Source: Peredibacter starrii
GTDB taxonomy: Bacteria; Bdellovibrionota; Bacteriovoracia; Bacteriovoracales; Bacteriovoracaceae
Assembly (NCBI RefSeq): GCF_034259205.1
Contig: NZ_CP139487.1
Span: 2,418,001 to 2,482,000 of the forward strand
Length of the DNA stretch: 64,000 nucleotides
Direction of reading: 5' to 3'
Positions within the stretch are counted from its first letter, which is position 1, and the number at the start of each line of letters is the position of its first letter. Below the pieces are notes generated by a model that saw nothing but the letters and a program-made list of their open reading frames with translations, was not told the DNA's origin and made no database searches. This document shows positions 1-64,000 of the stretch, piece after piece. The translations under genes and the position numbers were made by a program.

Positions 1-56
1 GCCGCGAATACTGATCCTGAAACGAGAAGAGCGAGAACCATCGTTAAATTTTTCAT
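1..56 (-). CDS. N-terminal fragment of a secreted protein (cut by window start)
   Basis: Only the first 18 codons are inside the window. They encode MKNLTMVLALLVSGSVFAA, a typical Sec signal peptide with a basic N-terminus, a hydrophobic core and a VFA-A cleavage site. An AAGGAGA ribosome binding site sits just before the ATG, which makes the start convincing. The mature protein lies outside the window, so no function can be given. It diverges from the methyltransferase at 135. Confidence 0.75.
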   Translation of the reverse strand, partial: MKNLTMVLALLVSGSVFA

Positions 57-134
57 TGGAATCTCCTTTTCTATAATTAAACCAATGGTTATAAAGAAGG
101 TCTATAGATTTATACATTGCACGGAGTTAAAAAA

Positions 135-770
135 ATGGGACTTATATCAGCTGAAATTGAAAAATATTGCATCGATCATTCAACCCGTCCAAGCGCTGAT
201 GCGAAGGCCCTAGAGGATCACACTCGCGCTGGCATTCACGGAAGTAACATGCTGATTGGAGAGATGGAAGCATCTGTGCTGACGTTCCTCATTAAGCTTG
301 GGAAAGTAAAAAACATCGTGGAGTTTGGAACCTATACTGGCTATTCAGCATTAGTGATGGCAGAGCAAATTCCAGCTGACGGAACTGTGACGACAATCGA
401 TATCAATCCGGCCACCACAGCAATTGCGAAAGAATACTGGGCCAAGTCAGCACACGGTAAAAAAATTCAACAGATTTTAAAACCGGGTCTGGAAGCAATG
501 AAAGACTTAGACGGAAAATACGATCTGGTTTTCATCGATGCCGATAAAAACAATTACTCAAACTATCTGGACTGGGCCCTTGAGCACCTAAGCCCGAATG
601 GTTTCATTGTTGTGGATAATACTTTGTGGGCAGGAAAAATTCTGACTCCGGGACTGGATAAGCAAACTGACTCAATCATCGCTCATAATAAAAAAGCGCG
701 GGATCTAGAAGGGTATACGAAAACACTTCTTCCGATCAGAGATGGAATGTTCCTGATTCAAAAAAACTAA
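135..770 (+). CDS. Class I SAM-dependent O-methyltransferase (caffeoyl-CoA OMT type)
   Basis: A 211-residue cytosolic methyltransferase of the O-methyltransferase family 3 (catechol/caffeoyl-CoA type), predicted to move a methyl group from SAM to a hydroxylated acceptor. The SAM motif is visible as IVEFGTYTGYSALVMA near residue 62. The acidic motif FIDADKNNY follows further on, where this family binds a divalent metal. Length is normal for the family. The ATG at 135 is preferred over an upstream TTG at 117 because a GGAG sequence lies 8 nt before it. The substrate cannot be read from the sequence. The gene ends against the convergent lipoprotein gene, with stop codons overlapping by 2 nt. Confidence 0.85.
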   Translation: MGLISAEIEKYCIDHSTRPSADAKALEDHTRAGIHGSNMLIGEMEASVLTFLIKLGKVKNIVEFGTYTGYSALVMAEQIPADGTVTTIDINPATTAIAKEYWAKSAHGKKIQQILKPGLEAMKDLDGKYDLVFIDADKNNYSNYLDWALEHLSPNGFIVVDNTLWAGKILTPGLDKQTDSIIAHNKKARDLEGYTKTLLPIRDGMFLIQKN

Positions 771-931
771 TAACGTCCGCCTGGTTGTTGAACGCGCATG
801 GTTTCGACTTGCTCTTGCATTTGCTGTTGGTCATAGGCCCTCTGCGCGTCTCCGCCGGAATCCCAGTTTTTTCTTTCTTGTGAAGCACAACCGATTAGAA
901 TGAATGCGGCCATGATAATGAAGTGTTTCAT
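767..931 (-). CDS. Small lipoprotein of unknown function
   Basis: A 54-residue protein starting MKHFIIMAAFILIGCASQ. The lipobox is LIGC, so the mature lipid-anchored part is only about 40 residues and rich in Gln, Arg and Gly. The chosen ATG has an AGAAGGAG ribosome binding site about 7 nt upstream; a longer reading frame starting at 1012 lacks such a site and would bury the signal peptide. No domain is recognised. The 3' end overlaps the stop codon of the convergent methyltransferase gene. Confidence 0.65.
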   Translation of the reverse strand: MKHFIIMAAFILIGCASQERKNWDSGGDAQRAYDQQQMQEQVETMRVQQPGGRY

Positions 932-1100
932 GACTAAACTCCTTCTCGATTCTTCTATTTTATATGGCTTCACATTCCGCTTCATATGAATTCTCCATGA
1001 AGCATGTCTCACTCACCTAATTACTCGGGCATAATTTAGTTTTATTATATTTTCATTAAACCATTCCCCTCATTTAATTTGATTGGAATGGAGGTCTCTT

Positions 1101-1505
1101 ATGAGATTAACTGAGTTCGTAGTTGTCGTGATGGCCGCACTTCTCTTTCTCATCCCGACCATGAGGCAAGAGAACAGGCCGATGGAGCGCCAGGAACAGG
1201 AAGAGGCACCCATGGAACAAGTATTGGAGGAATCTAATACCTTTAAGATCACCTATGAGGTTCAAAAACCGGAAGAAGAGAGTCTCGCCGATATTATCTG
1301 GATGAAGAGAGCGGCCGAAGTGGCCAAGGACGAGGGCATTCCCTACTTCAATGTGCTTGAACAACATACAACGAAACGATTCGTAGATTCATACAACATG
1401 GAACTTTCAGTTGTAGAAGGTGTGATTCAATTGGATAAAGATCCTATGCGGGCGGAGTTCGATGCTAACGAGATAGAAAGCCTAGTGCTAACTGATTCTC
1501 CATAG
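1101..1505 (+). CDS. Hypothetical membrane-anchored protein
   Basis: A 134-residue protein with an N-terminal hydrophobic segment (about residues 5-20, FVVVVMAALLFLIP) followed by a highly charged Glu/Gln/Arg stretch and a soluble C-terminal region. It is probably anchored in the inner membrane by the N-terminus. The start at 1101 is chosen because GGAGG lies about 8 nt upstream, and the six upstream in-frame codons overlap this site. Its last 41 bp overlap the convergent PAP2 gene, so the two messages would be antisense there. No family is recognised. Confidence 0.6.
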   Translation: MRLTEFVVVVMAALLFLIPTMRQENRPMERQEQEEAPMEQVLEESNTFKITYEVQKPEEESLADIIWMKRAAEVAKDEGIPYFNVLEQHTTKRFVDSYNMELSVVEGVIQLDKDPMRAEFDANEIESLVLTDSP

Positions 1506-2103
1506 CTCCCACCGTTCGGTTATGAATCTCAAGTGCCAACAACGCCGCAAATCCACCGGCAATGGCATCGTAAACATAGTGCTGACCGATCGCTAAGGCC
1601 GAATAACTAATCAATAAAGCAAACACCGTGAAAATTAAAAAGAGTCTTGGATGTTGGCGGACACTTAAGGCCGCTATGAAAGACGTGCTCACGTGAGTAC
1701 TTGGCAAACAAGTAAACGGTTTATCCGCAGAAAACAAAATTTCAAAGGCGAGCTTTGTAAGATCATTCACTCCTTCCATCGGAACCGGAATTCGATCGAT
1801 CGAACTCGGAAACAGAAAGAACACAATATTGGTAATAATAGTAAGGATAAAAAACAATTGTAGAAAATGAAGATGAAGTCCCAATCGAATCAAAAAGAAA
1901 AACATCGCGACTGGCATGAGATAGGCCGACAAATAAATCCAAATCCAGTTCGGTGAAAACACCACGATCTCATCAAAGGCCGTGCGAGGAATGTTCCAGA
2001 TCTCAAAAAACTGAAACCGATTATTGAAAACATAAAGGATCGCGTACACCAGAAGTACGCCAACCATGAGGGCCAAGTCGTTTAGATTGATTCGCTTTAA
2101 CAT
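1465..2103 (-). CDS. PAP2-superfamily membrane phosphatase
   Basis: A 212-residue polytopic membrane protein with about six hydrophobic segments. It carries PAP2-type motifs: CLPSTHVS in the middle (the PSGH-like motif) and GQHYVYDAIAGG near the C-terminus (the H-x3-D motif). Members of this superfamily dephosphorylate lipid phosphates or transfer phospho-headgroups, with the active site facing the periplasm. The CLPSTHVS form is closer to the inositol-phosphorylceramide-synthase-like branch than to acid phosphatases. The substrate is unknown. It is convergent with the gene at 1101 and divergent from the permease pair. Confidence 0.75.
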   Translation of the reverse strand: MLKRINLNDLALMVGVLLVYAILYVFNNRFQFFEIWNIPRTAFDEIVVFSPNWIWIYLSAYLMPVAMFFFLIRLGLHLHFLQLFFILTIITNIVFFLFPSSIDRIPVPMEGVNDLTKLAFEILFSADKPFTCLPSTHVSTSFIAALSVRQHPRLFLIFTVFALLISYSALAIGQHYVYDAIAGGFAALLALEIHNRTVGAMENQLALGFLSR

Positions 2104-2170
2104 GTTGTAAATTTTACCCCGGACAGAATCTTACGGTAGTGCCGGTGTAAAAATGACTTACCATGTGTCC

Positions 2171-3370
2171 ATGAACAAGACAGCAATCCTCCATTTCGCC
2201 CTACGGTCGATCATTCGGCAGAAGTCCCGAAATGCGTTTATTATTGTTATTGTTTGCCTTACCTCGATCTTTTCCCTCTTCACCGCGAGTCTTTTTGAAG
2301 GGAAGAACCACCAGCTTAAAAACAGCATTATTGAGACCGAAACGGGCCATTGGCAGGTCCTGGATCGGGGCTTTTTCGATACCCAGGATCCCATGAATCC
2401 TGAGGTCCTGGACCGGAAGCTCTTAAAGAAATTAAGACCCTATAAAATGACCCCTGAGCTTTTGTTGAAGACCACCATCCTTCACCCGGAAGGTTCTCAG
2501 GAATTGACCCTGATTGGAATTGAGCCGGAGTCTCATGAGAAGGTATTCCCCCTTAAAGCGCATGTGACGGGCACCTGGCCCATTCCCAAAGAGAACCGCC
2601 GGACCGTGGTGATCGGCCAGAAATTTGCCGAGAAACTTAAACTCGCCATCGGCGATGATCTGGTGATCACCTATCAGGACAGAAGTAATGCGATCTTAAA
2701 TGAGGCCCTTACAGTGGTGGGTATATTTAATAAATACGGGCCAGGTTTTGAGGGACATAATGCCTACGTTAGGAATGAAGTCATTCAGGATCTTCTAAGC
2801 CTTGCGGACGCTGGGTCTTTTCACCGTGTGATTTTAAAACCACAAGACGCCAAGGTTCCTCCGGTGATTAAGAATAAAAATCTGGTTCTTAAGTCTTGGG
2901 ACAATCTCTACCCAGAACTTAATGTCATGATGAGATTCCATGATGGCACCACTCGCGCGCTTATCGTTTTCATGCTGGTGATTGCTTTTGTATCAATCAT
3001 CACACCGATTAATATCTTGTGGGACGAGCGAAAAGAAGAAGTAAAACTTCTTCGCACTCTAGGAACTGGTGATAAAACGATTTATCTATTAGGCGCCTGT
3101 GAGGCAGTTACGATTATCGGAATTTCTCTCATCCTAAGTGTTTCTATCTGGGGCGTTCTTCATCTTTTAAGTATTCAAAAAGGACTCGACTTTACTCTCT
3201 TGGGTGAACAACAAGTCGTGCGTGAAGGCATTCAGATTTCTCCTCTGGTTTTCCCGGTGATTAACTGGATGAATGTGATTGTGATTTTAAGTTTTCACGC
3301 TGTGATTATTTTTGGCAGTAATTATTTTTGCGTGAAGAAACTTGTTAAAAAGGAAGTCATCGATGCGTGA
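2171..3370 (+). CDS. FtsX/LolCE-type ABC transporter permease, first of pair
   Basis: An approximately 399-residue permease with the MacB/FtsX layout: a cytoplasmic start and first membrane helix (FIIVIVCLTSIFSLF), a large periplasmic domain of about 200 residues, then three C-terminal helices. Such proteins extract lipoproteins or lipids from the inner membrane, or transmit force across it. The start is uncertain: an in-frame ATG lies at 2153, but the one at 2171 has TACCAT 6 nt upstream, as at other possible leaderless starts here. It overlaps the second permease by 8 nt, so they are co-translated. No ABC ATPase gene lies nearby. Confidence 0.8.
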   Translation: MNKTAILHFALRSIIRQKSRNAFIIVIVCLTSIFSLFTASLFEGKNHQLKNSIIETETGHWQVLDRGFFDTQDPMNPEVLDRKLLKKLRPYKMTPELLLKTTILHPEGSQELTLIGIEPESHEKVFPLKAHVTGTWPIPKENRRTVVIGQKFAEKLKLAIGDDLVITYQDRSNAILNEALTVVGIFNKYGPGFEGHNAYVRNEVIQDLLSLADAGSFHRVILKPQDAKVPPVIKNKNLVLKSWDNLYPELNVMMRFHDGTTRALIVFMLVIAFVSIITPINILWDERKEEVKLLRTLGTGDKTIYLLGACEAVTIIGISLILSVSIWGVLHLLSIQKGLDFTLLGEQQVVREGIQISPLVFPVINWMNVIVILSFHAVIIFGSNYFCVKKLVKKEVIDA

Positions 3371-4547
3371 TCATTTCTTCCTTTTAAAAGTGGCCCTCCG
3401 GAATCTTGGTCGTCATCCACGCCGAACGATTCTTCTTATTTTGGGAATCGCGCTCGCCAATGCTCTCACGCTATGGATTCTGACCTTCCGACAAACAACA
3501 TTTAAAACCATGATGGATAACATCCTGGGCATGAAGTATGGCCAGGAACAAATCACCGCCCCTTCTTATTATGACTTTGAAAAAGGGAGCATTAATCCTT
3601 TCAAGATCATTCAAAAAGACTCCATCAAAACACTTCCAGAGACCTACACTTTGAGGACTCAAGGAGTGGTGCTACTCGCAAGTCAGAAAAACGCTTTCCC
3701 ACTCTTAATGAATGGCTACGATATGAAGCGAGAGCTTGAACTCTCACGCCTTTCTACTCTCTTAAAAAAAGACTTTAAGTTTCAGCATAAATTCCCTCTG
3801 ATTTTGGGAAAACGTCTGGCCCTTGCCCTTGCCGTTGATGAAGGTGATGAGGTGGCAGTCATTGGCCAGGCGGTCGACGGATCAGTGGCCAATGAGCTTT
3901 TCACCGTCGAGAAGATTTTAGATCTTGGAGGTGGTGAGTTTGAGAAGACTTTCGCCGTGACGGATCTCTCCTCAATGCAGGAATTTCTCTCAATGGGCCC
4001 GGATCAGTATCACCTGCTCGTGAACTTTGGTGATCCGATTAAAGGTCCGTCCATTTTAGAGAAAATTCAGTGGCAAAAACTCTTGCCACAAATTGCTTCA
4101 AGCTCAAGCTTCATGGACCGCTTTACAAAATTTTATGCCATTTTCTTTGCTTTAGTGGCGGGAATTGCCATGGCCAATACTCTTTCACTCTCGTTTTTAG
4201 AACGGGTGAAAGAATACAAGATGACCACCATCATTGGGGCACCTCCAAGCTGGATCAGAAAATCCATTGCCCTTGAGATTTTTCTCGTCTCAGTTGTGGC
4301 CCTTCTATTAGGGAACTTTGTAATGCTCACTTGTATCGGGATTTTTAATATCATCCCGCTTAATTTGTCGGTTCTAACAGGTGGGGCGCCCATTACCATG
4401 GGTGGCATTCACCTCTCCCAAGACATGTACCTGAATTTCTACGGCTGGGTTTTCCTTTCATGTAATCTCTTTCTTATAGTGACTCTGGTGATCGCTTCCT
4501 TCTATCCGCTTAGAATTGTGCTCAAGAAGAGCCAGACCGATGTCTAA
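3363..4547 (+). CDS. FtsX/LolCE-type ABC transporter permease, second of pair
   Basis: A 394-residue permease with the same topology as its upstream partner: an N-terminal helix (TILLILGIALANALTLWI), a large extracytoplasmic domain, and three helices after about residue 255. The pair presumably forms a heterodimer like LolC/LolE. The start at 3363 is set by an AAGGAAG ribosome binding site and an 8-nt overlap with the upstream stop. The cognate ATPase must be encoded elsewhere. Function beyond lipoprotein or lipid handling cannot be assigned. Confidence 0.8.
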   Translation: MRDHFFLLKVALRNLGRHPRRTILLILGIALANALTLWILTFRQTTFKTMMDNILGMKYGQEQITAPSYYDFEKGSINPFKIIQKDSIKTLPETYTLRTQGVVLLASQKNAFPLLMNGYDMKRELELSRLSTLLKKDFKFQHKFPLILGKRLALALAVDEGDEVAVIGQAVDGSVANELFTVEKILDLGGGEFEKTFAVTDLSSMQEFLSMGPDQYHLLVNFGDPIKGPSILEKIQWQKLLPQIASSSSFMDRFTKFYAIFFALVAGIAMANTLSLSFLERVKEYKMTTIIGAPPSWIRKSIALEIFLVSVVALLLGNFVMLTCIGIFNIIPLNLSVLTGGAPITMGGIHLSQDMYLNFYGWVFLSCNLFLIVTLVIASFYPLRIVLKKSQTDV

Positions 4548-4616
4548 CTCTTAGACAGTTTGGAAAAGATTTCTTAAAGACCCATCCCCGTGGGCCCTCT
4601 CAAGTAAAATACCCCC

Positions 4617-5354
4617 ATGGCCACATCAGTAATCTTCATTCCGGGAATGTTTAATCCGTTTATTAATACATTTCTTGGAACCTATTTCATTGATCAAATG
4701 GAGTATCTCAAAGCTCGTGAGATACCGTTTGAAATTATGCCGGTCCATACTGAGGGGTCGATTGAAAAGAACGCCAAAATCATTCGTGAGCGCATTTTAA
4801 ATCAAAAAAATCTTGTGGCCTTCTGTCACTCTAAGGGTGGCGTGGATCTCTTGCATGCTCTGATTCTTTACCCCGAGCTTCGTTCAAATTTTAAAAAGAT
4901 TATTTTCGCCCAATGTCCGTTCTTTGGAACTCCTCTGGCCGATATGGCGATGAAATCTGAAACCATCACAAGTGCATTTTTCAAAATTGTTCTAAATGGC
5001 GAAGTGGTTTCAATTAATGAGTTATCTCGCAATATACGAACCAGCTATATGCAGAGTCACGCTGAGGAAATCCAAAAAATTATCAGTGAGATCGCTATTG
5101 AGTGTATCGGCAGTTCTAAAAAACCTGAGGCCGGTCGTTTTGATTCTATTCTAAAAATTCCAAGAGACTTCATTCAACTAACCTATAAACTTCCTAATGA
5201 CGGCATGATCCCGACTGAGAGTGCTCTTATTCCAGGGGCAAAACACACTGTCTTTGAAGACCTCGATCACGCTTCTGCGGTGATTCGTCTCACTCCACAG
5301 GTCTTTGATCGCATGGCCTTTTCTCATTCTGTTTTTGAGGAGGCCCTGGCGTGA
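4617..5354 (+). CDS. Alpha/beta hydrolase, lipase-like
   Basis: A 245-residue alpha/beta hydrolase. The start VIFIPGMF matches the first strand and oxyanion region. CHSKGG around Ser72 is the nucleophile elbow (G-x-S-x-G with the first Gly replaced by Cys). NDG near residue 199 and DLDHA near residue 223 are likely sources of the catalytic Asp and His. There is no signal peptide, so it is probably cytosolic. It opens an operon with two fatty-acid hydroxylase genes; the next start (GTGA) overlaps its stop. A TAAAAT box ends 6 nt before the ATG and there is no Shine-Dalgarno sequence, suggesting a leaderless message. A role in releasing or recycling acyl chains is inferred from neighbours. Confidence 0.75.
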   Translation: MATSVIFIPGMFNPFINTFLGTYFIDQMEYLKAREIPFEIMPVHTEGSIEKNAKIIRERILNQKNLVAFCHSKGGVDLLHALILYPELRSNFKKIIFAQCPFFGTPLADMAMKSETITSAFFKIVLNGEVVSINELSRNIRTSYMQSHAEEIQKIISEIAIECIGSSKKPEAGRFDSILKIPRDFIQLTYKLPNDGMIPTESALIPGAKHTVFEDLDHASAVIRLTPQVFDRMAFSHSVFEEALA

Positions 5355-5986
5355 AGCACTTAATTGAAGACCATCGCATCCTTCTAAAGTTCTTCGCGGC
5401 CAAGAATCCTTGGACCGTGTTGTATTTTGTGGTTCCACTACTCACAGGTCTCGTTCTCTGTATGCCAGAGATCAGGGTTTTAAATCTTTTGATCGCGTTG
5501 CCTTTATCATTTCTGTATTGGAGTTTTGTTGAATATCTCATTCACCGCTACTTCTTTCACTGGATTCCTAAAAATAGAATCCTTCGCTACCTCACAAGTT
5601 CGTTTCATTTGTATCACCATGAGAATCCAACCGATACAGGTGTGATCAATTCAGGTTGGGTGACAGGAACATTGGGCGTGTTCTTTCATTTTGGGATTTT
5701 TTACTTTGTGTTCCGGTCCCCATTTCAAACCGCTCTTGAGCTCACTTTTGGTCTAGTGCTCGTGTATTACTATTACGAATGGGTCCACTATAAAGTGCAT
5801 GAAAAGATTTATGAGAAGGGCATTATGCGCTTCCTTCAGAACTTTCACCTCACCCATCATGTAAGTCCTCGTTGTAACTTTGGGCAGATCACTCCGATCT
5901 GGGACTTTTTATTAGGTACAATGAAAGAGAATAAAGAAACCAAAGACAATCCTCGCATGCGCTCCTTTGTAAAAGGGGCCCGATGA
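5351..5986 (+). CDS. Fatty acid hydroxylase-superfamily membrane protein
   Basis: A 211-residue membrane protein of the fatty acid hydroxylase/sterol desaturase superfamily, which uses a di-iron centre held by histidine clusters. Visible clusters are HRYFFH (about residue 66), HLYHHE (about residue 88), HYKVHEK (about residue 145) and HLTHH (about residue 166), separated by hydrophobic segments as in the family. It begins with GTG overlapping the previous stop and ends overlapping the next start (ATGA). It is therefore the middle gene of a three-gene, translationally coupled operon. Hydroxylation of an acyl chain is expected; the exact lipid is unknown. Confidence 0.82.
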   Translation: MKHLIEDHRILLKFFAAKNPWTVLYFVVPLLTGLVLCMPEIRVLNLLIALPLSFLYWSFVEYLIHRYFFHWIPKNRILRYLTSSFHLYHHENPTDTGVINSGWVTGTLGVFFHFGIFYFVFRSPFQTALELTFGLVLVYYYYEWVHYKVHEKIYEKGIMRFLQNFHLTHHVSPRCNFGQITPIWDFLLGTMKENKETKDNPRMRSFVKGAR

Positions 5987-6732
5987 GCTTTGCTAATGAG
6001 CAATTCCTCTATGTACTGATCCTTTTTGGAATGATCGTGATCATTCCTTATCTCGTGCTGTGCTTTGCTCCTTTGAAAGTTTTGGAACCTTGGAAATCCG
6101 TCGTTTCAAAAGATAAATCGATTATAAGACCCCTGCTATTATCGCTCTCAACTCTCGCGATCATTTATGGAGTTTTCCTTCTTGGAAGCTTAGTGAAGTT
6201 TCAACAAGACCTTCCAACCTGGTATCTCGTCTTGTCAGTTCCCATGGTGATTTTTATTCACGATGCTTATTTTTATTGGACCCACTATTTGATGCATAAA
6301 TCGAAGTTCCTCTACCGCTTCCATAAGCATCATCATCAAAGCGGTGATACGACTCCCTTAGATGCATTTGCTTTTCATCCGGTTGAGGCCTTTATTCATT
6401 TTATTTTCTTTGTGATTTATCCGGTGATCATTCCGACGAGCTTAGAGATCATGCAGTTTATGTTTTTGTGGATGCTCATTTGTAATTCGGCCGGACACTT
6501 GCCTTATGAATTTTATCCGAAGTTTCTCTATGACTTTCCCATCATTCGACAATTTAATACGGCCACACATCATCACATGCATCATCAATACTACAATTCA
6601 AATTTTAGTTTGTACTACAATTGGTGGGACCGCTGGATGAACACTAATCAGAAAAGCTACTTCATGCGTTTTCAAGAAGTAAAAGAGAAGACTCACTCAA
6701 TACTGAAGAAGGGCCTTCACCCATCTGGCTAA
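5983..6732 (+). CDS. Sterol desaturase/fatty acid hydroxylase-family protein
   Basis: A 249-residue membrane protein with the full ERG3/C-4 methyl oxidase-like histidine set: HDAYFYWTHYLMH (about residue 89), FHKHHH (about residue 112), HPVEA (about residue 130) and HHHMHH (about residue 197). Several hydrophobic helices separate the clusters. The enzyme would introduce a hydroxyl or double bond into a lipid using oxygen and a di-iron site. It is distinct in sequence from the hydroxylase just upstream. The last 36 bp overlap the convergent acyltransferase-like gene. Confidence 0.85.
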   Translation: MSFANEQFLYVLILFGMIVIIPYLVLCFAPLKVLEPWKSVVSKDKSIIRPLLLSLSTLAIIYGVFLLGSLVKFQQDLPTWYLVLSVPMVIFIHDAYFYWTHYLMHKSKFLYRFHKHHHQSGDTTPLDAFAFHPVEAFIHFIFFVIYPVIIPTSLEIMQFMFLWMLICNSAGHLPYEFYPKFLYDFPIIRQFNTATHHHMHHQYYNSNFSLYYNWWDRWMNTNQKSYFMRFQEVKEKTHSILKKGLHPSG

Positions 6733-7644
6733 ACACTCTTCGGCCACGGCCTTTGAAAGAGTCAGGCGCGGATGAAAAACCACCGCTAGAGACTGCTCAC
6801 CATTCATGGAACCCGTCATGGCCCCAAAAGGCTGGGCCGCAATCACCGGTGGAAGTCCGAACCAATGGGACTTCATAGTATGGCCAGGTTTTGTTTTCCA
6901 ATTACCAAGATTGGTAAAGACACCCGTTCTCACTTGAATGAAATCATTCATCGTCACCAGTAACTTCAAAAGGTGAGGTCCCAGAAACTGGCCAAGACCA
7001 ATTCCGACATGACCACCAAAGAAGTCCCCGCGACTAAGAGATTTCTTTAAATTTTTATCCAACGCCTGAGCACTCTGGCCAGTTGTGATCCTGGCGTCCA
7101 CAAAACCTGTGATGTTTTCCAAATGATGGTTGAAGTCAGTGCGAAGATTGACAGGAATTAACCAATATCGAGGCAACAGAGATTCTTTAATGTAAGGATT
7201 TAAACTAAGATTCAAATGATGAAGAAGATAGGCATTTCTACTTACACCGAGCTTCTTGGCGTTCATCCAAATCTTCTCAGTCTCGGCAACAGAAAGAGAA
7301 GTAAAAGCATAGGCCTGGGGTTTCTCACTTTTTTTATTCCACTGGTTTTGAATTTTCCAGCCTGGACTATAAAAAGGCAGGCGCATGAGGTAGCGAAAAA
7401 AGCTGTAAGCAAAAAACAAACTTGATGGACGATTTCTCACTGGGAGTTCCGGAATCAGGAGATCACTCTCCCCACGCTCTTTCATGATACTTAAGAAGCC
7501 TCCGACTCCATCCATCTCACCGTGAAAGACTTCGCTCTCCAGGACTTCACCTGATTCAGTTTTCTCAATCACCGTAAAGTGCGAGTACTCACCCTTCTCT
7601 TCCAGGATTTTAAACCACCGATAAATAGATTCCTGTGGGGTCAT
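6697..7644 (-). CDS. CoA-dependent acyltransferase-fold protein (WS/DGAT or condensation-like)
   Basis: A 315-residue protein with an HxxxDG motif (H41-GEM-D45-G46), the signature of the chloramphenicol acetyltransferase/WS-DGAT/condensation-domain superfamily. Later, VFTNLGNW and the following Gly-rich region resemble the second half of the fold. At 315 residues it is shorter than the 450-residue WS/DGAT enzymes, so it is probably divergent. It is the last gene of a reverse operon with a P450 and a methyltransferase, and its ATG overlaps the P450 stop (ATGA). Acyl transfer to a hydroxyl made by a neighbouring oxygenase is an inference. Confidence 0.65.
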   Translation of the reverse strand: MTPQESIYRWFKILEEKGEYSHFTVIEKTESGEVLESEVFHGEMDGVGGFLSIMKERGESDLLIPELPVRNRPSSLFFAYSFFRYLMRLPFYSPGWKIQNQWNKKSEKPQAYAFTSLSVAETEKIWMNAKKLGVSRNAYLLHHLNLSLNPYIKESLLPRYWLIPVNLRTDFNHHLENITGFVDARITTGQSAQALDKNLKKSLSRGDFFGGHVGIGLGQFLGPHLLKLLVTMNDFIQVRTGVFTNLGNWKTKPGHTMKSHWFGLPPVIAAQPFGAMTGSMNGEQSLAVVFHPRLTLSKAVAEECLARWVKALLQY

Positions 7645-8969
7645 AGAGAAGTCACCATAAGCTTAATCGGAGCATTGGGATACAAATTCACGAGCGGCTT
7701 AGGACGAATCTGACTTAAATCACAACCAGGAGTGACTTTGAACTTCTTAAAGAATTGAAATAGGTATTGTTGGATCTCAAACTGCGCGAGACTCATGCCA
7801 ATACACATACGAGGACCTTTCGCAAAAGGAATGAAAGCGTCTTCGTTATAGGGTCTCTCAAAGCGAGGGGGATCGAAGGTGTTTGGATCATTCCAGAACT
7901 CTGCATTTCGATGTAAAAAATACGGAGAGATCAAAACTAGTGAATCTTTTTTGACTTTAATACTATCAAGTTCATCGTCTTTGGCGGCCTGACGAGAGAA
8001 CAACCACACCGCGGGATACATGCGGAAAATTTCATTGATAACGGAGCTCATGAAAGGAACTTGCTTTAAAAACTGAAAAGCATTCTCTTCCCCGCTCGGC
8101 ATCGAAAGCCCCTTCACTTCATCAATCAATCGTTCTTGATGATTCTCATGACGGGCAAGTTCATAGAGGGCCCAGCTTATAGATAAGGCCGTCGTTTCGT
8201 TTCCAGCAATCAGCATAGTCACGAGTTCATTTCGAAGTTCCGTTAATGAGAAGTTTTTATTTTCGGCATCGATCTGTTTCAAATAACGGCTCAAAAGATC
8301 TTTATAAGAGTCCTTATCAGGATTTTTAAGACGCTTTTCAATGATTCCATCCACAATTCTGTGAATGATTCCACTTAACTTCTTAAATGTAATATTGGCC
8401 GGCAATGGAAGATTATCCATAAACTCAAATGGATAAAGGGCCACCACCGTGCACTCATTTTGAATTCTTAATACTGTTTCATGAAACTCTTCAAACACCT
8501 CATCAATGTCATCTGAGAACATGATTTTACTTATCACCCTGAAAGTGAATTGGGCCACATGTGAGTAAGCATCAATGACTTCGCCAGACTTGACCATTGA
8601 AAGGGAGAGATCCACTTCCTTCTCAACGACCTCACGATAACCAGCAATGATCTTGGTTTGAAAGATTGGTTGAGCAAGAACTCTCCTCTCTTTCCAACGG
8701 TCTCCATTGGAAGTTAGAATGCTGTCACCAATTAAGGGCGAAAGTGTTTTATAGCGAGCGGACTTTGGATAGGTCGCCCATCGCTCCATCATGACGGTCT
8801 TGACCAGATCCGGACGATTTAAAAAGAAGCCATTCAAACTTCCGAAAGAAAAATAAAAGGCCTCGCCATTTTCCTTTCGAAGGCCTTCAATATATTCCAC
8901 AAGATTTGAGTGGTGTTTCCAAACACCTCTGAGAAGACTTAAGTTCGAGACCTTCTTAAGTTCATTCAT
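7641..8969 (-). CDS. Cytochrome P450
   Basis: A complete 442-residue P450 monooxygenase without a membrane anchor. The oxygen-binding I-helix reads AGNETT (about residue 254), the K-helix ExxR is EIFR (about residue 312), and the haem-binding loop is FAKGPRMCIG with the axial Cys near residue 388. These are the defining features of a functional P450. Redox partners are not encoded nearby. Both ends overlap neighbours by 4 nt (ATGA), so it is translated together with the methyltransferase upstream and the acyltransferase downstream. The substrate is probably a lipid, judging from context. Confidence 0.93.
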   Translation of the reverse strand: MNELKKVSNLSLLRGVWKHHSNLVEYIEGLRKENGEAFYFSFGSLNGFFLNRPDLVKTVMMERWATYPKSARYKTLSPLIGDSILTSNGDRWKERRVLAQPIFQTKIIAGYREVVEKEVDLSLSMVKSGEVIDAYSHVAQFTFRVISKIMFSDDIDEVFEEFHETVLRIQNECTVVALYPFEFMDNLPLPANITFKKLSGIIHRIVDGIIEKRLKNPDKDSYKDLLSRYLKQIDAENKNFSLTELRNELVTMLIAGNETTALSISWALYELARHENHQERLIDEVKGLSMPSGEENAFQFLKQVPFMSSVINEIFRMYPAVWLFSRQAAKDDELDSIKVKKDSLVLISPYFLHRNAEFWNDPNTFDPPRFERPYNEDAFIPFAKGPRMCIGMSLAQFEIQQYLFQFFKKFKVTPGCDLSQIRPKPLVNLYPNAPIKLMVTSL

Positions 8970-9814
8970 TTTTTATTGGCCTCAACGAGTACGTAATCAA
9001 TGAGGCCCTTCTGATATGACCAATCAAGCACGTGATCAATAATGTGCCCAACGCGACCGGCGAACCACCCACGAATCTTCACCAGCTCCTGGATGCATTC
9101 TTCACGGTTCTGTTCTTTGCAGTAACCAGGAATCACATTTTCACCTACACAGTGAACGACGACATCTGTAAAGCCCGCTTTCTCAAGATTGGCCTTATAG
9201 TCTTCCGGTGTTCCTACGTTGTCGTAAGGAATGTTCCAGAGTTTTGTTACGAGCTTCAGTAAAAATGCCTCATAAGGATTGGTTGGCATTTTCTTGGCGA
9301 CGTAGTCTGAAAATACCACTCTCCCATTTGGTTTTAAAACTCGGTGGCATTCTTTAAAAAATTGGTTGCGAGTATTAAAGTGAACAATCCCTTCAATACA
9401 CAAGATATGAGAAAATTCATTCTCTCCGAAAGGAAGTTTAATCGCAGTTCCTTGAACGGTTTTGATTTTATCCTGAAGTCCCGCTTGATCAATTCGCCGC
9501 TTGGCATGCACCAAATGCTCGAACATTAGATCATAGGCCGTAATTTTCCTGACCGGAAAATGATTAGCAAGAACGATATCCTGCCCACCCATTCCACATG
9601 CAACATCTAAGAGTTCAGCTTGATCGTCTAGTTTCAGCATGACTCCCAATTTCTTCACAAGAGTTTCGGCCGCAACCAGATAGTCCTCATTGCCGTTTTC
9701 CCAAAAACCAAAATTAAGGTAACCACCATGAAAGTCCACATAGTTCTCCACGCCGTGAGCGTAGAACTTAGTGACTTTGTGCTCGTGAGAACTCTCATCC
9801 CAAATGATTTTCAT
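8966..9814 (-). CDS. Class I SAM methyltransferase, lipid/tocopherol/sterol type
   Basis: A 282-residue methyltransferase. Motif I is LLDVACGMGGQDIVLA (about residue 63), and the sequence HRVLKPNGRVVFSDY is the usual post-motif strand of the methyltransferase-11 group, which includes small-molecule and sterol C-methyltransferases. It is first in the reverse operon with P450 and acyltransferase genes and diverges from the E2-like gene across a 63-bp promoter region. Likely target: the lipid or isoprenoid handled by this cluster (inference). Confidence 0.85.
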   Translation of the reverse strand: MKIIWDESSHEHKVTKFYAHGVENYVDFHGGYLNFGFWENGNEDYLVAAETLVKKLGVMLKLDDQAELLDVACGMGGQDIVLANHFPVRKITAYDLMFEHLVHAKRRIDQAGLQDKIKTVQGTAIKLPFGENEFSHILCIEGIVHFNTRNQFFKECHRVLKPNGRVVFSDYVAKKMPTNPYEAFLLKLVTKLWNIPYDNVGTPEDYKANLEKAGFTDVVVHCVGENVIPGYCKEQNREECIQELVKIRGWFAGRVGHIIDHVLDWSYQKGLIDYVLVEANKK

Positions 9815-9877
9815 ACTAAAACCGTCAGACTTAAAATGTTCGTGAAATTGCTAAACTCCGTTACTATTTTATTACAT

Positions 9878-10708
9878 ATGAACTTCATCACCAAGAACAT
9901 TCAAGGCCTCACACCAACACCGACTTCTCCCTGGCGAAAGATCTCTTTAGGAACCTGGAGAATCACCGGAGACTCAAGTGTGTATGGCATGATGGAGATC
10001 AATGTAGATCCGGCCCTAAAGCACTTAGAAAAGATCGCCAAAGAAGAAAATGTTAAACTCACACTGACTCACTATGTGGCGCGGGCCCTCGCTCTGACTT
10101 TTCGTGAACATCCGCAAATTAATTCAATCGTTCGCTGGGGAAAACTATATCGACGTCGTGATGTGGATATTTTTCTTCATGTGGCAATGGACACCACCGG
10201 AGAAGACCTCTCTGGGATCGTGATCAAAGAACTTGATAAAAAATCACTCAAAGTTGTGGCCCAGGAGATGAATTCTCGAGTCAAAGATCTTAAAGCTCAT
10301 GGTGACCCGGCCTTCAATAACATTAAAAAAACTATTCGCTTCATTCCTTCATTTATTCTTCGTTACGCTTTAGATCTTATTGGTTTCGTGCTCTATTCAT
10401 TAAACCTCTGGTCGCCGGCCCTGAATGTGAATCGTGATCCCTTCGGAAGTGCGATGGTAACTAACATTGGATCTCTTGGTGCTGACTTTGCGTTCACACC
10501 AATTCCTTATTACTCACGAGTACCATTCATTCTTTCTATCGGTGCTGTGAAAGATGGCCCATGGGTCAATCCCGAGACGCGATCAATTGAAATAGCGAAA
10601 CTCTGCAAACTTGGAGTGACGTTTGATCACCGAATTATTGATGGCGTTCATGCTGCCAATATGTCGAAGACCTTTAAACGCTTCATGGAACATCCAGAGC
10701 TCCTATGA
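9878..10708 (+). CDS. Standalone 2-oxoacid dehydrogenase acyltransferase (E2)-like catalytic domain
   Basis: A 276-residue protein equivalent to the catalytic domain of E2 acyltransferases, ending with the hallmark FDHRIIDG (HxxxDG) active-site motif. No lipoyl or subunit-binding domain is present, so it is not a normal pyruvate dehydrogenase component. A hydrophobic insertion around residues 155-175 may let it touch the membrane. The ATG at 9878 is chosen because the upstream extension overlaps the divergent methyltransferase gene antisense. It is coupled by ATGA to the next gene. It probably transfers an acyl group from CoA to a lipid or small molecule. Confidence 0.78.
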   Translation: MNFITKNIQGLTPTPTSPWRKISLGTWRITGDSSVYGMMEINVDPALKHLEKIAKEENVKLTLTHYVARALALTFREHPQINSIVRWGKLYRRRDVDIFLHVAMDTTGEDLSGIVIKELDKKSLKVVAQEMNSRVKDLKAHGDPAFNNIKKTIRFIPSFILRYALDLIGFVLYSLNLWSPALNVNRDPFGSAMVTNIGSLGADFAFTPIPYYSRVPFILSIGAVKDGPWVNPETRSIEIAKLCKLGVTFDHRIIDGVHAANMSKTFKRFMEHPELL

Positions 10709-11478
10709 ATCCACTTCGAATCTCACTTGGAAAGCGCCGCCAGTTGTTTGAGATTCAGGATTTTCCTTGGTGCCCGAAAGCTGTTCGCGATGGCGTGACT
10801 GAACTTCTGGCCCTGAACCTTCGCATTCTCCCTCTCTATGAACCGGCGATCCTTGAACTTTCAAAACTCGCCAAGAAGACTGACGGCCATTGGGTGGACC
10901 TCTGTGCAGGTTCTGGTGGAGGTAGTGTCCTCCTTAAACAAAAGATGCCAGGAGAAATCAAAGACCTGACTCTCACTGACCTCTATCCTCCGAAAGACTT
11001 TAAACCTGCAGAAGGAATTCGTTATTATCCCGAATCAGTAGATGCAAGAAACGTTCCTTCCGATCTTCCCGGCATGAGAACACTTTTTACTTCCTTTCAT
11101 CATTTACCGGATGAAGTGGCCTTTGATGTTTTAAAAAATGCCAAAGACACTAAAACACCCATCGCGGTCTTCGAATTTACTGAAAGAAATATTTTGGGGC
11201 TTTTGATGGTCATGCCATCCTTCTTTTTCAGCTTTTTCCTCGTGCCTTTTATTCTTCCCTGGAAGCTTTCTCGCTTTTTTTGGACCTATATCATTCCCCT
11301 TGTCCCTCTAGTGGCCTTCATTGATATTGTGCTGTCCTGTTTCAGAACCAGAGATCCTAAGGAAGTGGAAGCACTCATTGCCACCCTCAAATCTTCAGAT
11401 TACGAGTGGAAGGTGGGATATCTTCCTACTTATCTCGGGTTGAGGTTGACGTATTTGATCGGCCAATCATCAAAATAA
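10705..11478 (+). CDS. Membrane-associated SAM methyltransferase-like protein
   Basis: A 257-residue protein with a methyltransferase core: HWVDLCAGSGGGSVLL (about residue 63) is motif I and LTLTDLYPP follows at the position of the second strand. The C-terminal third contains two hydrophobic segments (MVMPSFFFSFFLVPFILPW and the IIPLVPLVAFIDIVL region), unusual for a soluble enzyme, so membrane attachment is likely. It overlaps the E2-like gene by 4 nt. The substrate is unknown; its position suggests lipid modification. Confidence 0.7.
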   Translation: MNPLRISLGKRRQLFEIQDFPWCPKAVRDGVTELLALNLRILPLYEPAILELSKLAKKTDGHWVDLCAGSGGGSVLLKQKMPGEIKDLTLTDLYPPKDFKPAEGIRYYPESVDARNVPSDLPGMRTLFTSFHHLPDEVAFDVLKNAKDTKTPIAVFEFTERNILGLLMVMPSFFFSFFLVPFILPWKLSRFFWTYIIPLVPLVAFIDIVLSCFRTRDPKEVEALIATLKSSDYEWKVGYLPTYLGLRLTYLIGQSSK

Positions 11479-11525
11479 AACCTGACCCTTGTCACAGTTT
11501 TTCCCAGAATGCTTAACTAGTAGGG

Positions 11526-14500
11526 ATGAAAAATTCACAAGAGCTCTCTATTGGCATTGATGTAGGTTCCACCACCGTGAAGGTCGTGGTGCTTGATTCG
11601 TCTTCGAACATTTTGTTTTCAAAGTATGAACGCCATCACACCAAGCAGGCCCAGTGTGTGCTGGATCTTCTGACTCTCATTGAAGAAAAATTTCCGGAAG
11701 AAAAAAAGTTTTACATGACAGGGTCTGGAGCTTCCACCATTGCACCTAAGATCGGGGCGAAGTTTGTTCAGGAAGTAAATGCAGTTGCCATGGCGGTGGA
11801 AAAACTCCATCCACGCGCGCAGAGTGTGATTGAACTGGGCGGCCAGGACGCTAAGGTCATTATCTTTAAAGAAAAAGAAAATGGCGACAAACGAACTCTC
11901 ACCTACATGAATGATAAGTGTGCCTCTGGAACCGGAGCAACAATCGATAAGTGCATGCTCAAGGTCGGCATGGATCCGACAGGTCTTTCGTCAATTAAAT
12001 TTGATCCTGAAAAGCTTCATCATGTGGCGGCGAAATGCGGAGTCTTCGCAGAAACCGATATCGTAAATCTCATTAAATCCAGTATCGCCAAAGAAGATAT
12101 CTTAAATTCTCTCGCCGATGCGATCGTGAATCAAAATCTTTCAGTTCTCACTCGCGGAAACACACTCAAAGATGAAATCATTTTACTGGGTGGCCCGAAT
12201 ACATATCTTCCCTTCTTAGTTGAATGCTGGAAGTATCGGATTCAAGAAATCTGGAGAGAGCGTGGTTTCACAGACCTCTTAGAGGGTGACATTGATAAAA
12301 AAATATTAGTGCCTGAGAATTCCCTCTACTACGCCGCCCTGGGTTCTTGCTATTTTGGCCGTTTGAGTTTTGAGACTGAAAATTACAAAGGTCTTTCTGA
12401 CTTAAAATCTTTCATCCTGGGTGGAAGGAAAGAAGAACTAAAACAAATTGCAGGCGATCCATTAGTTGCAACAGCTGAAGAACTTTCAAATTTCCTCAAT
12501 CAATATTCCATTCCTACTTATAAACCAATTGAACCCAGAAGTGGTGAAACAATTCGTGCTTTCTTGGGCGTTGATGGTGGTTCCACTTCCACTAAGTGCG
12601 CTTTGGTTGATGAAAATGGAAAACTCATTCTCAAAGTTTATACTCTTTCAAAAGGTAATCCTTTTGAAGATTTCAAAATCCTCATTGGAAAGATAAACGC
12701 CCACTTCGATCACTTCGGGGCCAAACTCGATGTCATCGGGTTTGGAGTGACTGGCTATGCGGCCAACATCTTTGAAAAAGTCTTCTCGGCCGATGTAAAT
12801 GTCATTGAGACCGTGGCCCATATGAAGAGTTCACAGAACGCCTTCGGTGATGTGGATGTGATCTGCGATATTGGGGGCCAGGACATTAAGGTGCTTTTCT
12901 TAAAGTCCCAGGAGCTTTCAAACTTTAAACTCTCCAATCAATGTTCGGCCGGAAATGGCATGATCCTTCAAGGCATGGCCGAACAATTTGGTCACGGGGT
13001 TCATGAATATGCGGATGTGGCCTTTAAGGCCGAGATCGCACCGACTTTCTCTTATGGCTGTGGCGTATTTTTAGATTCAGATCGAGTGAACTTTCAAAAG
13101 CAAGGTTTCTCAAAAGAAGAAATCATGGCCGGACTCGCCCAAGTTCTGCCAAAAAATATCTGGCAGTATGTGGTGCAGGTCCCAAGACTTGAAAGTTTTG
13201 GCCGTCGTTTCGTTCTCCAAGGCGGAACTCAATACAATCTTGCCGCTTTGAAAGCTCAGGTGGATTACATCAAAAAACGCGTAAAGAACGCCGAAGTGTT
13301 CGTGCATCCACATCCCGGTGAAGCAGGGGCCATTGGTGCGGCACTCGAAGCGCGCGAACTAGTGGGCATCCGCGGGTATACAACTTTTCCTGGTCTTCAT
13401 GAGGCCTACAATATAAGTTACACCACCAAATCAGATGAATCCACTCGTTGTAATTTCTGTCCGAATCACTGCGCCCGTACCTTTGTCGATACCAAAACTC
13501 CCAGTGGAAAATCAGTGCGCTATATTTCGGGTTTCTCTTGCGAGAAAGGCACAGTTGAAAATAAAGAGGCCTTAAAACTTCTCATGCAAAAAAATGCCGA
13601 GAAGAAAAAGAACAATCCAAATCTTGTTCGCACTCAGGCAAAAGAACTCTTTAAACTGGATCTTACAGTTACTTCACACACTCCTGGGTTTCTGCAGAAA
13701 AAGATTGATCGTTCTCACATCAAAATCGCCATGCCACGAGTACTTAATATGTGGATCATGGCACCGTTTTTTAATGCTTATTTTTTATCATTGGGTCTAA
13801 AAGCAGAAAATATCATCTGGTCCTCAGAGACCAACGAACAAATGTCCAAAGACGGCATGAAGTATGGTTCGATTGATCCATGTTTCCCGGCCAAGGTAGC
13901 TCAGGCCCATATGCACCAGCTTCTTTATCATGAGAAGATGGATTATATTTTTTTCCCGGCCATTACTCATACACCTAATTTCCTCGTGAATGTCGTTTCA
14001 AGTACCAGCTGTCCCGTGGTTCAGGGCACACCTCTGGTGATGAAATCATCCTTCACTCTCGAGAAAGATTACTTCAAAGAAAAAGAAACGATTTTTGTTA
14101 ATAGCGCAGTGGACTTCCAAAATACGGGTTATCTCAAGAAACAGCTCTTAGAAACCTGGAGTAAACACCTCACACTATCATCAAAAGAAAACGACCACGC
14201 GGTCATGGAAGGGCTCAAGGCCCTTCAAAACTTTGAACTAGAAATGGAAAAGCGCGGACAAGAAATCATTGAACGAGCAGAACGCGAGAAAGGCATCGCC
14301 ATTCTTCTTCTGGGACGCCCTTATCATCTTGATCCGGGCCTTAACCATCAAATTCTAGATGAAGTCCAGGGTCTGGGTTTCCCGGTCATCACCATGACTT
14401 CCATTCCTAAAAACAAGGAATGGCTTTCAAAATATTTTGAAGGCAATCCTCATGACATTAATGACGTGTGGCCGGAAAACTTTTCAACCAACTCAGCTCA

Positions 14501-14819
14501 AAAAGTTTGGGCCGCTAAATTTGCCGCGAGAAATCCGCACATTGCGGTGATCGATATCTCAAGCTTTAAATGCGGCCACGATGCTCCGACTTACGGAATT
14601 ATCGACAGCATTACTTCTGCGGCCAAGGCCGCCTACTTAACTCTCCATGACCTGGATCAAACCTCTCCAACTGAGTCGTTTAAGATCCGTCTCAAGACCT
14701 TTGCTTATAATTTAAATAAACGAATCGAACGCTTCCGAAAGGACGATGTATGCAGCACTGGACCGACAAAAACCCTCGAAACTTCACTAAAAGTGAGCGA
14801 AGTCATGTCACACTTTTAA
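11526..14819 (+). CDS. BadF/HgdC-type acyl-CoA dehydratase activase, double-ASKHA large subunit
   Basis: A 1097-residue protein with two tandem ASKHA ATPase modules. The first begins GIDVGSTTVK (about residue 9) and contains KCASGTG and KCGVF. The second begins GVDGGSTSTK (about residue 349) and contains QCSAGNG and YGCGVF. Those Cys pairs normally hold the bridging [4Fe-4S] cluster of 2-hydroxyacyl-CoA dehydratase activases, here possible within one chain. A CxxCxxxC motif (about residue 641) and a DUF2229-like region follow. The family uses ATP to inject an electron into a partner enzyme. TTGTCA lies 18 nt before a weak -10, and the ATG lies 7 nt after that, hinting at a leaderless message. 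Homologues, from memory, are often single chains of about 1400 residues. Confidence 0.85.
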   Translation: MKNSQELSIGIDVGSTTVKVVVLDSSSNILFSKYERHHTKQAQCVLDLLTLIEEKFPEEKKFYMTGSGASTIAPKIGAKFVQEVNAVAMAVEKLHPRAQSVIELGGQDAKVIIFKEKENGDKRTLTYMNDKCASGTGATIDKCMLKVGMDPTGLSSIKFDPEKLHHVAAKCGVFAETDIVNLIKSSIAKEDILNSLADAIVNQNLSVLTRGNTLKDEIILLGGPNTYLPFLVECWKYRIQEIWRERGFTDLLEGDIDKKILVPENSLYYAALGSCYFGRLSFETENYKGLSDLKSFILGGRKEELKQIAGDPLVATAEELSNFLNQYSIPTYKPIEPRSGETIRAFLGVDGGSTSTKCALVDENGKLILKVYTLSKGNPFEDFKILIGKINAHFDHFGAKLDVIGFGVTGYAANIFEKVFSADVNVIETVAHMKSSQNAFGDVDVICDIGGQDIKVLFLKSQELSNFKLSNQCSAGNGMILQGMAEQFGHGVHEYADVAFKAEIAPTFSYGCGVFLDSDRVNFQKQGFSKEEIMAGLAQVLPKNIWQYVVQVPRLESFGRRFVLQGGTQYNLAALKAQVDYIKKRVKNAEVFVHPHPGEAGAIGAALEARELVGIRGYTTFPGLHEAYNISYTTKSDESTRCNFCPNHCARTFVDTKTPSGKSVRYISGFSCEKGTVENKEALKLLMQKNAEKKKNNPNLVRTQAKELFKLDLTVTSHTPGFLQKKIDRSHIKIAMPRVLNMWIMAPFFNAYFLSLGLKAENIIWSSETNEQMSKDGMKYGSIDPCFPAKVAQAHMHQLLYHEKMDYIFFPAITHTPNFLVNVVSSTSCPVVQGTPLVMKSSFTLEKDYFKEKETIFVNSAVDFQNTGYLKKQLLETWSKHLTLSSKENDHAVMEGLKALQNFELEMEKRGQEIIERAEREKGIAILLLGRPYHLDPGLNHQILDEVQGLGFPVITMTSIPKNKEWLSKYFEGNPHDINDVWPENFSTNSAQKVWAAKFAARNPHIAVIDISSFKCGHDAPTYGIIDSITSAAKAAYLTLHDLDQTSPTESFKIRLKTFAYNLNKRIERFRKDDVCSTGPTKTLETSLKVSEVMSHF

Positions 14820-16018
14820 CTTCGGGCCTTCCTCTGCATATTCTGCATCTCGTGAAGCAAGTCGTTGCCATGGCCGGTCTGAAATTTGAGATCATGCCAG
14901 AGCCAAACAATGATTCTCTTCAAATTGGCAGGGAATTTGGGAATAGGGGCCAGTGTAATCCCACTTACTTCACCGTCGGAAATCTCGTGAAGCACCTCAT
15001 GTATCTGCGCGACGAACTCCATGTCCCAACTGAGAAAATCATTTCTGACTACGCCTTTGTCACCGCAGGAGGTTGTGGCCCTTGTCGCATGGGTATGTAT
15101 TCCACTGAATACCGTAAGGCGCTTCGAGATTCGGGCTTCACGGGCTTTAGGGTCCTTCTATTCTCTCGATCAGGTGACGTGCAAGACGTACTGATGGACG
15201 GTCTGAAACTGACCAACAAAGACATCATTCGTTTCTTCATGGCCATTATGGTGGGTGATATTTTAAACACCATCAACATCCGCCGAAGACCTTTTGAGAT
15301 CACACCTGGTTCAGTCGATACCATTGTGAAGGCCGCCAGAGAAGAAATTGATACGGCCCACTGGATCAAAGGTCTATTCAAAGCGCGCAAAATTCTCAAG
15401 ACCATCAAACTTAAAAAAGAGAAACGTCCCATTGTTCATATCATGGGAGAATTTTGGGCCAAGACCACTGATGGTGAGGGAAACTACCATCTCTTCCGCT
15501 TCATTGAAAAAGAAGGTGGTGTCGTCTCCAATGAAACAGTCACTGATTGGCTTCTGCACCAAATCTGGCGCGCTCGTTGGAGTGCGGCCCGAACTAAGAA
15601 ATCAAAGTTCATCACATCGACCGAGCTTCAACTTAAAGTTTTGGAACTCATGATCGCAGGCATTTTTAAAACCATGTGTTTCATCCTTGGCGAGAAGAAT
15701 AAACTCTCTGACCATGGAAGTCTCGCCCAGGCCGCAGGTGAGCATTTTGATCTTCACGTTGATGGCGGTGAGGATCATATGGAAGTGGCCCACCATATTC
15801 ACATCGCTAAACACAAACTGGCCGACCTCATCATCAGCGTTAAACCTTTCACCTGCCTCAGTTCTTCAGGCGTGTCAGACGGAGTTCAGAGTAAGATTTC
15901 AGAACTCTATCCCCAGGTAGAATTCATTGCCGTTGAGACCAATGGTGATAGCGCAACGAATTTTTACTCACGGATTCAAATGGCCATGCAAAAGGTGATC
16001 GCTCCCTCCCTTCAATAA
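14750..16018 (+). CDS. HgdB/DUF2229-type dehydratase-activase partner subunit
   Basis: A 422-residue protein matching the C-terminal part of the large activase-related family and 2-hydroxyglutaryl-CoA dehydratase D-component-like proteins. Conserved cysteines appear in GNRGQCNPTYF, AGGCGPCRMGMY and FTCLSSSGVSD and probably bind an iron-sulfur cluster. It starts 70 bp inside the upstream gene in the -1 frame, with an AAAGGA ribosome binding site before the ATG, so separate initiation is plausible. A natural split or an undetected frameshift are both possible. It probably works with the upstream ATPase as an electron-activation complex. Confidence 0.8.
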   Translation: MQHWTDKNPRNFTKSERSHVTLLTSGLPLHILHLVKQVVAMAGLKFEIMPEPNNDSLQIGREFGNRGQCNPTYFTVGNLVKHLMYLRDELHVPTEKIISDYAFVTAGGCGPCRMGMYSTEYRKALRDSGFTGFRVLLFSRSGDVQDVLMDGLKLTNKDIIRFFMAIMVGDILNTINIRRRPFEITPGSVDTIVKAAREEIDTAHWIKGLFKARKILKTIKLKKEKRPIVHIMGEFWAKTTDGEGNYHLFRFIEKEGGVVSNETVTDWLLHQIWRARWSAARTKKSKFITSTELQLKVLELMIAGIFKTMCFILGEKNKLSDHGSLAQAAGEHFDLHVDGGEDHMEVAHHIHIAKHKLADLIISVKPFTCLSSSGVSDGVQSKISELYPQVEFIAVETNGDSATNFYSRIQMAMQKVIAPSLQ

Positions 16019-16088
16019 AGGTTTTCTTTAGTGGTGAAGTGCAGACGGTCTTTCCTAGATTAATTCGCAATTCACCTGGAGGTGTCTT

Positions 16089-17156
16089 GTGAAAAGGATT
16101 TCAGGACTCATCGCCTTCTTGACTCTCACTAATGTTACTTTTGCTTCGACATCGAACATGAAGATGGCATGGGAAAATATCTCGGATCCTGAGATCATGA
16201 GTTATTTTTTTACAAAGACCTTTCGTGACCTTCCTCTAAAGGGCGAAGTCACTCCATCAAAGAAATACTGGTCTGGAGACTACTGGGCGCTTAAAAACGG
16301 GAACATCAACTACCGATGGTACGCCAAGAAAAAGATTGGGTGGAACTTAAACTCTCCAACAAAAGAGCGGGCCATGAGAATGACCATTCCCGAGCTCGCT
16401 GAACTAGCACCTTCAGAAAAGTATGATCTTTTCACAGGAAACTACAACTATCCATTACGCGATGAGGTTTATCGTCGCGCTGATCCGAATGCGGAAATCT
16501 GGGAAGGGATGTGTCATGGTTGGTCTCCGGCCACCATGAACCATGAAGAACCAACTCCTAAAGTTTTGCGCAACCCGGATGGCATCGATATTCCATTTGG
16601 CTCATCGGACATTAAGGCACTTGTGAGCTATTACTACGCCTACGGTTTCCAAACACCAACGGTCTATCAAATGGGACTTCGCTGTTACAAAGGTGGATTT
16701 CTAAACTTTGATCACGACTGCAAAGATGACATGAATGCCGGGGCCTTCCACCTGGTCCTCGCCAACCGAATAGGCATTGATGGAAAAGGATTTGTGGCCG
16801 ATATTCAGCGCTACAAAGAGGTATGGAATCATCCCTTCAGCAAATACTCATCAACTGTGGTGGATGAATATGGGGCCGACAGTGACGCAGCTCCGGGCGC
16901 AGTGAAAACTCTCCGAATTAAAACCACTGTGACTTATATCGACGAAAATGGCCACGACTGGCAACCTGTTCGTGGAACTCCCAAGCAACATGAGAAGACC
17001 GTCAACTACGAATATGAAGTTGAACTAGATAGCTTTGGAAAGATTGTTGGGGGCAAGTGGATCTCAAAGGCAAGACCGGATTTCTTGTGGTTTAAGACCA
17101 AGGCCCGTAAATTTGAGGGAACATTATCAAGATTAGGTGAACTACTTAACGATTAA
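16089..17156 (+). CDS. Secreted transglutaminase-elicitor (GP42/TGase_elicitor)-like protein
   Basis: A 355-residue protein with a Sec signal peptide (cleavage near FAS-TS). It carries landmarks of the Phytophthora GP42 transglutaminase family: YWSGDYWALKNGNINY, then WEGMCHGWSPATMNHEEP with candidate nucleophile Cys142, SSDIKAL, and AGAFHLVLAN (His221) followed by FVADIQ (Asp238) and EVWNHP. Such enzymes crosslink Gln and Lys side chains. It starts with GTG behind GGAGGT and ends at a strong bidirectional terminator. A paralogue lies at 56720. Activity is inferred from motif order recalled from the family; no alignment was run. Confidence 0.75.
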   Translation: MKRISGLIAFLTLTNVTFASTSNMKMAWENISDPEIMSYFFTKTFRDLPLKGEVTPSKKYWSGDYWALKNGNINYRWYAKKKIGWNLNSPTKERAMRMTIPELAELAPSEKYDLFTGNYNYPLRDEVYRRADPNAEIWEGMCHGWSPATMNHEEPTPKVLRNPDGIDIPFGSSDIKALVSYYYAYGFQTPTVYQMGLRCYKGGFLNFDHDCKDDMNAGAFHLVLANRIGIDGKGFVADIQRYKEVWNHPFSKYSSTVVDEYGADSDAAPGAVKTLRIKTTVTYIDENGHDWQPVRGTPKQHEKTVNYEYEVELDSFGKIVGGKWISKARPDFLWFKTKARKFEGTLSRLGELLND

Positions 17157-17168
17157 GACAAAAAATAA

Positions 17169-17198
17169 GGTCAGTGGGTTTTCCACTGACCTTTTTTT
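17169..17198. terminator. Bidirectional intrinsic terminator
   Basis: A 9-bp perfect stem, GGTCAGTGG (17169-17177) and CCACTGACC (17183-17191), with a 5-nt loop and a seven-T tract on the plus strand. An A-rich stretch on the left serves the minus strand. It separates the convergent genes 16089-17156 and 17201-17638. Confidence 0.92.
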
Positions 17199-17200
17199 GA

Positions 17201-17638
17201 TTATAAGTGAATCACAACTTCGTTTGTTTCTCCGCCCTTCACTAAATCAAAGTTAACATTATCATCTTTGATGAATGTTGACTCAGAATCACAGTGGCCA
17301 AGATCAATCACGTGAATTTTTACGTCCCCACGCTTAGGAACAATGTAGTTATCCAGGCTTAATGTTTGAGGAACTGAATCACGATCGATCATAAATTTCT
17401 GCTTTGATACACACTCGTTAAGAACAGTTGTGCCATTGATGTCTACGCGTGATTTATCCGGAAACACCTTACCATTAAGAATGATTTTCCAGTTAACACT
17501 TGAAAGACAGTTCACGTCTTCACAAATAGGGTTGGCCTGTTTGCTTACATGTGATTTGTTGTCTTTTTCGCCACAACTTACGAGAGTAAGAAGAAGGGCC
17601 GAAGCGAGTGCCATGCTGATTGTTTTTCGAATGTCCAT
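17201..17638 (-). CDS. Lipoprotein of unknown function
   Basis: A 145-residue lipoprotein beginning MDIRKTISMALASALLLTLVSCGEKD; the lipobox LVSC gives a lipidated Cys near residue 22. The mature part contains further cysteines (CEDVNCLSS, LNECV, HCDS) that could form disulfides in the periplasm. An AAAAGGA ribosome binding site precedes the chosen ATG at 17638; the longer frame to 17713 has none. No family is recognised. It is transcribed alone and ends at the shared terminator. Confidence 0.7.
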   Translation of the reverse strand: MDIRKTISMALASALLLTLVSCGEKDNKSHVSKQANPICEDVNCLSSVNWKIILNGKVFPDKSRVDINGTTVLNECVSKQKFMIDRDSVPQTLSLDNYIVPKRGDVKIHVIDLGHCDSESTFIKDDNVNFDLVKGGETNEVVIHL

Positions 17639-18014
17639 GAATTGATCCTTTTTCAAAAGTTGATAACCGCGCCGGAGATTATTTCCAGAAATTTTGCAAT
17701 GAAAAGGAACCATGAGGTGCGTTTGGAGCGTGACTTACTGAGACGAAACGGAACACAAATTTTAAGAAGTCTGATTGTTAGTGGGCCTGTGTAAAGATTA
17801 GATTGGTGTTGGCCAAAATTTACCTCTACATGTTTGAAAGAAATATTCATTAACTTCTATTTTAAGGTTTATTTCCGTAAAAATACTTAGTACGGTTAAA
17901 GTTAATAGATTTTAGATTGAGATCCGCATCATTACATCTTCATTACAAAGACGCTGATGACATTGACTCATGCTGAAGCTAGTGAATAATTGAGTTGAAA
18001 ACTAAGAGAGAAAA
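17639..18014. other. Intergenic region of 376 bp between lipoprotein and porin
   Basis: No convincing gene is seen here. The left part is the upstream region of the lipoprotein gene. The right part holds the porin promoter and a direct repeat described separately (17930-17990). A 65-codon reverse frame at 17653-17850 has no ribosome binding site and a non-protein-like composition. Confidence 0.6.
17930..17990 (+). promoter_or_regulatory. Pho-box-like direct repeat and promoter of porin gene
   Basis: CATTACA is repeated exactly at 17930-17936 and 17941-17947 with a 4-bp spacer. This is the 7+4 geometry of PhoB boxes, although the half-site differs from the E. coli consensus. A -35 TTGACT (17963-17968) and a -10 AATAAT (17985-17990) follow with 16-bp spacing. 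The downstream gene is a phosphate-porin-like protein, so control by phosphate starvation is plausible but inferred. Confidence 0.5.
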
Positions 18015-19205
18015 ATGAAAAAAGTTTTATTGGCCGTTCTTATGATCAGCGCGCTCCCGGCAGCGGCCCAAGTCTTAGATCCTCAAGGACTAGGGACTTA
18101 TTTTAATGAAGGTGTTCATTTAGAGTATAAACCGATTCATTTTAAGACCCGTTTCCGTTTCCGAATGCAGAATCGATTTACTTATGAAACACAGGACACT
18201 GAAGATCTTTCGGCGAAGGTTGCTGATTTTAACGTGAGACGTATGCGTCTGCGTTTGGATGGTACAGTGTGGGACCCTCGCCTTCTTTACCGCATTCAAC
18301 TTTCATTCACTCGTGGTGACATGGATTATGATCGTACTCAATATCCGAACATTCTTCGTGATGCGGTTGTTGGTTGGAGGCTTACTGATACGGCCACAAT
18401 CTGGTATGGACAAACAAAACTTCCGGGTAACCGACAACGTGTGACCTCTTCAGGTTCTCAGCAGCTTGTTGATCGATCAATTGTAAACGCAACGTTTACT
18501 TTGGATCGTGATATGGGTGCTCAATTTTATCAACGTTGGGGAGAAGACCGTCCATTCTGGTTAAAGCTCGCTGTCTCTAACGGTGAAGGTCGTGCCACTG
18601 ATAACAAAGATAATGGTTTATCTTATACTGGTCGTGTTGAATGGTTGCCTCTTGGTGCTTTTAAAGACGAGGGTGATTATTTTGAAGGCGATCTTGCTCG
18701 TGAACTTACACCGAAACTTTCAATTGGTGCCGTTTTCAATGCCAATAAGAAAACCACTCGTCCCGGTGGCCAACTTGGAACTCAATACACAACTCCAGGT
18801 CTAAACCGAGATCTTCAAACCTGGTTCCTAGATGCCATCTTTAAGCATCGTGGTTTCTCGTGGAGTTCGGAATACGCCAATCGCTGGGCCCATGATCCGG
18901 TCTTTATGGACGGAGCAAAAGAAGTCACTGTCTTCAAAGGACAAGGGATAACGACTCAAGCGGGTTTCCTTTTTGACAACAACATTGAGCCATCAGTCCG
19001 TTACTCACAGCTTTTTGCTGATAAAGAGTCTCAGGCGGGAAGTGCCAATAATCAAAAAGAATATACATTGGGTCTCTCGAAATATTTTAACCGTCACACT
19101 GTGAAAGTTCAGACCGATCTTTCTTATGACGAGTTATCAAACTCGGTGAAAGACACCTACCGTAGTTACTGGGTGTATCGACTCCAATTAGAAATTGGTA
19201 TCTAA
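18015..19205 (+). CDS. Phosphate-selective porin O/P-family outer membrane protein
   Basis: A 396-residue outer membrane beta-barrel with a signal peptide cleaved near AAA-QV. The region RFRMQNRFTYET, VRRMRLRLDGTVWDPRLLYRIQLSF and the Arg/aromatic alternation resemble the Porin_O_P family (OprO/OprP of Pseudomonas), which forms anion or polyphosphate channels. It ends with alternating residues and QLEIGI, consistent with a final beta strand. It stands alone with its own promoter. Whether it prefers phosphate is not visible. Confidence 0.8.
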   Translation: MKKVLLAVLMISALPAAAQVLDPQGLGTYFNEGVHLEYKPIHFKTRFRFRMQNRFTYETQDTEDLSAKVADFNVRRMRLRLDGTVWDPRLLYRIQLSFTRGDMDYDRTQYPNILRDAVVGWRLTDTATIWYGQTKLPGNRQRVTSSGSQQLVDRSIVNATFTLDRDMGAQFYQRWGEDRPFWLKLAVSNGEGRATDNKDNGLSYTGRVEWLPLGAFKDEGDYFEGDLARELTPKLSIGAVFNANKKTTRPGGQLGTQYTTPGLNRDLQTWFLDAIFKHRGFSWSSEYANRWAHDPVFMDGAKEVTVFKGQGITTQAGFLFDNNIEPSVRYSQLFADKESQAGSANNQKEYTLGLSKYFNRHTVKVQTDLSYDELSNSVKDTYRSYWVYRLQLEIGI

Positions 19206-19274
19206 CACAATCAGTCATTAATGAATTATTAATAATATTGTTAAAGTGGGTGCAGACTAGGATAGAATTTGTAG

Positions 19275-21857
19275 GTGAATAAATTTGAATCTCAACATTC
19301 ATCACTTACTTATAAAGGCCTGGTCTGTTTATCCATAGCGGCCCTCTATTTCATGTTGGGTTGGTCTGGCATCCAACTCGCAACAATCAACGAAAATTCA
19401 TCTCCTATTTGGACGGCATCAGGTCTCGCCATCGGAGCCATGATTCTTTTTGGCCCATGGGTTGCTCCTGCAATTCTTTTAGGAGCTTTTCTCACTAACC
19501 TGACAGTTAATACTCCAACTGCAGGTCTCTTCACTATCGCTGTCGGTAATACACTAGAGGCCCTGGTTGGAAGTCAGCTTATTCTCTGGATTGCGAAGAA
19601 AAATTTTTTAAAAAGCTACTCTGAGTTTTTCTCGGTCTCCTTGGGTGCGGTCTTTGGAAGTATGGTGAGTGCCACCTTTGGGGTGGTGTCTCTATTTTAT
19701 TTAGGAATTGTATCAAGCACTGATATCACGTACACCTGGTATACATGGTGGAGTGGAGACGCCATTGGTATTCTTCTCGTGCTTCCCCTTTTCATGGAGC
19801 TTTATACTAAGAAGCTCGACCCCTATAACATTAGTTATAAGAAATTTATTTCAGGTGTGTTGGTTTGTTTTCTCATGTTGCTCATCACCTATCTGGTGTT
19901 TGTAAAAGGGTTTAACCAGGCCTTCTCTTGGGCATTGTGCCCATTCTTTATTTTAGCGGGTCTCACACTTGGTCGCTTAGTCTCTAGAACAATTCTCATC
20001 ATCATCGCCTTTGCCATTGTGGTTTTGACCACCATGGGCTTTGGGCCATTTGAATATGGAAACCTGAATCAAAATCTCATCTACTCACAGAGCTTACTTT
20101 TTAGTTATGCCTTCTCGATTTTGTTTGTTCGACCTTTTAAAACAAACTTCACTGTGGGACCAAAATTTGTTCTGGGAAATCTCATTGGTTGGTTAACACT
20201 TTTCATCATCACATTTATGATTTCAAATGCTGAGAGACAGCAGCTTAAAAGTGATCTCAACCGTATGGTGGATACGGCCCTTGATTCCATCATCAGAACC
20301 AGCAATCAATACGAACTTCTTCTAAGTAGCAGTAAGGCGATTTTTCTTCTTAATCCGGAAATTACAGCGCAGGAATGGAAGGAATACATCCAGTCCATGC
20401 AAATTGGCTCTCGTTATGACGCCATCAATGGCCTCAGTGTGATTCGCTTGGTGAAGAAAAAGGACCTGCAGAATTTTAAAGCGGAAATGAAAAGAAAGGG
20501 ACAACCTAACTTCGAAATTAAGCCGATTAATCCTCAATACTCTGAACAGTTTGATGACTATCTAGTCATCGCCTACCTTGAACCCGAAGAACAAAACGAA
20601 GCTGCCATTGGTCTTGATATTGGTAGTGATAAAAACCGACGTGAGACGGCCTGGAAAGCAAAACGTCTCAACGAAACGATTTCCACTGATCCGATCTATC
20701 TCGTGCAAGATAAATTACACCGTATTGGCTTTACTCTGGTTCAACCCATCATGGACAAAACGGGCGATTTCAAAGGTTGGGTCGGTGCCCCTGTTATCAG
20801 TACGGTCTTTTTCTCTAAGGCCCTTCAACCTTTCCAACAGGTCCTACGAACCAAAATCAAGGTGAAGGACCAAGTTATTCACGTGGAAGATTTGGATGAT
20901 CAAGAGCATCCATTCAAACAGGGTGAGTACACCATAAAAAAAACCGTGACCCTCTATGGTCAGCCCCATGTTTTTGAATTTTATCCAAGGGCCCCTTTCT
21001 TCATCAGAAATACAGGTACCGCCGTTGCCCTGGCCCTCTTAATGAATCTCTTCATGCTCTTTATTGTGAGTTTTCTTCTTGAGCAGGTGACTTTCGGTCA
21101 AAAGGCCGAGGCACTGGTAAATGAAAGAACCAAGGAACTTGAAGTCAGTAAGATGCAGTTAATTCATTCTTCGAAAATGGCCTCTCTAGGTGAAATGGCC
21201 AGTGGTATGGCCCATGAGATTAATAACCCACTCACCATCATTCTGGGCAAGATTCAAGTCATTACTTTGATGCTGGAAGATCTGGAAATTAATCATCCTG
21301 GGATCTACGAGGAAATCCATAAAATCAAAACCACGACCGACCGAATTGGAAAAATCGTTAAAGGCCTTCGAACTTTCTCCAGAGGTTCTTATAACGATCC
21401 ATTTGAATTCGTGCCGTTGGAGAGAGTGGTAACTGAAACATTGGATCTCTGTGCAGAAAAGTTTCGTGCGACAGGTATTGAATTAAAGATCGAGGATATC
21501 CCGCCCGTCTCAATCATTTGTCGCCCAAGCCAAATCTCTCAGGTCTTATTGAACCTATTTAATAACGCCAACGATGCCATTGAAGGCCTGGAAGATAAAT
21601 GGATTCAACTTAGCTTTGAACTCATAAAAGATGACCGAATCTTAATCATGGTAACCGACAGTGGAGCTGGTATACCTTCTGATGTGGCAGAAAGAATCAT
21701 GGAACCTTTCTTCACCACGAAAGATGTTCGTCGAGGAACGGGCCTGGGCCTTAGTATCGCCAAAGGAATCATTGAGGCCCATGGTGGTAACATCTGGCTA
21801 GATATGGAAAATCCCCACACCAGATTTATTATTGAATTAAAGTTAAAAGAAAGCTGA
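19275..21857 (+). CDS. MASE1-CHASE sensor histidine kinase
   Basis: An 860-residue membrane sensor kinase. Residues 1-320 carry about eight helices of the MASE1 type (GWSGIQLATINENSSPIWTA region). An extracytoplasmic CHASE-like domain spans about 330-570, followed by another helix and a kinase core. The H-box is MAHEINNPLTI (about residue 645), the N-box NLFNNANDAIE, then DSGAGI and GTGLGLSIAKG, all intact. It starts with GTG, 6 nt after TAGAAT and without a Shine-Dalgarno, suggesting a leaderless message with TTGTTA as -35. It is followed 1 nt later by a degenerate kinase. No response regulator is adjacent. Confidence 0.88.
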   Translation: MNKFESQHSSLTYKGLVCLSIAALYFMLGWSGIQLATINENSSPIWTASGLAIGAMILFGPWVAPAILLGAFLTNLTVNTPTAGLFTIAVGNTLEALVGSQLILWIAKKNFLKSYSEFFSVSLGAVFGSMVSATFGVVSLFYLGIVSSTDITYTWYTWWSGDAIGILLVLPLFMELYTKKLDPYNISYKKFISGVLVCFLMLLITYLVFVKGFNQAFSWALCPFFILAGLTLGRLVSRTILIIIAFAIVVLTTMGFGPFEYGNLNQNLIYSQSLLFSYAFSILFVRPFKTNFTVGPKFVLGNLIGWLTLFIITFMISNAERQQLKSDLNRMVDTALDSIIRTSNQYELLLSSSKAIFLLNPEITAQEWKEYIQSMQIGSRYDAINGLSVIRLVKKKDLQNFKAEMKRKGQPNFEIKPINPQYSEQFDDYLVIAYLEPEEQNEAAIGLDIGSDKNRRETAWKAKRLNETISTDPIYLVQDKLHRIGFTLVQPIMDKTGDFKGWVGAPVISTVFFSKALQPFQQVLRTKIKVKDQVIHVEDLDDQEHPFKQGEYTIKKTVTLYGQPHVFEFYPRAPFFIRNTGTAVALALLMNLFMLFIVSFLLEQVTFGQKAEALVNERTKELEVSKMQLIHSSKMASLGEMASGMAHEINNPLTIILGKIQVITLMLEDLEINHPGIYEEIHKIKTTTDRIGKIVKGLRTFSRGSYNDPFEFVPLERVVTETLDLCAEKFRATGIELKIEDIPPVSIICRPSQISQVLLNLFNNANDAIEGLEDKWIQLSFELIKDDRILIMVTDSGAGIPSDVAERIMEPFFTTKDVRRGTGLGLSIAKGIIEAHGGNIWLDMENPHTRFIIELKLKES

Positions 21858-21858
21858 T

Positions 21859-23307
21859 ATGAACAGAAATAAAATCCTCTTTTTTATTGGTTGTTTTGCA
21901 GTGTCCTTCTTCATGATCTACGCCATCACGTTCAGACAACATGCCAAGCAAGAAGAACTCCTTCATTCAGAGGCATCAGTGATCCATGAAGAAGTGTTAG
22001 GACGCTTTGAGATGTTCATCGACTCCCTGATCTCAAAAGGAATTGTGACTTCGGAGTATTTCTCGCAGGGTTCTCTCTACACAAAAAATTATGAACAACT
22101 CGCAGGTAATATTCTTGAGCACTACGACGAGATTCTAGGGATTAACATTGTTGATCATGAGGGTAACATCATTCGAGTCTATCCTTACCATGACAATAAA
22201 GTGTCTCTGGGTAAGAAATCACAAAATTACAATTTGATGAAGGCCTCATACGATTTAGGCGAAGAGTATTGGATCTCCGCCCCATTTACCCTCTATCAAG
22301 GGCCACAGGGCTTTGTGGTTTATATTCCCATCAAAAAGAACGACAAACTCATGGGCTGGATCGCGCCCGTCATCAGTAACGATCGATTCTTTAAAAAGTT
22401 CATGACCGCAAATTTTCTCAGATCTTATGAGCTGGTCATCCAAGACGCCAAGACTGGCCTAAACTATTTCTCGACTGCGAATCCTCGAGGGGTGAAAAGT
22501 GCCATCAAACGTCAGACTGTAAAGATCAGAGGAAGGGAACTATTGTTCTTAAGTTGGGCAAAAAGACCATTCACAGATGCTTACCTCTGGCCTCTCAGTC
22601 TTTTCATGGCCCTCATTATTTCCTTTCTCGCGACCTATCTCTTCGGTCTTTTGGAACAAAAGTTTCATAGTAACATGCAATCGGACGAAGTCGACCAATT
22701 ACTGCGAATCTCTATTCAAGATGCATCAAACGGAATGATCCTGGTTCAAAATCAGCTGGAGCTTATGAAATTAGGCGCGGGCCACATTTCACCCGAGAGA
22801 ATTTCTCTTCATGCGTCCTATATTACAAATCTTCTCGAGCAGATTAAAATCCTTCAAAGAATTTCTAATCAGGACGAGTCTACAAAATTAAATAAGACTC
22901 CCCTTTACCCAATCATTACAGAAGTAATGGATCAACTTCACGAGGCGATTGAAATCAAAAACATTACCTTTGAAATGGACGTTGATGATCTTTCCCTTAT
23001 TTCAATTTACGCCCATAAGGCACTGTTTAAGAGCAGTGTTTTATCCAATCTCTTTGGCCATATTATTTATCACGCAGGCAAAGGGACAAGAATTCAGATT
23101 AAAAACAGCGAAAGAAAGTTTAATCGTGAAATTTCAGTGACGGTCAACGATCCAGGGGCGGCATCCGATTTCAAAGAAAAGATGAGATCGGAGCGTTCAC
23201 TCATTGGTATTAAACGTGTGGTAGAACTTCACCAAGGTAAATTCTCCCTTGATTCCACATCAAACGGCGGACTTGTATTTAATTTGGTTCTCCCACTGGT
23301 GAAGTGA
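21859..23307 (+). CDS. Degenerate sensor kinase-like protein with extracytoplasmic sensor
   Basis: A 482-residue protein with an N-terminal helix (residues 5-24), a periplasmic CHASE/Cache-like domain (about 25-240), a second helix (about 248-268) and a kinase-shaped tail. Where a kinase has the phospho-accepting His, the sequence reads ISIQDASNGM (Gln). The N-box is NLFGHIIYHAG, without the usual second Asn, and the G1 box is only DPGAAS. The final LIGIKRVVELHQGKFSLDS still resembles the G2 region. It is probably catalytically dead and may regulate the active kinase encoded just upstream (operon, 1-nt gap). Confidence 0.7.
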   Translation: MNRNKILFFIGCFAVSFFMIYAITFRQHAKQEELLHSEASVIHEEVLGRFEMFIDSLISKGIVTSEYFSQGSLYTKNYEQLAGNILEHYDEILGINIVDHEGNIIRVYPYHDNKVSLGKKSQNYNLMKASYDLGEEYWISAPFTLYQGPQGFVVYIPIKKNDKLMGWIAPVISNDRFFKKFMTANFLRSYELVIQDAKTGLNYFSTANPRGVKSAIKRQTVKIRGRELLFLSWAKRPFTDAYLWPLSLFMALIISFLATYLFGLLEQKFHSNMQSDEVDQLLRISIQDASNGMILVQNQLELMKLGAGHISPERISLHASYITNLLEQIKILQRISNQDESTKLNKTPLYPIITEVMDQLHEAIEIKNITFEMDVDDLSLISIYAHKALFKSSVLSNLFGHIIYHAGKGTRIQIKNSERKFNREISVTVNDPGAASDFKEKMRSERSLIGIKRVVELHQGKFSLDSTSNGGLVFNLVLPLVK

Positions 23308-23308
23308 T

Positions 23309-24058
23309 CTAGAACTCGACCCCGGCGGTATCACCACCAATTGAACCTGAAATATCTCCACCTACGCCACCTGTAGTGGTTCCGAAATCTCCGCCCGTAA
23401 TGGTTCCAAAGTCTCCACCAGTCGTAGTTGCATCTCCAGTGGTTGTGCCTGTAGTGGTCCCAGCAGTTGTGCCACCGTTTGTCTCTCCAGTGGTTGTTCC
23501 AGAATCATCCTGATTTTCCGTCAGTGTAAGAGTTCCACAAGCAATGGTAATAACGTTTGTCCCCGATGGACTTGGCAACCCATTCGCAATGGGGGCCGCT
23601 CGAATTAAAAGACTGGTATTTGCAAGATCTGCATCATCGGAGCCTTGGGAGGCACCGGCCGCAATAAGCTCTTGCGACAAAGCATCAGCAGTCAAAGTTT
23701 CTGAGTGTGTAAAATTTCTTGATGAGGTGGTGTCAGCAGCAAACGTCGTTTGTAAGCTTGAACAGTCGGCCGAACTGTAGGTGTAAAAGACCTGGGTAAA
23801 GTTTTGGGGGATGTCATCTAAACTGATATTAACGTTTACAACACCATCTTTAAAATCAAAGGTTCCTTTACCAGTTAGATTAGGAAAGTTCGCATCAGTC
23901 GCGACCAGATTGGCCTCAAAAAAACGATCGTCATCCTCGTTGTTTTGAGAAAGGGCCGCCTCTGTAAACTCGCTATCGTAGAATTCTTTACAACCACTAA
24001 AGGCGGCCAAACTTAAGGCCATAAAAGTTATGGGACTGATCTTTCTAAGTGTTCGCAT
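23309..24058 (-). CDS. Thr/Gly-rich repetitive lipoprotein
   Basis: A 249-residue lipoprotein; lipobox FSGC near residue 23. Residues 40-185 form a globular-looking domain, and the last 65 residues are a low-complexity Thr/Gly tail with repeats of the TTGGDFGT type. The tail may form a flexible or adhesive surface stalk. No known family is recognised. It is convergent with the kinase pair, with stop codons one base apart. Confidence 0.65.
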   Translation of the reverse strand: MRTLRKISPITFMALSLAAFSGCKEFYDSEFTEAALSQNNEDDDRFFEANLVATDANFPNLTGKGTFDFKDGVVNVNISLDDIPQNFTQVFYTYSSADCSSLQTTFAADTTSSRNFTHSETLTADALSQELIAAGASQGSDDADLANTSLLIRAAPIANGLPSPSGTNVITIACGTLTLTENQDDSGTTTGETNGGTTAGTTTGTTTGDATTTGGDFGTITGGDFGTTTGGVGGDISGSIGGDTAGVEF

Positions 24059-24122
24059 AAATCACCCTTGTCCTTTTAAGTTAGGGTCATTCTAGCAAAC
24101 ACTCCTTCTGAGGTTCAGTACT

Positions 24123-24386
24123 TCAATCTAAAAAAGCATTTAAGTTTTTTAGACCACCGCTTTGAAGACGCGTGCGTAATCTATCTGACCAGGTTTGTGT
24201 GTCTTTCTTACCGGCGATCATGCGATCATTAAAATAGAAATCACGATGCAGCTCAATCATATTCATAGGCAGCATGTAATTCATGACAACCTTCGGAACT
24301 TGCATATTGTCTTCAAAACTCATCGTTTGTGTTGAAGCCAAAGAAGAAAAAGAAGTAAGAGTAAGAATCATCACTAAAAGCTTCAT
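24123..24386 (-). CDS. Small secreted protein of unknown function
   Basis: An 87-residue protein with a signal peptide (MKLLVMILTLTSFSSLAS-TQ). The ATG at 24386 has a near-perfect AGGAGGT ribosome binding site 5 nt upstream, which decides the start over the longer frame to 24422. The mature protein of about 69 residues is rich in Met, Asp and Arg. No family recognised. It lies between two other reverse-strand genes for exported proteins. Confidence 0.65.
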   Translation of the reverse strand: MKLLVMILTLTSFSSLASTQTMSFEDNMQVPKVVMNYMLPMNMIELHRDFYFNDRMIAGKKDTQTWSDRLRTRLQSGGLKNLNAFLD

Positions 24387-24506
24387 CTGAACCTCCTGTC
24401 CAAGACGTTGTCCCTGCCCCATTATGCGAGCTTTATGCCAAGGCCAAGTAGGTGGATTTTTAGTGATGGATGGTGGAATGCCACCGGTGCGGAATGCACC
24501 TGGTGG

Positions 24507-26477
24507 CTATTCTTTCGTCCAACGAAGCATGTTTTCGAGCATTCTTTCTTGAGGCATATAAAGAGCAGACTTTTTATCTTTATTATCACGAATGTCTTCA
24601 AGAATTTTTCTTAGATTGGCCTTCTCAGTGGCGTTCTTCGTGTAATGAAGTTCACGCTCAAACATTTCATTTAAATAGGCATTTAGTTGTTTGTTATCGG
24701 CCTTGGTAAACATCTCACGCGCAACTGTTCCTTGGCCCTTCATACTTTCTTCAAAGGCCTGAGCGAATTGACGATCAGAGAAATCTTTCTTCTGGGCGGC
24801 CTTCATATAGTAATGACTCGCTTCTTCGGGTTGACGTGCAAGACGATACTTATTGGCCACATCTCTTGCTTCATTCCACTTCATGTTTTCTGGAACACTG
24901 ATGCCAGACTTAGCTTCAGCTTTAACCTCGGCCTTGACTTCCGCTTTAACTGCTGTTTCGGCCACAATGGGTTTAGGAATAGATGCTGGAGGTTGAACAC
25001 CTTTTAACTTTGCTTCAACTTCTTTCAATGTTTTTAACTCAAGAGCGAGGGTCGGATCTTTTGGATTGGCCGCGACCTTTCTTTGAAGATTCAAAATGTC
25101 CTGAGAAATACCCATCATCATTTTTTGCTGATTCATCCCAAACTCTTTAAGACCTTTATTATAGGCCGCAAGAGTAGCACCAACGTCTCCGCTTTTGGCA
25201 GATGATTCCCATGCCATTTTTAAAACCAGTGGATTCTTACTCGATGAAGCGGCAAGAGAATAATTCTCACCGGCCTCTTTAAATGCGGTTTTATACTTTG
25301 CCATTTCCTGGGCAACATCCTGGCCACTACTGGCCAGTTTATTGATGGTGATTCCATAAGTCTGGGCCTGAACGCGAGCACCGTTTGCTAAAGACGTTGT
25401 GTTAGGATTTGCGAATGTTCCTGTGATCCCTTTTTCCATCAATAGACGTGTTTGATCCGGATCAAATCCTGCTTCACGAAGTATTCTTGCCTTCTTCGAA
25501 ATATCGGCCTGAGTATAGGTATAGAAACCTCGACCATCTGCAATTCCAATTTTATGGGCCGCAATGATCGCCTCTTCTTGTGCTTTAGTAAGTTTCATTC
25601 CGTCTAAAAGCTTTCCTGCCTCAGTCAGGCGTTCTGCATCTGTGAGCTTTGCCGCAGCTTTTAAATGGTTCATTTGAGCAAAACTCATACGGCTTGCTTT
25701 AACTGCCGCCGCACCTTTTTCTGTGGCTTCTAGAGCAACTAATGCTGCCTTACCGCCCTTTAAAAATGCGAAGATTGCGGTTGGTGGCATGATCAAAGAT
25801 CCTACTGCTTTACAGATGGTATTTGATTTCGCCACTCCATTGAGGCAGTTATATTCTGAGATGTAGTGCTGAGCGATTCCTTCTACTGCTTGAGAGAGCA
25901 TTTTAACTAATGGTTCGAACAGTGTTTTACCAAGAGCAACCGCCGGGTTGTAGTAGGAGTCAGATAAATTTCTTGGAAACTCTTGTGCAAAATAGGCCGA
26001 CGCCATTCTGATAAAATCCATGGCAAGCTTACTGCCCTCGCCGCCACCTTTTTTTAGTTTAGCGATGGATTCATTTCGAAACTCATCATCCACTAAAAAT
26101 TTCGCCATGGCCGTGTAACTCTTAACATTCACATCCACTAATGTAGAAATCAGATCCACAATCATGTTTCCAAGATCGGCCAGTGAGTCCCAAAGAAAGC
26201 CCTTAATACATTGGCCGATCTTTGAGAGCATATCATTTGATGATAGAAGACGATTGGCCGATTGGCCCTTCTCGCAATTCATTTTATTTTCAGGGGCGAT
26301 TCTTAAACAGGCCGGATCTGTGTCCACCAGATGCTGACAAACAAGCTGAAACTCAGGAAGAGAAACGCTTGAAGAAACCAGGTCTCCCGGGGTCGTACAA
26401 GTTGGATCAAAAGTCAAAGGTTGTGCCCAGGAACTGAACGAGAAAACAAAAAGAAGAATGAATAAAAGGTTTTTCAT
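24507..26477 (-). CDS. Large secreted protein with helical repeat region
   Basis: A 656-residue protein with a signal peptide (MKNLLFILLFVFSFSSWA-QP). Residues 25-90 are Cys-rich, residues 95-280 are helical, and a segment LTDAERLTEAGKLLDGMKLT to LMEKGITGTFANPN (about 280-365) looks like a self-contained helical module that I recall from secreted proteins of predatory delta-like bacteria. A Lys/Ala/Glu/Val linker and a tetratricopeptide/Sel1-like part (RLARQPEEASHYYMKAAQ) follow. It is coupled by ATGA to the secreted protein upstream. Function unknown; a role at the host or prey interface is only a guess. Confidence 0.65.
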   Translation of the reverse strand: MKNLLFILLFVFSFSSWAQPLTFDPTCTTPGDLVSSSVSLPEFQLVCQHLVDTDPACLRIAPENKMNCEKGQSANRLLSSNDMLSKIGQCIKGFLWDSLADLGNMIVDLISTLVDVNVKSYTAMAKFLVDDEFRNESIAKLKKGGGEGSKLAMDFIRMASAYFAQEFPRNLSDSYYNPAVALGKTLFEPLVKMLSQAVEGIAQHYISEYNCLNGVAKSNTICKAVGSLIMPPTAIFAFLKGGKAALVALEATEKGAAAVKASRMSFAQMNHLKAAAKLTDAERLTEAGKLLDGMKLTKAQEEAIIAAHKIGIADGRGFYTYTQADISKKARILREAGFDPDQTRLLMEKGITGTFANPNTTSLANGARVQAQTYGITINKLASSGQDVAQEMAKYKTAFKEAGENYSLAASSSKNPLVLKMAWESSAKSGDVGATLAAYNKGLKEFGMNQQKMMMGISQDILNLQRKVAANPKDPTLALELKTLKEVEAKLKGVQPPASIPKPIVAETAVKAEVKAEVKAEAKSGISVPENMKWNEARDVANKYRLARQPEEASHYYMKAAQKKDFSDRQFAQAFEESMKGQGTVAREMFTKADNKQLNAYLNEMFERELHYTKNATEKANLRKILEDIRDNKDKKSALYMPQERMLENMLRWTKE

Positions 26478-26932
26478 GGAACTAGATACTCCTGGTATTC
26501 ATCAACTTTCAGAGTTTTCTTTTCAGAGCTCAGAAGAAATTGTTTTGATGTATTTGGTGTGGCCCAATAAACCTCAAGAAAACTCACCATGGTGTTACGG
26601 TTACTTTTGTAGTTCCCCTCAAATACCAGGATGCGACCAGATTCATTCTCAACAAATTTGTGCGAGGTAATTTTCCAATCATTAAAACCAAACATCTTTC
26701 CATATTCACGTTTGGTATCATGATGCTTATCCAACTCTTTGATATTTTCTGCGGTCAGATCTTTGAATTCAAAATCGCTGCCCATTTTTGATAAGGCGAC
26801 ATCATTAACAGCATCATGAAAGTTTTCAACAAAACCAATGTTTGCGCGATTCTCAAAATGTGGAGCAGGTGCGAGAGCGAAACTTGTTAAAGGGAACAAC
26901 AGACATAAGAATAGAAATTTGAAGTTCTTCAT
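26474..26932 (-). CDS. Secreted protein of unknown function
   Basis: A 152-residue protein with a signal peptide (MKNFKFLFLCLLFPLTSFA-LA). The mature domain mixes short strands and charged helices and resembles SnoaL-like or lipoprotein-type small domains, but no family can be named. The start is placed at the signal peptide; the upstream extension lacks a ribosome binding site. Its stop overlaps the start of the large secreted protein gene (ATGA), so both are probably made and exported together. Confidence 0.6.
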   Translation of the reverse strand: MKNFKFLFLCLLFPLTSFALAPAPHFENRANIGFVENFHDAVNDVALSKMGSDFEFKDLTAENIKELDKHHDTKREYGKMFGFNDWKITSHKFVENESGRILVFEGNYKSNRNTMVSFLEVYWATPNTSKQFLLSSEKKTLKVDEYQEYLVP

Positions 26933-27002
26933 GAAATTTATTTTATTACAAAGACAATAAATTTCGATGAAACTTAGAAGAGGCAATTAATTCCCGACAA
27001 TA

Positions 27003-28433
27003 TTACTTAAGCGGCAAAGTGATGGTGAATTTAGAACCTTCATTATAGACACTTTCGACTTGGATTTTCCCACCGTGGGCCTCGACAATTTGCTTAGTTA
27101 TGTAAAGTCCAAGACCAAGGCCCGCAAATTCACGGTGACCGACGGCCCTTTCAAAACGGTCGAAAATCCTTCCCAGATGTTCCGGACGAATGCCAATTCC
27201 TCGGTCCGCAACTTCAATAATGACAGCATTATTTGCTGACTTAAGGGTTATATCAATGGGCATTCCCCGGCCATACTTAATGGCATTGGTGACGAGATTC
27301 AGTACCGCTTGTTCAATACGGAAAGCATCCCAGTGGCCCTTAACAGATCCCTGGGTCACAAGATTAATCGGCACCCGTTCAATCGACATGGCCAGATCCA
27401 CTACTTGCTTCACTGTCATCTCTAAATCAACCTCAGTAACTTCAAGTTCAAACTTCCCAGCTTGAATCCGTGAAATGTCGAGCATATCAGAGATGATTCT
27501 CGTTAAACGTTTAAGCTGCAAATCATAGGTCATGAAGAGTTTTGAGAGCTGATCTGGCTCGAGAGTTTGGTCCTTCATAAACTTTCGCTGATACAGCTGA
27601 GTCTGCAAAGTAAGTGAGGTAATGGGTGTTTTTAGTTCATGGGAAGCAAGTGAAATAAATTCTTCACGAAGACTTAAAGCGAGCTGAGATTCAAGCTTAG
27701 CATGTTCGGCCAGGATCAGTGCTTTCTCAAGCTCTGCCTTTCTCGATGTAATCTCCTGCACCAGTGCCGCAACGTTGTCCTGCTCACTTTGAAGATTCAA
27801 TTGAAGAATATCTCGAGAGGCCTCTAGTTCAGTTTGGTTCTTTTCAATCTGTAAGACCTGATTGAAGGATTGAATTCTTCCTTCTTCGCGAATCTTTGCC
27901 GCAATCACACCGATAATCCCAGTGGTCATGAGAACAAAAGTATTATTCAAAAACTCAGCAAGATGAGTTAGTTCGAAATTTGATTTAAGAAATCCGGCAA
28001 GGATATAAATTAAAACGTTTAGCGTAACCAGGAAGAACATTTGTCTTGGGACAACAGGAAAGATCAAAATTCCTGCGAGTAAAACCAAGTTTACCCCAGC
28101 GTAATATGGGCTAGCAAAACCACCTAAGATATAACATTGAATCGTAACTAAGGTCGCCGCAAGTGTGAGAGAAGAAAACCCCACCACAAAAGGATTCATG
28201 CTGTCGTAACGTTTCTTTACATAGACAAAAATTAAAACGAAGAGAATTACGGCGGCGGTTCGGGTTATAGAAAGTTCAATGAAATAATCACGATGTGCGA
28301 TGTAATCCAGGATGGCGTAAAGCGGGATGAGGGTTATTCCCAGAAGAGTTAAAACACGGCAACTCTCGCGGGTCTGCGATACGACCATGTTCTGATAACG
28401 AGTCAATTCCTCAAGAGTCCAGTTGCTAGGCAT
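27003..28433 (-). CDS. Membrane sensor histidine kinase
   Basis: A 476-residue kinase with six N-terminal helices (about 27-190) in place of a periplasmic domain, a coiled coil (about 195-255), then an intact kinase core. The H-box is ASHELKTPITSL (His near residue 265), the N-box NLVTNAIKYG, G1 DRGIGI and G2 GLGLGLY, ending GSKFTITLPLK. This is a canonical HisKA/HATPase kinase. No response regulator lies beside it, so its partner is elsewhere. It is transcribed alone. Confidence 0.88.
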   Translation of the reverse strand: MPSNWTLEELTRYQNMVVSQTRESCRVLTLLGITLIPLYAILDYIAHRDYFIELSITRTAAVILFVLIFVYVKKRYDSMNPFVVGFSSLTLAATLVTIQCYILGGFASPYYAGVNLVLLAGILIFPVVPRQMFFLVTLNVLIYILAGFLKSNFELTHLAEFLNNTFVLMTTGIIGVIAAKIREEGRIQSFNQVLQIEKNQTELEASRDILQLNLQSEQDNVAALVQEITSRKAELEKALILAEHAKLESQLALSLREEFISLASHELKTPITSLTLQTQLYQRKFMKDQTLEPDQLSKLFMTYDLQLKRLTRIISDMLDISRIQAGKFELEVTEVDLEMTVKQVVDLAMSIERVPINLVTQGSVKGHWDAFRIEQAVLNLVTNAIKYGRGMPIDITLKSANNAVIIEVADRGIGIRPEHLGRIFDRFERAVGHREFAGLGLGLYITKQIVEAHGGKIQVESVYNEGSKFTITLPLK

Positions 28434-28466
28434 CGAATTATTCTAGCAACTGAATCTTAAGAAAAT

Positions 28467-28778
28467 CTAATAAATATTGCGGAAATAAATGTAGCCGATG
28501 AGTAAAACAACTAGTGCAACAAATGCAACACGCTTAACCCAGCTATCCAAGGCCAAAAATGAGCCTTCACCCTTATAAAAACCGGCATCCAGGATACAAA
28601 GAGCATGCAATGTAAGACCTGGCCAGAAATAGGCATAGTATCCACCGGCCACTAAAAAGGCCCAGAAGATACCGGGCATGACCCTTCCCTTCATAAGCTG
28701 ACCCAGACCTGGAAGCATCATACTCCAGATTGCTGCGATTGAATTAGGTGCTTTAAATTCTACAGGATTTGCATTCAT
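28467..28778 (-). CDS. Small membrane protein, TM2-like
   Basis: A 103-residue membrane protein with three or four hydrophobic segments. The part SMMLPGLGQLMKGR is like the PGLGQ-x-Y motif of TM2 and related small membrane proteins, including a helix-breaking Gly/Pro turn. It starts 1 nt after the stop of the YceI gene; an alternative in-frame ATG lies 12 nt upstream at 28790. It probably sits in the inner membrane. Function unknown. Confidence 0.6.
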   Translation of the reverse strand: MNANPVEFKAPNSIAAIWSMMLPGLGQLMKGRVMPGIFWAFLVAGGYYAYFWPGLTLHALCILDAGFYKGEGSFLALDSWVKRVAFVALVVLLIGYIYFRNIY

Positions 28779-28779
28779 A

Positions 28780-29484
28780 TTAATTCCCATTGATGAGTTT
28801 TCTAATGCCTTTTGAAAAAGACGACTCTTCTTGGTTCTTACGGTTTTGAATTTCTCTTTCACGAATATATTCAGTATCTGGAATCATGTGTTTACTCGGA
28901 GGAGTTTTCCCATCATTTGGTTGAATCTGAAAAACACCACGATAAGAAACTTCATCACTCACGAGATATTTCTGATTATCCAGAGTCTTGTTCCAGTTGA
29001 TGTTAAAGTCTTTGCGATTAAGCTTAGATTCAAACTTCACGAATTTGTTTTCGTATCCCCAAGTATCTTTCACTGAATCCGTGACTGTGAATTCTACATT
29101 GGCCGGACGAGAAACATTCTTAATCGTTAATGTTCCCTGTGCCTTATACTTATTGTCTTTCATAAGAACGATCTTATCTGACTTAAAGATTATACTTGGA
29201 AACTGACGAGCATCAAAAAACTCTGCGTTTTTTAAATGACCGTCGCGCATTTTATTGCCAGTCTCAATGCTGTTCACATCAATCTTGATATTAAGCGATT
29301 TAAAGGAAAGCGGTTTTGGCTCTACATCCACATCAGCATCGAAGGCAGTAAAACGTCCCGTTAATTCTGAGACTCCGAGGTAACCAACTTGAAAAAGAAC
29401 TTCAGAATGATCACGATTGGCGTGCCAAGGAGCGGCCTGTATTGAGAGAGATAAAAATGCGGCTAAAAGAAGAATTTGTTTCAT
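28780..29484 (-). CDS. YceI-family periplasmic lipid-binding protein
   Basis: A 234-residue exported protein (signal peptide MKQILLLAAFLSLSIQA-AP) with the YceI lipocalin-like fold: WHANRDHSEVLFQVGYLGVSELTGRF, then FDARQFPSIIFKS and NRKDFNINWNK. YceI proteins bind long isoprenoid-like molecules in a beta barrel. A 40-residue charged tail extends beyond the family domain. It diverges from the AraC regulator and precedes the small membrane protein. A second YceI gene is at 51101. Confidence 0.85.
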   Translation of the reverse strand: MKQILLLAAFLSLSIQAAPWHANRDHSEVLFQVGYLGVSELTGRFTAFDADVDVEPKPLSFKSLNIKIDVNSIETGNKMRDGHLKNAEFFDARQFPSIIFKSDKIVLMKDNKYKAQGTLTIKNVSRPANVEFTVTDSVKDTWGYENKFVKFESKLNRKDFNINWNKTLDNQKYLVSDEVSYRGVFQIQPNDGKTPPSKHMIPDTEYIREREIQNRKNQEESSFSKGIRKLINGN

Positions 29485-29573
29485 GTAGTCATTATAGTTT
29501 TTTATGAGTTTTTGGGTAGATACGTATGTCACATAAAATAGCACAAACTTCCCAACTCTGGTATAATTTCGGC

Positions 29574-30440
29574 ATGTCAAAAGCTCATGATCATCATCAT
29601 TCAGACAGCACACTTCACCCTATCGATGCCTTTGGAATTAAGAGAGTTTCCTTGAGTTCTATTCGTATTGAGCGACTGGAAAACAGGATACATCCCCTGG
29701 TGCCATTTCCGCACAAACATGATTTTTATCAGTTAATTTTGATGACCGCTGGAAGCGGTCTTCACCATATCGATTTCAGCACTTATAAAATCACCAAGAA
29801 TCAACTCTTCGTCATGAAACCAGCTCAAGTCCATACCTGGCATCTCAAAGGTGCCCAAGGTTACGTGGTGGAGTTTAACCGGGATTCTCTTCACGGTATG
29901 AGCACGCATGCGTTGGACATGATTAAACAATTAGATTTTACTCCGGATGCTCTGACTTTTAAGACCCAGGAGTTTGAGCAACTGAAAACAGTTACTAAAC
30001 TTATGATGGAAGAATTCATGGCCGAAAAAGAGCATCTGGATCTTGCTCTTCGAGGATACCTCATGGCCTTTTTGATTCAAGTCTTACGAAATAGCCCAAT
30101 TGGGAAACAGGCAAAGAGTATTGATATTCTCGATCGATTTAGAAATCTGGTTGAAGATAATTTTAAGCATGAACATCGAGTGGAGTTTTACGCCAAGGAA
30201 TTAAAACTTACACCGAAGGCACTCACCATGCAGCTCTCTCGTCTGATGGGAAAGGCCCCGCGCCAGCTTATTCAAGAGCGTTGTTTACTTGAGGCCAAAC
30301 GTTATCTTGCCTACTCAGCTCTTCCGATTGCAGATATTGGGTATGAATTAGGTTTTGAGGACGCAAATTACTTCACACGTTTTTTTAGACTGCATGAGAA
30401 AATGACCCCGGCAAAATTCAGGAAAGGCTTTTATGAATAA
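29574..30440 (+). CDS. AraC-family transcriptional regulator
   Basis: A 288-residue regulator with an N-terminal cupin-like sensor domain (HPLVPFPHKHDFYQLILMTAGSG) and a C-terminal AraC double helix-turn-helix. The signature PIADIGYELGFEDANYFTRFFR to MTPAKFRK is clear. The ATG at 29574 lies exactly 6 nt after TATAAT, fitting a leaderless transcript; an upstream in-frame ATG at 29526 would place the -10 inside the gene. It overlaps the thioredoxin-like gene by 8 nt and diverges from yceI, which it may control. Confidence 0.88.
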   Translation: MSKAHDHHHSDSTLHPIDAFGIKRVSLSSIRIERLENRIHPLVPFPHKHDFYQLILMTAGSGLHHIDFSTYKITKNQLFVMKPAQVHTWHLKGAQGYVVEFNRDSLHGMSTHALDMIKQLDFTPDALTFKTQEFEQLKTVTKLMMEEFMAEKEHLDLALRGYLMAFLIQVLRNSPIGKQAKSIDILDRFRNLVEDNFKHEHRVEFYAKELKLTPKALTMQLSRLMGKAPRQLIQERCLLEAKRYLAYSALPIADIGYELGFEDANYFTRFFRLHEKMTPAKFRKGFYE

Positions 30441-30927
30441 GAAGAAAATGCTTAATGTCGTCTATCTCATCTTTTTGGGAGTACTTCTCTACCAACTCAT
30501 CCCTCGCACGCTCAATAATCTTCACTCTGAAGGCAAGTATCTTCCAAGTGTAAATACCTATAACCTTGGAAGCAATGTAGAGACACTGTTCCCGCCAGCA
30601 AATGGAAATGCCATTACCATTTTTTGGGCCACTTGGTGTGGCCCATGTAAATTGGAGATGAATCGGTTGAGAAGTTCGGTTGAAGAAGGAAAAATTCCTC
30701 AGGACAGAATTTTTGCCATTAATCCTTTTGAAACTCGCGACGTGATTCAGAAGTTCCTCTCTCAGGAGAAATTTCCCTTTCAGTTTATCGAGGCACCCGA
30801 ATTAATTAAAGAGCTTAAGGTGGATGTCACACCAACCACCTTATTTATTGAAAGCGGAAAAATCACAAAGCGCAGCTCCGGACTTTCCCTCATTGGAATC
30901 TGGAAGGCCGAGTGGTTATTTAGATAA
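30433..30927 (+). CDS. TlpA/thioredoxin-like membrane-anchored protein
   Basis: A 164-residue protein with one N-terminal membrane anchor (NVVYLIFLGVLLYQLIP) and a periplasmic thioredoxin fold. The active site WATWCGPCKLEMNRL contains the CxxC redox pair, and DVTPTTLFI supplies the cis-Pro. It would reduce or oxidise periplasmic disulfides, for example in cytochrome maturation or DsbD-linked pathways. It overlaps the AraC gene, so expression is coupled. Confidence 0.8.
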   Translation: MNKKKMLNVVYLIFLGVLLYQLIPRTLNNLHSEGKYLPSVNTYNLGSNVETLFPPANGNAITIFWATWCGPCKLEMNRLRSSVEEGKIPQDRIFAINPFETRDVIQKFLSQEKFPFQFIEAPELIKELKVDVTPTTLFIESGKITKRSSGLSLIGIWKAEWLFR

Positions 30928-31353
30928 CTCTCCACACTCAAGCATATACTGGGCGAACACATTTCTCACGGCCGGAGTTGCTTTATGGTTTTGTACCCAG
31001 TGCTTTTTAATCATCGGACAATAGTAAACTTCATAGTTCTCAACTTTACCTGTTCTTCTTAGTGTCACGAAAGCCGGGGCCACATTCTGATAAAGCTCAA
31101 TGTTTTTATCTTTTGAGTTAGCTTTAGAAATCGACTTCAAAGACTTAAGGCCCTCTTTAAGACCCTTTAGCTCTGGTGTTTTATCTTTTTCGATGAAAGT
31201 CGCAAGTTCCTGGGCGGCCTTCTCTACCTGGGTCTGATCTGAACCTAAAAGAGTGTTAAAAAGTTTATCGTTCGCCTTGAAAGCGTCTTCCACCTGGCCC
31301 GCGATCGCCATGCCAGATACGAGTAATGAAAATGCAAATAAGGTAAATTTCAT
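30916..31353 (-). CDS. Secreted DUF3347-like protein
   Basis: A 145-residue exported protein (signal MKFTLFAFSLLVSGMAIA-GQ). The C-terminal pattern YYCPMIKKHWVQN to MLECGE, with paired Cys and Met, is the DUF3347 type, seen in periplasmic proteins linked to copper or cation efflux. A GGATGG ribosome binding site supports the ATG at 31353. It is convergent with the TlpA-like gene, with a 12-bp overlap. A metal-binding role is inferred. Confidence 0.7.
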   Translation of the reverse strand: MKFTLFAFSLLVSGMAIAGQVEDAFKANDKLFNTLLGSDQTQVEKAAQELATFIEKDKTPELKGLKEGLKSLKSISKANSKDKNIELYQNVAPAFVTLRRTGKVENYEVYYCPMIKKHWVQNHKATPAVRNVFAQYMLECGELSK

Positions 31354-31423
31354 AGTTCCATCCTTTTTCATACAAAGACGATTCATTGTATCGATTTGTG
31401 ACTTCCTAAGCTATAATTTATCC

Positions 31424-32683
31424 ATGTCATATCATGCCGTAGATTTTGGGACTTCAAATTCCCTACTCAGTTATGTCTCAAACGATGGAAAAATCGTGCC
31501 CATTCCTCTGGATATCAATTCCGGCCTGGTTCTGCGATCGCTCATTTATACTCCTGAGAAAAATAAATGGTTTTTTGGAAATGAGGCCATCAGTGAGTAT
31601 GTGAATCACGAAGGTGAGGGCCGCTTCTTCCGCTCGATTAAAAAGTTTCTTCCTGAGCCGGGTTACACCGGAACCTCGGTCTTCAACAGGAACATGAATA
31701 TTTCAGAGATGGTCGCGGTCTTTCTAGGTGAGATGAGAAGACGAGCGAATAAGTACACTAACGAAGCCGTGGATCGGATCATCCTAGGTCGTCCCGCCTT
31801 GTACTCACTTGATAAAGAACAGGATCAGCTCGCCGAAGATCGTATGAGGAAAGGTGCTGAGCTGGCTGGTTATAAAGAAATTATTTTTTGTCCTGAACCT
31901 GTGGCGGCAGGACTTGATTACACGACCAGCGCCCAAGATGAGCGCGTGGTTCTCATCACCGACTTTGGTGGTGGTACTTCTGATTTTACTCTGATGAAAG
32001 TTCGCCATAACGAGTATTCGCAAGACGATATTCTGGGTCTGTCCGGAATTTTCGTGGCGGGTGACGTACTTGATGGTGTTATGATGAGGGACTTCATTGC
32101 TCCTCATTTTGGATCTCAATACGAATACCAAATTCCAGGTGGAACAAACATTTTGAAGTTCCCAAAGAACCTTCTAAAAAAGATCTGCTCCCCGGCCCAC
32201 ATCACTCACTTACGTGAAAAAGACACCTGGGAATTCCTTCAACACATCAATAAGTTTGCTCTCTCTGAAACAGATCAAACCAGAATGCGCAATCTCTTCA
32301 CACTAGTTGAATGTCAGCTTGGTTTCCCATTGTTTCATGAAATTGAAAAAACAAAAATTGGTCTGGGTAAATCGCCGATGGTTGATTTTCACTATAACCA
32401 TCTTGATATCAATATCACACAACCAGTTTCTCAAGCCGGATATCGCGAAAGTGTGACTCTTACAGTTAATGAAGTGATGGACACTATGATGGAGGTCTTC
32501 GCACAGTCGGGCCTTACTCCAGATAAGGTCGATCAGGTGATCATGACCGGTGGTACGTCACAATTTCCTCTCATCCAGGAAAGACTAAAATCCACCTTTG
32601 GTCCGGAAAAACTCAAAGAGCATAACATTTATCAGTCAGTGGTAAATGGTCTTGCTCAATATGCAATTCGGATAAAATCCTAA
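31424..32683 (+). CDS. Hsp70-family chaperone, YegD-like
   Basis: A 419-residue Hsp70 nucleotide-binding-domain protein with AVDFGTSNSLLSYV (phosphate 1), ITDFGGGTSDFTL (phosphate 2) and VIMTGGTSQFPLIQ (adenosine loop). It lacks the substrate-binding domain, as in E. coli YegD. The ATG at 31424 lies 6 nt after TATAAT without a Shine-Dalgarno sequence, again suggesting a leaderless message; the frame is open further upstream but overlaps the divergent DUF3347 gene. Cytosolic; client unknown. Confidence 0.85.
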   Translation: MSYHAVDFGTSNSLLSYVSNDGKIVPIPLDINSGLVLRSLIYTPEKNKWFFGNEAISEYVNHEGEGRFFRSIKKFLPEPGYTGTSVFNRNMNISEMVAVFLGEMRRRANKYTNEAVDRIILGRPALYSLDKEQDQLAEDRMRKGAELAGYKEIIFCPEPVAAGLDYTTSAQDERVVLITDFGGGTSDFTLMKVRHNEYSQDDILGLSGIFVAGDVLDGVMMRDFIAPHFGSQYEYQIPGGTNILKFPKNLLKKICSPAHITHLREKDTWEFLQHINKFALSETDQTRMRNLFTLVECQLGFPLFHEIEKTKIGLGKSPMVDFHYNHLDINITQPVSQAGYRESVTLTVNEVMDTMMEVFAQSGLTPDKVDQVIMTGGTSQFPLIQERLKSTFGPEKLKEHNIYQSVVNGLAQYAIRIKS

Positions 32684-32740
32684 GGTTTGTTGCCCCAATA
32701 ATTACATTCACTATGTAAAAAGTTCACTCTCCCCCGGATC

Positions 32741-32776
32741 GCTACATATTGTTTACACACGAATCTAGCGTGTAGC
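32741..32776. promoter_or_regulatory. Degenerate GCTACA/TGTAGC operator upstream of the TIGR02147 operon
   Basis: GCTACA at 32741-32746 is followed 3 nt later by TGTTTA, a poor partner half-site, while a perfect TGTAGC lies at 32771-32776. Three much better copies of the GCTACA-N3-TGTAGC palindrome occur upstream of the secreted paralogue at 44967 and of two RNA units. Here it sits just upstream of the regulator start, consistent with autoregulation (inference). Confidence 0.4.
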
Positions 32777-32800
32777 ATTTCCCATGTTACAGTGACTCCC

Positions 32801-33592
32801 ATGGGAAATAGTCAGGCATACTATCTTACAAAGTTAAGAGAGGACCTCTCTATCAAGCAGAGAAACAATCCTCACTACTCGCTTCGCGCGTACGCTCGAG
32901 ATATTGGTATTCACCCAGCAACTCTAAGCCAGATCATCAATGGTAAACGTCCTCTTCCAATGAAGGACTCAGCGAGTGTTGCTCAGAAATTGAACCTGGG
33001 TCCAAAAGAAAAGACCCTCTTCATGGAGAGCTTACTCCGCAGTAAATCGACTCTGGACCAAATCAAACTCTCAGATGAAGACACCCGTTTTATTCTCGAT
33101 GAGTCTTACTACAAGGTCATTGCAGAATGGGAACACTACGCGCTTTTAGAACTTTATGATCTAAAAGATTTCAAAGGAACTCCCGAAGAAGTTGCGGCCA
33201 GACTTGATCTCACGCTGAATCGAGTTGATGTGGTCATCAAGAACTTACTGACTTGCGGACTGTTAGAAAGAGATGCTGAAGGAAACCTTCAGAAGGCCCA
33301 CGCCCGAATCACCACAACTGAAGACATAAAGAGCCAGGCCCTACGAGACTCTCACAAAGAAGTGCTCGCCATGGGGTCGAATAAACTCGACGAAATTGCT
33401 GTTGAGTTACGTGACTTCTCTTCGTTAACTATGGCACTAGATCTGAACAAACTGCCTGAGGCCAAATCCATCATCCGCGAGTTCCGTCTGAAGATGATTG
33501 AGATGCTTGAGGGTGGGGAACGCACTGATGTCTATCAGCTTGCGATTCAGTTCTATCCTTTAACGAAAATTGAAGACACTGTTAAGCATTAG
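32801..33592 (+). CDS. TIGR02147-family regulator (DUF4423)
   Basis: A 263-residue protein of the TIGR02147 family, common in Bdellovibrio-like bacteria and Fibrobacter. It has an N-terminal helix-turn-helix (SLRAYARDIGIHPATLSQIINGKRPL region, residues 25-52), a second winged-helix-like region (TPEEVAARLDLTLNRVDVVIKNLL) and the conserved C-terminal FSSLTMALDLNKLPEAKSII. A GTG 9 nt upstream is an alternative start. It is followed 9 nt later by a secreted protein gene behind GGAG, forming an operon. It is the best candidate for the factor reading the GCTACA-N3-TGTAGC operators. Confidence 0.85.
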   Translation: MGNSQAYYLTKLREDLSIKQRNNPHYSLRAYARDIGIHPATLSQIINGKRPLPMKDSASVAQKLNLGPKEKTLFMESLLRSKSTLDQIKLSDEDTRFILDESYYKVIAEWEHYALLELYDLKDFKGTPEEVAARLDLTLNRVDVVIKNLLTCGLLERDAEGNLQKAHARITTTEDIKSQALRDSHKEVLAMGSNKLDEIAVELRDFSSLTMALDLNKLPEAKSIIREFRLKMIEMLEGGERTDVYQLAIQFYPLTKIEDTVKH

Positions 33593-33601
33593 GAGACTCT
33601 C

Positions 33602-34687
33602 ATGAAAAACATCTTCCTTATTGCAGGTCTGTTAGCTCTTAGCTTGAACTCATTTGCAAGTGGAGAGAAAGGGAACGGCGGTTATTCTGTCGTTTGTCGC
33701 GATGAGAACAACTTCATTCTTTCAGCTGAGCTTCTTGATATCTACGAAGGTAAAACCATCTATAAGTTAGAATATCCTACGGCAGGTGAGAACTTTGCAG
33801 TGGACACGCTTCTGACAGTTGCAAAATACAAAATGAAAGAACACACAACGTTCTCTTCAAAACTAGAAAAAGAGCTCGCTCTGGTTGATCAAAATATGCT
33901 TTTCATCCCCCTAGGAAACGAGCTTGAGTCAACTGATGACGCTTTTCCGGTGATTAAGCGTCGGGGTTGTAAGTTCGAACAACTGGCGAACTATACAGAC
34001 GAAGGTGAGCTGATTGTTTCGCAAGAGATCTATGATGAACTCGATAATGTAAACAAAGCGGCCTTCAGACTGCATGAGGCGATTTACTCTCTTAGAAGAA
34101 AGTCCCGTGGAGATGAAACATCTGAGGCCACTCGTCGCCTTACGGCCCATATTATGGCCAAAAATGGTAATCAAAAAACGATTGATCGCCTGACAAATGA
34201 ATCTATGTTCCAACCGGATGTAAAAAAACTTCCATGCGGTCTAAGGGGCACTATTGAAGAGCGCATCGAGAGCTGCAGCTACCAGGCACGTCCAGTTGGT
34301 GGAATGTATCTTGTAACGAGAACCCAGGACATGAAAGAAGTTTGGAAGGACTTCGGCTCTAATCTCCTTTGGAGTGACCGCCTTCCCTCAAAAATGGGAC
34401 ACTTCATGGCGGAAAAGGCCTGTCAGGAAAAAGACATGCCCGAGATGGCCTACTTAAATCAATTCAAGTGGCGTCTTCCTACGAGTGCTGAATACTTTGG
34501 CCCACAAGAGTTTTTGGCCTTCGTTCTACCAAACAATGCAGGAGCGGATGGTGCATATAAGTTCTGGACCAGCACTGTGAAAGCGAAATTCGCCATGGTG
34601 TTTAACGGTGCCACAGGTGAAATGAGTTATGAGTATTTAAGTGATAGAAAAGTAGAATCAGTTCGTTGTGTAACAAAACTCAGATAA
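33602..34687 (+). CDS. Secreted protein with C-terminal Lcl/DUF1566-like domain, paralogue A
   Basis: A 361-residue exported protein (signal MKNIFLIAGLLALSLNSFA-SG). The mature protein starts GEKGNGGYSVVCRD, a start shared with its paralogue at 44967, and includes a conserved RLHEAIYSLRRKSRGDETS helix. After about residue 215 comes a second domain ending WRLPTSAEY, FWTSTVKAKF and VRCVTKLR, typical of the DUF1566/Lcl C-terminal fold. It sits 9 nt after the TIGR02147 regulator. Its original terminator is split by an IS element. Function unknown, probably cell-surface. Confidence 0.75.
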   Translation: MKNIFLIAGLLALSLNSFASGEKGNGGYSVVCRDENNFILSAELLDIYEGKTIYKLEYPTAGENFAVDTLLTVAKYKMKEHTTFSSKLEKELALVDQNMLFIPLGNELESTDDAFPVIKRRGCKFEQLANYTDEGELIVSQEIYDELDNVNKAAFRLHEAIYSLRRKSRGDETSEATRRLTAHIMAKNGNQKTIDRLTNESMFQPDVKKLPCGLRGTIEERIESCSYQARPVGGMYLVTRTQDMKEVWKDFGSNLLWSDRLPSKMGHFMAEKACQEKDMPEMAYLNQFKWRLPTSAEYFGPQEFLAFVLPNNAGADGAYKFWTSTVKAKFAMVFNGATGEMSYEYLSDRKVESVRCVTKLR

Positions 34688-34690
34688 AAG

Positions 34691-34701
34691 AAGGGCCCCT
34701 A
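34691..34701. terminator. Left arm of a bidirectional terminator split by an IS element
   Basis: AAGGGCC-C-CTA at 34691-34701 is complementary to TAG-A-GGCCCTT at 36063-36073, on the other side of the IS element, with a T tract after the right arm. Joined together they would form a 10-bp stem with one mismatch and a loop of about 11 nt between the convergent genes ending at 34687 and 36079. Confidence 0.65.
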
Positions 34702-34728
34702 GTAAACTGTACCCCATAAAAAGTACAT

Positions 34729-35541
34729 TTAAAAAAAACCGCTTAATAATAGCCCTCGGTATTCTGCCGGGGGCTTTTTATTTAAACCCTTTTGGGGCCT
34801 TTCTTCATTATAATATTTGATGGTACTGGATACCACCTTTTCAACCTCTTCATATGATCGACATTTTTTAATCTCTAAGAGATCTTTGAAGTGACCAAAA
34901 AATGATTCAATTGGTGCGTTATCTAGGCAATTACCTCTCCGTGACATCGACTGAGTTACACCTGCTAGCCTCAGAACTGCTCTAAATTCTTCATTAGTAT
35001 ATTGGAAGCCTTGATCTGAATGAATCATTAGATCAGTTCTTTTCTCGATTGGAATCTTACTCAGCAATTCTTTGAACTCGCATGCAAATGCAGATACTGT
35101 TGGTGTTTTCATTAATTTGTAAGAGACGATCTCGTTAGTCGCAAGGTCTTTGGTCGCTGACAAGAAAGCTTTGTCACAATTTCCATAATACAAGTAAGTC
35201 ATATCTGTCGAATACACCTGATCTGGAAGTGGTGGATAGAAGTCTCTTTTAAGTAAGTTTGGTATTTCGACATGCTCCCCAGACTTCAAAGGGATTGCGC
35301 GATAAGGATTTCGACGACGGATTTTTGTTTCAAATCCATACTCTCGTTTAATTCTGGCGATCTTTTTGTGGTTTATAACATGTCCATCTCTTCGCATGAG
35401 TAAATCAAGCGTGATGATACCTGCTTTTTTCCTACTTCTCTCGTGATAATGCTTAATGATCTTACATGCCATTCTATCTCTTTCTTGGCGGGCCTCTGAG
35501 GATTTTCGAGAGGAATAAAATCCACTTCGACTAACAGACAT
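34729..35541 (-). CDS. IS3-family transposase OrfB (DDE integrase)
   Basis: A 270-residue catalytic subunit starting MSVSRSGFY, with an HTH_21-like start and the rve integrase core. The catalytic acids are visible in STDMTYLYYG (D), MIHSDQGFQYTN (D) and NAPIESFFGHFK (E). The frame stays open upstream (GEAISKDPSLNRSYLCRL) to the end of orfA, one frame back. This is the usual arrangement for an OrfAB fusion made by -1 frameshifting. The sequence SRRGNCLDNAPIESFFG places it near the IS150/IS3 groups. Confidence 0.93.
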   Translation of the reverse strand: MSVSRSGFYSSRKSSEARQERDRMACKIIKHYHERSRKKAGIITLDLLMRRDGHVINHKKIARIKREYGFETKIRRRNPYRAIPLKSGEHVEIPNLLKRDFYPPLPDQVYSTDMTYLYYGNCDKAFLSATKDLATNEIVSYKLMKTPTVSAFACEFKELLSKIPIEKRTDLMIHSDQGFQYTNEEFRAVLRLAGVTQSMSRRGNCLDNAPIESFFGHFKDLLEIKKCRSYEEVEKVVSSTIKYYNEERPQKGLNKKPPAEYRGLLLSGFF

Positions 35542-35597
35542 TAAACGACAAAGATAGGAGCGATTTAACGATGGATCTTTGGAGATGGCCTCACCGA

Positions 35598-35981
35598 TTA
35601 AAGAAAAAACAGCGGATCGTCTTCGGTGAGACCTTGGGCCTTTTTTAGCTGAGCATTGATCTCCTTTTGGAGAGCAAGTTCGGCTTTGAGCTCCTCGATA
35701 GTCATTTTATTAGGATCTTTCCGGCGACCACGCTTCTTTGGTACATTTTTAAACTTTTCTTCTCTTCTCCATCTATTCAGTGAGGAGTCAACGTACTTCT
35801 TATCGAAGCAGTTAACACTAAGAGTATCATTGAAGAATTGTTGACGAGTTCTACCGTCATCTACTCCATGGAGCATGAGCCGTTTAAATTCATTGCTGAA
35901 CGAAATAGATTTTTCGGTAATTTTAATAACGTAGGGATTAGTTGTGAGCTTTTTGCGCTCAGAAAGAGAAAAGGCCCTCAT
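35598..35981 (-). CDS. IS3-family OrfA (helix-turn-helix protein)
   Basis: A 127-residue DNA-binding protein that would recognise the IS ends, with a helix-turn-helix region around residues 30-70 and a C-terminal leucine/Glu-Lys coiled coil (MTIEELKAELALQKEINAQLKKAQ) for multimerisation. It ends within CTG TTT TTT CTT TAA; the six-T run (35604-35609, minus strand) is a likely -1 slippage point leading into the orfB frame. Confidence 0.88.
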   Translation of the reverse strand: MRAFSLSERKKLTTNPYVIKITEKSISFSNEFKRLMLHGVDDGRTRQQFFNDTLSVNCFDKKYVDSSLNRWRREEKFKNVPKKRGRRKDPNKMTIEELKAELALQKEINAQLKKAQGLTEDDPLFFL

Positions 35982-36062
35982 AATCTGCTCCTTTTAAGGA
36001 TTTTAGCCCATTTTTTAGAAAAGCGGTTTTTTTAGCTTGTCTAGAAAATGGGGTACAGATCA

Positions 36063-36075
36063 TAGAGGCCCTTTT
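36063..36075. terminator. Right arm of the terminator split by the IS element
   Basis: TAG-A-GGCCCTT plus a T run, complementary to 34691-34701. Separated by 1.36 kb of insertion it can no longer act as a short hairpin for either neighbour. Confidence 0.6.
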
Positions 36076-36078
36076 ATA

Positions 36079-36477
36079 TTACTTAACTTGGTTTAACCAG
36101 TCATTCATATTGTAGTAGTTAGTGACTCTTGCGATCTTATCGCCTTTAATGTCAAAGAAACATCCTACCGGCAAACGATACTTCTGACCTCTTGCAGGTG
36201 GAAGACCTTCGCAAGTTGACTTGTAAGTTCCGTTACAGATGAATTCAGCAGAGGCCCTTTTGCCGTCTGCAGATGTCATGATCACCATGTTATCAAGAAA
36301 CTCATCATAGAACGTGTCCATTTCACCTAGAAATACTGTGAAGGCCTCTTTACCAACCGAGCGGCCGCCCTGGTTTGTATCGTGGATCACGTCATCTGTA
36401 AGAAGACCCAGCATATCTTTAAAACGTTTTTCGTTAAAAGCTTTGTAGTAAGCTTGAATCAATTCAGTCGTGTTCAT
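36079..36477 (-). CDS. SnoaL/NTF2-like ketosteroid-isomerase-related protein
   Basis: A 132-residue single-domain protein of the NTF2-like fold, starting MNTTELIQAYYKAFNEKRF with TDDVIHDTNQGG in the usual place for SnoaL-like proteins. An AGGAG ribosome binding site precedes the ATG at 36477; the longer frame runs into the upstream esterase gene. It is the last gene of the frmA-fghA operon and may handle a small hydroxylated substrate, but no reaction is established. Confidence 0.75.
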   Translation of the reverse strand: MNTTELIQAYYKAFNEKRFKDMLGLLTDDVIHDTNQGGRSVGKEAFTVFLGEMDTFYDEFLDNMVIMTSADGKRASAEFICNGTYKSTCEGLPPARGQKYRLPVGCFFDIKGDKIARVTNYYNMNDWLNQVK

Positions 36478-36484
36478 AATGCTC

Positions 36485-37303
36485 CTAAAAATATTCGGCG
36501 TGATGCTTAATATGTTCTTCAATAAAAGTAGAAATGAAGTAGTAACTATGGTCATACCCCTCGCACATCTTCACTTCGAAATCCTGACCTGAGGTTTTTG
36601 CAGTTTCCACAAAATGGGAAGTCTTAAGTTCCTTCTCAAGGAAATCATCGGCCGTCCCCTGATGAATGAGGATCTTCGAATTATGCTTTCTACCCGCTTT
36701 CATTAGCTCACAAGTGTCATGGCCTTTCCAGAGATTTTGATCTTCACCAAAGTAACCTTTAAATGCCTTCTGACCCCATGGAACAGCCACTGGATTCACG
36801 ATCGGTGAAAAAGCCGAGACCGCTTTAAACTTATCCGGGTTTCTAAGGGCCAGAACCAGGGCCCCATGTCCACCCATTGAATGTCCCATGATAGAAACGT
36901 TCGGTGTTTTAAAATGCTCTTTAATCACCGTAAAAAGTTCATTCATCACATAACTATCCATGCGGTAATGATCTTTATAACCAGGTGTTGTTGCATCTAC
37001 ATAGAAGCCCGCGCCTGATCCAAAATCATAACTATCATGCTCCCCCGGAAGATTAAGTCCACGAGGAGAAGTGTCCGGACAAATCACCATGAGTTTCTCA
37101 TTAGCAAGAATTCTCTGGGCTCCCGCTTTCGTGATGAAGTTCTCATCCGTACAAGTAAGACCCGATAACCAGATGATACAACCCTTGATCTCGCCATGAG
37201 GAACAAATGTTGAGAATTTCATCTCAGTTTTTGTTTCCGCTGAATCATGAGACCAAAAACATGTATGGCCATCAAAGTTTTTATGCTGCTTAAGTATTTT
37301 CAT
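36485..37303 (-). CDS. fghA: S-formylglutathione hydrolase
   Basis: A 272-residue esterase-D-family hydrolase. GHSMGGHGAL is the nucleophile elbow (Ser near residue 147), LSGLTCTDENF the oxyanion region, TADDFLEKEL holds the Asp and EGYDHSYYF the His. It converts S-formylglutathione to formate and glutathione, the second step of formaldehyde removal. It lies 9 nt downstream of frmA on the same strand, with GGAC before its ATG, so both are co-transcribed. Confidence 0.95.
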   Translation of the reverse strand: MKILKQHKNFDGHTCFWSHDSAETKTEMKFSTFVPHGEIKGCIIWLSGLTCTDENFITKAGAQRILANEKLMVICPDTSPRGLNLPGEHDSYDFGSGAGFYVDATTPGYKDHYRMDSYVMNELFTVIKEHFKTPNVSIMGHSMGGHGALVLALRNPDKFKAVSAFSPIVNPVAVPWGQKAFKGYFGEDQNLWKGHDTCELMKAGRKHNSKILIHQGTADDFLEKELKTSHFVETAKTSGQDFEVKMCEGYDHSYYFISTFIEEHIKHHAEYF

Positions 37304-37312
37304 AGGTCCTCT

Positions 37313-38511
<1,199 letters not shown>

Positions 38512-38519
<8 letters not shown>

Positions 38520-39408
38520 AATAAAATGGGTTCAGGGAGTTATTGCGTTTGTCAAAGTGGCCGAAACTGGCAGTTTTTCTCGTGCGGCAAAATCTCTTGG
38601 CGTCTCGAAATCTCATATCAGTAAAACCATCCGCCAACTGGAAGAAGACCTAGGCATTGCATTGTTTCTGAGATCAACGCGGAAGATCCAGTTAACGAGC
38701 CGTGGTGAGAAGTTTTTGATGGATAGTAAGGCCTCTCTGGAAAAGCTTGAAGGGGCCAAACAAGACATTATCCACTCCTCTGAAACACCTCGTGGAACTC
38801 TCCGAGTCACTCTCGCAGGCATCTTTGGTGAAAACTACATCGCTCCTGTCGTGATCAAAATGGCCAAGGACTATCCTGAGCTTCAGATTGAACTTAATTT
38901 CGACGCCCGCATTGTGGATCTCATCGCCGAGAAATATGATGTGGCCATTCGCTTTGGACACCTCCCTGATTCAAGTCTTAAGGCCCAAAAGATCGCTTCT
39001 CGACGAGAATTTATCTGTGCCAGCAAAACCTATCTTCAGGCCAATTCGGTCATCAAAGAACCAAGGGACCTAACAGCTCATAATTGTCTCGGCCAAGGTC
39101 AATGGACCTTTAAAAAAAACGGAAAGAAGCTCCAGGTTCAGATAAACGGAAATCTCAAAACCAATAATCCCCGTGTTCTTTTAAGAGCGGCGAAGAATGG
39201 ACTCGGAATCGTGAGATTACCAGGATCATATGTGTTTGATGAAATTCAAAAAGGTAAATTGGTTTCTATCTTAGAGGATTTTAGCGAAGGGAAAATGGAC
39301 ATTTGGGCCGTGACACCTACTCGTCACGAGCAGAACATCAACGTTAAGACCTTCATCACCGAAGTGAAGAAGGCCTTAAGTGAAGGTTATCCCGACGTCT
39401 TATTTTAG
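38512..39408 (+). CDS. LysR-family transcriptional regulator
   Basis: A 298-residue regulator with the LysR winged HTH (FVKVAETGSFSRAAKSLGVSKSHISKTIRQLEEDLG) and a periplasmic-binding-protein-like effector domain after about residue 90. It lies divergent to frmA across 92 bp, the classical position for a regulator of the neighbouring operon. Its own promoter has TTGACT. Its last 9 bp overlap the convergent symporter gene. The effector is unknown; formaldehyde or a glutathione adduct would fit the context. Confidence 0.9.
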
Positions 39409-40752
39409 ACTTTCTTTTTTCTTCTTAAACTCAACGATGCTTTTCTTCACAACGCCAAGTAAGAGATAGGTTGCGATAAGATTCGGAACCGCAAGAAGTC
39501 CGTTTACCGAGTCTGAAATATTCATTACGACTTTAAGCTGAATTACAGCACCGATAAAAATAAAAAAGATAAAGACGTAGCGGTAAACCGGAACAAACTT
39601 CTCACCAAAGAGAAACACCACACCTTGCTCACCATAATAAGACCAAGAAACCACGGTTGAAAAAGCAAAGAGGATCACTGTCAAAGTGACAATCCCTCTT
39701 CCGAACACTCCATAGACACTTTCAAATGCCCATGCCGTCATCTCTGATCCAGCAATGCCAGCTTGGTTCCAGGCACCAGTTGAAAGAATCACCAGACCCG
39801 TGATCGAACAAATCACGACTGTATCGATAAACGGTTCAAGGAGGGCCACAATTCCCTCTTCGCCGGCAGTTGATTTTGCGGCCGAGTGAGCAATTGCCGC
39901 AGAACCCATCCCCGCTTCATTCGAGAAAGTCGCTCTTCTCATTCCCATGATCACTACATCTTTAAAGACCACACCCGCAAATCCACCTACGGCCGCAGTA
40001 CCATTGAAAGCTCCCTCAAAAATCATGGCGAACATATCTGGAAGATGCTGGAAGTTATAAATAAGAATTCCCAGAGCACCCAGGATGTAGATACCGATCA
40101 TGAAAGGAACAAGTTTGTCCGTGACCTTGGCAATTCTTCTGATACCACCAATAAGAATCAGCCCCGCCATCGCTGCCAATGCCAGTCCTGAAATCCAAGT
40201 TGGAACCTGAAGAGAAGTTGTGAGAACTGAGGCCATCTGATTTGACTGGAACATATTTCCAATCCCAAAAGATGATAGCACGATGAAAATGGCGTAGACA
40301 TGGCCCATCGATTTCAATTTCTTTAAACCATTTTTCATGGTGTACATCGGTCCACCATGAACTTTCCCAGTCGGCCCTACTTCACGAAAATTCAGCGCCA
40401 GTGTGACTTCAGTAAACTTGGTCGCCATTCCCAGAAAGCCCGCCACCCAAAGCCAGAAAATGGCACCAGGGCCACCCAGTGAAACAGCGACCGCAACACC
40501 CGCAATATTTCCTAGACCAACAGTTGCTGACAAGGCAGCGCAAAGGGCCTGAAAGTGAGAGATCTCACCATGATGCTCATGCTTATCAAATTTCCCCATG
40601 ATGATCATCACAGCGTCTTTGAAGAATTTAAATTGCGGAAACCCAAAGTAGATGGTGAAAAAAAGTCCTGAAAAACACAGAGAGAAAACCAGAGGCAGTC
40701 CCCAAACAATTGATACGAGTGATTCTGTCCAGATTTCAACTTGATTTAACAT
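39400..40752 (-). CDS. AGCS-family sodium:alanine/glycine symporter
   Basis: A 450-residue inner-membrane transporter with about ten helices. The family signature GLGNIAGVAVAVSLGGPGAIFWLWV (split here) and NEAGMGSAAIAHSAA are both present. It imports alanine or glycine with sodium. The length is normal. It is a single gene; its 3' end overlaps the LysR gene and it diverges from the DJ-1/PfpI gene. Confidence 0.92.
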   Translation of the reverse strand: MLNQVEIWTESLVSIVWGLPLVFSLCFSGLFFTIYFGFPQFKFFKDAVMIIMGKFDKHEHHGEISHFQALCAALSATVGLGNIAGVAVAVSLGGPGAIFWLWVAGFLGMATKFTEVTLALNFREVGPTGKVHGGPMYTMKNGLKKLKSMGHVYAIFIVLSSFGIGNMFQSNQMASVLTTSLQVPTWISGLALAAMAGLILIGGIRRIAKVTDKLVPFMIGIYILGALGILIYNFQHLPDMFAMIFEGAFNGTAAVGGFAGVVFKDVVIMGMRRATFSNEAGMGSAAIAHSAAKSTAGEEGIVALLEPFIDTVVICSITGLVILSTGAWNQAGIAGSEMTAWAFESVYGVFGRGIVTLTVILFAFSTVVSWSYYGEQGVVFLFGEKFVPVYRYVFIFFIFIGAVIQLKVVMNISDSVNGLLAVPNLIATYLLLGVVKKSIVEFKKKKESLK

Positions 40753-40816
40753 TATGTGTACCCTTCATTTTTCAATTCTTAATATAAGGATAAGAGTTTT
40801 ATCAAGAGAGGTACAT

Positions 40817-41494
40817 ATGAAAATTGCTATGGTTCTCACATCTCATGATCAATTAGGAAACACCGGTAAACCAACGGGCTTTTGGCTCGAAGAATTTGCT
40901 TCACCTTACTACGTCTTTAAAGATGCAGGAGCAGAAGTCACTCTCCTCACTCCCAAAGGCGGTCAACCACCACTTGATCCAAAAAGTGATGCTTCTGAAA
41001 ATCAGACCGAATCTACGAAGAGATTCAAAGATGATACGGATGCTCAAAGGGCATTAGCTTCTACCAAAAAACTTTCAGACGTACGGTTTGATGATTACGA
41101 TGCAGTATTTTATCCTGGAGGACATGGGCCAATGTGGGACCTCGCAAATAACCAGGACTCCATTCGCTTAATTGAAACTATGGTGAATGCCGGCAAACCA
41201 GTGGCGGCCGTCTGTCACGGTCCGGTTGCGATGGTGAATGCCAAGGACAAATCAGGCGCCCCACTTCTTAAAGGCAAAACGGTCACAGGTTTCACAGATT
41301 CAGAAGAAGAAGCAGTGGGATTAACAAAAGTGGTTCCGTTTCTTCTAGAAGATGCGATTAAGGACAAAGGGGCCAATTATCAGCGTGGTAAGGACTGGGG
41401 ATCTTATGTGGTGGAAGATGGAAACATCATCACAGGACAGAATCCGGCCTCATCGGCGGATGCTGCGGAAAAGCTCTTAAATAAACTTCATTAA
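40817..41494 (+). CDS. DJ-1/PfpI (class I glutamine amidotransferase-like) protein
   Basis: A 225-residue protein with the DJ-1/PfpI fold. The nucleophile elbow reads AVCHGPVAM with the catalytic Cys, and YPGGHGPMWD is the glycine-rich loop, as in Hsp31-like glyoxalases. Members act as glyoxalase III or protein deglycases, so detoxification of reactive aldehydes is likely and fits the nearby formaldehyde genes. The start at 40817 has GAGAGG upstream. Confidence 0.85.
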   Translation: MKIAMVLTSHDQLGNTGKPTGFWLEEFASPYYVFKDAGAEVTLLTPKGGQPPLDPKSDASENQTESTKRFKDDTDAQRALASTKKLSDVRFDDYDAVFYPGGHGPMWDLANNQDSIRLIETMVNAGKPVAAVCHGPVAMVNAKDKSGAPLLKGKTVTGFTDSEEEAVGLTKVVPFLLEDAIKDKGANYQRGKDWGSYVVEDGNIITGQNPASSADAAEKLLNKLH

Positions 41495-43077
41495 AGAAGA
41501 TGTTGCATCAGGTGGCTTGGAACTTTAAGTAGCCAATAAAGGGCCTTTTTAAGCGGACTAATGCTTAGGGCCTCGTCTTCGCAAACTTCCATGTCACCAT
41601 TTGCATCAAGCTTATGGCTGTTGCCCATGCGAAGTTCAATATTGTCTTTCACATCTTTGGTAAGTTCTTTTGAACCAGCACAGAAGACTGCAAGCTCAGA
41701 GTTATAGTAGCTAGAACGGTTATCCATATTGAATGAACCCACCATGAAGGATTCATCACTAAAAACAGTCGTTTTAGAGTGAGTTCCCCAAGTCGCGTCC
41801 TTCACCTTATCATCAATGAGCTTGGTCTCATTGGTAAAATTACCCTTATAAACATAGGCCTGAAAATCAGGATAAGAGGTATAGTTGGTTACGTGATCTG
41901 AGAAAACGGTCACGACAGGAACAGCATCAGAAGAGGCCAGACTGTTCGTCATAACTTTGATCTTCGTTCTCGTTTCCTGCAGAAATTGTGAAATTTTATC
42001 ACTTACTTTGTTAGAGAGGAAATAAGGAGTATCAAAGATCACTTCGTCTTTTGCTTTTTGATCCATCCAGGACATGATCTCGCGACGTAAATGACGGTAT
42101 TCCTGATCGTAGTTACCACGTTTTAAACGAGCGAAAAATCCGCCGCCTTCTTTATCAGTCGCAAACGCAACTTCAGGACAGTCACGTTTCTCATGAGAAA
42201 GAAACATTTGTTTTCCGTCTTCTTCCATGAATTTTAGAATGCGATCGTGTTCCGGATCTTCATCAAAAAGTTTCGAGGCACGAGCTAGATTGCCTTTATA
42301 GCGGTTAAGATCCATGCGATAATTAACATTATTATTGTCTTCGTAATCACTTTCTCTTGGCTCTCGGGGAGCGTTAGGCTCTGCAGTCAAATCCGAGTTC
42401 CAGTACTTTTCGAAGCTCTCGTCCATGGTCTTTACTACGTCACCTTCAACGGTCACATCTCGATCAAGAAAGTTATATTTATCAGAAAGATCAAAATATT
42501 CATCGGCAATATTTCGTCCGCCGGTAATGGCCTCTTTGCCATCAGTCACCATCAGTTTTCTGTGATTTCGTGACTGGAAAGTAGAAAGAGCAACGATTGG
42601 ATAGGTGTTGTAATAACGAATATCAATGCCCTTCTTTTTTAGCTCTTGAGCATAGAATTCATCCATCTTAAAAACACCGAAAAACTTGTCCACCAATAAT
42701 CGAACCTTCACTCCGCGCTTTGCGGCCGCTGCCAGTTCTTTAAGAATGATTTTTCCGGCCTTATCATCATTAAAAATATAAGACTCGAGATCGATGGTTT
42801 TTTCCGCACGACGAATCATATCAATACGAGCATAGAGTGAGCCCATACCGGAATTGATAACGCGCATTTGGTGTTTTTCTTTGGAATGAACTCGATAAGG
42901 TGGAACGTCTGGAGTCTGAATGGCAGAGATTGGTGCTTCTTCGGGAACTTGGGGTTGAGTCAGATCTACGGTGGCGACAGGGGTTTGTTCGGGAAGCTCC
43001 ACTACCTGGATGTCATTTTGAGCGAAAGCAGTACATGCTACTAGCGCTAATGTTAGTAGTGAAAGCGAAAACTTCAT
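41491..43077 (-). CDS. Exported phospholipase D-like protein
   Basis: A 528-residue protein with two HKD motifs: NHRKLMVTDG (His172, Lys174, Asp179) and THSKTTVFSDESFMVGSFN (about residue 442). These are the paired active-site halves of the PLD/cardiolipin synthase superfamily. The N-terminus is a signal peptide; LVAC could act as a lipobox, so it may be a lipoprotein. About 130 residues of insertion between the halves are unusual. A hairpin before the start holds the ribosome binding site. The 3' end overlaps the convergent DJ-1/PfpI stop by 4 nt. Confidence 0.85.
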   Translation of the reverse strand: MKFSLSLLTLALVACTAFAQNDIQVVELPEQTPVATVDLTQPQVPEEAPISAIQTPDVPPYRVHSKEKHQMRVINSGMGSLYARIDMIRRAEKTIDLESYIFNDDKAGKIILKELAAAAKRGVKVRLLVDKFFGVFKMDEFYAQELKKKGIDIRYYNTYPIVALSTFQSRNHRKLMVTDGKEAITGGRNIADEYFDLSDKYNFLDRDVTVEGDVVKTMDESFEKYWNSDLTAEPNAPREPRESDYEDNNNVNYRMDLNRYKGNLARASKLFDEDPEHDRILKFMEEDGKQMFLSHEKRDCPEVAFATDKEGGGFFARLKRGNYDQEYRHLRREIMSWMDQKAKDEVIFDTPYFLSNKVSDKISQFLQETRTKIKVMTNSLASSDAVPVVTVFSDHVTNYTSYPDFQAYVYKGNFTNETKLIDDKVKDATWGTHSKTTVFSDESFMVGSFNMDNRSSYYNSELAVFCAGSKELTKDVKDNIELRMGNSHKLDANGDMEVCEDEALSISPLKKALYWLLKVPSHLMQHLL

Positions 43078-43084
43078 CAGAGAT

Positions 43085-43132
43085 CCTCCCCACTAGAGTC
43101 TACCTTAAGTCGGGTATATCTCTAGTGAGGAG
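43085..43132 (-). promoter_or_regulatory. Hairpin covering the PLD gene ribosome binding site
   Basis: Arms at 43086-43098 and 43120-43132 pair over 13 positions with one mismatch across a 21-nt loop. On the minus strand the 3' arm ends in GGGGAG, part of the Shine-Dalgarno GGGGAGG of the gene starting at 43077. Folded RNA would hide this site. There is no T tract, so it is not a normal terminator. Confidence 0.6.
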
Positions 43133-43142
43133 TCAATCTTGC

Positions 43143-43562
43143 CTATTTCCGACTAATTAAGTAATCAACTGACCATTTACCGCTGCCACGAATAGCGAAC
43201 ATCACGAAAACAGCTAGGTACAAGAAGGCCATTTCTTTCACATTGAACGGATCTTTCATGTGAACGATAAAACCCGCCACCGCCATCGTGATAGAAAGAA
43301 ATAGGGCCGCTGGACGAGTCAGAAGTCCAAGGGCAACTAGAATTCCACCTGCAAACTCAGAAAGACCTGCTAGCCAGGCAAATACAACTGGCATCGGGAG
43401 ACCCATAGACTCAATACCACCCACTAACATATCTGGTGGCGGTACTTTACCCAGACCATGAGTGAAGGCCATGGTCAGACCAAAAAACACTCGAGGAACG
43501 AACATTGAAAGTTCGTGAACATTGCACTTTTCAGGAACAGCTTTGAACAGAAGCGCTTTCAT
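43143..43562 (-). CDS. DoxX-family membrane protein
   Basis: A 139-residue membrane protein with four helices and the DoxX pattern LSMFVPRVFFGLTMAFTHGLGKV, LAGLSEFAGGILVALGLLTRPAA and KEMAFLYLAVFVMFAIRGSGKWSVD. DoxX proteins are linked to thiol redox balance and respiratory components. It is followed by the PLD gene on the same strand. Its upstream region has a perfect palindrome shared with the divergent DUF2092 gene. Confidence 0.88.
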   Translation of the reverse strand: MKALLFKAVPEKCNVHELSMFVPRVFFGLTMAFTHGLGKVPPPDMLVGGIESMGLPMPVVFAWLAGLSEFAGGILVALGLLTRPAALFLSITMAVAGFIVHMKDPFNVKEMAFLYLAVFVMFAIRGSGKWSVDYLISRK

Positions 43563-43650
43563 CTTGATTCTCCATGAAAAAAAGTTAACTCATTAATCAT
43601 GCTCTCAAATTCCTTTCTAAGCAAGTTGCTTAATTTGCGGGTGCTCATGA

Positions 43651-43668
43651 CGTGACAGAACTGTCACG
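43651..43668. promoter_or_regulatory. Perfect palindrome between DoxX and DUF2092 genes
   Basis: CGTGACAG-AA-CTGTCACG, two 8-bp arms with a 2-bp centre. It lies in the 135-bp divergent region, about 30 bp before the start at 43698. It looks like the operator of a dimeric repressor; the regulator is unknown. Confidence 0.65.
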
Positions 43669-43697
43669 CCAAAATGACCTGATCAAGGAGCAGTCAA

Positions 43698-44468
43698 ATG
43701 CAGACTTTGAAATCATGGTTTTCTATTATTTTCATCATTGGCCTTATACCAACCCTCTATGCTGAAACCAACGCGAAGGTCGACCCCGAGGTCATTGATC
43801 GTATCGAAGAAATGGGTAAGTATCTTCGCTCGTTAAAAAAGTTTGAAGTGGAGTCCAATTTTACTTTTGAGATTGCGACAGAGGACAACCAGAAATTTTC
43901 ATATCCTGGAAAGCTTCATTATAAGGTCAAACGGCCGAACAAACTTTTTGCCGAACTGAAATCAGATCATAAGCAACGTCAGTATTACTATGATGGAACA
44001 TCCATGACGATCTACGATCCAAAGTCAAAGTTTTACGGACAGATTGCGGCACCGGAGACCATTGATGAATTAATGGAAGAAATTGAAGAGAACTATAAAA
44101 TTATACTCCCCTTGGAAGATCTTTTTGATTGGGGAACCGACAAAGCTCCCACTGATAAAATCAGCATGGCCACCTACATCGGAGAATCAAAAATCAATAA
44201 TATTGAGGTCGAACAATTTGTTATCCGCCAGGGTAATATAGATTGGCAACTCTGGGTAAAAAAAGGTGATGAACCTATTCCCCAGAAAATTATCTATACC
44301 GCCATTGACGATCAAGTGAGGCCGCAATTTTCGGCCGAATTAAAATGGACCCTTGATCCAAAAATTAAAACTAATGACTTTGAATTCAAACCACCAAAAG
44401 GTTCCTATAAAATTGAAATCAATCCGCCTGAAGGCGATGCTGTCGCGAAACAGAAGGTGTCACCATGA
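43698..44468 (+). CDS. Exported DUF2092-family protein
   Basis: A 256-residue exported protein (signal ending LYA-ET). The pattern KFEVESNFTFEIATEDNQ, LHYKVKRPNKLFAEL and YYYDGTSMTIYDPKSKFYGQI is the DUF2092 family, related in fold to LolA-type lipoprotein carriers. An AGGAG ribosome binding site sits 7 nt before the ATG. It overlaps the next gene by 4 nt. The pairing of a DUF2092 gene with a small Gly/Asn-rich secreted gene is, as I recall, common in Proteobacteria; its purpose is not known. Confidence 0.82.
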   Translation: MQTLKSWFSIIFIIGLIPTLYAETNAKVDPEVIDRIEEMGKYLRSLKKFEVESNFTFEIATEDNQKFSYPGKLHYKVKRPNKLFAELKSDHKQRQYYYDGTSMTIYDPKSKFYGQIAAPETIDELMEEIEENYKIILPLEDLFDWGTDKAPTDKISMATYIGESKINNIEVEQFVIRQGNIDWQLWVKKGDEPIPQKIIYTAIDDQVRPQFSAELKWTLDPKIKTNDFEFKPPKGSYKIEINPPEGDAVAKQKVSP

Positions 44469-44848
44469 AAGCACTTTTGATCACACTCTCCATTTTTTCC
44501 CTTCTCCCTAATGCATTTGCCTACCGAGGAGGAGGAATTCGAGCACGGGGCGGGGCACCTTTGAATGTAAATCGAAATATTAATGTGACTCGAAATGTGA
44601 ACGTTGTTGGAGGAGGTTGGCATGGTTACTACCCTGCTCCTTATCATCCAGTCGCAACTGCCGCTGTTGTCACAGGGGCCGCAGTGGTGACCGCCGCTGC
44701 CATCGGCTCGATTGTTCACTCTATTCCACCCAACTGTATTAATACTGTCGTGAATGGCGTGACTTATAGTCAGTGTGGTTCCACTTGGTATCAACCACAG
44801 TATGTGGGAAGTAGTGTTCAATACGTAGTGGTGAATCCTCCGAAATAA
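44465..44848 (+). CDS. Small secreted Gly/Asn/Val-rich protein
   Basis: A 127-residue protein with a signal peptide (ending NAFA-YR), an Arg/Gly/Asn-rich segment (NVNRNINVTRNVNVVGGG), a hydrophobic Ala/Val/Thr stretch (about 58-80) that may insert in a membrane, and a C-terminal part with two Cys in CINTVVNGVTYSQCGSTWYQP. It is translationally coupled to the DUF2092 gene (ATGA). The function is unknown. Confidence 0.7.
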   Translation: MKALLITLSIFSLLPNAFAYRGGGIRARGGAPLNVNRNINVTRNVNVVGGGWHGYYPAPYHPVATAAVVTGAAVVTAAAIGSIVHSIPPNCINTVVNGVTYSQCGSTWYQPQYVGSSVQYVVVNPPK

Positions 44849-44865
44849 TTACACACTTCATCTGC

Positions 44866-44880
44866 GCTACATTTTGTAGC
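44866..44880. promoter_or_regulatory. GCTACA-TTT-TGTAGC operator
   Basis: A perfect 6-3-6 palindrome upstream of the secreted paralogue B, 22 bp before its -35 box, giving a centre near -66. The same element recurs at 46119 (perfect) and 46328 (one mismatch), each before a structured RNA unit. The location suits an activator site. Confidence 0.7.
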
Positions 44881-44902
44881 ACTAAAATTTCTTATGATTT
44901 CC

Positions 44903-44932
44903 TTGAACTTTTGCAATTGAGGGCGGTATATA
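44903..44932 (+). promoter_or_regulatory. Sigma-70-type promoter of secreted paralogue B
   Basis: -35 TTGAAC (44903-44908), 18-bp spacer, -10 TATATA (44927-44932). The predicted start is near 44939, followed by an AATTGGAG ribosome binding site before the ATG at 44967. Confidence 0.65.
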
Positions 44933-44966
44933 GGCCGTCCTTAAGAAAGTAATTGGAGTATCTCTC

Positions 44967-46061
44967 ATGAAACAATACCTCTTAGTCGCGGCAATGCTTG
45001 CTGGATTATTATTCTGTCTCAGGGCCCTTGCCGCTGGCGAGAAAGGTAATGGCGGGTATTCAATCGTTTGTCGTGATGCCAATGGCCTTATTGCTTCAGC
45101 AGAACTGTTGGATACATATGAAGGACGTCTTCTTTATAAAAAAACTTATTCTGTAGATCTGAATTCAGTTGAAGAGCTGGTTAGAGTTGCTCAAGACCGC
45201 GTTCGTAAATATGTTCTTTTTGCTTCTAAATTAAATAAAGAAATTGATCTCATCGAAAAAAACCTGGTTTTCATCCCAGAGGGCCACGAGCTTGAGTCAA
45301 CTGAGGACGCTTTCCCTGTGATTAAGAAGAAAGGTTGTGAGTTTGAGCAACTGGCAAATTACACTGAGGCCGGCGAAGTATTTGTCTCTCAGGAGATCTT
45401 CAATCGAATTGATAATTTAAATAGGGCCGCTCTTATTCTTCACGAGGCAATCTACTCTATTCGTCGCAAGGCCCTGGGTGAGACGACTTCACAAAACACA
45501 CGCCGCTTAGTGGCCCAATTAATGGCAGTAAATCCAGATCAAGCGATCATTGAAAAACACGTGATGGAATCTCTTCAGCAACCAACTCATGCCAACCGTC
45601 CTTGTGGCCTGACAGGATCTATTGAAGAGCGCATGGAAAATTGCTCTTATCAGGTTCCGCAACGATTCAATATGGTTCTGGTAACTAGAACAGAAAATCT
45701 CAAAGAAGTATGGCTGGATGTGAATAACAACATACTTTGGAGTGAACGTCTGCCGACTAAAATGAATTTTGCCAATGCTAAAGAGGCCTGTAGAAAGGTC
45801 ACTGAAGAAATGGCCTTCTTAGATGAGTTTCAATGGCGTCTCCCTTCTGGAACTGAATTTCAGATTTCAGGGGAATCCGTTATGAGTGCCTTCAATTATC
45901 GTAATGGACCAGAAGAGAATAACTGGTACTGGTCTTCCACGGTTAAAGGCCGGACAATTGTCATTTTCAATTCGCTTGATAGTACAACCACCTATTCCCC
46001 GTTCACCAATAGCCGCAGTGGGTCAGTCCGTTGCGTATCGCCTGTGGAGTTAAACTTCTGA
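44967..46061 (+). CDS. Secreted protein with C-terminal Lcl/DUF1566-like domain, paralogue B
   Basis: A 364-residue exported protein (signal ending LAA-GE) whose mature start GEKGNGGYSIVCRD matches paralogue A at 33602. The two share ELESTDDAFPVIK-like and RPCGLTGSIEERMENCSYQ segments, LHEAIYSIRRK, and the ending WRLPSGTEF, YWSSTVKGRT and VRCVSPVEL typical of DUF1566/Lcl domains. The overall similarity clearly indicates a gene duplication. It has its own promoter and operator and is directly followed by two predicted small RNAs under the same operator type. Confidence 0.78.
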   Translation: MKQYLLVAAMLAGLLFCLRALAAGEKGNGGYSIVCRDANGLIASAELLDTYEGRLLYKKTYSVDLNSVEELVRVAQDRVRKYVLFASKLNKEIDLIEKNLVFIPEGHELESTEDAFPVIKKKGCEFEQLANYTEAGEVFVSQEIFNRIDNLNRAALILHEAIYSIRRKALGETTSQNTRRLVAQLMAVNPDQAIIEKHVMESLQQPTHANRPCGLTGSIEERMENCSYQVPQRFNMVLVTRTENLKEVWLDVNNNILWSERLPTKMNFANAKEACRKVTEEMAFLDEFQWRLPSGTEFQISGESVMSAFNYRNGPEENNWYWSSTVKGRTIVIFNSLDSTTTYSPFTNSRSGSVRCVSPVELNF

Positions 46062-46118
46062 TTCAACAAAGGCCGGAGCACCCGTCCTTGTATAAGTCCT
46101 GCCCGTTGCAGATGATTT

Positions 46119-46133
46119 GCTACAGATTGTAGC
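46119..46133. promoter_or_regulatory. GCTACA-GAT-TGTAGC operator of RNA unit 1
   Basis: A perfect 6-3-6 palindrome. Fourteen bases after it lies GATTCATT, and 43 bases after it a -10-like TATTCT (46176-46181). Both offsets are identical for RNA unit 2, so operator and promoter were duplicated or selected as one block. An extra half-site GTTGCA lies just upstream. Confidence 0.7.
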
Positions 46134-46187
46134 ATTTTTCCAAATTGATTCATTTTCCTGACCCATAACTAGTAGTATTCTATAGTT

Positions 46188-46265
46188 ATCAGCGACATGA
46201 ATGTGTGAGAGCTTCATATCGCCTGTTGGGTGAGCCCTGTGTGTGAGAGTACAGGGCTTTTTTTT
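46188..46265 (+). ncRNA. Predicted structured small RNA, unit 1
   Basis: About 78 nt from the predicted start to the end of the T tract. Hairpin 1: GCGA-c-ATGAA (46192-46201) pairs with TTCAT-a-TCGC (46213-46222); the 11-nt loop has the core GTGTGAGAG. The linker is CTGTTGGGTG. Hairpin 2 is a terminator, AGCCCTGT (46233-46240) with ACAGGGCT (46251-46258), loop GTGTGAGAGT, then eight Ts. There is no ribosome binding site or long reading frame. Unit 2 repeats this layout with a different hairpin 1 stem but the same loop core. Function unknown. Confidence 0.75.
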
Positions 46266-46327
46266 GCCCAAAATCCTAGAATTCCCAATCCATACATTCA
46301 TATAAAAAGTGCCTGTTGCATTTGGAT

Positions 46328-46342
46328 GCTACATTTTGTTGC
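46328..46342. promoter_or_regulatory. GCTACA-TTT-TGTTGC operator of RNA unit 2
   Basis: A 6-3-6 palindrome with one mismatch. GATTCATT follows at +14 and an extended -10, TGC-TAATTT (hexamer at 46385-46390), at +43, as for unit 1. A GTTGCA half-site also lies just upstream. Confidence 0.65.
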
Positions 46343-46396
46343 AGCGGCCTCCAGAGATTCATTCCCTCAGATAGAGTTCGGTGCTAATTTCCATCC

Positions 46397-46475
46397 ATCG
46401 AAGCAACTGTGTGAGAGTAGTTGTTTCGACTGTTGGTAAAAAGCCCTGTGTGTGAGAGTACAGGGCTTTTTTTTT
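46397..46475 (+). ncRNA. Predicted structured small RNA, unit 2
   Basis: About 79 nt. Hairpin 1: TCGAA-G-CAACT (46398-46408) pairs with AGTTG-T-TTCGA (46419-46429), 11 pairs including one G-U, loop GTGTGAGAGT. The linker is CTGTTGGTAAAA. Terminator hairpin: AGCCCTGT (46442-46449) with ACAGGGCT (46460-46467), loop GTGTGAGAGT, then nine Ts. Compared with unit 1, the first stem differs in sequence but keeps pairing, which supports a real RNA structure; both loops and the CTGTTGG linker are conserved. Confidence 0.75.
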
Positions 46476-46508
46476 GCCTAAAAATTTATAAATTGTTTTA
46501 ATTTACTG

Positions 46509-48188
46509 CTATTCGAAGTCACTCAAGAAGTATTCCTGCTCACCCTTTTCATTCTTCGCTACTTTCGCGGCCTCAGCTTTTCTAAGTTCCACTCGTCGAA
46601 TTTTTCCTGAAATGGTTTTCGGTAAATCTTGAAATTCAATTTTTCGAATCCGTTTGTATGGTGGAAGAGCGTCCTTGGCAAACTTCAAAATCTTCTCCGC
46701 AATTTCGCGAGAAGGTTTTATTCCCGGTTTAAGAGTTACATAGGCCTTGGCCAGATTCGTTCTCAGAGGATCAGGGCTAGGTACAATCGCCGCTTCAGCA
46801 ATGGCATCATGTTCAATAAGAACACTCTCCAGCTCGAAAGGAGAGATTCGGTAATCAGAACTCTTGAAGACATCATCTCCTCGACCAACAAAAAAGATAT
46901 ATCCATCATCATCGATCATGGCCTCATCGCCAGTTCGATAAAAACCTTTCTGCATGACCGCTTGAGTTTTTTCAAGATCATCCACATAGCCACTCATTAA
47001 ACTAAGGGGTCGCTGATCAAGATGAATTGAGACTTCTCCTTCCTTGGAAACTTCATAGTTCGAATCTAAGAGAGAAATTTTATACCCTGGAAGTGGTCGA
47101 CCCATACTTCCCGGCTTGATGGTTTGTCCGGGTGAATTTCCAATCTGCGCGGTGGTTTCCGACTGGCCATAGCCATCACGGATTTGAAGTCCCCATGAAT
47201 TTTCCACTTTCTCAATCACTTCAGGATTTAATGGTTCTCCGGCACTCACGATTTCTCTTAATTGCAGTGGTTTTAGTCCTAGATCTTCCAAGATCATCAT
47301 CCGCCAGACAGTTGGAGGAGCACATAAAGTGTTCACCTTAGCATCATGAAGAAGCTTGATTGAGTTTTGAGCATTGAATCTAGCATAATCATGCACGAGT
47401 GTTGTTGCGCCAGCATTAAAAGGAGCAAAGAAACTACTCCAGGCGTGTTTTGCCCAACCTGGAGAACTGATATTTTGATGAAGATCATTCTCCTGAATGC
47501 CAATCCAGTACATTGTAGAGAGGTGCCCTACCGGATAGCTTTGATGAGTGTGCTGAACGAGCTTGGCCTTTGAAGTAGTGCCCGAAGTAAAATAAAGTAG
47601 TAAAGGATCATGGGCCTTGGTTTTAGCATGATAGTATTTTCTGTTACTCGAATAAGCGTCTTCATAGTTTTGCCAATTCTTATCAGTGCCTCCGAATAAA
47701 ATTTTGGTTAATCCGGGAGTTTCGGGAACCTTCGAAACTAATGACGGTTCGGTCACTAAAAACTTTGCTCCACTTCGAGTGAGTCGATCTTGGATTTCTT
47801 CCTTCGTCGCAAGAGTTGAAGTAGGAACAAGAATGGCCCCGACTTTAATCGAGGCGAGCATTAATTCCCAAATAGGAACCACATTAGGGAGCAAAACAAT
47901 AATACGCTCACCAGGAATTACTCCAAGGCCCTGGAGAAAACTTGCTACTCGATCAGAGCGTTCACTTAATTCTTGATAAGAGAGTTTAATGTCAGTTCCA
48001 TCGTCCTTACGGATCCAGAGGGCAGTTTTTGTAGAATTTTGCGCATATACATCAAACCAATCACGGGCCCAGTTAAATTCCTGAAGTTCGGGCCACTTAA
48101 ACTCGGTCACGCATTTATCGTAATCAAGGCGATGATTGAGAAGAAAATCACGGGCCTCTTGAAACTTCTGAGTATTGGATTTTGACAT
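46509..48188 (-). CDS. AMP-forming acyl-CoA synthetase
   Basis: A 559-residue ANL-superfamily ligase. LYFTSGTTSKAKLVQH is the ATP-binding P-loop, DGYGQSETT the adenine-binding A5 motif, YRTGDEAMIDDDGYIFFVGRGDD the hinge, and the catalytic Lys is in PKTISGKIRR near the C-terminus. The layout resembles medium-chain/acetyl-CoA synthetase-type enzymes that load carboxylic acids onto CoA. An AGGAG site precedes the ATG at 48188, favouring it over the longer frame. It diverges from pepP. Confidence 0.92.
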   Translation of the reverse strand: MSKSNTQKFQEARDFLLNHRLDYDKCVTEFKWPELQEFNWARDWFDVYAQNSTKTALWIRKDDGTDIKLSYQELSERSDRVASFLQGLGVIPGERIIVLLPNVVPIWELMLASIKVGAILVPTSTLATKEEIQDRLTRSGAKFLVTEPSLVSKVPETPGLTKILFGGTDKNWQNYEDAYSSNRKYYHAKTKAHDPLLLYFTSGTTSKAKLVQHTHQSYPVGHLSTMYWIGIQENDLHQNISSPGWAKHAWSSFFAPFNAGATTLVHDYARFNAQNSIKLLHDAKVNTLCAPPTVWRMMILEDLGLKPLQLREIVSAGEPLNPEVIEKVENSWGLQIRDGYGQSETTAQIGNSPGQTIKPGSMGRPLPGYKISLLDSNYEVSKEGEVSIHLDQRPLSLMSGYVDDLEKTQAVMQKGFYRTGDEAMIDDDGYIFFVGRGDDVFKSSDYRISPFELESVLIEHDAIAEAAIVPSPDPLRTNLAKAYVTLKPGIKPSREIAEKILKFAKDALPPYKRIRKIEFQDLPKTISGKIRRVELRKAEAAKVAKNEKGEQEYFLSDFE

Positions 48189-48282
48189 ATTAACTCCTGA
48201 GAAAACTTTAGGAAGAGTCAATGAGGACCACAAGATGCGAGGTCCAAGATTATGTGATACACTCTCCCACACGAGGTATTTC

Positions 48283-49572
48283 ATGATTTTCACGCAAAAC
48301 GCCATTAATACAAGAAAAAAACTAGTCGCAGATGCTCTATCACCAGCGCTATCAGATCAAGACATTGTTCTAGTTTATGCTGGTAGTCCGATTCAAAAGC
48401 CAGGTGGCCATGATCAGACTTACACGTTTTTACCTCATCCGGACTATTTCTGGTTAACCGGGTCCAGACGTCCTTTCGGAGTAAGTGCTTTTAGTAAAAA
48501 AGATGGATGGATTGATTTCGTTCTCCCTATTTCTCGAGATGAAAAAATCTGGGAAGGTGGAAATGAACAAGTCATTCCTGGCGAAGATATTAAAAACTTT
48601 GATGGCTGGCTTGCGAAAAGAACGGCCGCAAAGACTTATCTGATTGGTCAATTTGATCTGCATCGTCACCTATCCAAAGTCGCTGAAGAAGAACGAATGA
48701 AAGTTCAAGAACTCTTCAATCAGGTCCGCCGAGTAAAAGATCATGAAGAAGTTAAGCTCATTCAAAATATCGCCCTCATGGCGAATGAAGGTTATAAAAA
48801 AATTCGAAACATCATCAGACCTGGACTGACTGAAAGACAAATTCAAATTGAATATGAAGCAGAAGTGCTTCGAGCTGGTTCTGAAAAATTTCCTTATGAT
48901 TCAATCATGGGGACTGGAACAAATTCTGCGGTTCTTCATGCCATTCCTACTTCTCGAATCTTAAAAGATGGTGAACATCTCCTGGTAGATGCGGGTGCAG
49001 ACGTTCACGACTATTGCGTCGATATTACTCGTAACTTTGCCGTGAATGGAACTTTCTCATCACGCCAGAAGATGATTTATGATCTGGTATTAAAGGCCCA
49101 AGAAGCATCAATCGCCCTTTGTCGCCCGGGTGTGGATTGGAAGGATGTTCATCTTGCTTCTGCAAGAGTCATGGCACAAGGTCTGGTAGATCTCAATGTT
49201 CTAAAAATTAGTGCTGAAGAGGCCCTCGATACTAATGCCATTGCAGTCTTCTTCCCTCACGGTGTTGGCCACATGGTGGGCCTTCGTGTGAGAGACGTGG
49301 GTGGACCTTATAATCCAAATCCAAAGAAATATGCCGGCGCCCGTCTACGTGTTGATATGCCTCTACGTGAAGGACATCTCATGACTGTTGAGCCAGGCCT
49401 TTATTTTATTCCCGCCCTTCTGGATGATGAGATGACCCGCAACGATTTTAAAGATGCCATCAATTGGTCTGAAGTGGAGAAATGGAAAGACTTTGGTGGA
49501 ATTCGTATTGAAGATGACATTCTTGTCACCAAGAACGGTCCGGAGAATCTCACCGCAGTTGTTGAAAAATAA
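48283..49572 (+). CDS. pepP: Xaa-Pro aminopeptidase (aminopeptidase P)
   Basis: A 429-residue M24B metallopeptidase removing N-terminal residues before proline. The N-terminal creatinase-like domain has HPDYFWLTG. The metal ligands are visible: LVDAGADVHDYCVDITRNF (two Asp), FFPHGVGHMVGL (His), MTVEPGLYFIP (Glu) and GGIRIEDDILVT (Glu). A GAGG sequence supports the ATG at 48283. Cytosolic. Confidence 0.92.
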   Translation: MIFTQNAINTRKKLVADALSPALSDQDIVLVYAGSPIQKPGGHDQTYTFLPHPDYFWLTGSRRPFGVSAFSKKDGWIDFVLPISRDEKIWEGGNEQVIPGEDIKNFDGWLAKRTAAKTYLIGQFDLHRHLSKVAEEERMKVQELFNQVRRVKDHEEVKLIQNIALMANEGYKKIRNIIRPGLTERQIQIEYEAEVLRAGSEKFPYDSIMGTGTNSAVLHAIPTSRILKDGEHLLVDAGADVHDYCVDITRNFAVNGTFSSRQKMIYDLVLKAQEASIALCRPGVDWKDVHLASARVMAQGLVDLNVLKISAEEALDTNAIAVFFPHGVGHMVGLRVRDVGGPYNPNPKKYAGARLRVDMPLREGHLMTVEPGLYFIPALLDDEMTRNDFKDAINWSEVEKWKDFGGIRIEDDILVTKNGPENLTAVVEK

Positions 49573-50496
49573 TCAGATATGTTTCGTAATTTCTTTCATC
49601 TCCTCGTCATAGCCCTTTAGCATTTCCATTTCATGGTTATGCTGAAGGCAACGAGGTGCGGGTGTTGGGTCTTCAAATTTTTTCTTTTTGTCAACTTTCT
49701 GGCCCATCGCACTTTCAATGCTCTTAAGAATGACTTCCTCGTAGATAGGATAGATGGTGTCGTCATCATATCCTTTCATGATGGAGTTCTGATACGGTCT
49801 CCAGGCTGGAGTTTTATCAGAATTACAAGAACCTCCCCGATATAGTCCCGGAGTTTGTGTACCATTGATGACTCTCCCAAACTGAGAACCTAAATTACCG
49901 GCAGTGACGATTGAATTCTCACTGGGAATTTTCCCCATCCACGGTACGTCCTTGGCATGAATCTTTCTTGCGGCAGAGTCATCAACATAAGGTGGTTTAT
50001 CTTTGAAATAAGCAATGTTCACTGATGAAGTGGGTTTATCGCAATAGACCTTCTTTTCATTCTCATCATAATCATATTCATCATCGAAACCATAAGCATG
50101 AAGCATTTCATGGAACATGGTTTGAATAGGATAATCTTTTGAAGCGACTGGAATGACTCCACCGGCCCCACCCGTTCCTTTTGAGGTAAATGCAAGTGCC
50201 AAATGTGCTTTGGCGTTGGCCTTCAAACGAAGAAGTTCTTCTCGATTGCAATGAATGATTCGAGGTGAATCGGGGACATCGTTTTTACAATCCATCACCT
50301 CAGGAGATAACTCCACCAGAGTAACTTTTACTTTCTCACCAAGTTTATTAAACGGAGGCTTTTGAACAAGATACTGTTTGAATTCCTCAGCACGAGTTTT
50401 TGCATCAGGATCTGTGAACATAATAATTTCGTAAGAGTCCTGAGCATAAGCAGAAGCTGTCATAAGGAGTAAGGCCATCATCAAATACTTTTTCAC
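49573..50496 (-). CDS. Secreted zinc metalloprotease-like protein
   Basis: A 307-residue exported protein (signal ending AYA-QD). TMFHEMLHAYGFDDEY contains the HExxH zinc motif (HEMLH) followed by Gly-Phe-Asp-Asp-Glu, a gluzincin/metzincin-like arrangement of the M64-type kind. Further Cys residues suggest disulfides outside the cytosol. Its ATG overlaps the stop of the small secreted gene upstream. Likely an extracellular or periplasmic protease; substrate unknown. Confidence 0.78.
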   Translation of the reverse strand: MKKYLMMALLLMTASAYAQDSYEIIMFTDPDAKTRAEEFKQYLVQKPPFNKLGEKVKVTLVELSPEVMDCKNDVPDSPRIIHCNREELLRLKANAKAHLALAFTSKGTGGAGGVIPVASKDYPIQTMFHEMLHAYGFDDEYDYDENEKKVYCDKPTSSVNIAYFKDKPPYVDDSAARKIHAKDVPWMGKIPSENSIVTAGNLGSQFGRVINGTQTPGLYRGGSCNSDKTPAWRPYQNSIMKGYDDDTIYPIYEEVILKSIESAMGQKVDKKKKFEDPTPAPRCLQHNHEMEMLKGYDEEMKEITKHI

Positions 50497-50900
50497 AGCT
50501 TCACTTCCTTCATGATCTTTCCTGAAGAGATTTCTTTAATGATGAGTTTGCTTCCTTTGTGCCAATTCGGGATAAATGCATTGACTTCAACCAGCTCGCT
50601 TGGTCTTTTACCGCCTGACCAGGATCCGTTTTTTTCTGGATGGTCCCAGTATTCATTTAACGGAGAAAAAATTCTGGTCTTATAGCTCTGCTTGTTCTTT
50701 TTAACGATAATTTCAAGATTTGGTTTTGAAGGTTCGGGAATCTTGGAGCAATACTTTTGAGGAGCATCGATCAGATGAGTGGTCCATGCCTTGGTTTCAG
50801 TATTCAAAACACCATAAAGTTTTTGCAAATGCACACAGGCCGCACTCACATTGAGCGAAAACAGGCCTAGAAGCTGAATGAAAATTAGCTTTCGAAACAT
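50493..50900 (-). CDS. Small secreted protein of unknown function
   Basis: A 135-residue exported protein (signal MFRKLIFIQLLGLFSLNVSA-AC). The mature part has Cys residues at its start and in KYCSK, and a beta-rich C-terminal half. It overlaps the metalloprotease gene by 4 nt, so the two are produced together; it might be its inhibitor, chaperone or partner, but no family supports this. Confidence 0.65.
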   Translation of the reverse strand: MFRKLIFIQLLGLFSLNVSAACVHLQKLYGVLNTETKAWTTHLIDAPQKYCSKIPEPSKPNLEIIVKKNKQSYKTRIFSPLNEYWDHPEKNGSWSGGKRPSELVEVNAFIPNWHKGSKLIIKEISSGKIMKEVKL

Positions 50901-51100
50901 TAAAACCCCAAGCTTATTTTAAGTTGATTGCTATAGATTTCCAAAAGGGCCAGTTTTACCTAGGAGAAGCGATGAAAGGCCTTTAATGACGCAGACTTAA
51001 GAGGCTCTCGGAATGAAAAGGGATATGAATATCTCGGATATATGGCTATAATTTTGCCAATTGAATATTCACTAAAGCGCTTGGCGCTAAGGAAGGCAAT

Positions 51101-51664
51101 ATGAAATTTTTAGTATTCTCATCGCTACTCGTTCTATCAGTTGGTGCACAAGCTGCATGTGTTTCTAAGTATGTTCAGGAAGGTTCGACACTTGCTTGGA
51201 CGGCGTTTAAAACTCCTAAAAAAGTTGGAGTAGGGGCCAAGTTCGACAAGTTCACAATCACTTCAAAACCTGCGGAATCAATTCAAGCTGCCATCAAAGG
51301 TTCAACTTTCACAGTTGATTCATCAAGCGTGAATTCTGGTAACCCTGCTCGTGATAAAAAGATCGTTGATAACTTCTTCACATCAGCTGGCAAGCCAATC
51401 AAGATTGAAGGTAAAGTTGAAAAAATCGAGAAAGACACTGCTTCAGTTGCTTTCACAATCAACGGTGTAACAAAATCAGTTCCCATGAAAGTTGCTGTGG
51501 TTGAAAAGATGGCGACTCTTACTGGTTCAATCAACGTTATGGACTTCTCAATGTCAAAAGAACTTGCTGCTCTTAATGAAGCTTGTAAAGCTCTCCACGA
51601 AGACAAGACTTGGGCAGATGTTGATCTTAAGCTAGACGCTAAATTCGACGTATCTTGTAAGTAA
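51101..51664 (+). CDS. YceI-family periplasmic protein
   Basis: A 187-residue exported protein (signal ending AQA-AC) of the YceI type: LAWTAFKTPKKVGVGAKFDKF, RDKKIVDNFF and MDFSMSKELAALNEAC. AAGGAAGG lies 6 nt before the ATG. It probably carries a hydrophobic, perhaps isoprenoid, ligand in the periplasm. Second YceI protein of the window; the sequence is only distantly similar to that at 28780. Confidence 0.85.
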   Translation: MKFLVFSSLLVLSVGAQAACVSKYVQEGSTLAWTAFKTPKKVGVGAKFDKFTITSKPAESIQAAIKGSTFTVDSSSVNSGNPARDKKIVDNFFTSAGKPIKIEGKVEKIEKDTASVAFTINGVTKSVPMKVAVVEKMATLTGSINVMDFSMSKELAALNEACKALHEDKTWADVDLKLDAKFDVSCK

Positions 51665-51665
51665 T

Positions 51666-52649
51666 CTATCCGCGAGACAGAGCTTGTGAAACCAATTCAT
51701 AAGATCTCTGTCTCGCTTTCTGGTCATACACCATACAGGTGATGATCAATTCCTTTATACCGGATTTTAAAAACGGCCCAAGTTGTCTTCTTATTGAATC
51801 AGGCGAACCCACAAATTTAGGAAATGAGGCACGAAGTTGGGCCTTATCCATCGGTGATAACGGAGTTAACTTAGCTTCCGCCACCGTCGGTAATGGCATG
51901 TTCTTACCAGTCGAGAAGAATTTGGCAAAAGAAACATCTGAAGACATCGCAAGCTCTTCTGCTTCTTCATCAGTCTCAGCACAAATAATATGTGAGGCCA
52001 TCATCGGAAGTGGTTCTTGTAGAAACTCTGAAGGTCGAAATTCTTCGATGTACATTCGGATAATTTCTCTCGCAGGTAATCCCGAGAAATGCTGAGCAAA
52101 GGCGAACGGAAGTCCTCTGTAAGCGGCCAGACGTCCACCAAAATCACTACTACCAAGCATCCAGATCTCTGGCATGTTTACTTGAGTAGGAACTGCTTTA
52201 AGGGGAACTTCATCCCTAAAATAACGAATTAAATCCTCCAGCTCTTCAGGGAAATTATCAGCGCTGAGAGAAATGTTTCGACGTAAGGCATGAGTTGCTT
52301 TGGATCCCGAGCCAGGAGCACGTCCAAGTCCCATATCAATGCGACCAGGATAGAGGGCCTCCAAAGTCCTGAAAACTTCGGCCATGTGATAAGTCGAGTG
52401 ATTCGGAAGCATGATACCTCCCGATCCAACTCGAATTGTTTTTGTGGCCCCAGCAATATGCCCGATCAAAACTTCCGGTGATGAGCTGCCGATTCCCTCC
52501 ATATCATGGTGTTCGGCAACCCAGTATCGCTTAAAACCTAGATCCTCCACAAAGCGGGCGAGGGCCACAGGATGACGGAGACTCTCCGAGGCACTCTCAC
52601 CCGACAATATAGGACAAAGGTCTAAGACCGAAAGTTTGATGTCACTCAT
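51666..52649 (-). CDS. LLM-class flavin-dependent oxidoreductase (luciferase-like)
   Basis: A 327-residue bacterial-luciferase-like monooxygenase. LSVLDLCPILSGESASESLRH at the start, YWVAEHHDMEGIGSSSPEVLIGHIAGATKTIRVGSGGIMLPNHS and GRIDMGLGRAPGS are diagnostic of the FMN-dependent LLM group near alkanal monooxygenase-like YhbW. Its ATG at 52649 lies 1 nt before the upstream gene's stop codon position, so translation is coupled to the OYE gene. Substrate unknown. Confidence 0.9.
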   Translation of the reverse strand: MSDIKLSVLDLCPILSGESASESLRHPVALARFVEDLGFKRYWVAEHHDMEGIGSSSPEVLIGHIAGATKTIRVGSGGIMLPNHSTYHMAEVFRTLEALYPGRIDMGLGRAPGSGSKATHALRRNISLSADNFPEELEDLIRYFRDEVPLKAVPTQVNMPEIWMLGSSDFGGRLAAYRGLPFAFAQHFSGLPAREIIRMYIEEFRPSEFLQEPLPMMASHIICAETDEEAEELAMSSDVSFAKFFSTGKNMPLPTVAEAKLTPLSPMDKAQLRASFPKFVGSPDSIRRQLGPFLKSGIKELIITCMVYDQKARQRSYELVSQALSRG

Positions 52650-52650
52650 T

Positions 52651-53703
52651 CTATTTATAGAAGGGATAATCTGTGTATCCTTCTGCACCTTTTGAATAAA
52701 TCGTTTGAAAATTTGTTTCATTTAACGGAAGTCCTTCAAGTAGTCTCTTTGGAAGGTCCGGATTCGAAATGAACGGAACTCCGAATGAAACCGCATCTGC
52801 AAATCCATCATTGATGGCCTTTTCCGCCGCTTCTTTAGTAAATTTTTCGTTGGCGATATAAACACCACCGAAGGCCTTTTTAAGGGCCGGCCCCAAGCTA
52901 TCAGCACCTTGATATTCACGAGCAAAAATAAAAGCAATTTTTCTTTTACCGAGCTCAGAAGCAAGATAACTAAAAGTTGCAAGTGGATTTGAATCAGTCA
53001 TGTCGTGAGCATCTCCACGAGGAGCAATGTGAGCACCAACGCGGTCAGGGCCCCAAGCAGAGATAACTGCATCTGTCACTTCCAAATATAAACGTGCGCG
53101 ATTTTCGATGGAACCACCGTATTGATCAGTTCTTTTGTTAGATCCATCTTGTAAGAATTGATCCAGGAGATATCCATTTGCTCCGTGAATCTCAACACCG
53201 TCAAAGCCCGCAAGCTTCGCGTTTTCAGCTCCTTTACGATAGGCCTCAACAATGGCAGGAATCTCACTTGTGAGGAGCGCACGTGGAGTGACATAATTTT
53301 TCTGAGGACGAACCAGACTGACATGGCCCGCTGGTGCAATGGCACTTGGAGCAACTGGCAGCTCGCCATTTAAGAACATAGGATCAGAAATTCTTCCTAC
53401 GTGCCAAAGCTGCATGATAATTCGCCCACCTTTGGCGTGAACTTTTGTCGTGACTTTTTTCCAACCCTCAACCTGAGCTTCAGACCAGATTCCTGGAGTA
53501 TCAGCATAACCAACACCCATCGGAGTTACAGCAGTTGCTTCTGTAAGAATCAGTCCGGCGGTCGCACGCTGTTCATAATATTCGGCCATCAGGTCATTAG
53601 GAATTCGAGTTTCGCCGGCACGTGCCCTGGTTAATGGGGCCATGATAATTCTGTTTGGAAGATTCCAAGCACCAACTTTTAGAGGATTTCCCAGCACTGA
53701 CAT
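52651..53703 (-). CDS. Old yellow enzyme family NADH:flavin oxidoreductase/alkene reductase
   Basis: A 350-residue FMN enzyme: NRIIMAPLTRARAG, MQLWHVGRISDP, FDGVEIHGANGYLLDQFLQDGSNKRTDQYGGS-type motifs (His/Asn substrate-binding pair) and GGVYIANEKFT match NemA/OPR-like ene-reductases that reduce activated double bonds or nitro compounds. It lies in an operon with the LLM oxidoreductase. A tRNA gene sits just upstream on the same strand. Confidence 0.92.
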   Translation of the reverse strand: MSVLGNPLKVGAWNLPNRIIMAPLTRARAGETRIPNDLMAEYYEQRATAGLILTEATAVTPMGVGYADTPGIWSEAQVEGWKKVTTKVHAKGGRIIMQLWHVGRISDPMFLNGELPVAPSAIAPAGHVSLVRPQKNYVTPRALLTSEIPAIVEAYRKGAENAKLAGFDGVEIHGANGYLLDQFLQDGSNKRTDQYGGSIENRARLYLEVTDAVISAWGPDRVGAHIAPRGDAHDMTDSNPLATFSYLASELGKRKIAFIFAREYQGADSLGPALKKAFGGVYIANEKFTKEAAEKAINDGFADAVSFGVPFISNPDLPKRLLEGLPLNETNFQTIYSKGAEGYTDYPFYK

Positions 53704-53725
53704 TTTCGCTCACTTGGTTAATTTA

Positions 53726-53801
53726 TGGAGGAGATGGATGGATTTGAACCACCGATTAACAGGTTTGCAAGCTGTTCCCTTGAACTCTCGGGCACATCTC
53801 C
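53726..53801 (-). tRNA. tRNA-Cys (GCA), atypical D-loop and anticodon stem
   Basis: A 76-nt cloverleaf: 7-bp acceptor GGAGATG/CATCTCC, T arm GGTGG-TTCAAAT-CCATC, discriminator U and encoded CCA. The anticodon loop TTGCAAA gives GCA (53766-53768), and U73 is the Cys identity base. The anticodon stem ACAGC/CCTGT has a C-C mismatch at the loop-closing pair. The D-loop AGAGTTCA lacks the usual GG. It may be a divergent but working tRNA, or a decaying one. Confidence 0.85.
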
Positions 53802-53888
53802 CATGATTAAATGATACATATTTAAATGCATCAATATCAGATACATTATTCCGGATTGTTTTTAAATGCAACTATAAAAATCACATTT

Positions 53889-53918
53889 TTGCAAAAACTC
53901 ATTAACTCATGCTATGAT
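53889..53918 (+). promoter_or_regulatory. Promoter of Rrf2 gene, probably leaderless
   Basis: -35 TTGCAA (53889-53894), 18-bp spacer, -10 TATGAT (53913-53918), with the ATG 6 nt further on at 53925 and no Shine-Dalgarno sequence. Confidence 0.55.
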
Positions 53919-53924
53919 GGCTTC

Positions 53925-54347
53925 ATGGTTGATACACGATTCTCAGTATCTGTTCAAATTATGGTTACCCTGGCCTATCATCAAGATGAAATGATGAACT
54001 CAGAGGCCTTGGCAAAAGTCTTGAAGACCAATGCCACCTTCATCCGCAAATTAGTTTCGAATTTAGTTGAGGCCGAATTAGTTGAAAGTTTCCGCGGCAA
54101 AGGTGGAGGAATTAAGTTAGGTAAGTCCCCTGCCGAAATTTCATTGAATGATATTTATGTGGCGAGCACGGAGGCCAAACCCTTCATCTCAACTCATAAA
54201 AAAACTGTCACTAAGGCCTGTCCTGTTAGTTGTTCCTTTGATGATATTTTCTGCAAAGAAGTGGTCGATGGAATTGAAGGCGTTACTCAGTCCTATCTTT
54301 CTAAAAAATACCTGAGCGATCTTCTAAAAAAGGTATCTTGTTCCTAA
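53925..54347 (+). CDS. Rrf2-family transcriptional regulator
   Basis: A 140-residue regulator with the Rrf2 winged helix (MVDTRFSVSVQIMVTLAYHQDE, NATFIRKLVSNLVEAELVES, RGKGGGIKL). A possible cluster or redox motif follows: KACPVSCSFDDIFCKEV has three Cys, as in NsrR/IscR/RsrR-type sensors. It is divergent from the OYE-LLM flavoenzyme operon and is a candidate redox or electrophile sensor for it. The start is set by the -10 box 6 nt upstream; a frame open to 53826 lacks a site. Confidence 0.87.
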   Translation: MVDTRFSVSVQIMVTLAYHQDEMMNSEALAKVLKTNATFIRKLVSNLVEAELVESFRGKGGGIKLGKSPAEISLNDIYVASTEAKPFISTHKKTVTKACPVSCSFDDIFCKEVVDGIEGVTQSYLSKKYLSDLLKKVSCS

Positions 54348-54441
54348 CTCTAAATTTTTTTTAAGGATCACTAAGTATTTTCCCGTAGTCTTACGAATAG
54401 CTTAAGGCAAATCGTAGGGTCTATTTCAACGGAGAAGAAAT

Positions 54442-56058
54442 ATGCTTAGGGAAAGAAGTCTTAAATTCAAGTTACTCGCCTCATTCGGCACGCTTTCTGT
54501 TTTTGTTCTGCTCTTAACTGGTATCAGCTTGCACTCAATGCAGAAAATCAACACTCAGTATGGCCATATTGTGAACGTGACGATGGGCAACCTTCAGTCA
54601 GTGGGAACAATCAATGCTCTTGTTAACGAAGCAAACCGCCTGAACCTTCGTGTGTTCATGAGCATGCTTCAAAATGATGTTGAATCACTTAAGCGTAATG
54701 CTGGTGAGTATCCAGATCGTAGAGCTGATTTAGAGGAAATCAATAAAAAGTACCGCTCGACTCCATTCGCTGACGGCGAAGAAAAACTTTACGATGCGGT
54801 ATGGAACGCTTGGAAAGCTTACGACAAACATGCCACAGAATTTTTAACTTACTCAATTCCAGGTCTTACCGATCCAGCAGCAAAAGACAAGGCCGCTGAT
54901 ATCATGAACAATAAAATGCGCCACGCTCGCGGTGACATTGAAACAGCTGTTAACAATCTGATTGCATTCCAGGATAAAGACGCTTCAATGCGCGCGACTT
55001 CTGCCACTGAAACATATAAGACATCATTTGGTCTTCTGGTAACAATCGCTCTGTGTATTCTCGGTGGTTCGGTAGTTCTTGGATTCCTAATCTCAAACTA
55101 CATGAACAAAACACTTTCAGGAATTGCTGACAGAATCCGCGGTTCTGCAGATCAGACATCTCTCGCAAGTCACGAGCTGACTTCTGCCTCTTCTACACTT
55201 TCTCAAGGTGCTACAGAGTCTGCCGCATCTCTAGAGGAAACAGTTTCTTCCCTTGAAGAGCTTTCCTCGATGGTAAAACTAAACTCTGATCACGCTAAAG
55301 AGGCCAACACTCTTTCAAGAAAGTCACTTGATTCAGCTGAACACGGTGAAAAAGAAATCAGCACTCTTCTTGCGGCCATGTCGAACATGGAAAAGTCTTC
55401 TAAGAAGATCGAAGAGATCATTAACGTGATCGATGATATCGCTTTCCAGACAAACCTTCTTGCCCTAAACGCAGCAGTGGAAGCAGCTCGTGCCGGTGAA
55501 CAAGGTAAGGGCTTTGCGGTGGTAGCGGACGCAGTAAGAAACCTTGCTCAAAGATCTGCTTCAGCTGCTAAAGACATTAACAATCTGATTAAAGAAAACG
55601 TAGAAATGACTGAAAACGGAGTTCGCATTGCCGGTACATCAGGTTCTACTCTTAAAGAAATCGTTGAATCTGCTAAAAAGGTCGCTGACCTTAACGCAGA
55701 AATCTCTGCCGCTTCTCAAGAACAAGCAAACGGTATTGAGCAAATTTCTAAAGCGATGAACCACTTGGATCAAGCCATTCAAGGTAACGCTTCTTCATCA
55801 GAAGAAGTAGCATCATCAGCTTCAGAAATGTCATCTCAGGCAGACTGTTTGATTGGAATGGTGAAAGAGCTTAAATCGTTTGTTGAAGGTGGAACAGCTC
55901 CATCAGCTCCAACGACAACAACCACTACGAAAACGCCAACGCATAAAACTCCGAAATTCGGTGGCGGTTCTGGTGGTAGCAAAAATCCAAGTAACGTGAT
56001 CCCATTCAATACGGATCCGGGCCATGGTGAATCGATTGGTAAGGCCGAAGGCTTCTAA
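54442..56058 (+). CDS. Methyl-accepting chemotaxis protein
   Basis: A 538-residue chemoreceptor. N-terminal helix (about 11-30), periplasmic four-helix-bundle domain (about 32-190), second helix (about 195-215), and a cytoplasmic signalling hairpin whose tip [24 protein letters not shown] is nearly invariant. A flexible Thr/Pro/Gly-rich tail ends the protein without an obvious CheR pentapeptide. It is a single gene ending at a strong terminator, so ligand and partner Che proteins are not indicated. Confidence 0.93.
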
Positions 56059-56063
56059 AATAA

Positions 56064-56094
56064 AAAGGGACTCGCAAGAGTCCCTTTATTTTTT
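56064..56094. terminator. Bidirectional intrinsic terminator
   Basis: AAAGGGACTC (56064-56073) pairs with GAGTCCCTTT (56078-56087) around a GCAA loop; a T-rich run follows on the plus strand and an A run precedes it for the minus strand. It serves the chemoreceptor gene and the convergent operon at 56099. Confidence 0.93.
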
Positions 56095-56098
56095 CTAA

Positions 56099-56710
56099 TT
56101 AGATGTCTCCTTCAGGAACCGCACATTTCGGAAAATGCCTGCGGATAATTTCTATAATCGTTGTCTGATGTTTCTCTCCACCAGGAAGTTCCGGATCTAA
56201 AATAATCGCCACTAGTTGATTACATCTCGGAACAAATCCCGAACCATCTTTTAAAGCGACGGCAACAAGCTCGTCCACGCGTCTCTGATCGAATGGTCCA
56301 ACACTACCTGTTTCGTAGTAATCATCCAATAATGCCCAAATTGCCAATTGAACATCACCAGCAGTGTAGACTCCGAATCCCCCCGGCGAGGTCTTGCCCA
56401 CTTTATGCTGATTGATGAGCCAATTTACTTCATCCAGATTCTCCGGGCGATCCACTACTCCGGCAGGAATATTCTCTGATAAAGTAGAAAAGAATTTTGC
56501 ATTATAAGTTGTATTGTCCTCAATTCGTTTGGCCCAATCAATGCACCAACCAGGGTAAGAACCTTGCAGAAGACCATCATCTTGAACTGAAATATTAAAA
56601 TAGCTATTGGCACCAGTTAGATGTTGGATCGTCATCGTGCGATCCTGAGCAAAACTAAAAGGTGAAGCAAGGGCAACTAAAAGTCCAAGGCCAAGGTAAA
56701 AGTTTTTCAT
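56099..56710 (-). CDS. Secreted protein with thioester-domain-like motifs
   Basis: A 203-residue exported protein (signal ending FSFA-QD). GWCIDWAKRI (Cys56) and GDVQLAIWALLDD (Gln121) resemble the paired motifs of Cys-Gln thioester domains of bacterial surface adhesins, where these two side chains form a reactive internal bond that attaches to host targets. Between them, VNWLINQ also fits that fold. It lies 9 nt after a transglutaminase-elicitor-like gene in the same operon, behind an AGGAGG site. The thioester assignment is inferred from motifs only. Confidence 0.55.
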   Translation of the reverse strand: MKNFYLGLGLLVALASPFSFAQDRTMTIQHLTGANSYFNISVQDDGLLQGSYPGWCIDWAKRIEDNTTYNAKFFSTLSENIPAGVVDRPENLDEVNWLINQHKVGKTSPGGFGVYTAGDVQLAIWALLDDYYETGSVGPFDQRRVDELVAVALKDGSGFVPRCNQLVAIILDPELPGGEKHQTTIIEIIRRHFPKCAVPEGDI

Positions 56711-56719
56711 ATGGTCCTC

Positions 56720-57850
56720 CTAATATAATTCGTCTTCCATTGCTAATTCATCTGCCAATTCATCTTCAACGCTGACCGGGATTTCCTTCAATAAATTTGG
56801 AAGTTTACTGAAGATACCAGTAAAGGTTCCGACCTTTCGTGAAAGCCATAGGAAGTCTGGTCTCTGAGTTGAAATCCACTCCCCGCCAATGATTTTTCCA
56901 CTTGAATCAAGATCCAGATAATACTCATAAGTACGTGAACGAGTGATTTGTCGACTTGTTCCCAATACTGGCTCCCAAGTGTTTCTGGTCAAAAGAAAAA
57001 CGTAATTCACCACGGTTCGTACACGTACCATGCTCACAGTTCCTGGAGCGGATGTCCTTAGTGGTGGTAGATTTCGGCTTCTCACCGTTGAACGAAAGTC
57101 ATACGCGATGTGGTTCCATACTTCAGAACCGCGATCGATATCAGCAATAAAAGTTGTTCCATCACGGCCAATTTTATTAGCAAGAACCATGTGAAAAGCA
57201 CCTGCATTCATATCGTGCTGACAGCGATCAGATGTACTAGTTGATGAACCGTTACAACGGCTTCCCATTTGACTATGACCATCAGAGAATTTTTTAGCGT
57301 AGTACCAGCTCAAGAGCGCCTTAATATCCGATGAGCCAAATGGAATTTGAATACCATCCGGGTTTGCCAATGTAATTGGCGTAGGTTCATCGTGATTCAT
57401 CGCCGCTCCTGCCCAACCGTCACATATCCCTTCCCATGTTGGGCGATTGGGACTTGCGTAGTTTGAGATCTCTCTTTTTAGAGGATAATCATAACGTCCT
57501 ATATATAGGTCCCACTTCTCGGAAGGTGCGAGTGTTCTTAACTGTGCTTGAGTCATCTGAGAGGCCTGGGCCTGCGTAGGAGACACAGTATTGAAGCCAG
57601 AAGGTCGGGCCGCATTCCAGCGATAATTGATCCCACCTTTATAGCGGGCCCAATAGTCACTCGACCAATACTTTTGTTTGTCAGCAACTCTTCCAGATAA
57701 AGGAAGTGCGGAAAATTCGTAATTAAAATTTGTACTCATGATGACTGGATTTGAAATCCTCTGCCAAGCTCGATCGATTTCGATATTGGGAGAGGCCCAA
57801 GCTCCTTGAGCTAAAGCGAGACCTAATAATGCGTATGAGAGTTTCTTCAC
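56720..57850 (-). CDS. Secreted transglutaminase-elicitor-like protein, second paralogue
   Basis: A 376-residue exported protein (signal ending AWA-SP), clear paralogue of the product at 16089. It shows KYWSSDYWARYKGGINYRW, WEGICDGWAGAAMNHDEP (candidate nucleophile Cys143), SSDIKALLSWYYAKK, AGAFHMVLANKIG (His220), FIADIDRGSEVWNH (Asp237) and WISTQRPDFLW. In place of CHGW it has CDGW. The family (Phytophthora GP42 type) crosslinks Gln and Lys. It is co-transcribed with the thioester-domain-like protein, suggesting extracellular covalent attachment chemistry; this is inference. Confidence 0.75.
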   Translation of the reverse strand: MKKLSYALLGLALAQGAWASPNIEIDRAWQRISNPVIMSTNFNYEFSALPLSGRVADKQKYWSSDYWARYKGGINYRWNAARPSGFNTVSPTQAQASQMTQAQLRTLAPSEKWDLYIGRYDYPLKREISNYASPNRPTWEGICDGWAGAAMNHDEPTPITLANPDGIQIPFGSSDIKALLSWYYAKKFSDGHSQMGSRCNGSSTSTSDRCQHDMNAGAFHMVLANKIGRDGTTFIADIDRGSEVWNHIAYDFRSTVRSRNLPPLRTSAPGTVSMVRVRTVVNYVFLLTRNTWEPVLGTSRQITRSRTYEYYLDLDSSGKIIGGEWISTQRPDFLWLSRKVGTFTGIFSKLPNLLKEIPVSVEDELADELAMEDELY

Positions 57851-57967
57851 AAAATGCCTCCTGGTTCATTATGAACTACCAAGAAGGTAAGTAAGACTTT
57901 CAGCAGTTGAATAGTCAGGGGAAGTCAAAGCTTCTATTTAAAATTAAAACCGACTAAAATAATGTTT

Positions 57968-58783
57968 ATGAAAATTGAAAACGAAAAATGGAAAGTTAAT
58001 GGAATCGAGCTCAACGTAGCACAATATGGTCCCAAGGATGGGCCACCCGTTATATTACTGCACGGATTCCCGGAAAACTCTAAGGCCATCATTGAGGCTT
58101 TCAAAGACCTTGCAGAAAAAAGTCTACATATCATTGCTCCTGATCAAAGAGGATATGGCGTTTCAGATAAGCCTAAAGAAATTAAAAACTATTCATTAGA
58201 AATCCTCACGAAAGACATGGAAGAACTTATTCAAAATATGGGTCTAAAAGATGTCACATTAGTGGGACATGATTGGGGAGGAATGGTCGCCTGGTTTCTC
58301 ACGAACAGAAGACCCGATCTCGTGAAGAAATTAATCGTAATCAACTCACCCCACTATGAAATTTTTAAAAGAAATTTTCTGATGAATCCTGTGCAGCTCC
58401 TTAAGAGCTCATACATCTTTCTCTTTCTTATCCCTAAGCTTCCGGAAATTGTTTTAAACTGGGACAACTTTGCAGTCTTCAAATTCTTCCTTCACCGTAG
58501 TGCGCATCCTAAAACAGATCAATTGCAAGAGGCCTGGAAACAAGAAGGCGCCATCACAAGTATGCTCAATTGGTACCGCGCCATGATTTATAATCTTAGA
58601 CTCCCCTCTAGAAATATTCAGGTTCCAACACTCCTCGTCTGGGGTGAAGATGATGTATTTTTGCAAAAGGAAATGGCCCTTCAGAGTCTTCACTACTGCA
58701 ATGACGGTAAGGTGAAGTTCATAAAGAATGCGGGTCATTGGGTCCATCATCAAAGAATTGAGGAAATCATAGGAGAACTATGA
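57968..58783 (+). CDS. Alpha/beta hydrolase, epoxide hydrolase-like
   Basis: A 271-residue hydrolase. HGFPENS is the oxyanion loop, GHDWGGMVAW contains the nucleophilic Asp characteristic of epoxide hydrolases and haloalkane dehalogenases, WGEDDVFL holds the acid and NAGHWVHHQ the His. The ATG at 57968 lies 7 nt after TAAAAT without a Shine-Dalgarno, a leaderless candidate; an ATG 6 nt upstream is also in frame. It overlaps the SDR gene by 4 nt. Confidence 0.87.
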   Translation: MKIENEKWKVNGIELNVAQYGPKDGPPVILLHGFPENSKAIIEAFKDLAEKSLHIIAPDQRGYGVSDKPKEIKNYSLEILTKDMEELIQNMGLKDVTLVGHDWGGMVAWFLTNRRPDLVKKLIVINSPHYEIFKRNFLMNPVQLLKSSYIFLFLIPKLPEIVLNWDNFAVFKFFLHRSAHPKTDQLQEAWKQEGAITSMLNWYRAMIYNLRLPSRNIQVPTLLVWGEDDVFLQKEMALQSLHYCNDGKVKFIKNAGHWVHHQRIEEIIGEL

Positions 58784-59475
58784 AAAAGTCGGCCCTGATC
58801 ACTGGCGCCAACGGTCTTATTGGAACAGAACTTAGCTTAAAATACCTCTCGAAAGGTTACGTTGTTTATGGCGTAGACCTAAGGCCAAATCGAAAAATTG
58901 ATCATGAGAATTTTGTTTTTCTAAAATGTGATCTCAGTAGTGAAGATTCCATCATTGAGGCCATTTCAAATGTTCAAAAACTTCACGTCCTGATTAACAA
59001 TGCCGCAGACACTTCACTTACCTTTAAAAAATTTGAAGAAGTTTCATTAGAAGACTGGAACCATGGAATTGCCGTTAATTTAACAAGTTGCTTTTTGATG
59101 GCGAAATATGCTCTTCCTTTTTTGAAAGAAACAAAAGGTTCCATTATCAATATCTCTTCCACCCGTCATCTGATGTCAGAACCAAATACTGTCATCTACT
59201 CTGCCAGCAAAGGTGGCATACTTTCTCTTACGCATTCTCTTGCTATGACATTAGGAGAATCAGTTCGAGTAAATTGCATCAGTCCAGGATGGATCGCAGA
59301 CCCAAATGAGAAACTCTCCGACAAAGATCATAAGCAACACCCAGTCGGCAGAGTGGGAGTTCCAAGTGATATTGCGGAACTTGCGTTCTATCTTAGTTCA
59401 GAGGCCGCTAGCTTTATTACTGGTCAGGATTTTATAGTTGACGGTGGAATGACGAAGAAAATGATTTACGTCTAG
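58780..59475 (+). CDS. Short-chain dehydrogenase/reductase
   Basis: A 231-residue SDR. TGANGLIGTE is the cofactor-binding Gly-rich motif, NNAAD the NNAG-like motif, NISSTRH carries the catalytic Ser, and YSASKGG the Tyr-x3-Lys pair. It ends with the usual ITGQDFIVDGGM. It is translationally coupled to the epoxide hydrolase-like gene; together they could open an epoxide and then oxidise the alcohol (inference). Confidence 0.93.
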   Translation: MKKSALITGANGLIGTELSLKYLSKGYVVYGVDLRPNRKIDHENFVFLKCDLSSEDSIIEAISNVQKLHVLINNAADTSLTFKKFEEVSLEDWNHGIAVNLTSCFLMAKYALPFLKETKGSIINISSTRHLMSEPNTVIYSASKGGILSLTHSLAMTLGESVRVNCISPGWIADPNEKLSDKDHKQHPVGRVGVPSDIAELAFYLSSEAASFITGQDFIVDGGMTKKMIYV

Positions 59476-59544
59476 AATCCTGCGATGTTCTTCAGTTTCG
59501 GCCACTCCCGCTTCATGAAATAATAATCATGAATGGAGGTACAT

Positions 59545-59685
59545 ATGGCACGTTTAACTACTTCAACTGGCTCTCGAGGAGAATCTGCTACGGCCCGAAA
59601 CAAATCAGGAAATCATCAGGGTAACAGAAGTGGTGCTGTAAGTGGGACTGGCGTTCGCTCATCACGGACCCCAAAACATAAATAG
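59545..59685 (+). CDS. Small basic protein, 46 residues
   Basis: A 46-codon frame, MARLTTSTGSRGESATARNK and so on, ending RTPKHK, very rich in Ser, Gly, Arg and Thr with no hydrophobic segment. A strong GGAGGT ribosome binding site sits 4 nt before the ATG. A 7-bp inverted repeat (TTCATGA, 59512-59518; TCATGAA, 59527-59533) lies directly upstream. It could be a nucleic-acid-binding or spore-like small protein; no family recognised. The strong initiation signal is the main evidence. Confidence 0.6.
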   Translation: MARLTTSTGSRGESATARNKSGNHQGNRSGAVSGTGVRSSRTPKHK

Positions 59686-59687
59686 GA

Positions 59688-60755
59688 TTAAAATAAATCC
59701 AATTGTCCTGGAACTGTCACTTTTCTAAAATGTTCAGTCGATAGTTCCAGCCTTTTTTTATTGAGGCCCTCTTTATTTGTGTAAAGATGAAACATGGCCC
59801 TAATATGTTCTGCATACTTTCCCTCACCTCTCATACGTGTACCGAAATCGGAATTATTCAGCTTCCCACCACGAATCTCTTTGATGCGGTTGAGAACTCT
59901 TTCTTTGCGATCCGGAAAGTGTTGTTCAAGCCACTGAATAAAAAGATCATCTAATACATACGGAAGTCTTAAAGGAACCATTCCTGCAAAACTTGCGCCA
60001 GCATTGCTAACGGCCTTCAAGATATTAGGCAACTCGTGATCAGTTAAACCGGGAACAATGGGAGCGACCATACTTCCTACCGGTATGCCGGCCTTCGCTA
60101 ATTCTTCAATTGCCCTTAGTCTTGAAACTGGGTGAGAAGTACGAGGTTCCATGACCTCCGCGACCTTTGGATTTAGTGTTGTTACTGAAATGAAAACACC
60201 AACACCATTAATCTCGGCCATGTTTTTAAGAATATCAATGTCTCTCGTTACAAGATGGTTCTTTGTAATGATGGTAAAAGGATTTCGAAACTCTCTCATG
60301 ACATCCAGACATTTTCTTGTGATCTCTAATTTTCTCTCAATAGGCTGATAGCAATCAGTCACTCCGCTGAAGTTAACGACCTCCGGTTTCCAGGATCGTG
60401 ACGACAATTTGTTTCTTAAAAGTTCAGGGGCATTGTGCTTAACCAGAATTTTAGTTTCAAAATCCATTCCGGCAGAAAGTCCAAGGTATTCATGCGTTGG
60501 TCTAGCGAAGCAATAAACGCATCCGTGCTCACAACCTCTATAAGGATTCACACTAAAGTCAAAGCCCACATCAGGACTATCATTTTGAGTGAGGATACTC
60601 TTGGACGGGTCAGCAATAAACTGGGTGCGATAAAGTGGCATTTCATCCTCAGGAGAATGTTGAACATAATCTCCCTCTTCAATCGCCACATGTTCAAATC
60701 GATTGAGAGGATTTAATGCAGTCCCGCGCCCTTTTACTTTTTCCGGTCTTTCCAT
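59688..60755 (-). CDS. PA0069-family radical SAM protein
   Basis: A 355-residue radical SAM protein. RGCEHGCVYCFARPTHEY holds the CxxxCxxC cluster motif, and SVNPYRG, SGVTDCYQPIERK and ITKNHLVTRDIDIL are typical of the PA0069/spore-photoproduct-lyase-like family. Function is not established in the family; DNA or nucleotide repair has been proposed for relatives. The start is taken at MERPEK; a TATGGT box lies 7 nt upstream. It is convergent with the small basic protein gene. Confidence 0.88.
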   Translation of the reverse strand: MERPEKVKGRGTALNPLNRFEHVAIEEGDYVQHSPEDEMPLYRTQFIADPSKSILTQNDSPDVGFDFSVNPYRGCEHGCVYCFARPTHEYLGLSAGMDFETKILVKHNAPELLRNKLSSRSWKPEVVNFSGVTDCYQPIERKLEITRKCLDVMREFRNPFTIITKNHLVTRDIDILKNMAEINGVGVFISVTTLNPKVAEVMEPRTSHPVSRLRAIEELAKAGIPVGSMVAPIVPGLTDHELPNILKAVSNAGASFAGMVPLRLPYVLDDLFIQWLEQHFPDRKERVLNRIKEIRGGKLNNSDFGTRMRGEGKYAEHIRAMFHLYTNKEGLNKKRLELSTEHFRKVTVPGQLDLF

Positions 60756-60847
60756 GAAAATAACCATAGCACATGTTTCCGTATTTTTTCCGTATTTTCT
60801 TATTGCCTTTGAATTTAGTTTGCTTAGAATAAAAACAGGAGAATTTT

Positions 60848-61255
60848 ATGAGTATGACAAAATATGAAGGAAGCTGCCACTGTGGGAAAGTTCGATTTGA
60901 AGTTGATCTAGATCTCGAAAAGGGGTCAGGAAAATGTAATTGTTCATTTTGCGGTAAAGTCCGAAACTGGAGTGCGGCCGTAAAACCTGAGGCCTTCAAA
61001 CTCTTAACAAGTGAACAAGACCTAGGGCTCTATCAGTTCAACACCAAGGCCAACAGTCATGCTTTTTGCAAGAATTGTGGCGTTCGTACTCATACTAAAG
61101 GTTACGTAGAACAAATCGGTGGGCACTTTGTAAGTGTTGCCCTTTGTACTATCGATAACATTTCGCCAGAGGAATTAAGCAAAGTTCCAGTCCAATACAT
61201 GGATGGGCTCCACAACAACTGGTTTAATCCACCAAAAGAAACAAACTATCTTTAA
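60848..61255 (+). CDS. GFA/CENP-V-domain zinc protein
   Basis: A 135-residue protein of the Gfa family. Zinc ligands are visible: [15 protein letters not shown] and CKNCGVRTH. Family members include glutathione-dependent formaldehyde-activating enzyme, though many have other or unknown roles. A GGAG site precedes the ATG. With frmA and fghA in the same window, a link to formaldehyde handling is possible but unproven. Confidence 0.88.
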
Positions 61256-61773
61256 TTGAATTTAATTAGACCGCAGGCAATTCTGGCACCGGAGTCTCCT
61301 GCTGGTTGGGATTTAAAGTCATCTGCTTTGGCATGAATAACGACGGATTTTCCAGCAAACTCCTTCAAGTCCTTGGCCTCGTCCTTTTTTAAAATCATCT
61401 CCATATGTGCCTCGCCTTTAGCGTTGGCAACGAGATTACCCATGTCACCCATATGACTTTTTTCACTCTTCGGAGAACCGTGCTGCATATTCGTAGGATT
61501 GAAGTGATCACCAGCACTTTTATAATCTGGTCCTTCGCACTTTCCTACTTTATGAACGTGGAATCCGTGAGTGCTATTTGGAGTCAATCCTGTAGCATCG
61601 GCCGTGATCTTAAGACCTTCAGGTACTGTCTGGAAAATGACTTCGGCTTTTAAGTCCTTCTTCGTAGCAGATGTGAGATCAGCTTCAGCGATATTTTGAG
61701 GGGCCTTTGCAGCGATGGCCACATTGATGACAAGTGCAGAAATCAGAAGCAGACGGATGTTGGTGTTCCTCAT
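61252..61773 (-). CDS. sodC: Copper/zinc superoxide dismutase
   Basis: A 173-residue exported SOD (signal ending AIA-AK). Copper and zinc ligands appear in [18 protein letters not shown], the short His-containing loop, MGDMGN (Asp) and [10 protein letters not shown], with DSGARIACG at the end completing the disulfide and active-site Arg. It converts superoxide in the periplasm. GGAGA precedes the ATG at 61773. A strong hairpin with a T tract lies in its leader. Confidence 0.93.
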
Positions 61774-61791
61774 AAACTCTCCTCTTGAAAT

Positions 61792-61821
61792 AAAAATGGC
61801 CATCCTAAGATGACCATTTTT
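61792..61821 (-). promoter_or_regulatory. Terminator-like hairpin in the sodC leader
   Basis: AAAAATGG-C-CATC (from 61792) pairs with GATG-A-CCATTTTT (to 61821): 12 pairs with one mismatch and a CTAA loop. On the minus strand it is followed by TTTTTATTTC and then the sodC ribosome binding site. It could be an attenuator or simply block upstream transcription. Confidence 0.55.
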
Positions 61822-61937
61822 CATCTAGCGCGATTAGTAAGGCTTCCGCCATCCTTTTCGGCCAGATTGGATTCAAGTTTATGCTTTGGTGTTTTTCCGG
61901 ACAAGCCGAGGTGTTTCTAGACTGGATCCGTTTTGAC

Positions 61938-61968
61938 AAAAAAAAGGGCAGCTCAAGGCCGCCCTTTT
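61938..61968 (-). terminator. Intrinsic terminator of the acid phosphatase gene
   Basis: On the minus strand, AAAAGGGC (61968-61961) pairs with GCCCTTTT (61949-61942) over an 11-nt loop and is followed by a run of Ts (to 61938). It lies 9 bp after the phosphatase stop codon. Confidence 0.85.
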
Positions 61969-61977
61969 CAGTGAGAA

Positions 61978-62625
61978 TTAATCTCTTCTATTTCTTCTTT
62001 GATTATCGCGAATCATTTTATCAGCAAGGTGATCACCAAGCTTGATACCGGCCAATACATCTGACGGATAATGTACACCACCGATGACACGGTTAAGAGC
62101 GGCCTGATTTCCGGCCTTGATGAATGCAGCCGCGCGCTTTGGAAATTTATTAGCAAGTAGACGAGCAAAGACTCGAGCTACAGTTGCGTGACCACTTGGA
62201 TATGATTCCGAAGTTTCTTTTGAGATACAAGGTTTAAGATCTCTGTGGCTGTCGTAAGGACGTGGACGGCCATAAAGTTTTTTTGCAAGGTACGCGTTCC
62301 CGCCTGCTTCACCATATTGCTTAAGGAAATCAATCGACAGTTCTTCAACTTCAGCGCGAGTTAAAAGATGGCCGAAAAGAGAGCCTAGAGTTGCAGACTC
62401 TTGTTGGGCCGCTAGCTGACAATCTTTCTTTGTACGATTCTCTTGATACTTTCTGAGGATCTCTAGGTCTTCGCCTTCAGCAACTGATCCTGGAGCTGGA
62501 AATGAGCCAAGGACTCTATCAATTTCAAATGGTGATAAAATGATTAAATCTTTTTCGTTACCTGTCTGAGCTGTTGCTGCAACCGTGAAAACAACACCCA
62601 GAATTAATGACAATGCGTACTTCAT
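61978..62625 (-). CDS. Class A acid phosphatase (PAP2 superfamily), periplasmic
   Basis: A 215-residue exported enzyme (signal ending ATA-QT). The three phosphatase motifs are KKLYGRPRP, SYPSGHATV and NRVIGGVHYPSD, matching KxxxxxxRP, PSGH and SRxxxxxHxxxD with Asn for Ser in the last. The family hydrolyses phosphomonoesters in the periplasm (PhoC type). It is a single gene with its own terminator. Confidence 0.9.
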   Translation of the reverse strand: MKYALSLILGVVFTVAATAQTGNEKDLIILSPFEIDRVLGSFPAPGSVAEGEDLEILRKYQENRTKKDCQLAAQQESATLGSLFGHLLTRAEVEELSIDFLKQYGEAGGNAYLAKKLYGRPRPYDSHRDLKPCISKETSESYPSGHATVARVFARLLANKFPKRAAAFIKAGNQAALNRVIGGVHYPSDVLAGIKLGDHLADKMIRDNQRRNRRD

Positions 62626-62721
62626 TTACGTCTCCTTGAATGGGAGACTTAGTTTGAAATACCAAACCCAATGTATCAAGTATAAAGTGAAGAAAAACCT
62701 TACATTACCTAATTGTAATGA

Positions 62722-63204
62722 TTAATCATTCACATGATTTAGGATGGCTTCTAGCACCCGCGGCATGAGCTCGCGCAGTGCTTCAACTTCTTGTTTATTA
62801 AAATCTTTTAATATACTGGCCTCGAGTTTTTTGTGCTGCTCCAGGATCTTTTTCTGCAGAGTTCGGCCTTTGGTCGTAAGCGTTAAAATCTTCGCGCGTC
62901 TATCATTAGGATCGGTTTTCCGTTGAACCAGGCCCTGTTCTTCAAGACCATCAATGAACTTCACCATACTGGCCTTATCGATGTTCATCTCCTGACCTAA
63001 CTGCAATTGATTGTAATCACCAACACCTGCAAGGATGTGAAGAATGCCTGATTGAGGAGCAGACAATTTATGTTTGGCCAATGTGATTTCTAAAATCGAA
63101 CGAAGAATCGTACCTGATTTTGAAATTGAGTAACACAACCTTTGTCTAAACAAAGGATGAACAGTTTTAGGAACAGTATCCGGAATTAAAATATTTTTAA
63201 CCAT
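62722..63204 (-). CDS. MarR-family transcriptional regulator
   Basis: A 160-residue MarR regulator with winged-helix segments SAPQSGILHILAG, NQLQLGQEMNIDKASMVKFIDGLEEQGLVQR and the wing TDPNDRRAKILTLTTKG, the family hallmark DxRxxxxxLT. It diverges from a TolC-family gene across 71 bp containing a palindrome, the classical arrangement for repression of an efflux operon. Confidence 0.93.
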   Translation of the reverse strand: MVKNILIPDTVPKTVHPLFRQRLCYSISKSGTILRSILEITLAKHKLSAPQSGILHILAGVGDYNQLQLGQEMNIDKASMVKFIDGLEEQGLVQRKTDPNDRRAKILTLTTKGRTLQKKILEQHKKLEASILKDFNKQEVEALRELMPRVLEAILNHVND

Positions 63205-63223
63205 GAATAGATCGTACTACAAA

Positions 63224-63242
63224 TAGTTTGTGGTGCAAACTA
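63224..63242. promoter_or_regulatory. MarR-type operator palindrome
   Basis: TAGTTTG (63224-63230) and CAAACTA (63236-63242) separated by 5 bp, between the divergent marR and tolC-like genes. Size and symmetry suit a MarR dimer. Confidence 0.65.
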
Positions 63243-63275
63243 AATTGTGATACTGTGCCGCCAATCGAGGTCAAT

Positions 63276-64000
63276 ATGTCACGTGTTCTCTATGTATTAT
63301 TCTTGTCCGTATTTTCACTAACCACCTTTGCAAATGAACTGGATCTTTCTACCGCTTTGAATGAAGTCGTAGGAGACTCTCCGAACCTTCAAGCTTCTAA
63401 GTCCCGCGCGATCGAAGCAGACTGGAAAAAGACCGAGGCCCTGGGTACCGGTTTTCTTCCTAAGCTTCGTGCAAATGGAACTTATCTGACTGATAAGAAA
63501 TATCAGTTCATTAACGTTTCTCTAGCAGGTGGCCCCCCTACGACCATTCCTCAGATCATTCCAAACTCTCAGTTTAACCTAATTGCTGAACTTCCTCTGT
63601 TTAATGGTTTTGTGAGTATGAATCGTCTTAGTGCCGCCCAGAAAAATGCTGAAGCGGCCCAGGAAAGATTTGAATGGGAGACTTTTAGGACCGAAATGAG
63701 TGTCACTCTTGCCTTCTACCAGGCCCTTGCCTCTAAGCTTCTGCGAGACGTGGCAATTCAAAACTTGAAAGTTCTGGATGACCATAAAAAACAAGCGGAG
63801 CTTTTTAGAAAAGGTGGACTCAGTACAAACTACGATGTCCTTCGCGTAGAAGTGCAGGCATCAAATGCCAAAACTGATCTGGCGGATGCTGAAGACGCAA
63901 TCATCATTTCACGCCAGAGATTGGCCGAGGTTCTAGGCCATGAAGAAGAAAACAGAGACCTTGCTGGTGATCTTCCTATCCCACAAGAAAACGTCATTAA
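63276..64000 (+). CDS. TolC-family outer membrane efflux protein (cut by window end)
   Basis: The reading frame is open from the ATG at 63276 (GAGG 7 nt upstream) to the window end, giving 241 residues. A signal peptide (ending TFA-NE) is followed by LDLSTALNEVVGDSPNLQASK, PLFNGFVSMNRLSAA and LALASKLL-type long helices with KGGLSTNYDVLRVEVQ, all typical of the OEP/TolC repeat. It would form the outer membrane duct of a type I or RND efflux system, with the pump genes probably downstream outside the window. Confidence 0.88.
   Translation, partial: MSRVLYVLFLSVFSLTTFANELDLSTALNEVVGDSPNLQASKSRAIEADWKKTEALGTGFLPKLRANGTYLTDKKYQFINVSLAGGPPTTIPQIIPNSQFNLIAELPLFNGFVSMNRLSAAQKNAEAAQERFEWETFRTEMSVTLAFYQALASKLLRDVAIQNLKVLDDHKKQAELFRKGGLSTNYDVLRVEVQASNAKTDLADAEDAIIISRQRLAEVLGHEEENRDLAGDLPIPQENVI

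Follow-up and report, generated by a model that had tools for sequence, protein, structure and literature searches.

Introduction

In Escherichia coli, the structured small RNA (sRNA) OxyS contacts one mRNA, fhlA, through its loops at the ribosome-binding site and in the coding region, according to a summary in PMC2946933 that cites Argaman and Altuvia 2000. sX13 of Xanthomonas and RNAIII of Staphylococcus aureus are Hfq-independent, carry the same short motif in several loops and act near translation starts (PMC3771888). OmrA and OmrB of E. coli are tandem siblings of 82-88 nt with a common regulator and with outer-membrane protein genes among their targets (PMC4211561). In Bdellovibrio bacteriovorus, the 445-nt merRNA contains a c-di-GMP riboswitch (PMC3627812).

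Here we describe a tandem pair of sRNA-like units in a 64,000-nt stretch of the Peredibacter starrii genome (the window) and compare it with these systems. As summarized for OxyS-fhlA (PMC2946933), we propose that loops contact one mRNA at two sites, the ribosome-binding site and the coding region. However, OxyS-fhlA uses Hfq in that summary, whereas none was detected in the genus studied here; moreover, the 5' hairpin and the terminator of our units carry the same loop core, the predicted seed on the flank of the Shine-Dalgarno sequence (SD) lies in a linker, and Rfam searches gave no sequence relation. With sX13 and RNAIII the units share a repeated loop motif, probable Hfq independence and, as proposed here, start-proximal action, but the motif of those RNAs is C-rich and aimed at G-rich mRNA sites (PMC3771888), while ours reads GUGUGAGAG and differs from species to species along with the target. 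OmrA/OmrB are likewise tandem siblings with shared and divergent parts; in our pair loops, linker and terminator are shared and the first stem diverges, and regulator, targets and sequence differ, with no Hfq detected. merRNA and the attack-phase sRNAs are comparable as sRNAs of another predatory bacterial group (PMC3627812). Rfam found no riboswitch family in our units, unlike merRNA. By the tests made, the units belong to none of OxyS-fhlA, sX13/RNAIII or OmrA/OmrB.

Results

Two structured units in tandem

The two units, of about 75 nt each, are intergenic on the plus strand, and each consists of a 5' hairpin, the linker CTGTTGG and an intrinsic terminator (Table 1), as expected of trans-encoded antisense sRNAs. 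We found GTGTGAGAG in all four loops (at 46203, 46241, 46409 and 46450). The motif has six copies in the window against 0.45 expected, a number reached by none of 100 shuffles, and three of the four whole-genome copies of TGTGTGAGAGT fall at this locus. RNA folding gave strong support for unit 2 (z = -5.5) and weaker support for unit 1 (z = -1.9). When hairpin 1 is compared between the units, both bases differ in four pairs, a single base differs in one more, and one position is a C-A mismatch; pairing of the 10-bp stem was lost when the partner was slid by 1-3 columns.

These results confirm the initial annotation, which had described a tandem pair of structured units whose four loops have a common core and whose first stem differs yet pairs in both, the latter borne out by the four compensatory pairs. 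Its view that no named RNA family has this pattern agrees with Rfam 15, where no family reached the gathering threshold for the window units or the units of relatives and weak matches lay far below it. Its tandem pair stands as well, although the repeat is larger than described: the units sit in a duplication with a period of 209 bp that takes in the palindromes upstream of each (46118-46134 and 46327-46343).

Table 1. Positions of the sRNA units, neighbouring features and T1 (window coordinates, except for T1)
Feature	Position	Strand	Basis
TIGR02147-family regulator, candidate palindrome binder, before Lcl_C paralog 33602-34687	32792-33592	+	gene order in relatives
Palindrome CGCTACATTTTGTAGCA, upstream of Lcl_C gene	44865-44881		sequence
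Secreted Lcl_C-domain protein, 364 aa	44967-46061	+	Lcl_C E 4e-7, slightly under Pfam cut-off
Palindrome TGCTACAGATTGTAGCA, putative operator of sRNA 1	46118-46134		sequence
Promoter-like hexamers CTGACC-17-TATAGT, before sRNA 1	46158-46186	+	9/12 matches, weak
sRNA 1 (unit 1)	46192-46265	+	
sRNA 1 hairpin 1, stem 46192-46201/46213-46222, loop GTGTGAGAG 46203-46211, UUCAU (anti-start codon) in 3' strand	46192-46222	+	folding, stem comparison, cofolding
sRNA 1 linker CUGUUGG, complementary to CCAACAG preceding target SD	46223-46229	+	sequence
sRNA 1 intrinsic terminator, 46233-46258 plus T tract, loop GTGTGAGAGT	46233-46265	+	folding, terminator call
Palindrome TGCTACATTTTGTTGCA, putative operator of sRNA 2	46327-46343		sequence
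sRNA 2 (unit 2)	46398-46475	+	
sRNA 2 hairpin 1, stem 46398-46408/46419-46429, loop GTGTGAGAGT (46409-46418)	46398-46429	+	folding, stem comparison
sRNA 2 linker CUGUUGG (CUGUUGGU, target match 8 nt)	46430-46436	+	sequence
sRNA 2 intrinsic terminator, 46442-46467 plus T tract, loop GTGTGAGAGT	46442-46475	+	folding, terminator call
T1, secreted 196-aa protein	G000:C1:197235-197822 (L004:3233-3823)	minus	ORF, antisense match

Loops and linker match the start region of T1

The annotation had proposed a search for targets complementary to CUGUUGG or to the loop; the start region of one gene, T1, is complementary to both. Across the genome (4.15 Mb), GTGTGAGAG is followed by CTGTTGG within 30 nt at three places, the two units and 197807-197840, while the reversed control pattern of loop and linker had no match in the same 4.15 Mb. 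The third place is the antisense of the T1 translation start, CCAACAGGAGAATCTCTCATGAAAACTCTCACAC. The linker is complementary to CCAACAG directly 5' of the T1 SD (GGAG), and both loops are complementary to ACTCTCACAC, which lies in codons 3-6. Beyond the loop and linker considered earlier, part of stem 1 is complementary to the target too: UUCAU in its 3' strand can pair with AUGAA, which contains the start codon. This is so for unit 1 and for the sRNAs of four relatives (G081, G082, G086 and G087).

The T1 protein contains four conserved cysteines and has no Pfam or NCBIfam family. Its AlphaFold2 model was fairly confident (pLDDT 83.6), and neither structure comparison with the PDB nor a profile search of PDB sequences returned a match. 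The codon bias of T1 was 0.612, whereas the 50 long window ORFs gave 0.385 +/- 0.025 with a maximum of 0.474. This points to very high expression; with so extreme a bias, T1 is probably among the abundant proteins of the cell.

Other start regions carry parts of the pattern. Among the CTCTCACAC sites inspected (all but the last two in the genome), a linker site lay beside T1 only; a gene for a 378-aa secreted protein at 3772873, for example, has the loop site alone. CCAACAGGAG has nine copies in the genome, seven of them at start codons, including those of T1 and its paralog T2, and six of these seven genes encode proteins with a signal-peptide-like start. Apart from T1 and T2, three of the five genes have a loop match of at least 7 nt, compared with 7% of the signal-like background. 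Beyond T1 and T2, four signal-peptide-like genes with CCAACAGGAG at the start codon (G000:C1:893631, 2005111, 2940992 and 3222846), three of them with loop matches of 7-8 nt nearby, are possible additional targets by this comparison.

Two further elements of the leader were noted. A third block, AUCUCACAC, near the likely 5' end of the T1 leader, could take the terminator loop; it is absent from G098 and was dropped. Just before the SD region, a 5'-UTR hairpin, ACUUC-N4-8-GAAGU, is conserved in T1 and most upstream copies in relatives, and it perhaps serves mRNA stability.

sRNA and target change together in relatives

The relatives in our collection are metagenome-assembled Bacteriovoracaceae, and the source genome (G000) falls in their genus. 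T1 homologs were present in 16 of 125 family genomes. The annotation had expected further copies in relatives, and six have the sRNA (G098, G093, G081, G082, G086 and G087), each 3' of the same Lcl_C-domain gene. The loop, which the annotation took to be conserved as such, is not: the loops of the relatives differ, as do most linkers, yet they complement the target of their own species.

In G098, a perfect palindrome precedes the T1 homolog and recurs 3' of the Lcl_C ortholog, where the hairpin-linker-terminator unit lies. The linker of this unit is CTGTTGG, its loops are GCGAAA, and the target has TTTCGC where T1 has ACTCTCACAC. G093 has the same loops as G098, and its hairpin and terminator contain compensated pairs. 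CCATCAG and ATGAAAACGCTCGCAATC are present in the targets of G081, G082, G086 and G087, and from these we predicted the linker CTGATGG and the loop GCGAGCG before reading the sRNAs. In each of the four genomes a unit was then found 3' of the Lcl_C gene; its linker is CTGATGG and its loop TTGCGAGC. Thus CTGATGG goes with CCATCAG and CTGTTGG with CCAACAG, and GCGAAA goes with TTTCGC, TTGCGAGC with GCTCGCAA. This co-variation rests on three independent loop types in related genomes of one genus. G094 has the Lcl_C gene, but neither T1 nor an sRNA unit was detected there, and in G083 the locus stops at a contig end.

The covariance model that the annotation had recommended (R1, built from both units) gave weak, mostly terminator-like matches in relatives, since loops and linker differ there, and these were rejected; one, L043, looks like coding sequence. 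MAFFT misplaced the linker of G098 and G093. An acyl-CoA synthetase neighbour was rejected as a syntenic anchor.

The contiguous linker match to the best target copy was 8 nt in G000, 11 nt in G098 and 10 nt in each of G087, G082 and G086; between the CTGTTGG and CTGATGG groups it was mostly 4-5 nt, with single values up to 7. Matches of loop 1 and loop 2 were 10 and 10 nt in G000, 6 and 7 in G098, 8 and 10 in G087, 8 and 6 in G082, and 8 and 9 in G086, compared with mostly 3-6 nt between groups. The target score was reached by none of the background start regions sampled from each genome (164 for G000, 59 for G098, 73 for G087, 57 for G082 and 51 for G086), and by few of 2000 shuffled target leaders (0, 1, 0, 4 and 0, in the same order). 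The loop matches alone, which are short in G098 (6+7 nt) and G082 (8+6 nt), were not significant in shuffles there (90/2000 and 183/2000). With the partners joined by a spacer, 95% of the cells of the linker-target helix were paired and three of its ten pairs had changed on both sides. CTGTTGG, which had been suggested as a seed, behaves as one: it is complementary to the T1 SD flank, and the linker covaries with the target in relatives.

The local alignment of each sRNA with the reverse complement of its own target leader outscored all but at most two of 1000 shuffles. The G081 sRNA aligned over about 37 nt with two gaps (TTGCGAGC-TTCATAGTT-...-TCCTGATGGT), an alignment that therefore takes in the start codon. 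Cofolding with T1 gave -19.8 and -20.9 kcal/mol for the two units, and the G081 sRNA with its own target gave -25.1. Some non-cognate values were also strong: unit 1 with T2 gave -22.3, and the G098 sRNA gave -14.9 with T1 versus -11.8 with its own target. Complementarity to a distant mRNA start region thus exceeds background, and pairing is kept through matched changes in relatives, as expected of antisense sRNAs.

A palindrome shared by sRNAs and target

A 17-bp palindrome, TGCTACA-N3-TGTAGCA, precedes both units and the Lcl_C gene at 44967, and two weaker copies precede T1. A search of the window with at most three mismatches returned three matches, all in the sRNA locus. In seven of the eight sRNA genes found, hairpin 1 is preceded by GCTACA at a distance of 70-73 nt; judging from position, an activator that binds there would be well placed upstream of the promoter. 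The promoter-like hexamers before sRNA 1 match at chance level, and promoter calling gave none before unit 2.

The relatives have a TIGR02147-like regulator gene immediately ahead of the Lcl_C gene, and for G098 the encoded protein was confirmed to belong to TIGR02147; in G081, G082, G086 and G087 a palindrome-like site lies upstream of the regulator gene. That the TIGR02147 regulator binds the palindrome is our guess from these positions. Because the sRNA genes share this palindromic site with the target, both would answer to a single regulator, possibly a TIGR02147-family protein. Another TIGR02147-family gene of the source genome (L063:689-1492) has the site TGCTACATATTGTTACA directly upstream (G000:C1:1532357) and is possibly autoregulated.

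Directly downstream of the Lcl_C paralog at 33602-34687 we found an IS3-like element (window 34705-36058) with two minus-strand ORFs called from sequence (34729-35541 and 35598-35981). It occupies the position 3' of the Lcl_C gene where relatives have the sRNA, and may have displaced an ancestral copy. A scan for viral contigs gave no match.

Hfq and other known RNA classes

Hfq (PF17209) was detected in none of 26 genomes of the genus, compared with five of 14 controls, in a search that a very divergent Hfq might escape. The protein expected for an Hfq-dependent sRNA is therefore not seen in the genome, and pairing would not rely on it. The GGA found in hairpin loops of CsrB/RsmZ is absent from the four loops, and the CCCC/UCCC motif of the C-rich sX13/RNAIII loops is absent from the window units and those of relatives.

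Discussion

Our results indicate that the sRNA pair is real and of an undescribed family, and that antisense pairing to one abundant secreted protein family accounts for the repeated loop. We are fairly confident that the units are tandem trans-acting antisense sRNAs without detectable Hfq that would be transcribed and repress translation of T1; some T1 paralogs are probably repressed as well. In the mechanism we propose, the 5' hairpin loop and the terminator loop, which are identical, would serve as alternative docking sites for codons 3-6. Docking of a loop there would open hairpin 1, so that its UUCAU strand could pair with AUGAA (in unit 1, G081, G082, G086 and G087). The single-stranded linker CUGUUGG would then pair with CCAACAG, closing over the SD flank, and pairing would spread across SD and AUG and block ribosome binding.

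Other explanations of the locus were considered. The units lie just downstream of the Lcl_C gene, their terminators are nearly identical, and GAGAG-containing loops occur in other terminators of the family, all of which would fit read-through 3' ends or duplicated terminators of the Lcl_C gene rather than separate sRNA genes. We consider this very unlikely, because each unit has its own upstream palindrome, the 5' hairpin shows compensatory change and target complementarity persists in relatives; a 3'-UTR origin would still allow an antisense function. A protein-sequestering RNA like CsrB/RsmZ, with incidental target complementarity, would also fit the loop core, whose four copies are what a sponge should show. 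This, too, seems very unlikely: the loops have no GGA, the linker covaries too, and the loop sequence is entirely different in relatives and tracks the target mRNA, which would not be expected of a conserved protein-binding site. The initial annotation had left open whether the loops bind a protein or another RNA, and the same observations favour RNA pairing and speak against the protein.

The pairing might also be real and have a main outcome other than T1 repression, such as a sponge, activation or control of a wider set of secreted-protein mRNAs. We regard this as unlikely but worth weighing. Seven genes, six of which are signal-peptide-like, have CCAACAGGAG at their start, with the loop matches described above in three of the five beyond T1 and T2, and the operators common to sRNA and T1 mean that the levels of both may rise together. 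However, the longest matches are to T1, and they cross the SD, the start codon and the early codons, the classical place of repression. Repression of T1 by a tandem antisense pair thus appears to account best for the locus.

We also suggest, with slightly more doubt than confidence, that the units represent a new Bacteriovoracaceae sRNA family without detectable Hfq, in which the 5' and terminator loops share an antisense core that is rewritten together with the target codons, and that may stem from an inverted copy of the target start, as the reverse-complement alignment in G081 would suggest. The kind of system is known; what is new is that repeated loops track the target, that Hfq is not detectable, and the lineage. 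Our literature search returned no paper on TIGR02147 or on Bacteriovorax sRNAs, and the locus adds an sRNA family, its target and a probable operator in a group for which that search found no sRNA study and in which Hfq was undetected. The target is itself an orphan secreted protein family, probably abundant in the cell. The matched RNA and mRNA changes across species are strong sequence evidence for pairing. With two loops and a linker all tracking one target, the family offers a way to study sRNA-target coevolution and sRNA origin. If it arose from an inverted copy of the target start, it would be a natural record of that coevolution.
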